IMG/VR virus record: IMGVR_UViG_3300042894_002115
Coordinates: 1 to 29,278 of that record
DNA length: 29,278 nt
Direction: 5' to 3' (one strand)
Source of the DNA: a virus
This document shows positions 1 to 29,278 of the stretch, in pieces (position 1 is the stretch's first letter; the number at the start of each line of letters is the position of its first letter). The notes under the pieces were generated by a model. The model was not told the DNA's origin. It was given only the letters and a program-made list of their open reading frames with translations, and ran no database searches. Both the position numbers and the translations under genes were made by a program.

Positions 1-21
1 ACTTCATTAACTAGCGCCTGA
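1..21 (+). CDS. 3' end of an upstream gene (partial)
   Basis: Frame 1 is open from the window edge and ends with a TGA at 19-21, giving the last six residues TSLTSA. The next start codon lies only four bases later, the tight spacing seen through the rest of the tail operon. In lambda-type phages a tail terminator or completion protein usually precedes the tail tube gene, so this may be its end. Six residues cannot show that. Confidence 0.35.
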   Translation, partial: TSLTSA

Positions 22-25
22 CATT

Positions 26-178
26 ATGGCTAAGATTGAAAGGGAAATCCCAAATCCCGGAGTGGGCGGCAGCTATTTGTTTGACCCCAAGACGGGAAAG
101 CTTACACTGATCACAGAAACCGCCGCTCCTACCACCGATGGCACTGACTCGGAAGAAGTTTCTGATCGCGAAGATTGA
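26..178 (+). CDS. small hypothetical protein ahead of the tail tube gene (50 aa)
   Basis: A 50-residue ORF starts at ATG 26, four bases after the upstream stop, and ends at TGA 176-178. It overlaps the start of the tail tube gene by 41 bases in another frame. The product has a basic start (MAKIEREIPNPGVGGSY), a short FDPKTGKLTLI segment and an acidic, Ser/Thr-rich tail. I do not recognise a family. Its position between two tail genes suggests a small structural or assembly accessory. The long overlap and weak ribosome binding site keep confidence moderate. Confidence 0.5.
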   Translation: MAKIEREIPNPGVGGSYLFDPKTGKLTLITETAAPTTDGTDSEEVSDRED

Positions 179-1079
179 GTCCACTTACGGGACCGATCCA
201 AGTCCTGTCGGCGGTTCTGACGCGGTCCAAGTCACCAACCTTGAGGTGACTCCAATTGAATCTGACAACGTCCAGGCTGCTGCGTATCAAGGCTTCTTGG
301 GTAATAGCACTCGCGGCACATTGGTTGCGAACAAGCGTGTCAGCGTCACCTTTGACATTGAGCTTGCTGGTTCTGGAACTGCTGGCACTGCGCCTGCGTT
401 TGGTCCGCTGTTGAAGTCTTGCGGATTGAGTGAGGCGATTGTTTCGTCCACTTCTGTGACCTATGCGCCGGTCTCGAGCAGCTTTAGTTCAGCAACGATC
501 TACTGCTTCTATGACGGCACTCGTCACAAGATCACTGGTGCTCGCGGCACTGTCAGCTTCAACATGACTGCTGGTCAGTTTGCTGTCGCAAGCTTCAATT
601 TCATTGGGATCTACAACGCACCTGATGACACTGCCCTGTCGGGTTCGTTCACTGTGGCGAATCAGGCTGCTGCGATCGAAGTAAATGACACCAACGTGAC
701 GACTGCCACCTTCCATGGTGTGACCAGCTCACGCATTGAGTCGTTCGATCTGGCAATGAATAACGAGCTGCTGTACAAGGAGACTGCTTCCAACAAGGAA
801 GTGCTGATCACCAACCGCGCCCCTGGCGGCACTGCCGTGATTGAGGCTCCTGCAGTTGGCACCACTGACTTCTTTGCTAAGGCAGTTGCTTCTGCTACCG
901 GCAGCACCAGCATCGTGCTAGGCGGCACTGCTGGAAATATTGTCACGGTCAATGCAGCACAGACAGACATCACTGGTTGCAGCTACGCTGACACGAACGG
1001 CGTTATCGCTCTGTCGATGCCGTACCTTGCCCTGCCTACCACGGCTGGCAACAACGAAATGTCACTCGTCTTCACCTGA
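138..1079 (+). CDS. phage tail tube protein (major tail protein)
   Basis: This 313-residue protein should polymerise into the tube of the non-contractile tail. The start MALTRKKFLIAKIESTYGTD is typical of one siphovirus tail tube family, in which a basic stretch is followed by a Tyr-Gly-Thr-Asp turn. The rest is rich in Thr, Ser, Gly and Ala with alternating beta-strand patterns and no membrane segment. That is the composition of tube proteins with an added Ig-like or beta domain. The next genes are a tail assembly chaperone pair and the tape measure gene, the conserved lambda order V-G-T-H, which supports the call. The ATG at 138 lacks a clear Shine-Dalgarno sequence but gives the characteristic N-terminus. 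Confidence 0.85.
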   Translation: MALTRKKFLIAKIESTYGTDPSPVGGSDAVQVTNLEVTPIESDNVQAAAYQGFLGNSTRGTLVANKRVSVTFDIELAGSGTAGTAPAFGPLLKSCGLSEAIVSSTSVTYAPVSSSFSSATIYCFYDGTRHKITGARGTVSFNMTAGQFAVASFNFIGIYNAPDDTALSGSFTVANQAAAIEVNDTNVTTATFHGVTSSRIESFDLAMNNELLYKETASNKEVLITNRAPGGTAVIEAPAVGTTDFFAKAVASATGSTSIVLGGTAGNIVTVNAAQTDITGCSYADTNGVIALSMPYLALPTTAGNNEMSLVFT

Positions 1080-1084
1080 TCCCT

Positions 1085-1411
1085 ATGGCTTTCATTCTCA
1101 AGAAGACTGCTTCGTACAAATGGCCCGTGACAGTGGAAGTCCCTGTTGATGGTGGCAAATTTGAAAAGCAAACGTTCGATGCAGTCTTCAAGAAGATGAG
1201 TCGTTCTGCCTTCAACGACCTGATTGACAAAGGCGATGATATCTTGGTTGATGGGATCCTTGAAGGTTGGGACGGCGTCAAGGATGAAGAAGGCAAGGAC
1301 GTTGCATTCACGCAGAAGGCCAAGAAAGAGATCTGCGACGATCCTTATGTGATGCGTGCGTTGATTCAAGCTTATGCCGACAGCGTGACTGGAGCGCCAG
1401 CAAAAAACTAA
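1085..1411 (+). CDS. tail assembly chaperone, lambda gpG-like
   Basis: This 108-residue protein lies between the tail tube and tape measure genes, exactly where lambda-type phages carry the gpG chaperone that keeps the tape measure soluble and recruits tube subunits. It is charged and mostly helical, with residues such as KKMSRSAFNDLIDKGDD, and has no membrane segment. The start ATG is five bases after the tail tube stop. The last codons read GCA AAA AAC TAA, so the frame ends immediately after a perfect slippery heptamer. A fraction of ribosomes should therefore make the longer 1085-1749 product. The call rests on position and the frameshift signal more than on sequence recognition. Confidence 0.85.
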   Translation: MAFILKKTASYKWPVTVEVPVDGGKFEKQTFDAVFKKMSRSAFNDLIDKGDDILVDGILEGWDGVKDEEGKDVAFTQKAKKEICDDPYVMRALIQAYADSVTGAPAKN

Positions 1412-1749
1412 AAGTCGCCGCTGAGTATTGGGCGAAAGGCGGCGTTGTTGATGAACGTGAGACTGATCTGAAAGCTCTTGGCGCGAGCGAGGAGCAGCTT
1501 GCTGTCTTAAAACTGGAGAGTGTTGAGAAAGATTGCGAGGTATGGGAAGAGAATTGGGACGTGTTGAACATGTTCATTCGTTTGTCAACGCAATGGCACA
1601 CGAGCATGGCTGGATTGACGGGATTGAACTACCAGAGTTTGGAATGGCTATGTAAGCTGTATGCAGTCAAGGATCCTGTGGCCATGTTCGAAGGCGTGCA
1701 GGCAATGGAGATGGCTGTCCTGTCCGTCTTGAACAAGAGGAAGAAATGA
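1085..1749 (+). CDS. frameshifted tail assembly chaperone, gpGT-like fusion (about 221 aa)
   Basis: After decoding AAA AAC at 1403-1408, a -1 slip makes the next codon CTA at 1408. This opens a continuous frame of 113 codons to TGA 1747-1749. The extension begins LKVAAEYWAKGG and contains a stretch, STQWHTSMAGLTGLNY, that matches what I recall of DUF1799, a family found at the T position of tail modules. The T part has no good start of its own before residue-level homology begins; its first ATG (1561) would cut off the conserved segment. In lambda the T domain binds tail tube protein while the G domain binds the tape measure protein. The end overlaps the tape measure start as ATGA. Confidence 0.85.
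1402..1444 (+). promoter_or_regulatory. programmed -1 ribosomal frameshift signal
   Basis: The heptamer A AAA AAC lies at 1402-1408 in the correct X_XXY_YYZ phase relative to the upstream gene and is followed directly by its TAA stop. Seven bases further on, CGCCGC (1416-1421) can pair perfectly with GCGGCG (1439-1444) around a 17-base loop. A slippery heptamer, a spacer of 5-9 bases and a GC-rich stem are the standard parts of a -1 frameshift site. Lambda uses a different heptamer at the same genetic position. Confidence 0.85.
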
Positions 1750-4244
1750 GCCAAGTCACTGAACTGCTGGTACGGATCAAGGAGCAGGGCGGTGAGCAGC
1801 TCACAAGGCTTCAGGGCACGCTGAAAAACCTGGCGCAACAGACGGCTGCAACAAATATCAACTTCAAGGAAGCATCAAACGAACTGCGCAAGATACAGCA
1901 AAACTCTGCAAATAGCATCAACAATCTCAAAGGATATGCAAATGCTTGGCGCGAGATTGCAAATAGCGTTGATATCGCGAGTGCTGAATTTAAGCAGGCA
2001 AGCGCGGAGGCGGCAAAACTTGATGCACAACTCAGGAAGGTCCAACCTGGTGGTCGTGGTCGTCTTGCAGGCGCTGCGCAGATTGCGGGCACAATTGCTG
2101 GCGCTGGCGTCTTTGGCGGCCTTGAGGGCGGTGCTGGCGCTGCCATAGGTGGCATTATTGGTGGCGTCCCTGGCTCAATTGTTGGCGGTGCAATTGGTGC
2201 ACAAGTTGGGCAGGCACGTCAATCGCTTGGTGGCCTTGCTGATTACACGGCACAGATTGAGAAGCAGCGCATTGCCTTGCGTCTTGTTACTGCAGATGCA
2301 AATTCCTTTGCTCAAGGTTTGGCATTTATTGATCAAACAAGTCGTCAATTTGCAATTCCGCAAGAGCTAATTACACGTCAATTTACGCAGTTGTCGGCAT
2401 CTGTCATTGGTGCGGGTGGAAACGTTAAAGACGCTGAGAAGGCGTTCCTTGGCATTGCTGCTGGTATTCGAGGCACAGGTGGCAGCCTTGAGGACATGGA
2501 CGCAGCATTGCGTGCAACTGCGCAGGTGTTCAGCAAAGGCAAGGTAAGTGCTGAAGAATTGCGTCAACAGATTGGTGAGCGGCTGCCTGGTGCATTTACT
2601 TTGTTTGCCAAGTCAATCGGCATGACACCGCAGGAACTTGATAAAGCCCTAGAGCAAGGTCAAGTTTCGTTGCAAGATTTTATGAAGTTTGCCGAGGAGC
2701 TATTTAAGAGGTACGGCAAAAACGCTGAAATCATCGCCAAGGGGCCTCAGTCTGCTGGTGACCGGTTGCAGGCGGCCTTGTCACGCTTGAGCGAGAGCGT
2801 TGGTCGATTGTTGGCTCCTATTGGTGCTGCATTTCAAAGCATCTTTGCTGACATTGTCGAGGCTATTGATCGCGCTGCACGCTCTCTTGCTCGCTTCATG
2901 GGCATGAAGTTTTACGACCCAACTCGAATCAATGAGTTAAAAGGTGACATCGCAAGAATTCGCAAGGAAATTGATCAGCTTGGGCCGACTGGCGGTAAGG
3001 CAACTGCAGGACGTGAGCAGCTTTTACGCTTGAAAGTTGCAGAGCTGACGCAGCTCGAAGGTCTCAAGCCAAAAGGTGGCTCTACTGGTCAACTGCCGCC
3101 TAGCAATTTGCCTGGGATTATCCCTAGGGCTGGCAAAGAAGGTCGTGCCAAAGAAGATCAAGAAGCAAAACGTCAAGAAAGACTGCTCGAAAGGCGAATT
3201 GAGCTGACTCGCAAAGCGTCGGAATTTCAACGTGACCTTAACAATAAAGTCTTCGAGACAAATGAAAAAATTCAATCCTTAGGCGCAAACTCCATTCAAG
3301 TCTTTGAACGCCAATATATTGACAAGGTAACTGATGCTGAAAAGATTACGGGTGATTTGCTTCTTAAGATCTTCAACTTTGCTAAGGAAGTTCGCGAAGC
3401 TGGCGGCAAACTAAACATTCAAAATCTTGTTCAAACTGTTGTCACTCTTGAAAATACAGCTAAATCGTTGGCACAGAATGAATACGTCACAAATTTGAAT
3501 GACCTATTCAAAGAGCTTGATACAACGTTTACTGAGATCACGGATCGCGTCTACGAAAATGCACGCGCCTTGCAGTACAACGCAGATGTCATGGGTGGCC
3601 TCAAGGATGGCCTGATGAGTTATAGCGAGGGCATTGGTACAGTCAGGCAGGCATTCAGCGATTTAGCAGAATCTGGTATCAAGAAGATCGAGGATTCAAT
3701 TTTTGAATTATTGACGACTGGCACCGTCAATTACAGAGAGTTTGCATCACAAATCCTCAAGGAAACAACGCGGATGATTCTTCAACAATATGTTTTGAAG
3801 GGTGTGATGCAAGCACTGGGATTCTTGAAACCTGCAGCAGCTTCTGGTCTTAGCCCATTACAGGGCATCCCCCTGTTCCAATCTTCAAGTGTAAACTTCA
3901 ATCCTTTGGCATTTGGCTCCAGCTTTGCAATGGGTGGCGTTATGACGCCTTACGGGCCGATGCAGCTCAAGAAATACGCCAATGGCGGCATTGCCAATTC
4001 GCCTCAGCTTGCTGTGTTTGGCGAAGGTGCACGTTCTGAAGCGTATGTCCCGCTACCTGATGGACGTTCAATCCCAGTTACAATGAAGGGCGGCGGTGAA
4101 TCGACAGTAATCGTGAACGTCGACGCTACTGGCTCACAGGTGCAGGGCAACAACAGCGATGCAAATGCACTTGGTCGTGTCGTGGGTGCCGCAGTGCAGC
4201 AAGAATTGATCAGGCAAAAACGTCCTGGAGGCCTGCTCGCATAA
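1746..4244 (+). CDS. tape measure protein
   Basis: This 832-residue protein should set tail length and be ejected with the DNA. The N-terminal 100 residues form charged coiled-coil-like helices. Residues about 105-160 are a Gly/Ala-rich hydrophobic stretch (GAGVFGGLEGGAGAAIGG and following) able to insert in membranes. Residues about 228-324 carry the recognised phage tape-measure domain, with AAGIRGTGGSLEDMDAALRA, EELRQQIGERLPGAF and GMTPQELDKAL. A second charged helical region follows, and the C-terminus has the lambda-gpH-like segment GEGARSEAYVPLPDGR. It is the longest helical protein in the tail module and follows the chaperone pair, as expected. Its start overlaps the preceding stop (ATGA). 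For scale, lambda gpH has 853 residues. Confidence 0.93.
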   Translation: MSQVTELLVRIKEQGGEQLTRLQGTLKNLAQQTAATNINFKEASNELRKIQQNSANSINNLKGYANAWREIANSVDIASAEFKQASAEAAKLDAQLRKVQPGGRGRLAGAAQIAGTIAGAGVFGGLEGGAGAAIGGIIGGVPGSIVGGAIGAQVGQARQSLGGLADYTAQIEKQRIALRLVTADANSFAQGLAFIDQTSRQFAIPQELITRQFTQLSASVIGAGGNVKDAEKAFLGIAAGIRGTGGSLEDMDAALRATAQVFSKGKVSAEELRQQIGERLPGAFTLFAKSIGMTPQELDKALEQGQVSLQDFMKFAEELFKRYGKNAEIIAKGPQSAGDRLQAALSRLSESVGRLLAPIGAAFQSIFADIVEAIDRAARSLARFMGMKFYDPTRINELKGDIARIRKEIDQLGPTGGKATAGREQLLRLKVAELTQLEGLKPKGGSTGQLPPSNLPGIIPRAGKEGRAKEDQEAKRQERLLERRIELTRKASEFQRDLNNKVFETNEKIQSLGANSIQVFERQYIDKVTDAEKITGDLLLKIFNFAKEVREAGGKLNIQNLVQTVVTLENTAKSLAQNEYVTNLNDLFKELDTTFTEITDRVYENARALQYNADVMGGLKDGLMSYSEGIGTVRQAFSDLAESGIKKIEDSIFELLTTGTVNYREFASQILKETTRMILQQYVLKGVMQALGFLKPAAASGLSPLQGIPLFQSSSVNFNPLAFGSSFAMGGVMTPYGPMQLKKYANGGIANSPQLAVFGEGARSEAYVPLPDGRSIPVTMKGGGESTVIVNVDATGSQVQGNNSDANALGRVVGAAVQQELIRQKRPGGLLA

Positions 4245-4615
4245 TGGCCACTTTCAACGACGCAACAGTTGGCACAAGTAGCGGCGGGACAACGCCTGAC
4301 TTCAGCCTGACCAAGAAAAGTGAACCCAAATATCGCACCGTTAAGTTTGGTGACGGTTATGAGCAGCGTTTGCGTTATGGATTGAACCAAAATCCAAAGG
4401 TTTGGGATTTGCGGTGGACAGCCAAAAGCAACGCTGATGCCGATGCAATTGAAGCATTTTTTGATGCAAGAGCTAATGATGCCGCTGCCTTTGATTGGAC
4501 GCCACCAGCCGGTGGCAATGCTGGTAAATACATTTGCCCTAATTGGAGCAGGGAACTTCAATATGCAAATATCAATATCATCACCGCCACGTTTGTGCAG
4601 GTGTTTGAGCCATGA
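4244..4615 (+). CDS. minor tail protein, lambda gpM-like
   Basis: This 123-residue protein fits the gpM/phage minor tail family, which forms the first ring of the tail tip below the tape measure. The recognisable core is YRTVKFGDGYEQRLRYG near the N-terminus, followed by DLRWTA, AFFDARANDAAAFDWTPP and a final TFVQVFEP strand. Family members are about 110-120 residues and share the F-GDGYEQR signature and the aromatic Trp-Thr-Pro turn. The ATG shares its A with the tape measure stop (TAATG), and the gene end overlaps the gpL start, so translation is probably coupled. Position H-M-L is conserved. Confidence 0.9.
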   Translation: MATFNDATVGTSSGGTTPDFSLTKKSEPKYRTVKFGDGYEQRLRYGLNQNPKVWDLRWTAKSNADADAIEAFFDARANDAAAFDWTPPAGGNAGKYICPNWSRELQYANINIITATFVQVFEP

Positions 4616-6156
4616 GCGAGATGTTTCAGGAGCTGCTCAGCTCCAACCCTTACGCGATCATCGAGCTGTTTGAGCTGCACCTTGACGCAACGCTGCACGG
4701 CACGACTGAGATTGTTTACTTTCACCCTGGTGTGAATCAGAAGACACCATCAGGCAACATCATCTGGAAGGGCAAGCCATATCAGGCACTACCGATCGAG
4801 GTAGAGGGCTTTGAGTACAACGGCACTGGCCAGTTGCCACGACCGAAGGTGCGGGTATCAAACTTGCTTGGCAACATCTCGGCGCTGCTGCTGAGCGTCA
4901 ACGAGTTCACGATTGGCAACGACCTGACAGGCGCGAAGGTGATCAGGATCCGCACGCTGAGCAGGTTCCTTGACCCTGTCAATTTCACTGGCGGCGTGAA
5001 CCCCTATGGCACACCGGCCAACGAGGAGATGCCACGTGAGATTTACTACATCGACCGCAAGTCAGTTGAGAACAGGGACGTTGTTGAGTTTGAGCTGGCG
5101 GCAGTGTTTGACTTGGCTGGTGTGCGTGCGCCGAAACGGCAGGTGATCGCCAACATTTGCCAATGGAAATATCGCAGCGCTGAGTGTGGCTACACAGGCA
5201 GCAACTACTTTGATGAGTACGACAACGCCTTAGGGGCCACGCCTGCACCTAATTTCAACTCAACCGCATTTGGCGCTCAGCTCAACGTCAACGAGACATT
5301 GAACGAAGGCGACGCGATTGTCTCGTCCAATGGCTGGTATCGAGCGCTTATGCAGGCCGATGGCAACTTCGTGGTCTACAACAAGGCGAACGTGCCTGTC
5401 TGGCAAACTGGAACAAACCGTGGTGACGGCACTTGGCAGCTCAGGATGCAGGCTGATGGCAACCTTGTCATCTACAACGGCAGCACTGCGATCTGGGCCA
5501 GCAACACAGTCGGCACCGCATCACCAACGGGCTTGGCATTCCTTGGCTGGTATCCAACCGATGGTCAGACCGGCCGCTCTGGTGGCTTTGGTTGGGAGTG
5601 CGTCGGATCATCGCCTGCTAGTGCTGGGCTGACTAACACGCAGACGGAAACGTTCACGGTCAGTGGCCGCACAATCACAGTTCAGTTCACGTTCACGTCT
5701 GCTGCGCTGCCTGTCGATCACTACACAGGTGAGTCGTTCGCTTGGAACGTCATTAGCAGTCAGTCAATCAGCAGTTCAACAGGCAGCTACTACCAGGGCG
5801 AGGTGATCAACCTGCCTAAGACCCTGAGCAGCAATAACCCATTCAGAAACAATCACCCCACACTGGGCACCTTGACGGAGGCAGGCCCGCAGTATGAGAT
5901 CACAGGCGTCAGCGGCAACAGCAATAACCGGCTGAGTATCACGACGACCGGTCAGCTCATTGTGTACACAGGCGCCAATACACCGCTCTGGACATCGAGC
6001 TACGCCAGCGCTGTCGAGCCTCTAGTGCAGACCGGCACTGTTGACCCGTTGCGTGATGTATGCGGCAAGCGGATCAGTTCATGCAGGAAACGCTTTGGTG
6101 AGTTCAACGACTTACCCTTTGGATCATTCCCAAGCGCTGGTACGTTCTACGGATGA
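4612..6156 (+). CDS. minor tail tip protein, lambda gpL-like, with inserted bulb-type lectin domain
   Basis: This 514-residue protein has a gpL fold in two pieces. Residues 1-200 carry the tail-tip domain and the first cysteine pair (C183, C192 in ICQWKYRSAECGYTG). Residues 478-514 carry the second pair (C484, C491 in VCGKRISSCRKRFG) and the usual ending. gpL proteins bind an iron-sulfur cluster with four cysteines. Between the pairs lie about 280 extra residues. They include two B-lectin repeats with the exact QxDxNxVxY motif (MQADGNFVVY near 248, MQADGNLVIY near 282), each followed by a Trp strand, and a degenerate third repeat near 443-464 (TTTGQLIVYTG). Around 300-440 is an unidentified beta-rich segment. 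The usual gpL length is about 230 residues. The insertion probably displays a glycan-binding lobe on the tail tip. Start and end both overlap neighbours. Confidence 0.9.
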   Translation: MSEMFQELLSSNPYAIIELFELHLDATLHGTTEIVYFHPGVNQKTPSGNIIWKGKPYQALPIEVEGFEYNGTGQLPRPKVRVSNLLGNISALLLSVNEFTIGNDLTGAKVIRIRTLSRFLDPVNFTGGVNPYGTPANEEMPREIYYIDRKSVENRDVVEFELAAVFDLAGVRAPKRQVIANICQWKYRSAECGYTGSNYFDEYDNALGATPAPNFNSTAFGAQLNVNETLNEGDAIVSSNGWYRALMQADGNFVVYNKANVPVWQTGTNRGDGTWQLRMQADGNLVIYNGSTAIWASNTVGTASPTGLAFLGWYPTDGQTGRSGGFGWECVGSSPASAGLTNTQTETFTVSGRTITVQFTFTSAALPVDHYTGESFAWNVISSQSISSSTGSYYQGEVINLPKTLSSNNPFRNNHPTLGTLTEAGPQYEITGVSGNSNNRLSITTTGQLIVYTGANTPLWTSSYASAVEPLVQTGTVDPLRDVCGKRISSCRKRFGEFNDLPFGSFPSAGTFYG

Positions 6157-6863
6157 CACACTGGAAACACAACGCGCTGGAACATGCGCTCAAGGATGCA
6201 CCACGCGAGGCGTGCGGGTTGGTCGTCGTCATCAAAGGCCGCGAGCAGTATTGGCCATGCAAGAACTTGGCACCCGCCAAAGACTTCTTCATCCTTGACC
6301 CTGACGATTACGCCGCTGCAGAGGATGCTGGCGAGGTGATCGCCGTGTTCCACAGCCATCCGCAGACACCTGCGCAGCCAAGTCAAGCCGATCGTATGGC
6401 CTGCGAAAAGTCCGGGCTGGTCTGGTACATCTGCAACCCTGGCACTGAGATGTGGCGCGAGATCGAGCCGGAAGGTTATCAGGCGCCGCTGATCGGGCGG
6501 GAGTGGGTGTGGGGCGTGAGCGATTGCTGGACGCTGGTGCGGGATTGGTACAGAGAGGAGATGGCGCTCGACCTGCCGGATTGGGAGCGGCCTGCGTCAC
6601 TGCTTGAGTTTCACAATGCCCCCATGTTTGAGCGGTGTTTTGCTGAGGCAGGCTTTGAAGATCACGGCATCAACGAGCCAGACTATGGCGACGCGATCCT
6701 GATGCAGCTTGACGGGTCACCCGGCCTGAACCATGTGGCCGTGTACGTGGGCGAGCAGCGGATCCTTCATCATTTGCGCGGGCGGCTCAGTAGCCGTGAC
6801 ATCTGGGGTGGCTACTATCAGAAGAGCACAGGCTTGATCGTCAGGCACAGGAGCAGGTGTTGA
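6153..6863 (+). CDS. tail tip peptidase, lambda gpK-like (JAMM + NlpC/P60)
   Basis: This 236-residue protein has two hydrolase domains. The N-terminal JAB/MPN metalloprotease domain shows E19 in REACGL and the zinc motif HSHP-x6-S-x2-D, with H67, H69, S77 and D80. The C-terminal NlpC/P60 cysteine peptidase domain shows C125 in SDCWTLVRDWY and H194 in LNHVAVYVG. gpK of lambda has the same pair and is needed for tail tip assembly; the P60 domain is thought to cut peptidoglycan cross-links during DNA entry. All catalytic residues I can check are present, so both domains may be active. The ATG overlaps the gpL stop (ATGA), and gpI follows after one base. Confidence 0.95.
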   Translation: MTHWKHNALEHALKDAPREACGLVVVIKGREQYWPCKNLAPAKDFFILDPDDYAAAEDAGEVIAVFHSHPQTPAQPSQADRMACEKSGLVWYICNPGTEMWREIEPEGYQAPLIGREWVWGVSDCWTLVRDWYREEMALDLPDWERPASLLEFHNAPMFERCFAEAGFEDHGINEPDYGDAILMQLDGSPGLNHVAVYVGEQRILHHLRGRLSSRDIWGGYYQKSTGLIVRHRSRC

Positions 6864-6864
6864 G

Positions 6865-7458
6865 ATGTTCCGCGTTATCAAGGTTTACGGCAAGCTGGCA
6901 AAGCATCTAGGGCAGCGCAGCTTTAAGGCTGCTGTGAAGACCCCGGCCGAGGCGATTCGGTTCCTGCTTGCCAACTTCCCTGACCTACGCGGTGTGCTGT
7001 CAGAGGGCGATTACAAGGTCACCGTGGGCCGCAATCAGCTTGACCTCGTCGATCATCCAGAGCACCTGCATTTCCCTGTTGCCAGCCAAGAGCCGATCAG
7101 GATTATCCCAGTGATTGCTGGCGCAGAGGGCGTTGGGCAGGTTCTTGCGGGTATAGCGCTGATTGCTGCTGCAATCTTCATTCCTGGTCTTGGCTTGGGC
7201 CTTGCTGGTGCAACGGTGACGCAAATTGGTCTGTTGGGTGGTGCGCTTGTGCTGGGCGGACTATCGCAAATGTTGACCCCTACGCCGACCATTAAACAAG
7301 GCATGGATGGTGACAACGACCCGCGCAAGTCGTATAGCTTCTCTGGTATTCAGAACGTCTCGCGGCAGGGCGTGCCTGTGCCGATTATTTACGGCGAAGT
7401 GTTTACTGGAAGTATTGTCGTTTCGGCTGGCATCAATACTGAAGAGGTTGCGTCATGA
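6865..7458 (+). CDS. tail assembly protein, lambda gpI-like
   Basis: This 197-residue protein matches the gpI family. A ubiquitin-like N-terminal part (VIKVYGKLAKHLGQRSF, then ILANFPDL-type helix and EPIRIIPVIAGA) is followed by a hydrophobic Gly/Ala-rich stretch around residues 90-135. The C-terminus ends in a short basic and polar region leading to QGVPVPIIYGEV. In lambda gpI is required to build the tip but is not found in the finished virion. The GlyGlyAla-rich segment may contact the tip or the tape measure. The position between gpK and gpJ, with a four-base overlap into gpJ, is conserved. Confidence 0.92.
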   Translation: MFRVIKVYGKLAKHLGQRSFKAAVKTPAEAIRFLLANFPDLRGVLSEGDYKVTVGRNQLDLVDHPEHLHFPVASQEPIRIIPVIAGAEGVGQVLAGIALIAAAIFIPGLGLGLAGATVTQIGLLGGALVLGGLSQMLTPTPTIKQGMDGDNDPRKSYSFSGIQNVSRQGVPVPIIYGEVFTGSIVVSAGINTEEVAS

Positions 7459-10400
7459 CGAAGCGTTTGATCGCTGGTGCTGGCGGTGGTGGTGGTGGTG
7501 GTGGCAAAGGCGGCGGCGGCGGTGGTGGCGGCGGTAGTGCAAACGTCACAAAAGACAATCTTGATTCACGGCAGGTAGCGCGGATCATTGACCTTCTTTG
7601 TGAAGGCGAGATCGAAGGATTCCCATCTGCTCGTGGTTACACGCTGGGCACGACGGAATACAACACAGCGATGTTGAAGGATGTTTATCTCAACAACACG
7701 CCAATCCTTCGCTCGACTGCCAACCCGTCTGCCGTTCAGGCTTCTGATTACAACTTTGATACAACTGGCGGCGTCTTTGAGTTTCGCACCGGCACACAGA
7801 ATCAAACCTATACGCAGAACGTAGGCGACGCCAACCAGAGCACCACAGTCGTCAATACCAAAGTCACACAGGCAGCCGCGGTTACGCGGTCGATCACTGA
7901 CCCTGATGTCAACGCTGTGCGCGTCACGATCGGCACGCCTGCACTTCAGATCTTTAAGAACAACGGCGACGTCGAGGGGGCTGTCATTCAATACAGGATT
8001 CAAACTTCATACAGCGGTGGACCATTCTCAACTGTTGTTGAAAGTGAGATCAAGGGCCGCACGGCTGATCTATATCAACGCATTCATCGCATTGACCTGA
8101 CCGCAGCAGCACCGGTTGACATCCGCGTTGTACGCGTCAATGCAGATGCTGCACCATCAGGTGAGCAGACAGAGAACAGCGACTTTTATTGGTACGACTA
8201 CACCGAAAAGATCAACGCCAAGACCACTTATCCAAACAGTGCACTGTTCGCCGTCAAGCTCAGCGCTGAACAGTTCAACAGCATCCCCTCGCGCTCGTAT
8301 CGCCTGCGTGGCCTCAAGGTGCGCATCCCTAGTAATGCCACCGTCAACCAGACCAACGGTCGTCTGATCTATGCGGGTACATGGTCAGGCAACTTCGGTG
8401 CAGCACAGTGGACGACAGACCCTGCGTGGATCCTGTGGGACCTGCTGACCAGCACCCGCTATGGGTTTGGTGATCACATCGACGCGACGCAGCTCGACAA
8501 GTGGAGCTTCCTTGCCGCCAGCCAATACTGCACTGAGGTTGTATCCGATGGCAAAACAGGGCAGGAGCCGCGCTTTTCATGCAACGTCGTCATTCAGACG
8601 CAACAAGAAGCGTTCAAGCTGATCAGCGATCTGTGCTCAGTGTTTCGCGCCATGCCGTTCTGGGCCAATGGCACGCTTGAGATTGCGCAGGACCGGCCGC
8701 AGGACTACAGCTACATCTTCAACCAAACCAATGTCACCGAGGAAGGATTCAGCTACAGCGGCAGCAGCTTGAAGACACGGCACACCGTTGCTGTTGTGCA
8801 GTATTTCGACATGAACCTGCGCGACCTTGCCTACGAGGTGGTCGAAGACAAGGCAGGCATTGACAAGTTCGGTGTTGTCAAAACGGAGATCTCGGCGTTC
8901 GCCTGCACCAGCCAGAACCAAGCCCGACGCGTTGGCGAATGGCTGCTGTACACCGAACAGAACGAGACTGAGGTCGTCAGCTTCAAGACTGACATCGCCG
9001 CTGGCATCACGGTGCGGCCTGGTGACCTGATCAAGATCGGTGATCCTGTGCGTGCTGGTGTGGTGCGCTCCGGCCGCTGCATAAGTGGCTCAACAACGAC
9101 GGTGGTCAAGCTCGACCGCGATGACGTTCAACTGTTCCCAAGCGGCCCACCAAATGACTTCACGTTCAACGTGCTGCTGCCTGATGGCACCTTGGCTGTG
9201 GTTGCTGGATCGAACCTGGTAGGCAACTCAGTCAGTACTGGCACGGTCTTGACTGCAGCGCCTGTTGCTGGTGCGCCGTGGACCATTGGCGACTCCGCCG
9301 TTCAGATGTCAACGTGGCGGGTGCTGACGATCAAGGAAGAAGGCGACGCCTTTGCTGTCACGGCTGTTGCCCATAACCCAAGCAAGTATGACTACATCGA
9401 GCGGGACATCCCTCTCAGCCAGCGCGACGTATCAGACCTGAACGAACCGCCAGAAACGCCAACCAACCTAGGCGTCAATGAAGTGCTATATGAAAGCAAC
9501 GGGCAGGTGCTGTCGAAGCTGATCATCGGCTGGCGTGCGGCTGCTCGGGCACTTAGCTATGAGGTGCGCTACCGGTACAACAACGGCAACTGGGTGGCGA
9601 ACACAACCCGCTCGGTTGACTTTGAGATTGCCAACAGCGACGTTGGCCGCTACGAGATCGAGGTGACAGCACTGGGCGCGATCAACAGCAAGCGCTCGAC
9701 ACCCGCCGTCAAGACCTTCGACGCGATCGGTAAGACCGCCCCACCTGCCACGATCCCTGACCTGTTCATCGCCCCAATCGACGAGCACACGGCTGAGCTG
9801 TACTGGCCGCAGGCGGTTGACCTGGACGTGAAGATCGGCGGCAAGATCCGCATCAGGCACACGCCTATCACGGATGTCACGGCGACATGGGGAAAAGCAA
9901 ACGACATCGTGCCAGCCGTTGCAGGCAGCAGCACGCGCAAGATCGTGCCACTGCTTGAGGGCACCTACTTCATCCGCGCTTTTGACTCGCTCGGCAATGA
10001 GTCGTCAGGCGTGGCCACAGTCGTGGTTGACCTGCCCGCTCCTCAGGACCTGCTGCTGGTGCAGGAATACAGAGAGGAAGACAACAGCCCGCCGTTCAAC
10101 GGCACCGGTACGAACTTGTACTACAACGAAGCCGAGGTGGGCCTGGTGCTGGCGGCTGATGAGCTGGTCGATGACATGGCCACCGACAACAACTGGGACG
10201 GCCTGGGCCTGATCGACTACATCGGCGGTTCAGCCAGCGAGGGCAGCTACCAGTTTTATGAAACGCTGGACCTTGGCGCCACCTACGACCTTGGCCTGCA
10301 GCAGATCCTCAAGACACGCGCCTACGAGCCGGGCAACACATGGGACGAGCGCCTTGACCTGATTGATCTGTGGGATGACATCGACGGTGATGACCTTGGC

Positions 10401-10838
10401 GCGGCTAACTGCCAACTGTTCGTCAGGACCACTGGCGACAACCCGTCTGGCACCCCGACCTGGGCAAGCTGGCAGCCGTTTGTGAACAACACCCACCGTG
10501 GGCGCGGCTTCCAGTTCAAGGTTGTGGCCACTACCACCAACGCAGCGCAGAACGTGGTGATTGAGGAGCTGGGCGTAATCACGCACTTTGAGCGGCGCAC
10601 AGAGCAGCAACGCAACTTGAGCAGCGGCGCCGGAGCATATGCGGTCACATTCCCGACAGCGTTCTACGGCACGCCAAGCGTGGGTATCACCGCGCAGGAC
10701 ATGGCGACGGGTGACTATTTCACGGTCGGCAGTATCAGCAGAACTGGCTTTACAGTGACCTTCCGCAATAGTGGCGGTAGCATGGTGAGCAAGACCTTTG
10801 ACTACCAGGCCGTCGGTCACGGCAGGCAGATCACCTAA
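7455..10838 (+). CDS. host specificity / central tail tip protein, lambda gpJ-like
   Basis: This 1127-residue protein is the baseplate hub and receptor-contacting tip. After a very Gly-rich start (residues 8-28, almost all Gly with one Lys) comes the gpJ signature KDNLDSRQVARIIDLLCEGE. The following tail-hub domains include a WxxxPAWILWDLLTSTRYG segment near residue 330. At least one fibronectin type III domain lies around residues 665-760, starting PPETPTNLGVNEV. The C-terminal 80 residues (RNLSSGAGAYAVTFPTAFYG to FDYQAVGHGRQIT) look like a beta-sandwich tip domain shared by many siphovirus gpJ proteins and are the best candidate for receptor binding. Lambda gpJ is 1132 residues, so the length matches. 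Confidence 0.95.
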   Translation: MTKRLIAGAGGGGGGGGKGGGGGGGGGSANVTKDNLDSRQVARIIDLLCEGEIEGFPSARGYTLGTTEYNTAMLKDVYLNNTPILRSTANPSAVQASDYNFDTTGGVFEFRTGTQNQTYTQNVGDANQSTTVVNTKVTQAAAVTRSITDPDVNAVRVTIGTPALQIFKNNGDVEGAVIQYRIQTSYSGGPFSTVVESEIKGRTADLYQRIHRIDLTAAAPVDIRVVRVNADAAPSGEQTENSDFYWYDYTEKINAKTTYPNSALFAVKLSAEQFNSIPSRSYRLRGLKVRIPSNATVNQTNGRLIYAGTWSGNFGAAQWTTDPAWILWDLLTSTRYGFGDHIDATQLDKWSFLAASQYCTEVVSDGKTGQEPRFSCNVVIQTQQEAFKLISDLCSVFRAMPFWANGTLEIAQDRPQDYSYIFNQTNVTEEGFSYSGSSLKTRHTVAVVQYFDMNLRDLAYEVVEDKAGIDKFGVVKTEISAFACTSQNQARRVGEWLLYTEQNETEVVSFKTDIAAGITVRPGDLIKIGDPVRAGVVRSGRCISGSTTTVVKLDRDDVQLFPSGPPNDFTFNVLLPDGTLAVVAGSNLVGNSVSTGTVLTAAPVAGAPWTIGDSAVQMSTWRVLTIKEEGDAFAVTAVAHNPSKYDYIERDIPLSQRDVSDLNEPPETPTNLGVNEVLYESNGQVLSKLIIGWRAAARALSYEVRYRYNNGNWVANTTRSVDFEIANSDVGRYEIEVTALGAINSKRSTPAVKTFDAIGKTAPPATIPDLFIAPIDEHTAELYWPQAVDLDVKIGGKIRIRHTPITDVTATWGKANDIVPAVAGSSTRKIVPLLEGTYFIRAFDSLGNESSGVATVVVDLPAPQDLLLVQEYREEDNSPPFNGTGTNLYYNEAEVGLVLAADELVDDMATDNNWDGLGLIDYIGGSASEGSYQFYETLDLGATYDLGLQQILKTRAYEPGNTWDERLDLIDLWDDIDGDDLGAANCQLFVRTTGDNPSGTPTWASWQPFVNNTHRGRGFQFKVVATTTNAAQNVVIEELGVITHFERRTEQQRNLSSGAGAYAVTFPTAFYGTPSVGITAQDMATGDYFTVGSISRTGFTVTFRNSGGSMVSKTFDYQAVGHGRQIT

Positions 10839-11647
10839 TGGCACAGGCAACTGACTACAACATTGCAAACCAGTCAGGCGCCAACTTCCGCGCTGAGCTG
10901 AACACGATCCTTGCAGCGGTCGTCAGTCAGAACTCTGGCTCCTCGGCGCCGACCACCACCTACGCGTACCAGCTTTGGATTGATACAGGCGCCAGCCCGA
11001 ACCCACTGCTGAAGCTGCGCAACGGTGCCAACAGCGCATGGATCACGATCGGTGATGTGACCGTCGCCAACCTTGGCCTGGCTGCTCTGTCGGGTGCAAC
11101 CTTTACGGGTGACATCACGCTCAACGCTCAGTCTGACCTGCGGTTTGCGGATTCTGATAGCAGCAACTGGGTCGCGCTGCAGGCACCTGCCACTGTTAGC
11201 AGCAATGTTACGTGGACTCTGCCCGCTACGGATGGCAGCAGCTCACAGGCACTGAGCACCAACGGCAGCGGCGTGCTGTCCTGGGCAAGCTTTGCAGCAC
11301 TGGCCACAGCGCAGACGTTCACCGCTGCTCAGAGGGGCACGATCTCGGCGCTGACTGATGGCGCAACGATCACGGCAGACTTTGCACTGGCGAATAATTT
11401 TTCAGTCACGCTGGGCGGCAATAGGACCCTGGCCAACCCAAGCAACCTGACGGCTGGTCAGTCGGGCTGCATCTGGATCACACAGGACGGCACCGGCAGC
11501 CGGACCTTGGCATATGGCAGCTACTGGGACTTCACAGGCGGCACTGCGCCGACGTTGACCACCACTGCTGCTGCTGTTGACTGCCTGGTGTATGCCGTGC
11601 AGAGCAGCACACGTATTACCGCCACCCTGATCACCAACCTGAGCTGA
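10838..11647 (+). CDS. tail fibre protein
   Basis: This 269-residue protein starts with MAQATDYNIANQSGANFRAE, an N-terminal form common in tail fibres that follow the tip genes of marine and freshwater phages. Residues 60-100 hold a LWIDTGASPNPLLKLRNG strand pair that ends in an ALSGATFTGDITL fibre-type repeat. The rest is Ser/Thr/Ala-rich beta structure (LPATDGSSSQALSTNGSG) with no helix-rich chaperone segment. The ATG shares bases with the gpJ stop, and the following lectin-like fibre starts on the last base of its stop. It probably attaches to the gpJ tip or joins it to the larger distal protein. Confidence 0.8.
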   Translation: MAQATDYNIANQSGANFRAELNTILAAVVSQNSGSSAPTTTYAYQLWIDTGASPNPLLKLRNGANSAWITIGDVTVANLGLAALSGATFTGDITLNAQSDLRFADSDSSNWVALQAPATVSSNVTWTLPATDGSSSQALSTNGSGVLSWASFAALATAQTFTAAQRGTISALTDGATITADFALANNFSVTLGGNRTLANPSNLTAGQSGCIWITQDGTGSRTLAYGSYWDFTGGTAPTLTTTAAAVDCLVYAVQSSTRITATLITNLS

Positions 11648-14055
11648 TGCTGGTCCCCGGTTCCGCTAACCCGCTCCTGCTTCGTACTGTTGCTGCCGCC
11701 GCAGGGGGTATCTCCAGGAGCATCCGCCTGAATGCACCCGACTCGGCCCACCTCAGCCGCACCCCCGCATCTGCTGGCAACCGCAAGACCTGGACCTGGG
11801 CGGGGTGGGTGAAGCGGGCAACGGTTACGGATACGTGGGAACCACTTTTCTTCACCGTTACAGGCAGCGCGTACACTTTTTTCGGCTTTTCTAGCCAAAA
11901 ACTTTACCTGCAACAATACGATGGAAGTTCTTCCACGCTTGAAGCGCTTACGACTTCTGTCTACAGAGACCCTAGCGCTTGGTATCACGTGCAAATTGCC
12001 GTAGACACAACACAAGCAACCGGTAGCAATCGTCTAAAGCTATACATAAATGGAGTTCAAGTCACCGCGCTTGACATTGCCAACTACGGCTCGCAAAACC
12101 TTGATACATACATCAACGCGACAAATGCACATTACATCGGAGTGTGGTCAACTTATAGCCATTACTTTGACGGCTACCTAGCCGACATCTACTTCATCGA
12201 CGGCCAAGCGCTGACCCCCAGTAGCTTCACCGAAACCGACGCCACCACCGGCCAGCTCATCCCGAAAGCCTTTAGCGGTTCATATGGTTCGCAAGGTTGG
12301 CATTTGGAGTTCGCGGACAACAGCAGCAACACCGCGACCACACTAGGGAAGGACACTAGTGGCAACGGCAACAACTGGACCCCGAACAACCTGTCGGTCA
12401 CCGCTGGCGCAGGAAATGACTCCCTTGTAGACGTTCCCACTAACGGAGCGCAGACGGATACCGGCGTGGGGGGTGAGGTGCGGGGGAATTACTGCACCTG
12501 GAACCCCTTAAGTCAATCCGGCAGCAATACGTTATCAAATGGAAATCTAGATGTTGTCATTGCTGCCAGCAGTACCGCTGTTGCCGTTGGAACTATTGGC
12601 GTAAGCAGTGGCAAATGGTACTGGGAAGTTGTTGCAACAGCAATGACCACTGCTGGGGCAATGATCGGGGTTGCCGATTTAAGCGCTGCCGCAGACAACA
12701 GAGGATACCCAAGCCCCAATGGATGGTATTACTACGCCAATAGTGGGCAGAAGTATAACAACAATACAGGCGCTTCTTATGGTGCAACATACGCGGTGAA
12801 TGATGTAATAGGTATTGCGCTTGACATGGATGCGGGAACTCTTACATTTTACAAAAATGGAGCCACTCAAGGTGTTGCATACAGTACAGGCATAAGCGGG
12901 AAAACAATATCTCCTGCCCTCAACAATGGCACAGGTGGTGGTACTCAGACCTACATTGCCAACTTCGGCCAACGCCCCTTCGCCTACACGGCCCCCAGCG
13001 GCTTCAAGGCGCTCTGCACGGCAAACCTGCCCGCGCCATTAGTCACAAAGCCTAATACGGTTTTTGACGCTATTACTTATACCGGAAACGGTAGCAGTCA
13101 AAGCATTACTACTGATTTCAGTCCAGACTTTGTTTGGTTAAAAAGCAGAAGCAACGGAACTTACAGCCATTATTTATTTGATATTGTTAGAGGTAACACG
13201 CAAATTCTTTCTTCCAACTCAACAGGAGCAGAAAGTCCATCTTCAACAAGCCTTACGTCATTTAACTCAACCGGCTTCACAGTTGGATCGGACGTTGGTA
13301 CAAATTCAAACGGGATGCCGTTTATAGCCTGGACCTGGGACGCCGGAAGCTCAACGGTCACGAACACACAAGGCTCCATCACTTCTAGTGTCAGGGCCAA
13401 CGCGACGGCGGGGTTTTCGATTGTTACGTACACCGGCAATGGCACCAACAACGCCACCGTTGGTCATGGTCTTGGCGTAGCTCCGCGCTTTCTGATTGGG
13501 ATGGATCGCACAGGCGGAAACTGGCAGGTCTGGGGAGCCAACATGAATAATGGTTCGTTTGATTGCATCATGAATCTCAATACGACTGATGCACTTGCTA
13601 CAGGAATTACGACACGGTTTAGGGCGGCGTCGTCAACTACATTCACAATCGGAACAGACGGGGACATAAACGCTAACGGAAATACCTATGTGACTTACTG
13701 CTTCGCCCCAGTAGTCGGGTACTCTAGTTTCGGCAGCTACACCGGCAACGGCAGCTCGGATGGGCCGTTTGTTTATACCGGGTTTAGGCCAGCGTTTGTG
13801 ATGCTAAAGGAATCAAGTGCTTCTGGTAACGGGTGGGAGATTAGAGATTCAATGCGAGAACCTTATAACGACAGCAACAGGACGATTCTTTTGCCAAATT
13901 TAAGTAACGCAGAAATTACAGATGCGTTTCCAATCGACTTTACATCCAGCGGATTTAAGGTTCGCAATACTGGTGGAGGTAGCAACAACTCTGGCGCCAC
14001 ATACATCTACGCCGCCTTCGCCGAATCCCCCTTCAACTACGCCCGCGCCCGCTGA
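11647..14055 (+). CDS. large lectin-like tail fibre / adhesin (LamG-like + SPRY + repeats)
   Basis: This 802-residue protein looks like a receptor-binding fibre. Residues about 35-190 form a concanavalin A/LamG-like domain (TWTWAGWVKRATV, then KLYINGVQVTAL and YFDGYLADIYFIDGQAL). Residues about 315-455 form a SPRY-like domain (SSGKWYWEVVATAM, GIALDMDAGTLTFYKNG). The C-terminal third has three related modules starting near residues 473, 590 and 693, each opening with YTGNG and ending in a Tyr/Phe-rich strand such as TYIYAAFAESPF. Base composition is patchy, with AT-rich blocks near 11870-12170, 13050-13310 and 13790-13960, as expected for recombining adhesin genes. It is the last large gene of the tail operon. 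Confidence 0.8.
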   Translation: MLVPGSANPLLLRTVAAAAGGISRSIRLNAPDSAHLSRTPASAGNRKTWTWAGWVKRATVTDTWEPLFFTVTGSAYTFFGFSSQKLYLQQYDGSSSTLEALTTSVYRDPSAWYHVQIAVDTTQATGSNRLKLYINGVQVTALDIANYGSQNLDTYINATNAHYIGVWSTYSHYFDGYLADIYFIDGQALTPSSFTETDATTGQLIPKAFSGSYGSQGWHLEFADNSSNTATTLGKDTSGNGNNWTPNNLSVTAGAGNDSLVDVPTNGAQTDTGVGGEVRGNYCTWNPLSQSGSNTLSNGNLDVVIAASSTAVAVGTIGVSSGKWYWEVVATAMTTAGAMIGVADLSAAADNRGYPSPNGWYYYANSGQKYNNNTGASYGATYAVNDVIGIALDMDAGTLTFYKNGATQGVAYSTGISGKTISPALNNGTGGGTQTYIANFGQRPFAYTAPSGFKALCTANLPAPLVTKPNTVFDAITYTGNGSSQSITTDFSPDFVWLKSRSNGTYSHYLFDIVRGNTQILSSNSTGAESPSSTSLTSFNSTGFTVGSDVGTNSNGMPFIAWTWDAGSSTVTNTQGSITSSVRANATAGFSIVTYTGNGTNNATVGHGLGVAPRFLIGMDRTGGNWQVWGANMNNGSFDCIMNLNTTDALATGITTRFRAASSTTFTIGTDGDINANGNTYVTYCFAPVVGYSSFGSYTGNGSSDGPFVYTGFRPAFVMLKESSASGNGWEIRDSMREPYNDSNRTILLPNLSNAEITDAFPIDFTSSGFKVRNTGGGSNNSGATYIYAAFAESPFNYARAR

Positions 14056-14074
14056 CCCCACTAGAGAACAAGAC

Positions 14075-14299
14075 TTGTGTTGGCAAAAAGCCAATTCCTT
14101 AACACGTGGCATCGAACGTGTTAACAAGCCCACCCTCGTAGCCCTGCTCACTTCCATGGCCGAAGAAATTACGCCAGAGGAAAACGAACGACGCTTCAGG
14201 GAGAGTCTTCGCCTGATCAACAGCGTCACTCATGAGCAACTGGTGGAGCTAATGGGCGAGGAGTTCCTTGAGGAGTATCGCCGTGTTGCTCAGCATTAA
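14075..14299 (+). CDS. small hypothetical protein, start uncertain (up to 74 aa)
   Basis: The frame ending at TAA 14297-14299 encodes a charged helical protein (EEITPEENERRFRESLRL, HEQLVELMGEEFLEEYRRV). No ATG with a good ribosome site is present. TTG at 14075 gives 74 residues including NSLTRGIERVNKPTL; ATG at 14156 gives only 47. The frame stays open further upstream inside the fibre gene, which I treat as chance. A 9-bp inverted repeat sits at 14099-14124, inside the longer version and upstream of the shorter, so it could be an operator if the ATG is correct. No family recognised. Confidence 0.5.
   Translation: MCWQKANSLTRGIERVNKPTLVALLTSMAEEITPEENERRFRESLRLINSVTHEQLVELMGEEFLEEYRRVAQH
14099..14124. 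repeat. perfect 9-bp inverted repeat
   Basis: TTAACACGT (14099-14107) is followed after eight bases by its exact reverse complement ACGTGTTAA (14116-14124). The arms are symmetrical and moderately AT-rich, so this may be a protein-binding dyad or a hairpin. It lacks a following T-run, so it is not a normal intrinsic terminator. It lies just after the last tail operon gene. Confidence 0.75.
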
Positions 14300-14300
14300 A

Positions 14301-14328
14301 AAGGGACAGGATCTCACCCCTGCCCCTT
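14301..14328 (-). terminator. hairpin after the tail operon, terminator-like on the minus strand
   Basis: AAGGGACAGG (14301-14310) pairs with CCTGCCCCTT (14319-14328) with one mismatch. The run of five A bases just before it becomes a T-run on the minus strand, so as an intrinsic terminator it would act on leftward transcription. On the plus strand it may still stall or protect the 3' end of the tail mRNA. No minus-strand gene lies close by, so its role is unclear. Confidence 0.45.
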
Positions 14329-14330
14329 GT

Positions 14331-14354
14331 GCAACGGAATATCACGACCGTTGC
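14331..14354 (+). repeat. 7-bp hairpin in the intergenic region
   Basis: GCAACGG (14331-14337) and CCGTTGC (14348-14354) are perfect complements around a ten-base loop. Only a broken T-rich stretch follows (GCTTTCTGG). A further 7-bp inverted repeat, GTAGCAC 14384-14390 and GTGCTAC 14415-14421, follows. The 158-bp gap 14300-14457 therefore holds three stem-loops and no gene I can support. Confidence 0.6.
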
Positions 14355-14457
14355 GTTGCTGCTTTCTGGTCAGCCACAGCACTGTAGCACATGGTATGGT
14401 GGTGGAGCGGCGCAGTGCTACCTGCCCGCCCCGTGACCGCCGATTGGAGGATCGACG

Positions 14458-14790
14458 ATGACTCAAGATTACAAGCATCCGATTACGCCACCAGAAGAGC
14501 TGGTGCAGCAGTGGCTGGAACTCTCCCCGGCGCTAGCCATAGCTGCTGCTTTCCAGGCAGGTGCCGACCAGGAGCTGGAGGCGTGCTGCCATTGCTTTGC
14601 CCGCGATCTTCGCGAAAGTCTTGCGCTAGAACTCCGCGCCCGCCGCCGCCCCAAACCGCCGAGCTTGAAGGAGCAGGCGTTACAAGCACTTTCTGAGGCC
14701 GTCAAAATGGCTGATGACACCCCGCCAGAGGGGATTTGCTCGGACCAAGCAAACATTATTCGCCGCGCCCTGGAGCAACTCGATGACTGA
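14458..14790 (+). CDS. hypothetical protein (110 aa)
   Basis: ATG at 14458 is preceded by a good GGAGG site (GATTGGAGGATCGACG). The product is mainly helical, with ITPPEELVQQWLEL at the N-terminus, a Cys-Cys-His-Cys cluster near residue 43 (EACCHCFARDLR), a basic Pro-rich hinge (RARRRPKPPSLKEQ) and a C-terminal IIRRALEQLDD. Similar short proteins with this ending are frequent in phages and prophages, often just upstream of a partner like the next gene, but their function is unknown. The stop overlaps the next start by eight bases, so the two are probably translated together. Confidence 0.8.
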   Translation: MTQDYKHPITPPEELVQQWLELSPALAIAAAFQAGADQELEACCHCFARDLRESLALELRARRRPKPPSLKEQALQALSEAVKMADDTPPEGICSDQANIIRRALEQLDD

Positions 14791-15307
14791 CTACAAAGCA
14801 ACGTCCGATCAGTGGAATCAAGTTCAGAAATGCGCCGATGTAGTTGGCAGCTCTGATTGCTCTGCAATTCTTGAACTCCGCGCCAGGGTCGAGGCGCTGG
14901 AGGCTGCAGCTCACAAGCACATTGTCGAAACCAACTCCAACATTGTTGCCTTGTTTACCCGTGTTGAGTCACTAGAAGCTGCCGAACGCCAAGCATCAAA
15001 GGTTTATGAAATCAGCAAGCCGCTGAAGTTGACGCCTGAGCAGGCGCAACAGGTCAGGGATCTGCTAGCTCCCAACTCCAAGCAAGCTCCTGACTCCTCC
15101 CAAATTGGGAGGTCGCTGGTGAACCGCGTGGCGCTTGCCATCAGCGGGATTGAGTACGGCCTGGAACGGGATGAGGAAGCCGTCAACTGGGCATCTGAAG
15201 CCCGCGCCGCGATCCGCGAGGTAGCAGCTTGGATGACCAGCAACCCTGATGTTTATTTCCCACCTGCACTTGTCTTTGCTCTTGAACAGGAGGCCGACCG
15301 TGGCTGA
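14783..15307 (+). CDS. hypothetical coiled-coil protein (174 aa)
   Basis: I choose ATG 14783 because it overlaps the preceding stop by eight bases (ATGACTGA) and gives the N-terminus MTDYKATSDQWNQVQKCADV, typical of a small protein family I associate with cyanobacterial phages and prophages. Residues about 30-75 contain repeated heptads (LELRARVEALEAA, then FTRVESLEAAERQ), a probable coiled coil. Residues 85-105 are a second helix (PEQAQQVRDLLAP), followed by a region with helix-rich NRVALAISGIEYG. Function unknown. It forms a three-gene coupled set with 14458-14790 and 15300-15491. Confidence 0.8.
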   Translation: MTDYKATSDQWNQVQKCADVVGSSDCSAILELRARVEALEAAAHKHIVETNSNIVALFTRVESLEAAERQASKVYEISKPLKLTPEQAQQVRDLLAPNSKQAPDSSQIGRSLVNRVALAISGIEYGLERDEEAVNWASEARAAIREVAAWMTSNPDVYFPPALVFALEQEADRG

Positions 15308-15491
15308 CCTATCACCACAGGCGCAGGCGGTGCTGGATGCGTTTATGAATAGCCCAGTAGACGCTGGCAATTATTACGCCACCCGTAGCCGCCAGATTGC
15401 CGCCGCCCTGCGAGCTGCTGCGGATCAACTCGATCATCCCACTTCAGCCCATACGCTTTACGCTTTTGCTGATGAGCTTGAAGCCCAGTAG
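15300..15491 (+). CDS. small hypothetical helical protein (63 aa)
   Basis: The likely start is GTG 15300, six bases after a perfect AGGAGG at 15288-15293 and overlapping the upstream stop by eight bases. The product begins MADLSPQAQAVLDAFM and continues with an alanine-rich helix (RQIAAALRAAADQL). The motif order L-S-x-x-A-Q-A-V-L-D-A and AALRAAADQ recurs in many short phage and prophage proteins of unknown role. It ends next to the convergent gene at 15492 with no space for a terminator. Confidence 0.75.
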   Translation: MADLSPQAQAVLDAFMNSPVDAGNYYATRSRQIAAALRAAADQLDHPTSAHTLYAFADELEAQ

Positions 15492-15716
15492 TCATTCCAA
15501 CTTCCCCTGCAGTTTGTCCACACTTTCCGAAAAGCGCCACATCGCGTCGGCATAACTGGCACCGATAGGCTCTGATTGCGGCTCTGGCGCCTTGTATCCA
15601 GCCTGGTCCAGCACGGCACGGGCAAAGTCGAGCACGCCCTGATCGCTGAAGCAGATGTAATTGGTGAAGCAGTTTGCGTGCATGTACATAATTTCTTGGA
15701 TCTCTTCGTCGGTCAT
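15492..15716 (-). CDS. small hypothetical protein (74 aa), minus strand
   Basis: Read leftward from ATG 15716, the product starts MTDEEIQEIMYMHANCFTNY and contains GVLDFARAVLDQAG. This combination of a short acidic helix followed by a FARAVL helix is common in small phage proteins of unknown function. A longer start at 15770 would add residues that do not look coding. It is the only minus-strand gene between the tail region and the HNH gene, and it abuts the plus-strand gene ending at 15491 tail to tail. Confidence 0.6.
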   Translation of the reverse strand: MTDEEIQEIMYMHANCFTNYICFSDQGVLDFARAVLDQAGYKAPEPQSEPIGASYADAMWRFSESVDKLQGKLE

Positions 15717-15791
15717 GGTGCCGTGATTGCGTGGGAGGCTAGAGTGACAGAAGCCTTCCAGCGGTGTCAACTACTAGACGCCTGAACCACT

Positions 15792-16310
15792 GTGTTTCTT
15801 CTCGACGGCAAACCCCTGGCTCTGGACGTGCCTTTTAAGCACGCTGGCATTCAGTACCCCGCCAACTGGCTCAGGCTGAGCAGCCCGCAGGAGCGCAAGG
15901 CGATTGGCATCACGGAGGTGCCTGACCCTGAACCCTACGATCAGCGGTTCTACTGGGGCTACGACGCCGAGGGCAAACTGATCCCGAAGGACCACACGCA
16001 ACTTGTAGAGCAGTGGACGCAGCAGACGCGCACCACCGCCAACACCCTGCTGGCCCCTACGGACTGGATCATCATCCGCGAGGCCGACAACGGCAAAGCT
16101 GCTGACCCCCTGCTTAAGACTTGGCGCGAGGACATCCGCCTGGCTACCGGCGTGAAGGTGGGCGTAATCCGTGACACGCTTGACACCGACGAGCTGGCTG
16201 CCTACATCACTGGTGCCAACTACCCCGTGTGGCCTGCTGATCCCTACGCGCCACAGCCGGTGGCAGAAGAGCCTGCAGAGGATGCAGAGGAAGAGCCTGC
16301 TGAAGAATAA
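15792..16310 (+). CDS. tail fibre assembly-like protein (172 aa)
   Basis: The start is GTG 15792, directly after an in-frame stop at 15783-15785, so no longer form is possible. The segment QRFYWGYDAEGKLIPKDHTQ and the later TDWIIIREADNGK followed by a WREDIRLATG helix resemble small phage proteins that accompany tail fibres, including the tail fibre assembly/chaperone type with the TDWxxIRxADxG motif. The C-terminus is very acidic (about 13 Glu/Asp in the last 20). It may help folding of the fibres encoded upstream at 10838-14055 or be a minor virion component. The stop overlaps the next ATG (TAATG). Confidence 0.6.
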   Translation: MFLLDGKPLALDVPFKHAGIQYPANWLRLSSPQERKAIGITEVPDPEPYDQRFYWGYDAEGKLIPKDHTQLVEQWTQQTRTTANTLLAPTDWIIIREADNGKAADPLLKTWREDIRLATGVKVGVIRDTLDTDELAAYITGANYPVWPADPYAPQPVAEEPAEDAEEEPAEE

Positions 16311-16447
16311 TGGCTGTCAAATCTAAGGTAGGTGCAGCACGTATTGAGCACCAGCCAGGCCCGCCAAAAACTACCTCTCAAGGTCAAGGAAAGCAGTCCA
16401 GGCCTGAAAGAAAAGGGCGCAAGAAATTACGCGGTCAGGGTAGGTAA
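16310..16447 (+). CDS. small, very basic conserved phage protein (45 aa)
   Basis: ATG 16310 shares its A with the preceding stop, and the ORF ends at TAA 16445-16447. The product starts MAVKSKVGAARIEHQPGPPK and ends in KKLRGQGR; about a third of its residues are Lys or Arg. Proteins of this size with a central QPGPPK and a terminal RGQG(R/K) recur in cyanophages as far as I recall, always as unknowns. The basic, disordered composition would suit binding to nucleic acid or to a negatively charged virion surface. It is too short for most gene-length cut-offs. Confidence 0.75.
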   Translation: MAVKSKVGAARIEHQPGPPKTTSQGQGKQSRPERKGRKKLRGQGR

Positions 16448-16473
16448 GATCAGAAAGTATTTGCGGTCGAGCC

Positions 16474-16704
16474 ATGTCTGAACCTAATTTCTGGCGTGGT
16501 GTCAAGCAGGACGTCATTGCTGGCGTTGGTGTTGCCGCAACCGTTGCTGTCTCAACCGGCATTTTCTACCTTGTCTATACAGTGCCCACCAAGCTGGACG
16601 ACGTCTTGAGCAATCAGTTGAAATTTGAGAAGCAGGTGAGCAATTTGGAGGGACGTGTCATGGATCACGAGGGCAGGCTTATCAAACTCGAAATGCAAAA
16701 GTAA
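16474..16704 (+). CDS. small membrane protein with coiled coil; candidate holin/lysis accessory (76 aa)
   Basis: The product has one clear membrane segment at residues about 14-36 (VIAGVGVAATVAVSTGIFYLVY), preceded by a short N-terminus and followed by a coiled-coil tail (QLKFEKQVSNLEGRVMDHEG). It lies 5' of a second small membrane protein and the endolysin, which is the usual place for holin or antiholin genes. A single membrane span followed by a coiled coil is not diagnostic; it could instead be an Rz-like or superinfection protein. No strong ribosome site is visible. The holin role is inferred from position. Confidence 0.7.
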   Translation: MSEPNFWRGVKQDVIAGVGVAATVAVSTGIFYLVYTVPTKLDDVLSNQLKFEKQVSNLEGRVMDHEGRLIKLEMQK

Positions 16705-16728
16705 GCTAGTAGCAGACACTTAACCGTC

Positions 16729-16866
16729 ATGGACCCTACCACTGTTGCCGCTATTGCGATCCTGGTCGCTGCTGGCTCTGAAGTCATTGCCCTGCTGCCA
16801 ATCCGCGAAAACTCTTGGGTGCAGCTTCTGATCAAAGTGCTGAAGCTTGTCTTCCCAAAGCGCTGA
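16729..16866 (+). CDS. small membrane protein, candidate holin (45 aa)
   Basis: The ORF runs from ATG 16729 to TGA 16864. The product begins MDPTTVAAIAILVAAGSEVI and continues IALLPIRENSWVQLLIKVLK, giving one hydrophobic helix, a Ser-Glu break and an amphipathic basic end (LKLVFPKR). Short proteins of the form MDPTTxAAxAILxAAGSE with a SWVQL second half are familiar from cyanophages near lysis genes. The gene ends with CCCAAAG directly before the stop, in the phase of a -1 frameshift heptamer; shifted ribosomes would extend it into the 16860-17159 frame. Confidence 0.72.
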   Translation: MDPTTVAAIAILVAAGSEVIALLPIRENSWVQLLIKVLKLVFPKR

Positions 16867-17159
16867 ACGACAAGACGACATGGCTGTGGCGTTATCAGAG
16901 CCGTGACTGGCGGCATGATTTACAGCGTGCTGCGCAGGAACACAAGTTTCACGCGACGTTGACGCCACTGCTTGATCGTGAGATTGATCGTGTCAACAAG
17001 GTCATTGATCTTGAAGATGAGCGATCAAAGCGTCGTCCTGTCGTGATTCATGAAGACGTCACACCAGAGCAGACAGGTGACAGTCGTCTTTTAGGTGGGC
17101 CAATGTCAATCTCTTCCCCTTGGAACGATGAAAACCCAGAACCGCCTGAAGCTAGTTGA
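16815..17159 (+). CDS. hypothetical protein lacking a normal start; possible frameshift extension of 16729-16866
   Basis: The open frame ending at 17157-17159 has no ATG or GTG before its conserved-looking part. Candidate starts are TTG 16815, CTG 16863 (overlapping the upstream TGA) or a -1 frameshift at 16854-16860. The body reads TTWLWRYQSRDWRHDLQRAA, then TLTPLLDREIDRVNKVIDLE with helical charged character, then a proline-rich tail (NDENPEPPEAS). No family recognised. It overlaps the endolysin start by 32 bases. If read by frameshift, it would be a soluble domain tethered by the 16729 membrane helix, about 143 residues in all. Confidence 0.55.
   Translation: MGAASDQSAEACLPKALNDKTTWLWRYQSRDWRHDLQRAAQEHKFHATLTPLLDREIDRVNKVIDLEDERSKRRPVVIHEDVTPEQTGDSRLLGGPMSISSPWNDENPEPPEAS
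16854..16860 (+). promoter_or_regulatory. possible -1 frameshift heptamer
   Basis: C CCA AAG occurs at 16854-16860 in the X_XXY_YYZ phase of the 16729 gene, three bases before its TGA. A -1 slip gives GCG CTG AAC GAC AAG and leads into the 99-codon frame that lacks a normal start. I see no strong stem within the next ten bases, so the evidence is weaker than at 1402. Confidence 0.4.
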
Positions 17160-18150
17160 TCTGTTCAAATATTACAAAGCGTTACCGCATCAAACTGCGG
17201 CGATCTTTGAATTGGAAGCAGAGTTGTTAAAGGAATGCCCTGATTTGCTGAATAGAGATCAGGAGTGGTTCAAAACCTGGACGCAGGCTGGTAAGCAGGA
17301 TGTTTTTGATAACAACTGGGTTGGTGTTGTTGCAGCAGCAAAGAAAGGTGGTGCGAAATTCCCTGAGCTTGTTGCGGCGCAGTGGGCGCTTGAGTCTGGC
17401 TTTGGCAAGCACGTATCAGGCGAGCACAATTACTTCGGCCTGAAAGGCACAGGCACTAGTCGTAACACGAAAGAATATGTAAACGGCAGGTGGATCACGA
17501 TCCTTGATTCGTTCCTGGATTTTCCTGATCTTGAGACCTGCGTGTTCTATCTGGTCGAGCGCTGGTACAAGGATTACAACGTGTACAAAGGTTGCAATAA
17601 CGCTGCAACACGTGAGGACGCTGCTCGTTGGCTGGTCAAGGAGGGTTACGCGACAGACCCTGCCTATGCGGACAAATTGATCAAGCTGATGAATGAACAG
17701 GACCCTGTGAACAAGCCAAAGCCGTCTGGTGGGTTTACGCCTGACAAGCCGTTTGATTACAAGATCACACCCAATATCTTGTACGGCGAGCTTGCGCTTT
17801 ATGACAACAGGCGTCGTTTCACGAATCAATCGCAATGTGACACTGCTGTTGAGCTTTGCGTATTCCTTGAGAAGGTGCGTGCAAAGTTTGGTAATAAGGC
17901 GATTGTTATCACGAGTGGGTATCGCCCACCTGCTGTCAATGCTGCTGTTGGTGGTGCTGCCAACTCAGAGCACCTGTACAACAAGGCTGACACGGGCGCT
18001 GTGGACTTCTGGGTGAAGGACGTGGACATCTACAAAGTGCAAGAGTATTGTGATCAGACCTGGCCGTGCAGCGTTGGTTACGGGGCCAAGAAAGGCTTTG
18101 TGCACCTCGGCATGCGTCAAGGTCGTCCTCGTATCCGTTGGGATTACTGA
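17128..18150 (+). CDS. endolysin: glucosaminidase-like + M15 peptidase domains
   Basis: This 340-residue enzyme should degrade host peptidoglycan for release. The N-terminal half (residues about 65-190) has the FlgJ/LYZ2 N-acetylglucosaminidase signature, AAQWALESGFGKHVSG with likely catalytic E89, then NYFGLKG and FLDFPDLETC. After a Pro/Lys-rich linker (KPKPSGGFTPDKP, about 195-208), the C-terminal domain is an M15A-type metallopeptidase with SGYRPPAVNAAVGG, zinc ligands H282, D293 and H326 (SEH, AVDFW, FVHLGMR) and a final RPRIRW. ATG 17128 is preferred over GTG 17095, which would overlap the upstream gene further. The combination of glycan- and peptide-cutting domains is unusual enough to note but known in phages. 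There is no signal peptide, so export needs a holin. Confidence 0.9.
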   Translation: MKTQNRLKLVDLFKYYKALPHQTAAIFELEAELLKECPDLLNRDQEWFKTWTQAGKQDVFDNNWVGVVAAAKKGGAKFPELVAAQWALESGFGKHVSGEHNYFGLKGTGTSRNTKEYVNGRWITILDSFLDFPDLETCVFYLVERWYKDYNVYKGCNNAATREDAARWLVKEGYATDPAYADKLIKLMNEQDPVNKPKPSGGFTPDKPFDYKITPNILYGELALYDNRRRFTNQSQCDTAVELCVFLEKVRAKFGNKAIVITSGYRPPAVNAAVGGAANSEHLYNKADTGAVDFWVKDVDIYKVQEYCDQTWPCSVGYGAKKGFVHLGMRQGRPRIRWDY

Positions 18151-18674
18151 TGTCTGTCCTGTGTGACTGGCAAATTCGCAAGCTGTGTCAGAACCATGCA
18201 ATGGTCACTCCGTTCATGGAGGAGCTGCTGAACCCTGCATCATTGGACGTAAGGCTTGGCTATCACTTGATGGTTGAGCGGCCTATGGACATGGATCTTG
18301 AGCTTCTTGACCTGACTGGATACAGCGCACAGGACCCGTACTGGCTGCGCCCTGGTGAGTTTGTCCTGGCGGAGACAATCGAGACCTTCAATCTGCCTGA
18401 AAGCGTCTGCGGTCAGTTTGCGCTCAAGAGCAGCAGGGCACGCGCTGGCTATAGTCACATGCTGGCAGGCTGGTGCGACCCCGGTTGGCATGGGTCTAGG
18501 TTGACACTAGAACTGCAAAATGCACGCAAGATGCATTCACTACCCCTGTACCCTGGATTAAAGATTGGGCAGATAATTTTCTTTGAAATGAGTGAAGAAC
18601 CAGACATCAGTTACGCCAAGGTCGGTCATTACAACAACGACAACAAAGTATCAGCTTCTAAAGTTCATCCCTGA
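18150..18674 (+). CDS. dcd: dCTP deaminase / dUTPase-superfamily enzyme
   Basis: This 174-residue protein converts dCTP to dUTP (or to dUMP in bifunctional relatives), feeding dTTP synthesis for phage DNA. It has the family motifs: NPASLDVRLG at 28-37, KSSRARAG at 93-100, the catalytic region GWCDPGWHGSRLTLELQN with likely catalytic E121, and the LPLYPGLKIGQIIFFEM ending. Typical family length is 170-195. The ATG overlaps the endolysin stop by one base (TGATG). The end is overlapped by the minus-strand HNH gene over 17 bases, so the two cannot both be altered freely. Whether it is mono- or bifunctional cannot be told by eye. Confidence 0.92.
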   Translation: MSVLCDWQIRKLCQNHAMVTPFMEELLNPASLDVRLGYHLMVERPMDMDLELLDLTGYSAQDPYWLRPGEFVLAETIETFNLPESVCGQFALKSSRARAGYSHMLAGWCDPGWHGSRLTLELQNARKMHSLPLYPGLKIGQIIFFEMSEEPDISYAKVGHYNNDNKVSASKVHP

Positions 18675-18972
18675 ACTGATACAGCCACTGCCAGATCTCA
18701 ATTTCACGTTCGATTGAGTAAAATTGCTGCTGTCTATACCAGAGAGTCCACTCTGTTGAACTCTTAGATCCGTTGCAGCGCAAGCAAGCTGGGACGAGAT
18801 TCTCTACAATCGTTTGCCCACCGCGATGTCTTGGGATAACGTGATCAAGCGACTTTGCGTGCTCACCACAGTATGCACAATTACCACCAAAAGCTTCAAA
18901 GATCTTTAACCTGAATTGCGCCCTTGTTTCTCTCTTTGGAATCAGACTGGTCTCGTCGATCCAAGAGTGCAT
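18658..18972 (-). CDS. HNH endonuclease
   Basis: Read leftward, the 104-residue product has the zinc-supported HNH core: CAYCGEHAKSLDHVIPRHRG with C32, C35, D43 and H44, then ENLVPACLRCNGSKSS with N58, C63 and C66. I choose ATG 18972 because an AGGGAG site lies seven bases upstream; an alternative TTG at 18993 adds seven residues. The enzyme nicks or cuts DNA; free-standing HNH genes like this often behave as homing elements or help packaging, the latter usually near terminase, which is not here. It is on the opposite strand to its neighbours and overlaps the dcd 3' end, pointing to later insertion. Confidence 0.9.
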   Translation of the reverse strand: MHSWIDETSLIPKRETRAQFRLKIFEAFGGNCAYCGEHAKSLDHVIPRHRGGQTIVENLVPACLRCNGSKSSTEWTLWYRQQQFYSIEREIEIWQWLYQFRDEL

Positions 18973-19032
18973 GACGCGCTCCCTGTTGCGCAAATCCTAG
19001 GCAAGATTTTGAAAAAGACGAGGAAAGAAATC

Positions 19033-19227
19033 GTGAGTCCAGGTCAATTTATGCGCGACGGCTACGGAGCTGAATGGGTTCGCTACGACCTGATGGGTTA
19101 CTGGCGTCCCTGGTTTGTGAAATCAAATACGGTCTTTTACCTAGCGACCTGCTTTGATGTAGAGAATGTGGCAGTCGAGGCTGCACAAGCTGCTTATGAA
19201 CTGGAATCCAATCGAGATCAGCGCTGA
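19033..19227 (+). CDS. small hypothetical protein (64 aa)
   Basis: GTG 19033 follows a GAGGAAAG ribosome site at the right distance. The product contains MRDGYGAEWVRYDLMGYWRP and VKSNTVFYLATCFDVENVAV, with many aromatic residues and a single Cys, ending in helix AAQAAYELESN. No family recognised. The frame remains open upstream through the HNH promoter region, but those residues lie opposite the HNH start and are less likely to be coding. It overlaps the next gene by 32 bases. Confidence 0.6.
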   Translation: MSPGQFMRDGYGAEWVRYDLMGYWRPWFVKSNTVFYLATCFDVENVAVEAAQAAYELESNRDQR

Positions 19228-19414
19228 GACGCAATTCTCGGAAATCTCAACTGCGCAAGCGATTCAGGAAAGGTACGCGCACAAGGACCTGGAGTCGTTG
19301 TACAAGATGGCGCTCCTGTTGAATCAGATGGCGCATCAGCAACGCACAATGGCTAAGTGGCTAGCCAAGGAGGCGGCAAGCAATCTGACACGCCAAACAG
19401 AACTCAGCTCCTAG
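19196..19414 (+). CDS. small hypothetical helical protein (72 aa)
   Basis: ATG 19196 gives MNWNPIEISAETQFSEISTA followed by a long helix (ESLYKMALLLNQMAHQQRTM). The helix spacing suggests a small dimer, but no family is recognised. Its TAG stop (19412-19414) shares CTAG with the stop of the converging minus gene (19411-19413), so the two convergent genes overlap by four bases and leave no room for a terminator. Confidence 0.65.
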   Translation: MNWNPIEISAETQFSEISTAQAIQERYAHKDLESLYKMALLLNQMAHQQRTMAKWLAKEAASNLTRQTELSS

Positions 19415-19617
19415 CTCATCGCTTGCGTTACATCTGGGATCGCCTTTGCAATCAAGTGATCGCAATAGATCTCAGCCTGCCACAGGTCATTGGAGTATTG
19501 ACAGTAGCCATGAGCGCAACTTCGATAGAGGACCTCTCCGCCGTCTTCCAGGACCTCGATTACCGCTCCACTGTCTTTCAAGATCCGCTGCGAAATTGAC
19601 CAGTTCCGGGAATTCAT
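19411..19617 (-). CDS. small hypothetical protein at the end of the minus operon (68 aa)
   Basis: Read from ATG 19617, with GAGGA five bases upstream, the product starts MNSRNWSISQRILKDSGAVI and includes EDGGEVLYRSCAHGYCQYSN and WQAEIYCDHLIA. Three Cys and a His are clustered in the middle, which could bind metal, but no family is recognised. The first 130 bases lie inside the 3' end of the preceding gene in another frame. Both frames look protein-like there, so either the overlap is real or one gene ends earlier in related phages. Confidence 0.6.
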   Translation of the reverse strand: MNSRNWSISQRILKDSGAVIEVLEDGGEVLYRSCAHGYCQYSNDLWQAEIYCDHLIAKAIPDVTQAMS

Positions 19618-19885
19618 AGTCGTCCTCGTCCGACTCATCATCATCATATTCTTCGTCTTCTTCGTCATCTGGTGTTGCTTCGATCACTTCCATGAGACGC
19701 AAACCCCAGCATTTGAGATCTGAGATACCTTCACGGCAGTGCATCAGGTTTTCTGATGGCACCTCGCCATTGCGCATGATTTCAGCGGTCGCGGTATCAA
19801 TCCAGTCTTGATGCGTTTCGCACATCCAGAGAAGGATCCTGACATGGCCTTCAGTGAACTGAAAGTCAGCATTAGGAGCAGCCAT
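19487..19885 (-). CDS. hypothetical acidic protein (132 aa)
   Basis: From ATG 19885 the product starts MAAPNADFQFTEGHVRILLW and has a folded-looking N-terminal domain with CETHQDWIDTATAEIMRNGE and HCREGISDLKCWGLRL. Next comes an extremely acidic stretch (about residues 78-100, nearly all Asp/Glu with Tyr), then a basic, Arg/Gly-rich end. A TTG start at 19930 would add 15 residues (SGRWVPV). The basic end coincides with the overlapping gene 19411-19617, so it may be partly an accident of overlap. Acidic phage proteins can mimic DNA, but nothing specific supports that here. Confidence 0.6.
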   Translation of the reverse strand: MAAPNADFQFTEGHVRILLWMCETHQDWIDTATAEIMRNGEVPSENLMHCREGISDLKCWGLRLMEVIEATPDDEEDEEYDDDESDEDDYEFPELVNFAADLERQWSGNRGPGRRRRGPLSKLRSWLLSILQ

Positions 19886-19957
19886 GACAGGCACCCATCT
19901 GCCAGAACGGTAGCTTGGCAAGTTCTTCAACGCCGTTTCTCGAAAATTAAGGACAGG

Positions 19958-20173
19958 TCAACGCTGAACGTATTTAGCTGTGAGGCCGGTGTACAAGGCA
20001 TGAGATTCGTGTGAAGGGTCACTGCGTCCGTCCATGTTGTAGAGCGCATCGAGTAGGTGCACCCTGTTGTTCATGGCGCTGACGTCAGTAGCACCTTCTG
20101 TTGCAGGTTTGGTGTTCAAAAAACGCGCAAGATGACCGGGGAGATTGGTCAGGCGGAAAGCTTTGGTTTTCAT
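19958..20173 (-). CDS. small hypothetical protein (71 aa)
   Basis: From ATG 20173 the product begins MKTKAFRLTNLPGHLARFLN and continues with a Thr/Ser-rich centre and NRVHLLDALYNMDGRSD. It starts nine bases after the stop of the upstream gene and is in line with the rest of the minus operon. It has no membrane segment or obvious motif. Base use is like its neighbours. I cannot assign a function. Confidence 0.6.
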   Translation of the reverse strand: MKTKAFRLTNLPGHLARFLNTKPATEGATDVSAMNNRVHLLDALYNMDGRSDPSHESHALYTGLTAKYVQR

Positions 20174-20182
20174 CAGGAAGGA

Positions 20183-20431
20183 TCAAGTCTTCTTTGCTGA
20201 AGGAATAATCGAGCGCCCTTTGCCGATGTCAATGCTGCTGGCTTGTGGATGCCGATTGAACAAGATACGTTCTGCATCCTTTTGATCAACAGCACGAATA
20301 CAACCACGGAGGGGGCGCTGGCCAGGAATGCGTAATTCAAAGTCAAACATCCGTGCGTGGTTTGCAATGCAATAGGAAATGCCGGGGCCTGTTTGCGGTG
20401 CGTCGTCAGGCGAAAGGGCGTCGATTGTCAT
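20183..20431 (-). CDS. small hypothetical protein (82 aa)
   Basis: From ATG 20431, which overlaps the upstream stop by one base (TGATG), the product reads MTIDALSPDDAPQTGPG, then the best-conserved-looking core FDFELRIPGQRPLRGCIRA and VDQKDAERILFNRHP. The core looks like a small alpha/beta domain in which two strands precede a helix. A later ATG at 20350 would keep only the core. No family recognised. It is translated in the recombination operon after the 100-residue unknown. Confidence 0.65.
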   Translation of the reverse strand: MTIDALSPDDAPQTGPGISYCIANHARMFDFELRIPGQRPLRGCIRAVDQKDAERILFNRHPQASSIDIGKGRSIIPSAKKT

Positions 20432-20733
20432 CAGAAGATTGGGTCGTTGACGCTGTCAGGCTTGAGTGGGCTGAATGATCCCTTGTTACCCCAGAGACCA
20501 CCCCAGAGGCTGAAGCCAACTTCTTCGGTGAAGGTGTCCTTGCCGGTGTAGATGCGCACGGTCTTGTTGTTGACCTCTGCAGCCTCAGCCATCGTCATCA
20601 GATAGTTGGCAGCCTGTACGGCTTCCTTGGCAGTGAAGTCAACGATGATGTTCTGCTCGGGCGATTTGTCGCTTTTGCGATTGCGATTCTCGACGATGCG
20701 GAATTTGGCGTTGAACGCAGTTGAATTACTCAT
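20431..20733 (-). CDS. hypothetical protein (100 aa), possible single-stranded DNA or recombination accessory
   Basis: ATG 20733 overlaps the upstream ribbon-helix-helix gene by eight bases; a longer form would run out of frame through that gene and is not credible. The product has NAKFRIVENRNRKSDKSPEQ with many basic residues, DFTAKEAVQAANYLMTMAEA as a helix, KTVRIYTGKDTFTEE strands and a Trp/Gly segment (FSLWGGLWGNKGSF). Small basic beta-rich proteins next to annealing proteins are sometimes single-strand binding accessories, but I see no OB-fold signature, so the suggestion is positional only. Confidence 0.7.
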   Translation of the reverse strand: MSNSTAFNAKFRIVENRNRKSDKSPEQNIIVDFTAKEAVQAANYLMTMAEAAEVNNKTVRIYTGKDTFTEEVGFSLWGGLWGNKGSFSPLKPDSVNDPIF

Positions 20734-20905
20734 TTGGGTGTTGAAGGATTGCGTAGTGAGACTTGATGATCTCGTTTGCGAGAGAAGAAACAGTGACCCT
20801 GGAGTCTGAGTTGTAACGAAGCGCAACTTCGCGCTCCATACGTTCCAGCGCTTCAGGGTCAAGGAGAACTTGCACCCGCATCTTGTTTCCTGCGGGAGTT
20901 GCCAT
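20726..20905 (-). CDS. small ribbon-helix-helix-like protein (59 aa)
   Basis: From ATG 20905 (overlapping the annealing protein stop, TAATG) to TAA 20726-20728 the product is MATPAGNKMRVQVLLDPEAL and then helix EALERMEREVALRY, turn SDSRVTVS and helix SLANEIIKSHYAIL. A strand with alternating hydrophobics (RVQVLLD) followed by two helices is the ribbon-helix-helix (CopG/Arc-type) plan, which binds DNA as a dimer through the strand. The second helix start (TVSSLANEII) fits the family. It could autoregulate this operon. The eight-base overlap with the next gene suggests coupling. Confidence 0.75.
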   Translation of the reverse strand: MATPAGNKMRVQVLLDPEALERMEREVALRYNSDSRVTVSSLANEIIKSHYAILQHPNE

Positions 20906-21657
20906 TACTTCTGCAGGTCAGGTTTGCGTGTCAATTCATCAACGCAAGATTGCAATTGATCAATCGACATTTGAGCCAGTTTACTGCCAGGGCCGTCAAG
21001 ATCCCATTTGGTTGCCTTGTCAGCGATCCAAGCGACTTGATCAATGCGATCCAGTTTTGCTTGAACCAGATCGACGCAGCGATCAATGAGGTCCTTTTTG
21101 ACTGTTGCCTCAGGTGCGGCAGGGGCGGGTGCCTTTGCCTCAGGCGCGGGTTTGGTGCGCTTAGCAGCGGCCTTTGGTTCTGGCGCAAAAGTAGCAAGCA
21201 GATGATTCTCAGGTTGAGTCTCAACTGTCTCAGTACTAGAAGCTGCTACTTCATCACGTGCCCAAAGCTCGTAGCCCAGAGCAAAGAAAGCAGCGGCAGC
21301 AGAGCAAATTCCACGGCGATGGGAATCAGCCAGATCGCGAGCACTGATCTTCTCGAAGGGGATGGGGTTGTTTCGATTGTCAGTGATCGCATAGGGCCAG
21401 AACGGGGTGTAGTCACCTGAGCTATGAACAAACTGGATCTTGATGTACCCAGTGTTGTTGGGTGCCAGGTGCACGTAGCCGCCCTGTTCAGAGTTCTGAA
21501 GTTCAGGGAGCCAGCCGTTGGCGTGTTCGTTCAGGAGCTGCGTGATCTTGGCCCAGGGGACGTAATCAGCGGCGTAGGAGCCAGACCCTTTCTGCTTGAC
21601 GTCAGAGAGAGTGATGACTCCCGCCAGTTGGGGATAGACGGGAGTTCTTTCAGACAT
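20905..21657 (-). CDS. single-strand DNA annealing protein, DUF1071/Sak-like
   Basis: This 250-residue protein should anneal complementary strands in phage recombination. Residues about 25-140 fit the SSAP family DUF1071 as I know it: SYAADYVPWAKITQLLNEH, a strand region with GYIKIQFVHSS, then PFWPYAITDNRNNPIPFEKI and SARDLADSHRRGICSAAAAF, ending FFALGYELW. The middle hallmark is the change from a beta sheet to the DRNN..I turn and the R.C..A..A helix. Residues 157-187 are a Lys/Ala/Pro-rich linker, and residues 190-250 form a helical C-terminal domain (KLDRIDQVAWIADKAT), often a partner-binding end. A RecB-like nuclease lies on the other strand at 23273. Start ATG 21657 overlaps the upstream stop. 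Confidence 0.8.
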   Translation of the reverse strand: MSERTPVYPQLAGVITLSDVKQKGSGSYAADYVPWAKITQLLNEHANGWLPELQNSEQGGYVHLAPNNTGYIKIQFVHSSGDYTPFWPYAITDNRNNPIPFEKISARDLADSHRRGICSAAAAFFALGYELWARDEVAASSTETVETQPENHLLATFAPEPKAAAKRTKPAPEAKAPAPAAPEATVKKDLIDRCVDLVQAKLDRIDQVAWIADKATKWDLDGPGSKLAQMSIDQLQSCVDELTRKPDLQK

Positions 21658-21833
21658 CAGGCGCGAGCGTCCTCCACCTGTTGAATGCCCTGCTCAAGGA
21701 TCTGACGCATGACAGCAGCGGCCGACATGTTGTGGTCCTTGGCGATGAACTTAATGCGTTGATGCAGTGCAGGGTCGATCTGCAGCATGACGGTTTTGGT
21801 GGATTGGGCCTTGGCCTTGAGAGTGATGGGCAT
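21657..21833 (-). CDS. small ribbon-helix-helix DNA-binding protein (58 aa)
   Basis: From ATG 21833 to TGA 21657-21659 the product starts MPITLKAKAQSTKTVMLQID. The strand TKTVMLQID followed by helix PALHQRIKFIAKDHN, the MSAAA turn and helix VMRQILEQGIQQV is a clear ribbon-helix-helix pattern. Such proteins bind short inverted repeats as dimers and often repress their own promoter. It is the first gene of the minus operon, directly beside a 124-bp control region with TTGAG/CTCAA palindromes, so autoregulation is likely. It was easy to miss because of its size. Confidence 0.85.
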   Translation of the reverse strand: MPITLKAKAQSTKTVMLQIDPALHQRIKFIAKDHNMSAAAVMRQILEQGIQQVEDARA

Positions 21834-21957
21834 GAGGAATGCCTGGAGTACCTGAACACCATACCCACTCTGTCAACGGTTGGGTTGAGTCTCAAATGAA
21901 TTCGTTGAGACGCACCACGAGTCACTTGCGGTGACCGGAAGACCCCCTTAAGGTGGA
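21834..21957. promoter_or_regulatory. divergent control region with nested palindromes
   Basis: This 124-bp gap separates the leftward recombination operon from the rightward replication operon. It has GTTGAGTCTCAA (21884-21895, an 11-bp palindrome TTGAGtCTCAA), followed by TTGAGAC (21905-21911), which pairs with GTCTCAA (21889-21895) across nine bases. A further GTCAC-5-GTGAC dyad lies at 21921-21935. On the minus strand TTGACA (21872-21877 complement) could be a -35 box, but I find no good -10 at the usual distance. The palindromes are candidate operators for the adjacent ribbon-helix-helix protein. Confidence 0.65.
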
Positions 21958-22581
21958 GTGCCTTTCACGCACCTCGTGGAACTCGAAGACACCTCAGGTC
22001 CAAACGACGGAATGGTCGTCAAGCTGACTTTGGACGCGTTCACAGCCGAAAAACTCCTTGTCAAAAAACCCAGATCCCTTCCCACAGCTACGTTTTGCGC
22101 CCTTTTGATCGAGCAGATGCTTGACATGCCTGCTACGCTGGCGGAGCGACCGGAGGGAAGCGAAGCCTTTCTTTCTTCTTTAAATAGTAATATTAATGTT
22201 TCTTCTCTAAAAGAAATAAATCCAAAACAATCAATTAAAGCTGTTAGCTCGAAAAAAAAGCGCGTAAGACCCGAGTACAACGATGCGTTTACAGCGTTTT
22301 GGAACGAGTACCAGCGAGCACCGATGAAGGCGAATGCACAGAGCAAGAAGAAGGCGTTTGAGGCCTGGGGTGACGCTGTGAAGCTGGAAGCGCCTGAGAG
22401 GCTGCTAGAAGCGGCTAGAAGGGCGGTCGAGGAGGTCAAGCAGGCCAAGGCCCTCAACGAGTGGTGTGCACCCCTTCCTGACGCGTTCAGGTGGCTGCGT
22501 GATGAGCGTTACGCTGTCCTGCTCGAAGACCATGTCCCTGCTGGCCCGCAAACTGTGGGCGGCTACGTCATTTACGAGTGA
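21958..22581 (+). CDS. replication initiator / helicase-loader-like protein (207 aa)
   Basis: The start is GTG 21958 (an AAGGTGG sequence lies close upstream). Residues 1-70 form a compact N-terminal region (LVELEDTSGPNDGMVVKLTL). Residues about 70-100 are a Ser/Asn/Lys-rich linker encoded by the most AT-rich stretch of the gene (22165-22262). The C-terminal region has AFTAFWNEYQRAPMK, a helix with AFEAWGDAVKL and the end PLPDAFRWLRDERY. Many phage replication proteins end in a similar FW..Y......A..W.......P....WL..RW module, related to DnaT/gpO-type replisome organisers. It opens the rightward early operon, which supports a replication role. No ATPase motif is visible. Confidence 0.65.
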   Translation: MPFTHLVELEDTSGPNDGMVVKLTLDAFTAEKLLVKKPRSLPTATFCALLIEQMLDMPATLAERPEGSEAFLSSLNSNINVSSLKEINPKQSIKAVSSKKKRVRPEYNDAFTAFWNEYQRAPMKANAQSKKKAFEAWGDAVKLEAPERLLEAARRAVEEVKQAKALNEWCAPLPDAFRWLRDERYAVLLEDHVPAGPQTVGGYVIYE

Positions 22582-22582
22582 A

Positions 22583-22732
22583 ATGACTGAAGAACCGAAA
22601 ATTACCAGGCTGCCTCGCAACGGTCCCAAGAAAGGTCAATCCATGTCGGCATGGCTTTATGGGAAATCTTTCGGGGACAAAAAATGGCAACAAAAAATTA
22701 ACGAATCAGCAAAAACAAAGAAACAAAAATGA
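22583..22732 (+). CDS. small basic hypothetical protein (49 aa)
   Basis: ATG 22583 lies one base after the upstream stop. The product begins MTEEPKITRLPRNGPKKGQS and continues MSAWLYGKSFGDKKWQQKIN, ending in a Lys-rich tail. About a quarter of its residues are Lys. It overlaps the next gene by four bases (ATGA). No family recognised; a role in binding nucleic acid is possible on charge alone. Confidence 0.65.
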   Translation: MTEEPKITRLPRNGPKKGQSMSAWLYGKSFGDKKWQQKINESAKTKKQK

Positions 22733-23049
22733 AAATCTACGCACCTGAACTTAGCGGCACCTACGTCTGGCAAGTCGCTGACCCCAAAAGCTCCAAGACC
22801 AGCTTTGCTCCGTCAAAAAGCATGAACCCACCACCCAACTGCTGCTACGGGCACCCTTTGGGGCGCTACGACTCAGATGGTTGCTACTGGACGTTTTGCC
22901 CTAATGCAGGCGAGGACGCGATCGACAAGCGCAGCAGGGGGCGTTACATGAAACATCCTCAAGCTGAAGAGGAAAAGAACCTGGCGATCAAAGAAAAGGT
23001 TTGGGGTCGCCTTGAAAACTTTGGCTCTTACAAAGAGACGGAATTCTGA
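22729..23049 (+). CDS. hypothetical cysteine-containing protein (106 aa)
   Basis: From ATG 22729 the product reads MKIYAPELSGTYVWQVADPK, then PPPNCCYGHPLGRYDSDGCY with W and FCPNAG. Four Cys and a His within residues 38-60 (CC, GH, C, C) could bind zinc. The C-terminal part is charged and helical (EEEKNLAIKEKVWGRLE). No family recognised. It sits between a small basic protein and a small acidic one in the early operon, with overlapping ends. Confidence 0.7.
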   Translation: MKIYAPELSGTYVWQVADPKSSKTSFAPSKSMNPPPNCCYGHPLGRYDSDGCYWTFCPNAGEDAIDKRSRGRYMKHPQAEEEKNLAIKEKVWGRLENFGSYKETEF

Positions 23050-23051
23050 AC

Positions 23052-23276
23052 ATGGAACTCGCATTTGAACGCACTGGTGTCATGCTCACCTTGAGACGTG
23101 GCCTGAATAAGGGTTACTGGACAGTGGAGGACCTCGACGTTCTTCCTCCTGGTAGTCAGTTGAACCTTGACGAATACAAAAAGTACCTTGTTGAGACTGA
23201 TTCGCAATTGCAAATACCGCGTTATCGCAACCTGCTCAGAGATGAAGATTTCCTTGACACAGACATAATCCTGTGA
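23052..23276 (+). CDS. small hypothetical protein (74 aa)
   Basis: From ATG 23052, three bases after the previous stop, the product has MELAFERTGVMLTLRRGLNK, a Leu/Pro turn (DVLPPGSQLNLDEYKKYL) and an acidic end (LLRDEDFLDTDIIL). There is no membrane segment. The TGA overlaps the nuclease start (GTGA), so the two are coupled; small genes directly upstream of phage RecB-like nucleases can be cofactors, but this one has no recognised relatives. Confidence 0.65.
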   Translation: MELAFERTGVMLTLRRGLNKGYWTVEDLDVLPPGSQLNLDEYKKYLVETDSQLQIPRYRNLLRDEDFLDTDIIL

Positions 23277-24004
23277 CACTCGTTACCATTCCAGGAAACA
23301 GTCGCGAGCCTGTGCCCCTGCAGCGTCTGCCACTTATACAGCGCAACCCTGTAGGACAGCCGCGTTACTACTGGAATGAAACACGCCCTGACCTGCGTTA
23401 CAGCAGCATCACCAGCATCCTGTCAGCAACGCAATCAGAAGCCACACGTCAAGCCCTAAGGCGCTGGAAGGCAAAGATCATTGCTGAGGGTGGTGATCCT
23501 GATGAGACACGTGATCAGGCCGCTCGTCGAGGTGCTGCGATTCACGACTGGTTTGAGCAGTTCCTGCTGAAGCAGAACCCTGAAATCCCTGAAGCGATCG
23601 CCCCCTGGTGCGAGAACATCATCAAGGCTCCTCTGTGGGAGTACCTGGATCACGTGGTCTGCACTGAGCATCAGGTCTGCAGTCATGAAGGCACCGTGCC
23701 TTTTGCTGGCACCCTTGACGCGCTGCTCAAGATCAACGGTGAGTTCTGCCTGTTTGACCTGAAGACGAAAGCCCCTAACAAGGCCAAGCCGACACGGCAG
23801 ATCAGCGATGAGGCCATGTGTCAGATGCAGGCGTACAGGATCTGCCTGGCTGAGAACTACGGGATTCAAGTGCAACGATTCATTGCGCTGTATGCCTTCC
23901 CTGATCAGCCTGCCTTCCCTGTGGCCGCAAGCAAGGAAGAGCTTTCTCGGCATGAGACTCATTGGACTCAAAGACTTTCAGCATTTGCGCTGCAAAACCC
24001 TTGA
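23273..24004 (+). CDS. RecB/Cas4-like PD-(D/E)XK nuclease
   Basis: This 243-residue protein is a likely exonuclease that resects DNA ends for the annealing protein. PD-(D/E)XK elements are in order: H91 in RGAAIHDWFEQF (motif I helix), D149 in FAGTLDALL (motif II), D162-x-K164 in CLFDLKTKA (motif III), then a QMQAY motif at about 184-188. The start codon is GTG 23273, overlapping the upstream stop. Its length suits phage exonucleases of this group rather than full RecB. No four-cysteine iron-sulfur cluster typical of many Cas4 proteins is apparent, although several Cys occur (C113, C130, C136). With the SSAP and RusA it completes a phage recombination set. Confidence 0.85.
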   Translation: MTLVTIPGNSREPVPLQRLPLIQRNPVGQPRYYWNETRPDLRYSSITSILSATQSEATRQALRRWKAKIIAEGGDPDETRDQAARRGAAIHDWFEQFLLKQNPEIPEAIAPWCENIIKAPLWEYLDHVVCTEHQVCSHEGTVPFAGTLDALLKINGEFCLFDLKTKAPNKAKPTRQISDEAMCQMQAYRICLAENYGIQVQRFIALYAFPDQPAFPVAASKEELSRHETHWTQRLSAFALQNP

Positions 24005-24030
24005 CGCCTACAGCTAGGGGTGTAGAGTAT

Positions 24031-24219
24031 GTGGGTGCCAAGGGACAGGTCCCCATCCTCGTCCTTCATGACGGCACCCCAATCGCAAGAATTACTTCTG
24101 ACTTCGGCGGCTTTGCTGTCTGGTTAGTTGATCCCCTCGTCCCCGGTTGGGCTACACATCGTCGTACTTTCGACTCTCTTGCCGATGCACAACACTTCAT
24201 CAACCTCTACCTGCTATGA
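24031..24219 (+). CDS. small hypothetical protein (62 aa)
   Basis: I favour GTG 24031, after AGGGG about a dozen bases upstream, giving MGAKGQVPILVLHDGTPIAR, an ITSDFGGFAVWLVDPLVPGW strand region and a final helix (DSLADAQHFINLYLL). ATG 23962 would overlap the nuclease by 43 bases and adds unlikely residues. The pattern strand-strand-helix with DG..IARI.S... and a terminal hydrophobic helix looks like a small alpha/beta domain, but I know no family. The stop overlaps the next ATG. Confidence 0.6.
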   Translation: MGAKGQVPILVLHDGTPIARITSDFGGFAVWLVDPLVPGWATHRRTFDSLADAQHFINLYLL

Positions 24220-24428
24220 ACACAAAACGCTATTACTTTGAGATCAAATCAGCCAACGTGATTGACTACGTTGAGGCATTGAGTTTCGTTGACGCAAAAC
24301 GTCGCGCTGCTCATGAGTACATGGAGTTCTGGAATCAAATTCGTTGGTTCGACACCTCAGACCCTGAACCCACAAACGAATCCCTGTCACCTGAAGCTCA
24401 AGAACAATGCGCTCAACTTTTTTTCTGA
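24216..24428 (+). CDS. small hypothetical protein (70 aa)
   Basis: ATG 24216 overlaps the preceding stop (ATGA). The product starts MNTKRYYFEIKSANVIDYVE, then ALSFVDAKRRAAHEYMEFWN and an acidic Pro/Ser end. The order strand, helix with DAKRRA, Trp-rich helix resembles small phage domains that begin with a Y.F.I strand and an A.S..DAK.....Y segment, which occur widely in phage genomes without assigned function. The last 22 bases overlap the 24407 gene. Confidence 0.65.
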   Translation: MNTKRYYFEIKSANVIDYVEALSFVDAKRRAAHEYMEFWNQIRWFDTSDPEPTNESLSPEAQEQCAQLFF

Positions 24429-24556
24429 TCCTTGCCTTCGCAATCGCTTTCCTTGTTGACACTCAATCGCTTAACAATGACAGACAACTATCAGCGCAGT
24501 GCCGAGAACTCGTTGCGCGTACTAGCCCGGCTCAAGCAGCAACAGCGTGCCCTTGA
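24407..24556 (+). CDS. possible small membrane/secreted protein (49 aa), overlapping neighbours
   Basis: An ORF from ATG 24407 to TGA 24554-24556 encodes MRSTFFLILAFAIAFLVDTQ followed by a polar tail with two Cys (SAQCRELVART and the final ACP). The first 17 residues form a convincing signal or membrane segment. It overlaps the gene before by 22 bases and the gene after by 80, which weakens it, but it fills the otherwise empty 48-bp gap. Small overlapping membrane genes are common in phage early regions. Confidence 0.4.
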   Translation: MRSTFFLILAFAIAFLVDTQSLNNDRQLSAQCRELVARTSPAQAATACP

Positions 24557-24821
24557 AACAGAAATCAAGGATCTCCAGGCCCAACTCACGCAACACGTTC
24601 TTGCAGGCGACCTGGATCACCTCAAGACAGACGCTGACAACACCTACAAATGCGACGACATCAACTTCGTCTACAGCAAAGGTCGTGTCACGTATGACTA
24701 CAGCGATTGCCAGGAAGTGCTTGATGCACAAGAAACACTCAAGTCACTGCAATCAACAGCAGTCGCATTGAGTCGCGCTACAGAAAAGATCGGTGCACCT
24801 TTCTGGACAGTTAGGGCTTGA
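24477..24821 (+). CDS. hypothetical coiled-coil protein (114 aa)
   Basis: From ATG 24477 the product begins MTDNYQRSAENSLRVLARLK and has a 35-residue coiled coil (QQQRALETEIKDLQAQLTQH). Residues 60-85 form a strand region (INFVYSKGRVTYDYSDCQEV), followed by a helix (DAQETLKSLQSTAVALSRA) and an end in GAPFWTVRA. This layout, with coiled coil, Y-S-x-G-R strand, helix and a terminal PFWT(V/I)R, is one I recall from small phage proteins of unknown role. No membrane or catalytic motif is visible. Confidence 0.7.
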   Translation: MTDNYQRSAENSLRVLARLKQQQRALETEIKDLQAQLTQHVLAGDLDHLKTDADNTYKCDDINFVYSKGRVTYDYSDCQEVLDAQETLKSLQSTAVALSRATEKIGAPFWTVRA

Positions 24822-24828
24822 TCTCAAA

Positions 24829-25080
24829 ATGCAATCCACGTCAACTAACACAATGGAAGACTTCAACCCAATCGACCTCGTTGCTTACGCAATTGATCAG
24901 CAAACATCTCCTGACATCACTGAACTGCGTCGTAAACAAGCCAGGGCAGCAATGGACAAAATCTGCGACATCCTTGAACGCGCTATGCAAAACGACGACG
25001 GCTTCGCCCCTGATGGCCACACTGTCGTCAATGCCATGCGTCTCATCGCTCGCACCCCGTCTGAATTCATCTACATGTGA
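24829..25080 (+). CDS. hypothetical helical protein (83 aa)
   Basis: ATG 24829 gives MQSTSTNTMEDFNPIDLVAY; a second ATG at 24853 would trim eight residues. The rest is helical: TELRRKQARAAMDKICDILE and HTVVNAMRLIARTPSEF. It shows no motif I recognise. The stop overlaps the GTG start of the large DNA-binding protein that follows, so its product is made with that regulator. Confidence 0.65.
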   Translation: MQSTSTNTMEDFNPIDLVAYAIDQQTSPDITELRRKQARAAMDKICDILERAMQNDDGFAPDGHTVVNAMRLIARTPSEFIYM

Positions 25081-25829
25081 CCTTGAAGCATCAAGTACTT
25101 CGCCCTCGTCAATGCATCATCTGCAACACTGAATTCATCCCTCAGTTCATCTCGAAAGGGCGGCTCACATCACGCGAAACATGCTCATTTCATTGTCATC
25201 GCCTGCACAACGCACGCACACGTGCACCCTGGACAAGAGGTGACCTTGAACTGCTTCATTCACTTGCAGAGTCACTCCCGATCAAAATGCTTTGCGGCAT
25301 CTTCAACGCAAAAGCAAAACAAAATCAAAGGCCACAGCGTTCACCCGCTGCAATTAAGGCGCGTCTGTCAACTCTTGGCTACTCTTTTGAGCCACGACAC
25401 AGCACCTACACGATTTCGTCATTGGCGCGACTGTTGAACTGCTCAAAGGATGCGGTTTCTTACTGGCGTAAGTTGGGCCTCAAAACCACAAAGTCAGCTA
25501 GAAACCCAAAAGCCAAGGTTTACATTCGCATTGAAGATGTGCGTCAATTTGCACGCAAACGCCCTGAGTTGTTTGGCGGGTTTGATCGTGACGCCCTGTT
25601 CATTATTTTTGAAAATATGGACATGGTTGAAAAAATCCTTGAGGCCTACCCCAAGCGCAATTGGGGCATCGCAGAGAAGCAACCTGTGCGTTGCATTGAA
25701 ACTGGTGTTGTCTACAGCTCATATGTAGAAGCTGCTCGTGCGTTCTTTGTCACACGTAGCGGCATTTACAAAGCTGTCACAACTGGCTGCTGCGCAAACA
25801 ATCATCACTTCGAAAAAGTCAACCCATGA
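25077..25829 (+). CDS. multi-domain DNA-binding protein: Cys-rich, SANT-like, MerR-like HTH, NUMOD-like
   Basis: This 250-residue protein strings four DNA-binding-type regions together. Residues 13-44 hold a zinc-finger-like cluster (C13-x2-C16 and C36-x3-C40 with H41/H44). Residues 50-102 look like a SANT/Myb-type HTH (PWTRGDLELLHSLAESLP ... RSPAAIKARLSTLGY). Residues 110-163 look like a MerR/HTH_17 winged helix (YTISSLARLLNCSKDAVSYW). Residues 203-247 match the NUMOD pattern seen beside homing nucleases (CIETGVVYSSYVEAARAF then RSGIYKAVTTG). No nuclease motif is visible. It may be a transcription regulator or a homing-nuclease derivative that has lost its catalytic part. The GTG start overlaps the previous stop. 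Confidence 0.8.
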   Translation: MTLKHQVLRPRQCIICNTEFIPQFISKGRLTSRETCSFHCHRLHNARTRAPWTRGDLELLHSLAESLPIKMLCGIFNAKAKQNQRPQRSPAAIKARLSTLGYSFEPRHSTYTISSLARLLNCSKDAVSYWRKLGLKTTKSARNPKAKVYIRIEDVRQFARKRPELFGGFDRDALFIIFENMDMVEKILEAYPKRNWGIAEKQPVRCIETGVVYSSYVEAARAFFVTRSGIYKAVTTGCCANNHHFEKVNP

Positions 25830-26155
25830 GCGGTCGTACATGCCCTGAATGCCACGCGACAAAGATCAACGTGATCGAGTCACACCTGACGTTCAACAAT
25901 CAAGCAAAGCGCATCAGGCGTCGTTGCATTGCCTGCAAACACAGTTGGACAACATACGAAGTCACGCAAGAAACGCTCGATAAGTACAAGGTGCTGCAAC
26001 AGAAGCTCGACTTCCTGCGCACGCATTTGTTCAGTGAAGGCAACGTCTTTGATTGTCACAACTGCACACAATGGGAGAACGATCACTGCTCCCTAGATAT
26101 CCCTGAAGCTGGTGGTTCCTTCGCCTCTGAGTGCTCCTACTACTACAAAGCATGA
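25826..26155 (+). CDS. NrdR-like zinc ribbon protein with a second Cys cluster (109 aa)
   Basis: Residues 4-47 look very like the zinc ribbon of the ribonucleotide reductase repressor NrdR: CPEC (C6, C9), VIESHLTF, RIRRRCIACKHSWTTYEV (C34, C37). In NrdR this ribbon is followed by an ATP-cone; here it is followed instead by a coiled helix (LDKYKVLQQKLDFLRTHL) and another four-Cys site at 77-103 (FDCHNCTQWENDHC, then EC). The full protein is therefore a ribbon-helix-ribbon architecture, which may bind NrdR-type DNA boxes or act as a transcription factor. It overlaps the gene before by four bases and the second ribbon by four. Confidence 0.8.
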   Translation: MSGRTCPECHATKINVIESHLTFNNQAKRIRRRCIACKHSWTTYEVTQETLDKYKVLQQKLDFLRTHLFSEGNVFDCHNCTQWENDHCSLDIPEAGGSFASECSYYYKA

Positions 26156-26352
26156 AACACACCTGCTCCTCCTGCGGCGGCGATAACCTGCGAGTTATCA
26201 AAACCTACCCAAGCCCTGACTTCACACTTCGTCACATCAAGTGCACAGATTGCGGCACCAGCATCTACACGCACGAATACATCCTGCAACGCAGCGAATA
26301 CTATTGGCAAAGAGTCAACGGCAAAACACGCCTCAAACTCAAAACTGAATGA
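26152..26352 (+). CDS. second zinc ribbon protein, NrdR-like in pattern (66 aa)
   Basis: ATG 26152 overlaps the preceding stop. The product has MKHTCSSCGGDNLRVIKTYP (C5, C8, then the VIKTY strand) and RHIKCTDCGTSIYTHEYI (C31, C34, then YTHEY). The spacing C-x2-C-x22-C-x2-C, the VI strand and the T.E pair parallel the first ribbon, suggesting an old duplication. The C-terminal tail is basic (RVNGKTRLKLK). Probably DNA- or RNA-binding; no enzyme motif. Confidence 0.72.
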   Translation: MKHTCSSCGGDNLRVIKTYPSPDFTLRHIKCTDCGTSIYTHEYILQRSEYYWQRVNGKTRLKLKTE

Positions 26353-26798
26353 ACAAGACGTTCTCTTGGAATACGATCGGCATCCCTGCTCCTCAAGGCA
26401 GCAAACGACACGTTGGTAACGGGCGCCTGATCGAGTCCTGCAAGGCCCTGAAACCTTGGCGTGAGCAGTGCATTGCCGATGCCTTGTCCCTGTCAATCCC
26501 AACGATCCATGGCCCTGTCAGCATCTCCCTCGTGTTTCGCTTTCAGCGCCCCAAATCGCACTACAACAACAAAGGGCAACTCAAGCCCAATGCCCCGCAG
26601 TACAAGACCAGCAAGCCTGACATCGACAAACTTGCTCGTGCAATCCTCGACAGCCTCACTCTCGCAAGGGTTATCCAGGATGATGCTCAGTGCTTTCTGC
26701 TCACAGCACAGAAGCGCTTCTGCGTCGCGCAGGAACCCCCTGGCGTCATGATCACAGTCATGGACCTTGAGCACGAGGCCCGCTGTGATGTGGTATAA
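26349..26798 (+). CDS. rusA: RusA-type Holliday junction resolvase
   Basis: This 149-residue protein should cut four-way DNA junctions formed in recombination or replication. It shows the family start (GIPAPQGSKRHVG), the acidic catalytic elements KPDIDKLARAILDSL (D91, D93, D101) and VIQDDAQ (D111, D112), and a final strand (PPGVMITVMD). RusA proteins from phages are typically 120-150 residues and act as dimers. The ATG overlaps the previous stop; the gene's last codons overlap a promoter-like TGGTATAAT. It is the last gene of the rightward early operon and pairs logically with the SSAP and nuclease upstream. Confidence 0.9.
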   Translation: MNKTFSWNTIGIPAPQGSKRHVGNGRLIESCKALKPWREQCIADALSLSIPTIHGPVSISLVFRFQRPKSHYNNKGQLKPNAPQYKTSKPDIDKLARAILDSLTLARVIQDDAQCFLLTAQKRFCVAQEPPGVMITVMDLEHEARCDVV

Positions 26799-26799
26799 T
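26791..26799 (+). promoter_or_regulatory. extended -10 promoter TGGTATAAT
   Basis: TGG directly followed by TATAAT (26794-26799) is an extended -10 promoter; the -35 position has no strong match, which is usual for this class. It overlaps the RusA stop (TAA 26796-26798). Transcripts would start near 26805 and meet the terminator at 26814-26857 almost at once. Confidence 0.6.
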
Positions 26800-26813
26800 T
26801 CATTTGCGATTGG

Positions 26814-26857
26814 GCGCCCCGGACTTGAGGCATTGGCTTCACCGGGGTGTTTTTTTT
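26814..26857 (+). terminator. strong rho-independent terminator
   Basis: CCCCGG (26817-26822) pairs with CCGGGG (26842-26847), extended outward by G-T and C-G pairs, and inward by TGAGGC pairing with GCTTCA around ATTG. Eight T bases follow at 26850-26857. This should end the early operon efficiently. It also lies between the promoter at 26791 and the next gene. Confidence 0.9.
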
Positions 26858-26880
26858 ATGCTGTGTCAAAAGGAGGCAGC

Positions 26881-27678
26881 ATGATCACGATCGAATTCGA
26901 CCCCAAGAACATCATCGGGAAGATCACTGAACTGCAGCGCATTCAGATCCCACGTGCAGGCGCATTGGCGCTCAATCAAGCTGTCTTTGCAACGACGCAA
27001 GAGCTGAAATCACAAGCCAAGAACACGTTCAACAATCCTGTCCCGTTCACCCAGAACGCATTCCTGTACAAGAAAGCATCGCCTGAGCTGCTCGAAGCCA
27101 AAATCTTCATTCGTGATGAGGCGCCTAAAGGCAACCCACCTGCCAAATACCTGCTCCCACAGATCTACGGTGGCAAGTATTACCCCACACGCTTCCAGGG
27201 TGCCCTGTTAAACACCGTTGTGGAGCTGTCAAACGGGCGCTCATCACAGGTCGGTCAACGCGGCAAGGTCATGCTCGCCAACCTGAGAAGCCCCAAGACA
27301 CGTGTGAATCAGTACGGGAACATGAGTCCTGGTCAGTACACGCAGATTCTTTCGGCACTGCGCGGTAACGTCAGTTCTGCTGACATCTACGGGCGCCCCG
27401 GAACAGGTGAAGCATCCCTGAACCCTAAAAGCTTGAGTAAGTACATCTATCTGGACGAGGAGGAGATCTACGAGCCGTACTTCAGGCGTCGTTTCACCAA
27501 CTCACCCAAGCCTGGTATTTACTTTGTCGATCGCCAGCGTTCAGGGCTGCGTTACTACCGCGTCATGACTGAGACGGCCCTCCCGACTTACAGCGGTAAG
27601 TTCAAGTTCCTCGACATCGCACGATCGAGCGTTGAGCGTGAATTTGCAAAAAACTTTTCACGAATCGTTTTGCGTTGA
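26881..27678 (+). CDS. probable virion-associated protein (265 aa)
   Basis: ATG 26881 follows a perfect AAAGGAGG site. The product starts MITIEFDPKNIIGKITELQR and contains ALNQAVFATTQELKSQAKNT, then NPVPFTQNAFLYKKASP, a DEAPKGNPPAKYLLPQIYGG segment and TRFQGALLNTVV. Many phage genomes carry a protein with this order (Ala-Leu-Asn helix, P.P(F/Y)T.NA, GK(G/N)PPAKYL.P...GG, (K/R)RFE.AL), usually among head or tail genes and unnamed. Here it stands alone after a terminator, not beside the tail module. It may begin another late transcription unit. It overlaps no neighbour and is followed by the repeat region. Confidence 0.65.
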   Translation: MITIEFDPKNIIGKITELQRIQIPRAGALALNQAVFATTQELKSQAKNTFNNPVPFTQNAFLYKKASPELLEAKIFIRDEAPKGNPPAKYLLPQIYGGKYYPTRFQGALLNTVVELSNGRSSQVGQRGKVMLANLRSPKTRVNQYGNMSPGQYTQILSALRGNVSSADIYGRPGTGEASLNPKSLSKYIYLDEEEIYEPYFRRRFTNSPKPGIYFVDRQRSGLRYYRVMTETALPTYSGKFKFLDIARSSVEREFAKNFSRIVLR

Positions 27679-27770
27679 AGTTCTTGCGGCAGTTCGGTTT
27701 AAGGTGCTCAGTTCTTGCAAGAGGTCGGTTTAAGAAAACCTCGAAGTTCTTGCAAGGGGTCGGTTTAAGG
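27679..27770 (+). repeat. three 26-bp direct repeats (iteron-like)
   Basis: Copies at 27679-27704, 27710-27735 and 27745-27770 share AGTTCTTGC, then a variable four to six bases, then (G)TCGGTTTAAG. Copies two and three differ at only two positions. Spacing is 31 and 35 bp. Copies two and three contain the palindrome CTTGCAAG. The repeats follow the stop of the 265-residue gene directly and begin a 408-bp stretch without a credible gene (27679-28086). Confidence 0.85.
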
Positions 27771-27801
27771 CGATTTTTGTACCGGAGCGACCCTGGTTTA
27801 G

Positions 27802-27832
27802 GTACAAATGTACTATAGTGCAAATGTACTAT
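27802..27832 (+). repeat. 12-bp tandem repeat with GTAC palindrome
   Basis: CAAATGTACTAT occurs at 27805-27816 and 27821-27832. The first copy lies in the palindrome GTACAAATGTAC (27802-27813). TGTACTATAG (27809-27818) has an exact inverted partner CTATAGTACA at 27921-27930. GTAC occurs repeatedly up to 28084. Confidence 0.7.
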
Positions 27833-27863
27833 TATGCGGCAATGCGCATACAGCACTAATGCA

Positions 27864-27882
27864 ATTGAGAGTCGGTCTCAAT
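27864..27882. promoter_or_regulatory. operator-like dyad ATTGAGA-5-TCTCAAT
   Basis: A perfect 7-bp inverted repeat, ATTGAGA (27864-27870) and TCTCAAT (27876-27882), separated by five bases. The TTGAG/CTCAA half-sites match those in the divergent control region at 21884-21911 and a 13-bp palindrome at 21213-21225, so a single DNA-binding protein could recognise all three. Confidence 0.6.
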
Positions 27883-27938
27883 GGTGCTGAGTAGTACGGC
27901 TGAACTGCAGTACACTTGGCCTATAGTACAAATCTTCC

Positions 27939-28012
27939 AGGGATCACCTGTACTACTTTGTATAATGAAACATAAGAATAAATTATGATAAGAAAAGCTA
28001 CAGGCGATCCCT
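27939..28012. repeat. 14-bp inverted repeat around an AT-rich core
   Basis: AGGGATCACCTGTA (27939-27952) and TACAGGCGATCCCT (27999-28012) are complementary at 13 of 14 positions. The 46-bp interval holds TATAAT (27961-27966) and an A/T-rich stretch (CATAAGAATAAATTATGATA, 27971-27990). This could be a promoter between two operators or the unwinding element of a replication origin. Confidence 0.75.
27958..27966 (+). promoter_or_regulatory. promoter-like -10 box TTGTATAAT
   Basis: A consensus TATAAT lies at 27961-27966 inside the AT-rich core, with TTG just before it but no clear -35 box. A rightward transcript would begin near 27973 and cover the 28087 and 28250 genes. A second TATAAT lies at 28031-28036. 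Both are weaker than the 26791 promoter. Confidence 0.4.
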
Positions 28013-28020
28013 ATCGACAG

Positions 28021-28078
28021 GGTGCGGCCGTATAATTTGTGCAGGTCGCGGGTTCCGCGCCAATTTTCCAATCGCACC
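28021..28078 (+). other. possible structured RNA leader with a GC hairpin
   Basis: GGTGCG (28021-28026) is complementary to CGCACC (28073-28078), enclosing a perfect hairpin CGCGG-GTT-CCGCG (28047-28059). The segment GCAGGTCGCGGGTTC (28041-28055) resembles a tRNA T-arm but the following bases do not complete one. It ends just upstream of the ATG at 28087. Confidence 0.4.
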
Positions 28079-28089
28079 TAGTACAAATG
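28065..28089 (+). repeat. duplicated leader element, copy 1
   Basis: TTTCCAATCGCACC, three bases, then TACAAATG, in which the last three bases are the start codon of the 28087 gene. Copy 2 lies at 28412-28435, also ending in a start codon. A GC-rich hairpin precedes both copies. Neither has a Shine-Dalgarno sequence. Confidence 0.75.
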
Positions 28090-28245
28090 AACGTCAACGA
28101 ACGCAGCACAAAGGCAGACATCATCGATGCTTCCTGCGAGCTGATCGATTCACAAGCCGAGCGCATCTCAGATCTGGAAGAGCGCCAATTGGTCTTGTGG
28201 GCCATGGTCGGCATCCTGTCGGTCCTGCTCGCCATGGGAGCCTGA
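28087..28245 (+). CDS. small membrane protein with coiled coil (52 aa)
   Basis: ATG 28087 starts MNVNERSTKADIIDASCELI, a coiled-coil helix follows (DSQAERISDLEERQ), and the last 18 residues are a membrane segment (LVLWAMVGILSVLLAMGA). Short proteins of this layout, with STKA(D/E)II(D/S)(A/S) and a C-terminal hydrophobic end, are familiar to me from cyanophages but unnamed. A longer start at 28039 is less likely because ATG 28087 ends the duplicated leader element. Role unknown; a tail-anchored inner membrane protein is likely. Confidence 0.75.
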   Translation: MNVNERSTKADIIDASCELIDSQAERISDLEERQLVLWAMVGILSVLLAMGA

Positions 28246-28249
28246 TCTG

Positions 28250-28360
28250 ATGCCCACGATCCTGGCCCACCTGGCCGTACTGCTCCCCGCTCAATGCTTC
28301 CCCTACTTCCCCCTGGGGATTCAGATCGAGGCCCTTAACCTCATGCGCTCCAGGCGCTGA
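28250..28360 (+). CDS. possible tiny hydrophobic protein (36 aa)
   Basis: ATG 28250 to TGA 28358-28360 encodes MPTILAHLAVLLPAQCFPYF followed by PLGIQIEALNLMRSRR. It is hydrophobic with a positive C-terminus, so it would be membrane-associated. It starts four bases after the previous stop and ends ten bases before a terminator, which supports its being a gene despite its size. Confidence 0.5.
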   Translation: MPTILAHLAVLLPAQCFPYFPLGIQIEALNLMRSRR

Positions 28361-28370
28361 TCCTCTCACC

Positions 28371-28389
28371 AAGCCCCGTATGGGGTTTT
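28371..28389 (+). terminator. intrinsic terminator after the small membrane genes
   Basis: AAGCCCC (28371-28377) pairs with GGGGTTT (28382-28388) over a four-base loop, and the 3' arm runs into a T-stretch. A second perfect hairpin, GAGCGG-CTCAA-CCGCTC, follows at 28392-28408 just before the second copy of the leader element. Confidence 0.65.
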
Positions 28390-28411
28390 CTGAGCGGCTC
28401 AACCGCTCCCC

Positions 28412-28435
28412 TTTCCAATCGCACCACTACAAATG
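28412..28435 (+). repeat. duplicated leader element, copy 2
   Basis: TTTCCAATCGCACC, two bases, then TACAAATG, ending in the ATG of the 28433 gene. It repeats the sequence at 28065-28089 with one base less in the spacer. It lies four bases after a perfect GC hairpin. Confidence 0.75.
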
Positions 28436-28900
28436 CAATCCTTCCAAGTTCGTGCTCTTGACCTTGCTCGCGCATTTCGTGAAGCAAAAAGAACCGACGA
28501 TTCACACTTCTTTATGCTCCCTGATTCCTCTCCCGTATGGATGCAAAACTTAATCCGTGAAGCTCACGACGACGAGTTTCCTAACGATTGGCGTTTTGAA
28601 AAATGCCGGGAGATCGCTCTCTGGTTGCATGAATGTGAATCATTGGATGCAGCACGAGAAGATGCTATGGAGGCCGCAGATAGTATGTCCTTTCCATACA
28701 CTGGCCAGGTCCTTTCCTGGTATTCCGAAATACCCAATCGTCTTGATTACTGCGATCAATACAAAGAGGAATTCGGATCTGATGCGGCAGACACAGCAAT
28801 GCTCCTTCTTTATGCTGGCCACACATTCGCGATCGAGCGCATGATTCACACAATCATCAGCGCATGTGAAGCGCGATCACTTGAACTTTTCCCTGTCTAA
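28433..28900 (+). CDS. conserved hypothetical phage protein (155 aa)
   Basis: The product reads MQSFQVRALDLARAFREAKR, then DDSHFFMLPDSSPVWMQNLI with REAHDDEFPNDWRFEKC, later QVLSWYSEIPNRLDYCDQYKEEFG. A protein with this order (F.L.D..P.WM...REAH....P.DWRY......, then W.......R..Y.D.....G) is widespread in phages and mobile elements and is known only as a conserved unknown. It has no membrane segment or catalytic triad that I can name. The start codon is set by the duplicated leader element. It is followed by a strong terminator. Confidence 0.8.
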   Translation: MQSFQVRALDLARAFREAKRTDDSHFFMLPDSSPVWMQNLIREAHDDEFPNDWRFEKCREIALWLHECESLDAAREDAMEAADSMSFPYTGQVLSWYSEIPNRLDYCDQYKEEFGSDAADTAMLLLYAGHTFAIERMIHTIISACEARSLELFPV

Positions 28901-28925
28901 TTGATCGCACAACTTAACTACTTTC

Positions 28926-28951
28926 CCCGGCCATTGTGCCGGGTTTTTTTT
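28926..28951 (+). terminator. strong rho-independent terminator, plus strand
   Basis: CCCGGC (28926-28931) pairs perfectly with GCCGGG (28938-28943) around a six-base loop, followed by eight T bases (28944-28951). It ends the transcript of the 28433 gene 26 bases after the stop. Confidence 0.92.
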
Positions 28952-28955
28952 GCAC

Positions 28956-28979
28956 AAAAAAAGGGGGCAATTGCCCCCC
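28956..28979 (-). terminator. strong rho-independent terminator, minus strand
   Basis: GGGGGC-AATT-GCCCCC is a perfect palindrome (28963-28978) with seven A bases on its left (28956-28962), which become the T-run for leftward transcription. It terminates the small minus operon 29235-28986. It lies almost back to back with the plus-strand terminator. Confidence 0.92.
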
Positions 28980-28985
28980 AGTTCT

Positions 28986-29129
28986 TTACTCTTCGATGTA
29001 CTCCAGTTCTTTTAACTTTGAAAGAATTTGTTTACATCTCTCAATGTGTTCATTGTTGAGCCTGTTCGCTTCTTCTAATTTGCGGCCCAATTCTTTATGC
29101 TGAGCGCTAAGGATTGAATAAAGAGACAT
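28986..29129 (-). CDS. small hypothetical coiled-coil protein (47 aa), minus strand
   Basis: From ATG 29129 to TAA 28986-28988 the product is MSLYSILSAQHKELGRKLEE followed by ANRLNNEHIERCKQILSKLK and an acidic end. It is entirely helical with leucine heptads, so a small coiled-coil dimer is likely. It is followed directly by a strong minus-strand terminator, which supports real transcription. No family recognised. Confidence 0.7.
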   Translation of the reverse strand: MSLYSILSAQHKELGRKLEEANRLNNEHIERCKQILSKLKELEYIEE

Positions 29130-29235
29130 AATTAAGGGTTGCGATTGGCGGCCATTTGGCCATTGATAATATAGCGCAGATCCTGCCCGTAGGGGGCAGA
29201 TTGTAACAATTCTTCACGGTCTTATTGATTCTCAT
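29107..29235 (-). CDS. small hypothetical protein (42 aa), minus strand
   Basis: From ATG 29235 the product starts MRINKTVKNCYNLPPTGRIC. A perfect AGGAGGG site lies eight bases upstream, the strongest ribosome site in the window. The ORF ends at TAG 29107-29109 and overlaps the next gene start by 23 bases in another frame. Two Cys occur in the N-terminal half. The residues do not suggest a fold, so it could serve mainly as a translated leader for the 29129 gene. Confidence 0.5.
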   Translation of the reverse strand: MRINKTVKNCYNLPPTGRICAILSMAKWPPIATLNYVSLFNP

Positions 29236-29278
29236 TTGCGGGTCCCTCCTGCGAAGTCGGCTGCAGGTAATTTCGAAC

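Follow-up and report, generated by a model that had tools for sequence, protein, structure and literature searches.

Does the tail gene cluster of this uncultured virus produce its tail assembly chaperone as two separate proteins, or as a short protein G and a longer G-T fusion reached by a programmed -1 ribosomal frameshift? We analysed the whole virus record of 29,278 bases, referred to below as the window, together with homologous loci from close and distant relatives.

Gene order and reading frames

The chaperone pair overlaps between the genes for the tail tube and tape measure proteins, and its second frame is the -1 frame relative to the first, as in the lambda G/GT type (Table 1). Lambda-like minor tail and J-like genes follow the tape measure gene. 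G lies marginally above the curated cut-off of Pfam family PF08748, Phage_TAC_4 (21.4 bits, cut-off 21.1), while the T half scores 52.3 bits with PF08809, DUF1799 (cut-off 26); DUF1799 was present in all 11 of the 11 genomes that carry TAC_4. Among cultured phages, the Synechococcus siphoviruses S-CBS1, S-CBS3 and S-LBS1 have the G most similar to that of the window (27-35% identity), so the host is likely picocyanobacterial. No match was found at the DNA level in the phage records searched. G has no sequence match to a solved tail chaperone (gpG fold) in PDB, and its structure model (pLDDT 63), for which Foldseek returned no significant match, is too weak to place the fold.

Table 1. Features of the G/T locus in the window
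Feature	Coordinates	Strand	Evidence or remark
Tail tube protein gene	138..1079	+	5' neighbour of G; Pfam Phage_tube_2 4.5e-14; phrog_290 1.2e-26
G, tail assembly chaperone, zero-frame product of 108 aa	1085..1411	+	Phage_TAC_4; phrog_569 1.6e-18
Slippery heptamer A_AAA_AAC, in phase	1402..1408	+	Sequence; invariant in relatives
Zero-frame TAA stop abutting the heptamer	1409..1411	+	Sequence; TAA, TAG or TGA abuts across clade contigs
Hairpin 5' arm CGCCGCU (putative 3' stimulator)	1416..1422	+	Family-wide enrichment
Hairpin 3' arm GGCGGCG	1438..1444	+	Pairs with 1416..1422
T half, -1 frame, 113 codons, predicted access only via frameshift	1408..1749	+	DUF1799 6.6e-14; phrog_680 6.1e-23
Tape measure protein gene, ATGA overlap with T end	1746..4244	+	Pfam TMP_3 4.1e-21; Tape_meas_lam_C 2.5e-14

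The -1 frame is open from 1288, directly behind a TGA, to 1746. It had been predicted to run for 113 codons past the junction to the tape measure gene, and its TGA at 1747-1749 indeed overlaps the ATG at 1746. The prediction that start codons alone would reveal just a 62-residue gene was also correct: from the opening of the frame onwards, the first ATG, GTG or TTG is the GTG at 1561, from which 62 amino acids would be read. Yet codons 3-50 of the -1 frame, which extend from the junction to this first possible start, have a pN/pS of 0.215, as compared with 1.6-1.7 in the other two frames. Across the clade the first possible T start lies anywhere from 13 to 54 codons past the junction, at positions that are not conserved. 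The combination of a low pN/pS and a wandering start strongly disfavours a separate T gene and makes the fusion the unit that selection sees; this pattern shows that selection acts on the predicted G-T fusion. As in the lambda G/GT type, T is without an independent start and is under coding selection from the junction on. The phrog_680 match spans residues 17-112 of the -1 frame, i.e. it begins upstream of 1561. The motif KKLxxAA at the junction is kept family-wide, and the Leu that follows Lys-Lys in the -1 frame is retained also where no stop abuts the heptamer (CTC in loci L165, L181 and L191).

The heptamer and its stop codon in the window and in relatives

G ends GCA AAA AAC TAA, which agrees with the original prediction of an A_AAA_AAC heptamer in phase with a stop as the next codon. 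After a slip the junction would read CTA AAA GTC ..., with Leu following Asn, and the calculated mass of the 221-residue GT fusion is 24.8 kDa, within the 24-25 kDa that had been forecast. From the sequence, trypsin is predicted to yield only the tripeptide NLK across the junction, and Asp-N to yield DSVTGAPAKNLKVAAEYWAKGGVV. The + strand of the window holds four copies of AAAAAAC, and none of 300 codon-order shuffles of 24 genes placed it against a stop. A second in-phase A_AAA_AAC is found at 27648-27654, in a minor-tail-like gene (26767-27678, +; phrog_1924), 21 nt ahead of the stop of that gene and with the -1 frame open for 54 codons; this occurrence is probably due to chance.

The close clade comprised 80 IMG/VR contigs whose G is 81-100% identical and 16 further contigs, 96 in all. 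AAAAAAC with an abutting TAA, TAG or TGA was present in 80 of the 80 contigs (with the window included, the heptamer was found in 81/81 loci) and in 16 of the 16 others. Apart from contigs that end within it, the -1 frame of the 80 contigs stays open for 108-115 codons, and the A run is constant in length and phase across 97 sequences. Codon use at the junction was counted in 58 distinct sequences of the clade. Lys107 is AAA in 58/58, while elsewhere AAA makes up 29-40% and AAG 60-71% of Lys codons; Asn108 is AAC in 58/58 (elsewhere 62-77%), and Ala106 is GCA in 57/58 (elsewhere 19-29%). The synonymous freedom available at the heptamer is left unused, and selection on the putative slippery site is shown by this comparison of codons.

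More distant relatives have the same arrangement. A_AAA_AAC is followed at once by TGA in S-CBS1, S-CBS3, S-LBS1, Vibrio ZX4290, Pelagibaca P1, E. coli HK639 and an alphaproteobacterial MAG, while Rhodobacter RcWaterboi has G_GGA_AAC and TGA. The original prediction had named an observation that would speak against it, namely close relatives in which both frames persist but the heptamer is lost; A_AAA_AAC was instead retained in the 80/80 and 16 contigs and in seven of these eight divergent relatives.

We then searched 398 Pseudomonadota genomes with DUF1799 and read 29 prophage junctions; the pooled family set held 42 G/DUF1799 junctions after one duplicate was dropped. The heptamer is AAAAAAC in 33 of them, GGGAAAC in 8 and AAAAAAG in 1, so that the second slip codon is AAC in 41/42. 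In 37 of the 42 junctions the stop is the codon right after the heptamer (TGA 25, TAA 8, TAG 4). Where the Leu codon is CTN, only 11% of such sites would be expected to hold a stop, and since it was observed so much more often, the abutting stop appears to be under selection of its own; the binomial value for this excess overstates certainty, as the sequences share ancestry. An abutting stop is not required, because four junctions with A_AAA_AAC have theirs 9-105 nt away. The sole DUF1799 junction with A_AAA_AAG (L183, reverse strand of its locus) lies 18 nt before the stop, and no downstream stem was found there. Lambda-type T genes (PF06223) in the same genome sample served as controls: AAAAAAC is present in 12 of 17 such junctions, and AAC as second codon is therefore not peculiar to DUF1799, while the stop abuts in 3 of 17. 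The difference from 37/42 gives a Fisher value of 4e-7, to which the caveat of shared ancestry applies as well. In these PF06223 G/T junctions of Pseudomonadota prophages (L207-L226), AAAAAAC often takes the form AAAAAACTCC.

The downstream hairpin and the upstream region

The 6-bp GC stem predicted to begin 7 nt past the heptamer is present: CGCCGC (1416-1421) pairs with GCGGCG (1439-1444), and U1422-G1438 gives a seventh pair. Its place in the signal was only partly borne out by the window, where the stem is unremarkable (dinucleotide-shuffle z -0.79, not significant; synonymous-shuffle p 0.027), but it is real and significant family-wide, and this significance comes from comparison with relatives rather than from the single sequence. 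Of 51 distinct clade sequences, 42 can form at least six of the seven pairs, and most changes in the stem involve G-U pairs; no convincing case of compensatory change on both sides of the stem was seen in the close clade. In the family, stems 5-9 nt past the heptamer have a mean score of 19.1. Resampling that leaves the T proteins unchanged and draws on each gene's own codons gave 13.6 +/- 0.66, and 0 of the 200 resamplings reach the observed mean. Scores at other places in G and T are 10-13. Part of the complementarity of the stem stems from Ala-Ala and Gly-Gly codons. The stem has 13 pairs in S-LBS1 and nine in S-CBS1, and in S-CBS3 (GCGCCGT/ACGGCGC) its sequence is changed with the pairing intact. 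Some family members, such as L171, L172, L174 and L175, have no such stem 5-9 nt downstream; for this reason we regard the hairpin as a putative stimulator that is common and not obligatory.

A Shine-Dalgarno-like stimulator upstream of the heptamer was considered and rejected: over 43 junctions, anti-Shine-Dalgarno pairing had a mean z of -0.09 relative to synonymous shuffles, and in none was p<0.05. There is a hint of such an element in the clade, where GGAG or GGGG stands 7 nt upstream and Gly103 is GGA or GGG in 56/58 sequences, GGA being otherwise rare. A similar GGG bias is seen at Gly57, which has no known role. Because pairing does not exceed that of the shuffles and the bias at Gly57 is alike, the element was dropped as a family feature. 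The clade-only codon bias at Gly103 persists, and a family-wide Shine-Dalgarno effect explains neither it nor Ala104 (within 1385-1402, +), which is GCG or GCA in 56/58, contrary to usual codon preferences.

Mechanism, rival readings and known systems

The G/GT-type mechanism that was originally claimed is supported by the anatomy of the locus, by conservation, by coding selection on the -1 frame and by selection on heptamer and hairpin. A lambda-type programmed -1 ribosomal frameshift is the best explanation, and we put its probability at about 0.93 on the strength of these sequence comparisons. Most ribosomes would terminate G at the TAA, and a few percent would slip one base back, with tRNA-Lys on AAA and tRNA-Asn on AAC shifting in tandem to AAA-AAA. 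The GC hairpin 7 nt downstream would aid the slip, and slipped ribosomes would continue with CTA AAA GTC ... to complete the 221-residue fusion. By analogy with lambda, G would form a coat around the tape measure protein, and the few GT molecules would recruit tail tube subunits through their T part; the G:GT ratio would thus matter in tail assembly. Frameshifting of 6-7%, which is of the expected order, has been reported in a phage tail-chaperone gene cluster (PMC3711429). As a counterpoint, A_AAA_AAC is much less slippery than A_AAA_AAG in E. coli reporters (PMC5009743); low slippage is what G/GT needs.

The same frames could in principle be read in other ways. Ribosomes might make T as a protein of its own, by re-initiation or coupled initiation within the -1 frame, so that no fusion exists; a candidate start is the GTG at 1561, which has a purine-rich GGGAAGAG a few bases upstream. 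It is hard to credit such a start when it holds no conserved position, when the domain match begins before it, and when both the purifying selection on codons 3-50 and the family-wide KKLxxAA lie ahead of it. A sequencing error or gene decay as the source of the frame change can practically be dismissed: homopolymer runs are prone to indel errors, but a further 96 contigs and eight divergent phages or MAGs have the two frames in the same relation, and the T frame is under purifying selection. Transcriptional slippage, in which RNA polymerase would add an A within the A6 run so that some mRNAs encode the fusion in one frame, would give an identical protein product and does occur in some IS elements (PMC5009743). 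It is nevertheless very improbable, because the GGGAAAC members (8/42) have runs of only three bases, on which polymerase slippage is implausible; moreover, the A run has one length and one phase throughout the 97 sequences, its final C is fixed, and the selected hairpin stands at a spacing typical of ribosomes.

The remaining reading is a variant of the programmed frameshift that yields the same product and is not exclusive with it. The slip would come after translocation, once AAA has reached the E site and AAC the P site; slow termination at the stop in the A site would then promote the shift. The abutting stop favours this variant, being found at 37/42 DUF1799 junctions against an expectation of 11% and against 3/17 lambda-type junctions, with all three stops in use. 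It is an unlikely variant all the same, though less so than the readings above, since four junctions retain A_AAA_AAC with the stop 9-105 nt away and an abutting stop may merely be the most economical ending for G. We tentatively consider that the DUF1799 class may have a distinct composite signal, R_RRA_AAC against a stop plus a hairpin, in which the ribosome awaiting release factor at the abutting stop would be the one that slips; this idea is doubtful at present. If termination does take part, how readily the tRNAs slip would not be the only determinant of the G:GT ratio, and the supply of release factor would influence it too. The natural contrast between 37/42 and 3/17 provides matched signals with which to test whether the stop codon contributes to the -1 slip.

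The programmed frameshift proposed here can be compared with several known or predicted systems. The heptamer of phage lambda is G_GGA_AAG and its stop lies further on, whereas here A_AAA_AAC abuts the stop and T belongs to DUF1799, not to Phage_tail_T (PF06223). The lambda G/G-T pair is alike in lying between the tail tube and tape measure genes and in giving G and GT products by a -1 shift (PMC5009743). Burkholderia phage KL1 gp18/gp19, predicted in 2012, has the same architecture, with GGGAAAC right before TGA and a predicted stem-loop after it (PMC3483164); like the window it is known by prediction only, and it differs in its first codon (GGA, not AAA), its host and an additional gene that separates GT from the tape measure gene. 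Acinetobacter phages Loki (gp12/gp13) and IME_AB3 were predicted in 2017, with the heptamer abutting the stop in Loki; the host is again different, an extra gene lies ahead of the tape measure gene, and the relevant passage of that paper gives no stem (PMC5313236). S-CBS1, S-CBS3 and S-LBS1 share with the window a homologous G, A_AAA_AAC, a stop directly after it and, 5-6 nt downstream, a GC hairpin, and differ in that the stop is TGA, the hairpin sequences are different and the pair is annotated as two genes. E. coli dnaX likewise combines an A-rich heptamer with a downstream hairpin but uses A_AAA_AAG and a Shine-Dalgarno stimulator (PMC5009743), an element that showed no sign of family-wide selection here. 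AAAAAAC has also been reported in phiCbK and haloviruses (PMC3556154; PMC5009743). In the two phage sets of the PRFect paper, heptamer and stop lie on average 26 and 36 nt apart (PMC10885494); a family whose rule is a distance of 0 genuinely differs from these sets in degree. G/GT frameshifting is thus textbook knowledge and the exact arrangement was predicted before in KL1 and Loki; no paper linking DUF1799 and frameshifting was found among the open-access papers searched, and what is new is the family-wide pattern, a modest generalisation.

The expectation that annotators would see a truncated T is confirmed by the records of S-CBS1, S-CBS3 and S-LBS1, in which T is 5'-truncated to 87, 83 and 47 codons, respectively; in HK639 the T half has no annotation. 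The gene pair is widespread and regularly mis-annotated, and a firm rule can be given for TAC_4/DUF1799 phages: in almost every case (A/G)(AA/GG)A AAC stop closes G and marks the point where the T half starts. In S-LBS1 (L155), the G homologue A18 (1501-1881) is wrongly labelled as the ATPase component of a cobalamin/siderophore ABC transporter; the record also places a spurious gene, on the reverse strand, over the junction.

Three further features of the window were observed. The J-like protein has a long glycine run at its start (7455-7540, +; AGAGGGGGGGGKGGGGGGGGGSAN). Residues 246-297 of the gpL-like minor tail protein (4612-6156, +) form an insert that resembles a mannose lectin (B_lectin), with a score just under the Pfam cut-off. 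A lone HNH endonuclease gene (18658-18993, -) has a dCTP deaminase gene on one side.

Follow-up and report, generated by a model that had tools for sequence, protein, structure and literature searches.

A putative bulb-type lectin carrying a nested domain in the Fe-S loop of a gpL-like phage tail tip protein

Results

We analysed one metagenomic virus record of 29278 bases (hereafter the window, meaning the whole of this stretch), which encodes a 514-residue gpL-like tail tip hub protein with a nested insert (4612..6156, + strand). Our joint reading, to which we assign a probability of about two in three, is that the Fe-S loop of this gpL hub is opened by a three-lobe lectin, that the lectin is itself opened by a module of ~135 residues, and that the lobes bind sugars while the nested module tunes host range.

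The tail tip protein and its gene neighbourhood

The gpL-like identity proposed by the initial annotation is borne out by profile searches: Phage_tail_L (PF05100, Pfam) matches the protein at 1e-55, as two stretches corresponding to the HDI and Fe-S parts, and TIGR01600 matches it at 2.1e-62 (210 bits versus a cut-off of 70.75). Of the solved structures, two come closest, those of the F2-pyocin hub (25vf) and lambda gpL (8iyk), and the HDI-like attachment domain (residues ~1–170; 4612..5121, +) was aligned with both. The ORF is preceded by a gpM-like neighbour (Phage_min_tail; 4244–4615) and followed by a gpK-like one (JAB and NlpC/P60; 6153–6863). As in lambda, the gene order is M-L-K-I-J, with J carrying FNIII-A_GpJ (Pfam) and the small I-like ORF, which has no Pfam match, placed by position and size only. 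Judged by its sequence, the product of ORF 4612–6156 is a homologue of lambda gpL.

Elsewhere in the window, the gpJ-like protein (7455–10838) displays a weak C-terminal H-type lectin / gp53-like match (E 0.0018 and 0.012), a probable tail fibre (11647–14055) contains LamG-like, SPRY and DUF7483 domains that are further likely binding parts, and a candidate two-domain lysin (glucosaminidase and M15 peptidase) is found at 17095–18150.

An unusually long loop between the Fe-S cysteine pairs

The first Fe-S cysteine pair consists of C183 and C192 (5158..5187, +; codons 5158–5160 and 5185–5187) and the second of C484 and C491 (6061..6084, +; codons 6061–6063 and 6082–6084), all four being invariant in alignment A1 (41 sequences). 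The spacings of 9 and 7 residues, with 291 residues between the pairs, are as previously claimed. We compared this distance with gpL-like ORFs retrieved from viral contigs by means of a DNA pattern that targets the second cysteine pair, a sample that depends on the pattern used and in which 107 of the 114 listed ORFs were measurable. Among the matches listed, the inter-pair distance is 19–20 residues in 96 of these 107, 32 in four and 23 in one; it reaches 90 in L277 and 105 in L329, and four contigs of the window's type have 289–318 residues. A long loop between the gpL cysteine pairs is unusual.

Additional sequence also occurs at other places in gpL-like proteins. Three ORFs (L285, L300 and L253) carry ~240 extra residues between the second cysteine pair and the LPFGSFP end, and in marine virus AG-345-A17 (L082, 5986–6978, +) the HDI part is enlarged by ~145 inserted residues, in a protein devoid of the Fe-S cysteine pairs, PKRQC running directly into FPSIGTF. 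In Mannheimia phage 535AP2 (L084, 1483–2677), two adjoining ORFs are both annotated as minor tail protein L.

The insert is predicted to be a complete bulb-type lectin

Between the cysteine pairs, the initial annotation had placed a bulb-type lectin with two exact QxDxNxVxY lobes and, some 140 residues later, a degenerate third one; each of these elements was recovered. In the profile search, B_lectin (Pfam) scores 34.1 bits (4e-8) on the insert alone, over the cut-off of 32.4, and 31.7 bits (2.3e-7), just under it, on the whole protein; PDB lectin chains match the 514-residue protein down to ~1e-17. Together with the Phage_tail_L match, these scores lie well outside what chance would give. 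In the structure prediction with AlphaFold2, residues 210–470 are modelled at about pLDDT 90, the insert being predicted to fold as a lectin, and the gpL core is mostly below 50. We treat the four-cysteine [4Fe-4S] cluster as putative.

The predicted model superimposes on gastrodianin (Foldseek, 1xd5_D) with a target TM of 0.91 and an rmsd of 1.8 Å, in an alignment of 244 columns for a 110-residue target that leaves a gap of ~134 residues in the query. Since gastrodianin is aligned whole across this gap, the three lobes belong to one lectin, and the insert is modelled as a complete three-lobe B-lectin with a beta-prism fold. Its first part (residues ~216–300; 5257..5511, +; B_lectin match, pLDDT ~90, gastrodianin fold) comprises the N-terminal strands and lobes 1 and 2, with exact sugar sites at Q248–Y256 (5353..5379, +) and Q280–Y288 (5449..5475, +), respectively. 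Lobe 3 (5923..5997, +), included in the gastrodianin match, starts near residue 438, and its site (residues 444–452) retains only the Tyr. This site is exact in relatives, reading QNDGNLVYY in L108 and L111, QSDGNLVYY in L112, QNDANLVLY in L117 and QNDGNLVLY in L128.

The exact sugar site is kept in lobe 1 in 62 of 84 proteins and in lobe 2 in 57 of 84, and at least one exact site is present in 69 of the 84 proteins and in 24 of 31 representatives (clustered at 80%). The remaining 7 of the 31 representatives have none, which excludes mannose binding as the general function. A search of the literature on bulb-type, B_lectin or monocot lectin domains in phage tails found no relevant report.

A second domain is nested between lobes 2 and 3

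The proposal that another domain sits inside the lectin itself gained support from several sides. The lectin fold spans the gap and lobe 3 is exact in relatives; removing the nested part raises the scores of lectins in PDB searches, from 65.4 to 75.2 bits for pyocin L1 (4le7) and from 55.9 to 72.3 bits for SCAFET; the module folds alone, with a predicted pLDDT of 92.5 and pTM of 0.87; and the breakpoints of the cassette described below lie near its borders. These lines together support domain-in-domain nesting in the 514-residue protein. The module (residues ~301–435; 5512..5916, +) is predicted to be beta-rich with one helix.

A PDB fold search with the module's model returned nothing at E ≤ 0.001, the best hit being at 0.17. 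A match of its profile to 6xi1 (3.8e-8; a 38-residue stretch, four times) was discarded as unreliable, the fold search being empty. In BFVD, two large viral proteins match the module at 17–18% identity, D6PHN5 (TMq 0.79) and D6PFJ6 (TMq 0.76), from which it may occur in other phage proteins. PHROGs gave weak matches, and among 372 sequences the nested profile matched only ORFs with gpL signature motifs, the alignment being too variable for a scan of the collection. Against the cultured phage collection (tblastn), neither the whole insert nor one nested module had a match, and another nested module had a single weak one, in Klebsiella phage RCIP0055 (26%, E 0.03).

The nested module looks like an exchangeable cassette

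Pairs of close relatives differ, on average, most in the nested module. Between L108 and L111, protein identity is 99% in the core, 96% in the lectin and 55% in the nested part, and nucleotide identity drops from ~95% to 18–71% (mostly 18–62%) over residues ~295–431 before returning to 96% at lobe 3, with breaks near residues 295 and 435. L143 and L145 behave similarly (99/96/63% in core/lectin/nested). Over the 289 pairs with a core identity of at least 93%, which are not independent, the means are 96.7 (core), 93.5 (lectin) and 89.9 (nested); a few pairs display the reverse pattern, with more divergence in the lectin than in the nested module. In 23 close relatives of the window, variation peaks at residues 361–375 and two clear alleles are found in 360–388; from this variability profile and the allele list we delimited a most variable block at residues 361–390 (5692..5781, +). 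The simplest reading of these alignments is exchange of the nested module by recombination, and the module looks like an exchangeable cassette.

The variable region was also considered as the target of a diversity-generating retroelement. No direct repeats of at least 35 bases were found within the window, a record that may be incomplete, and this candidate was rejected as there is no template repeat near the variable region in the window.

Distribution and divergence of the insert-bearing proteins

The insert architecture and the conserved cysteines recur, at 42–98% identity, in numerous contigs that come from different samples. In a quick, unrooted tree of the core (insert removed), for which insert-bearing rows were collected by similarity to the window, all 29 of them fall on one side of a branch with an SH-aLRT of 97, and L277 and L329, which carry other inserts, are located elsewhere; in this tree the insert-bearing proteins form one clade. 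Insert-less cores near this clade include L364, from a cyanobacterial MAG contig, and high core scores among named phages are found for marine cyanophages such as S-H1 and MED4-184; these sequence affinities hint at a cyanobacterial host for the window's phage.

Identity to distant relatives is ~60% for the core versus mostly ~30–45% for the insert parts, indicating that the insert is diverging faster than the gpL core. Estimates of dN/dS range from 0.005 to 0.14 for every part where they could be computed, pointing to purifying selection on all these parts. In one bacterial MAG contig (L363, 1391–2611; RGVP01000028.1), the frame departs from homology after residue ~323, perhaps through a frameshift or an assembly error.

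Discussion

In the lambda tip, the Fe-S domain is located on the outer surface (PMC10721106), and a sugar-binding-type domain at this place has precedents. In the RcGTA hub g13, the iron-binding domain (143–167/250–263) is split by a domain described as oligosaccharide-binding (168–249) (PMC7296036), and in the R4C roseophage hub (142–161/244–266) by one at 162–243 (PMC10276861). The window protein shares with both a gpL-type hub with such a domain between the Fe-S halves (here C192–C484, and with predicted binding), and the general design of a sugar-binding insert in the Fe-S loop is, from these two hubs, already known. Their inserts, however, are of ~82 residues and, going by the published descriptions on which we base this distinction, adopt another fold, one compared with the insertion domain of LKA1 gp49 (PMC7296036), whereas the window has a ~145-residue B-lectin plus a ~135-residue nested module. 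Lambda gpL and the F2-pyocin hub (8iyk, 25vf) likewise combine an HDI domain with a four-cysteine Fe-S domain but have a short inter-pair loop without lectin. The three-lobe beta-prism with QxDxNxVxY sites is that of bulb-type (GNA-like, MMBL) lectins such as gastrodianin and of pyocin L1; unlike in the window, these are free or tandem, have no domain between lobes 2 and 3 and are not virion parts. What is new, as far as our searches show, is that the insert is a B-lectin, that it holds a nested domain and that this domain behaves like a cassette.

The gpL-like protein of viral contig L277 also carries an insert in the Fe-S loop, of 90 residues, but this is a different domain, weakly resembling an endosialidase beta-barrel domain (9e-5, below cut-off), on a separate branch of the gpL tree. 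The same protein (3000–4517, +) has an extra ~190-residue stretch in its HDI part that is carbohydrate-binding-module-like by eye, and the 105-residue insert in the Fe-S loop of L329 contains repeated FNA(T/S)YYL motifs and has no Pfam match.

In the mechanism that we propose, the opened Fe-S loop of the hub would display the lectin, whose lobes would probably bind mannose-like envelope sugars of the host in a weak, multivalent manner, and the module lodged between lobes 2 and 3 would probably make the selective contact and tune host range, the latter judged by its variability only. We infer glycan binding, the role in adsorption, receptor choice and the position of the insert in the virion. 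Pyocin L1 binds the D-rhamnose of bacterial LPS via two QxDxNxVxY lectin motifs (PMC6240691), so that an envelope sugar of bacteria is a reasonable candidate ligand for the predicted lectin sites. A more specific version is possible and we advance it tentatively: the nested module would be an undescribed fold serving as an exchangeable specificity cassette and the lectin a conserved cradle in the hub's Fe-S loop, so that recombination inside the lectin gene would swap the module and switch the receptor, leaving tail assembly untouched.

The loss of all exact sugar sites in some relatives could instead mean that the lectin is a structural stem only, its sites being relics or dispensable, and that the nested module alone binds, perhaps to a protein receptor. 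This would fit the variability of the nested module, higher than that of any other part, and its block-wise exchange within a conserved lectin, and LlpA bacteriocins do pair one sugar-binding B-lectin with one reading the protein BamA (PMC6240691); we nevertheless consider it unlikely, given that most relatives hold at least one exact site. Lower still we rank a general adhesive without any role in host choice, sticking to capsule, mucus or particles as proposed for tail Ig-like domains. Such phage domains are thought to be weak binders of surface carbohydrates (PMC10721106) and unrelated decorations do occur at several places in gpL-like proteins, but the nested module is the focus of discrete alleles and of exchange in blocks, which suggests selection on specificity. 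As the window represents just one metagenomic record, a chimeric contig or fused reading frames might also be suspected; the independent contigs with identical architecture and conserved cysteines, under purifying selection, refute this and reduce its probability to next to nothing.

The protein illustrates a tail tip hub evolving by insertion within insertion while its Fe-S core stays tightly conserved. The nested fold, confidently predicted and without a significant PDB match, is a good structural target, and the insert offers a defined place for testing, across a large group of uncultured phages, where the choice of host is encoded. If the nested module is swapped as a unit, this would be a neat way to alter what the phage sticks to.
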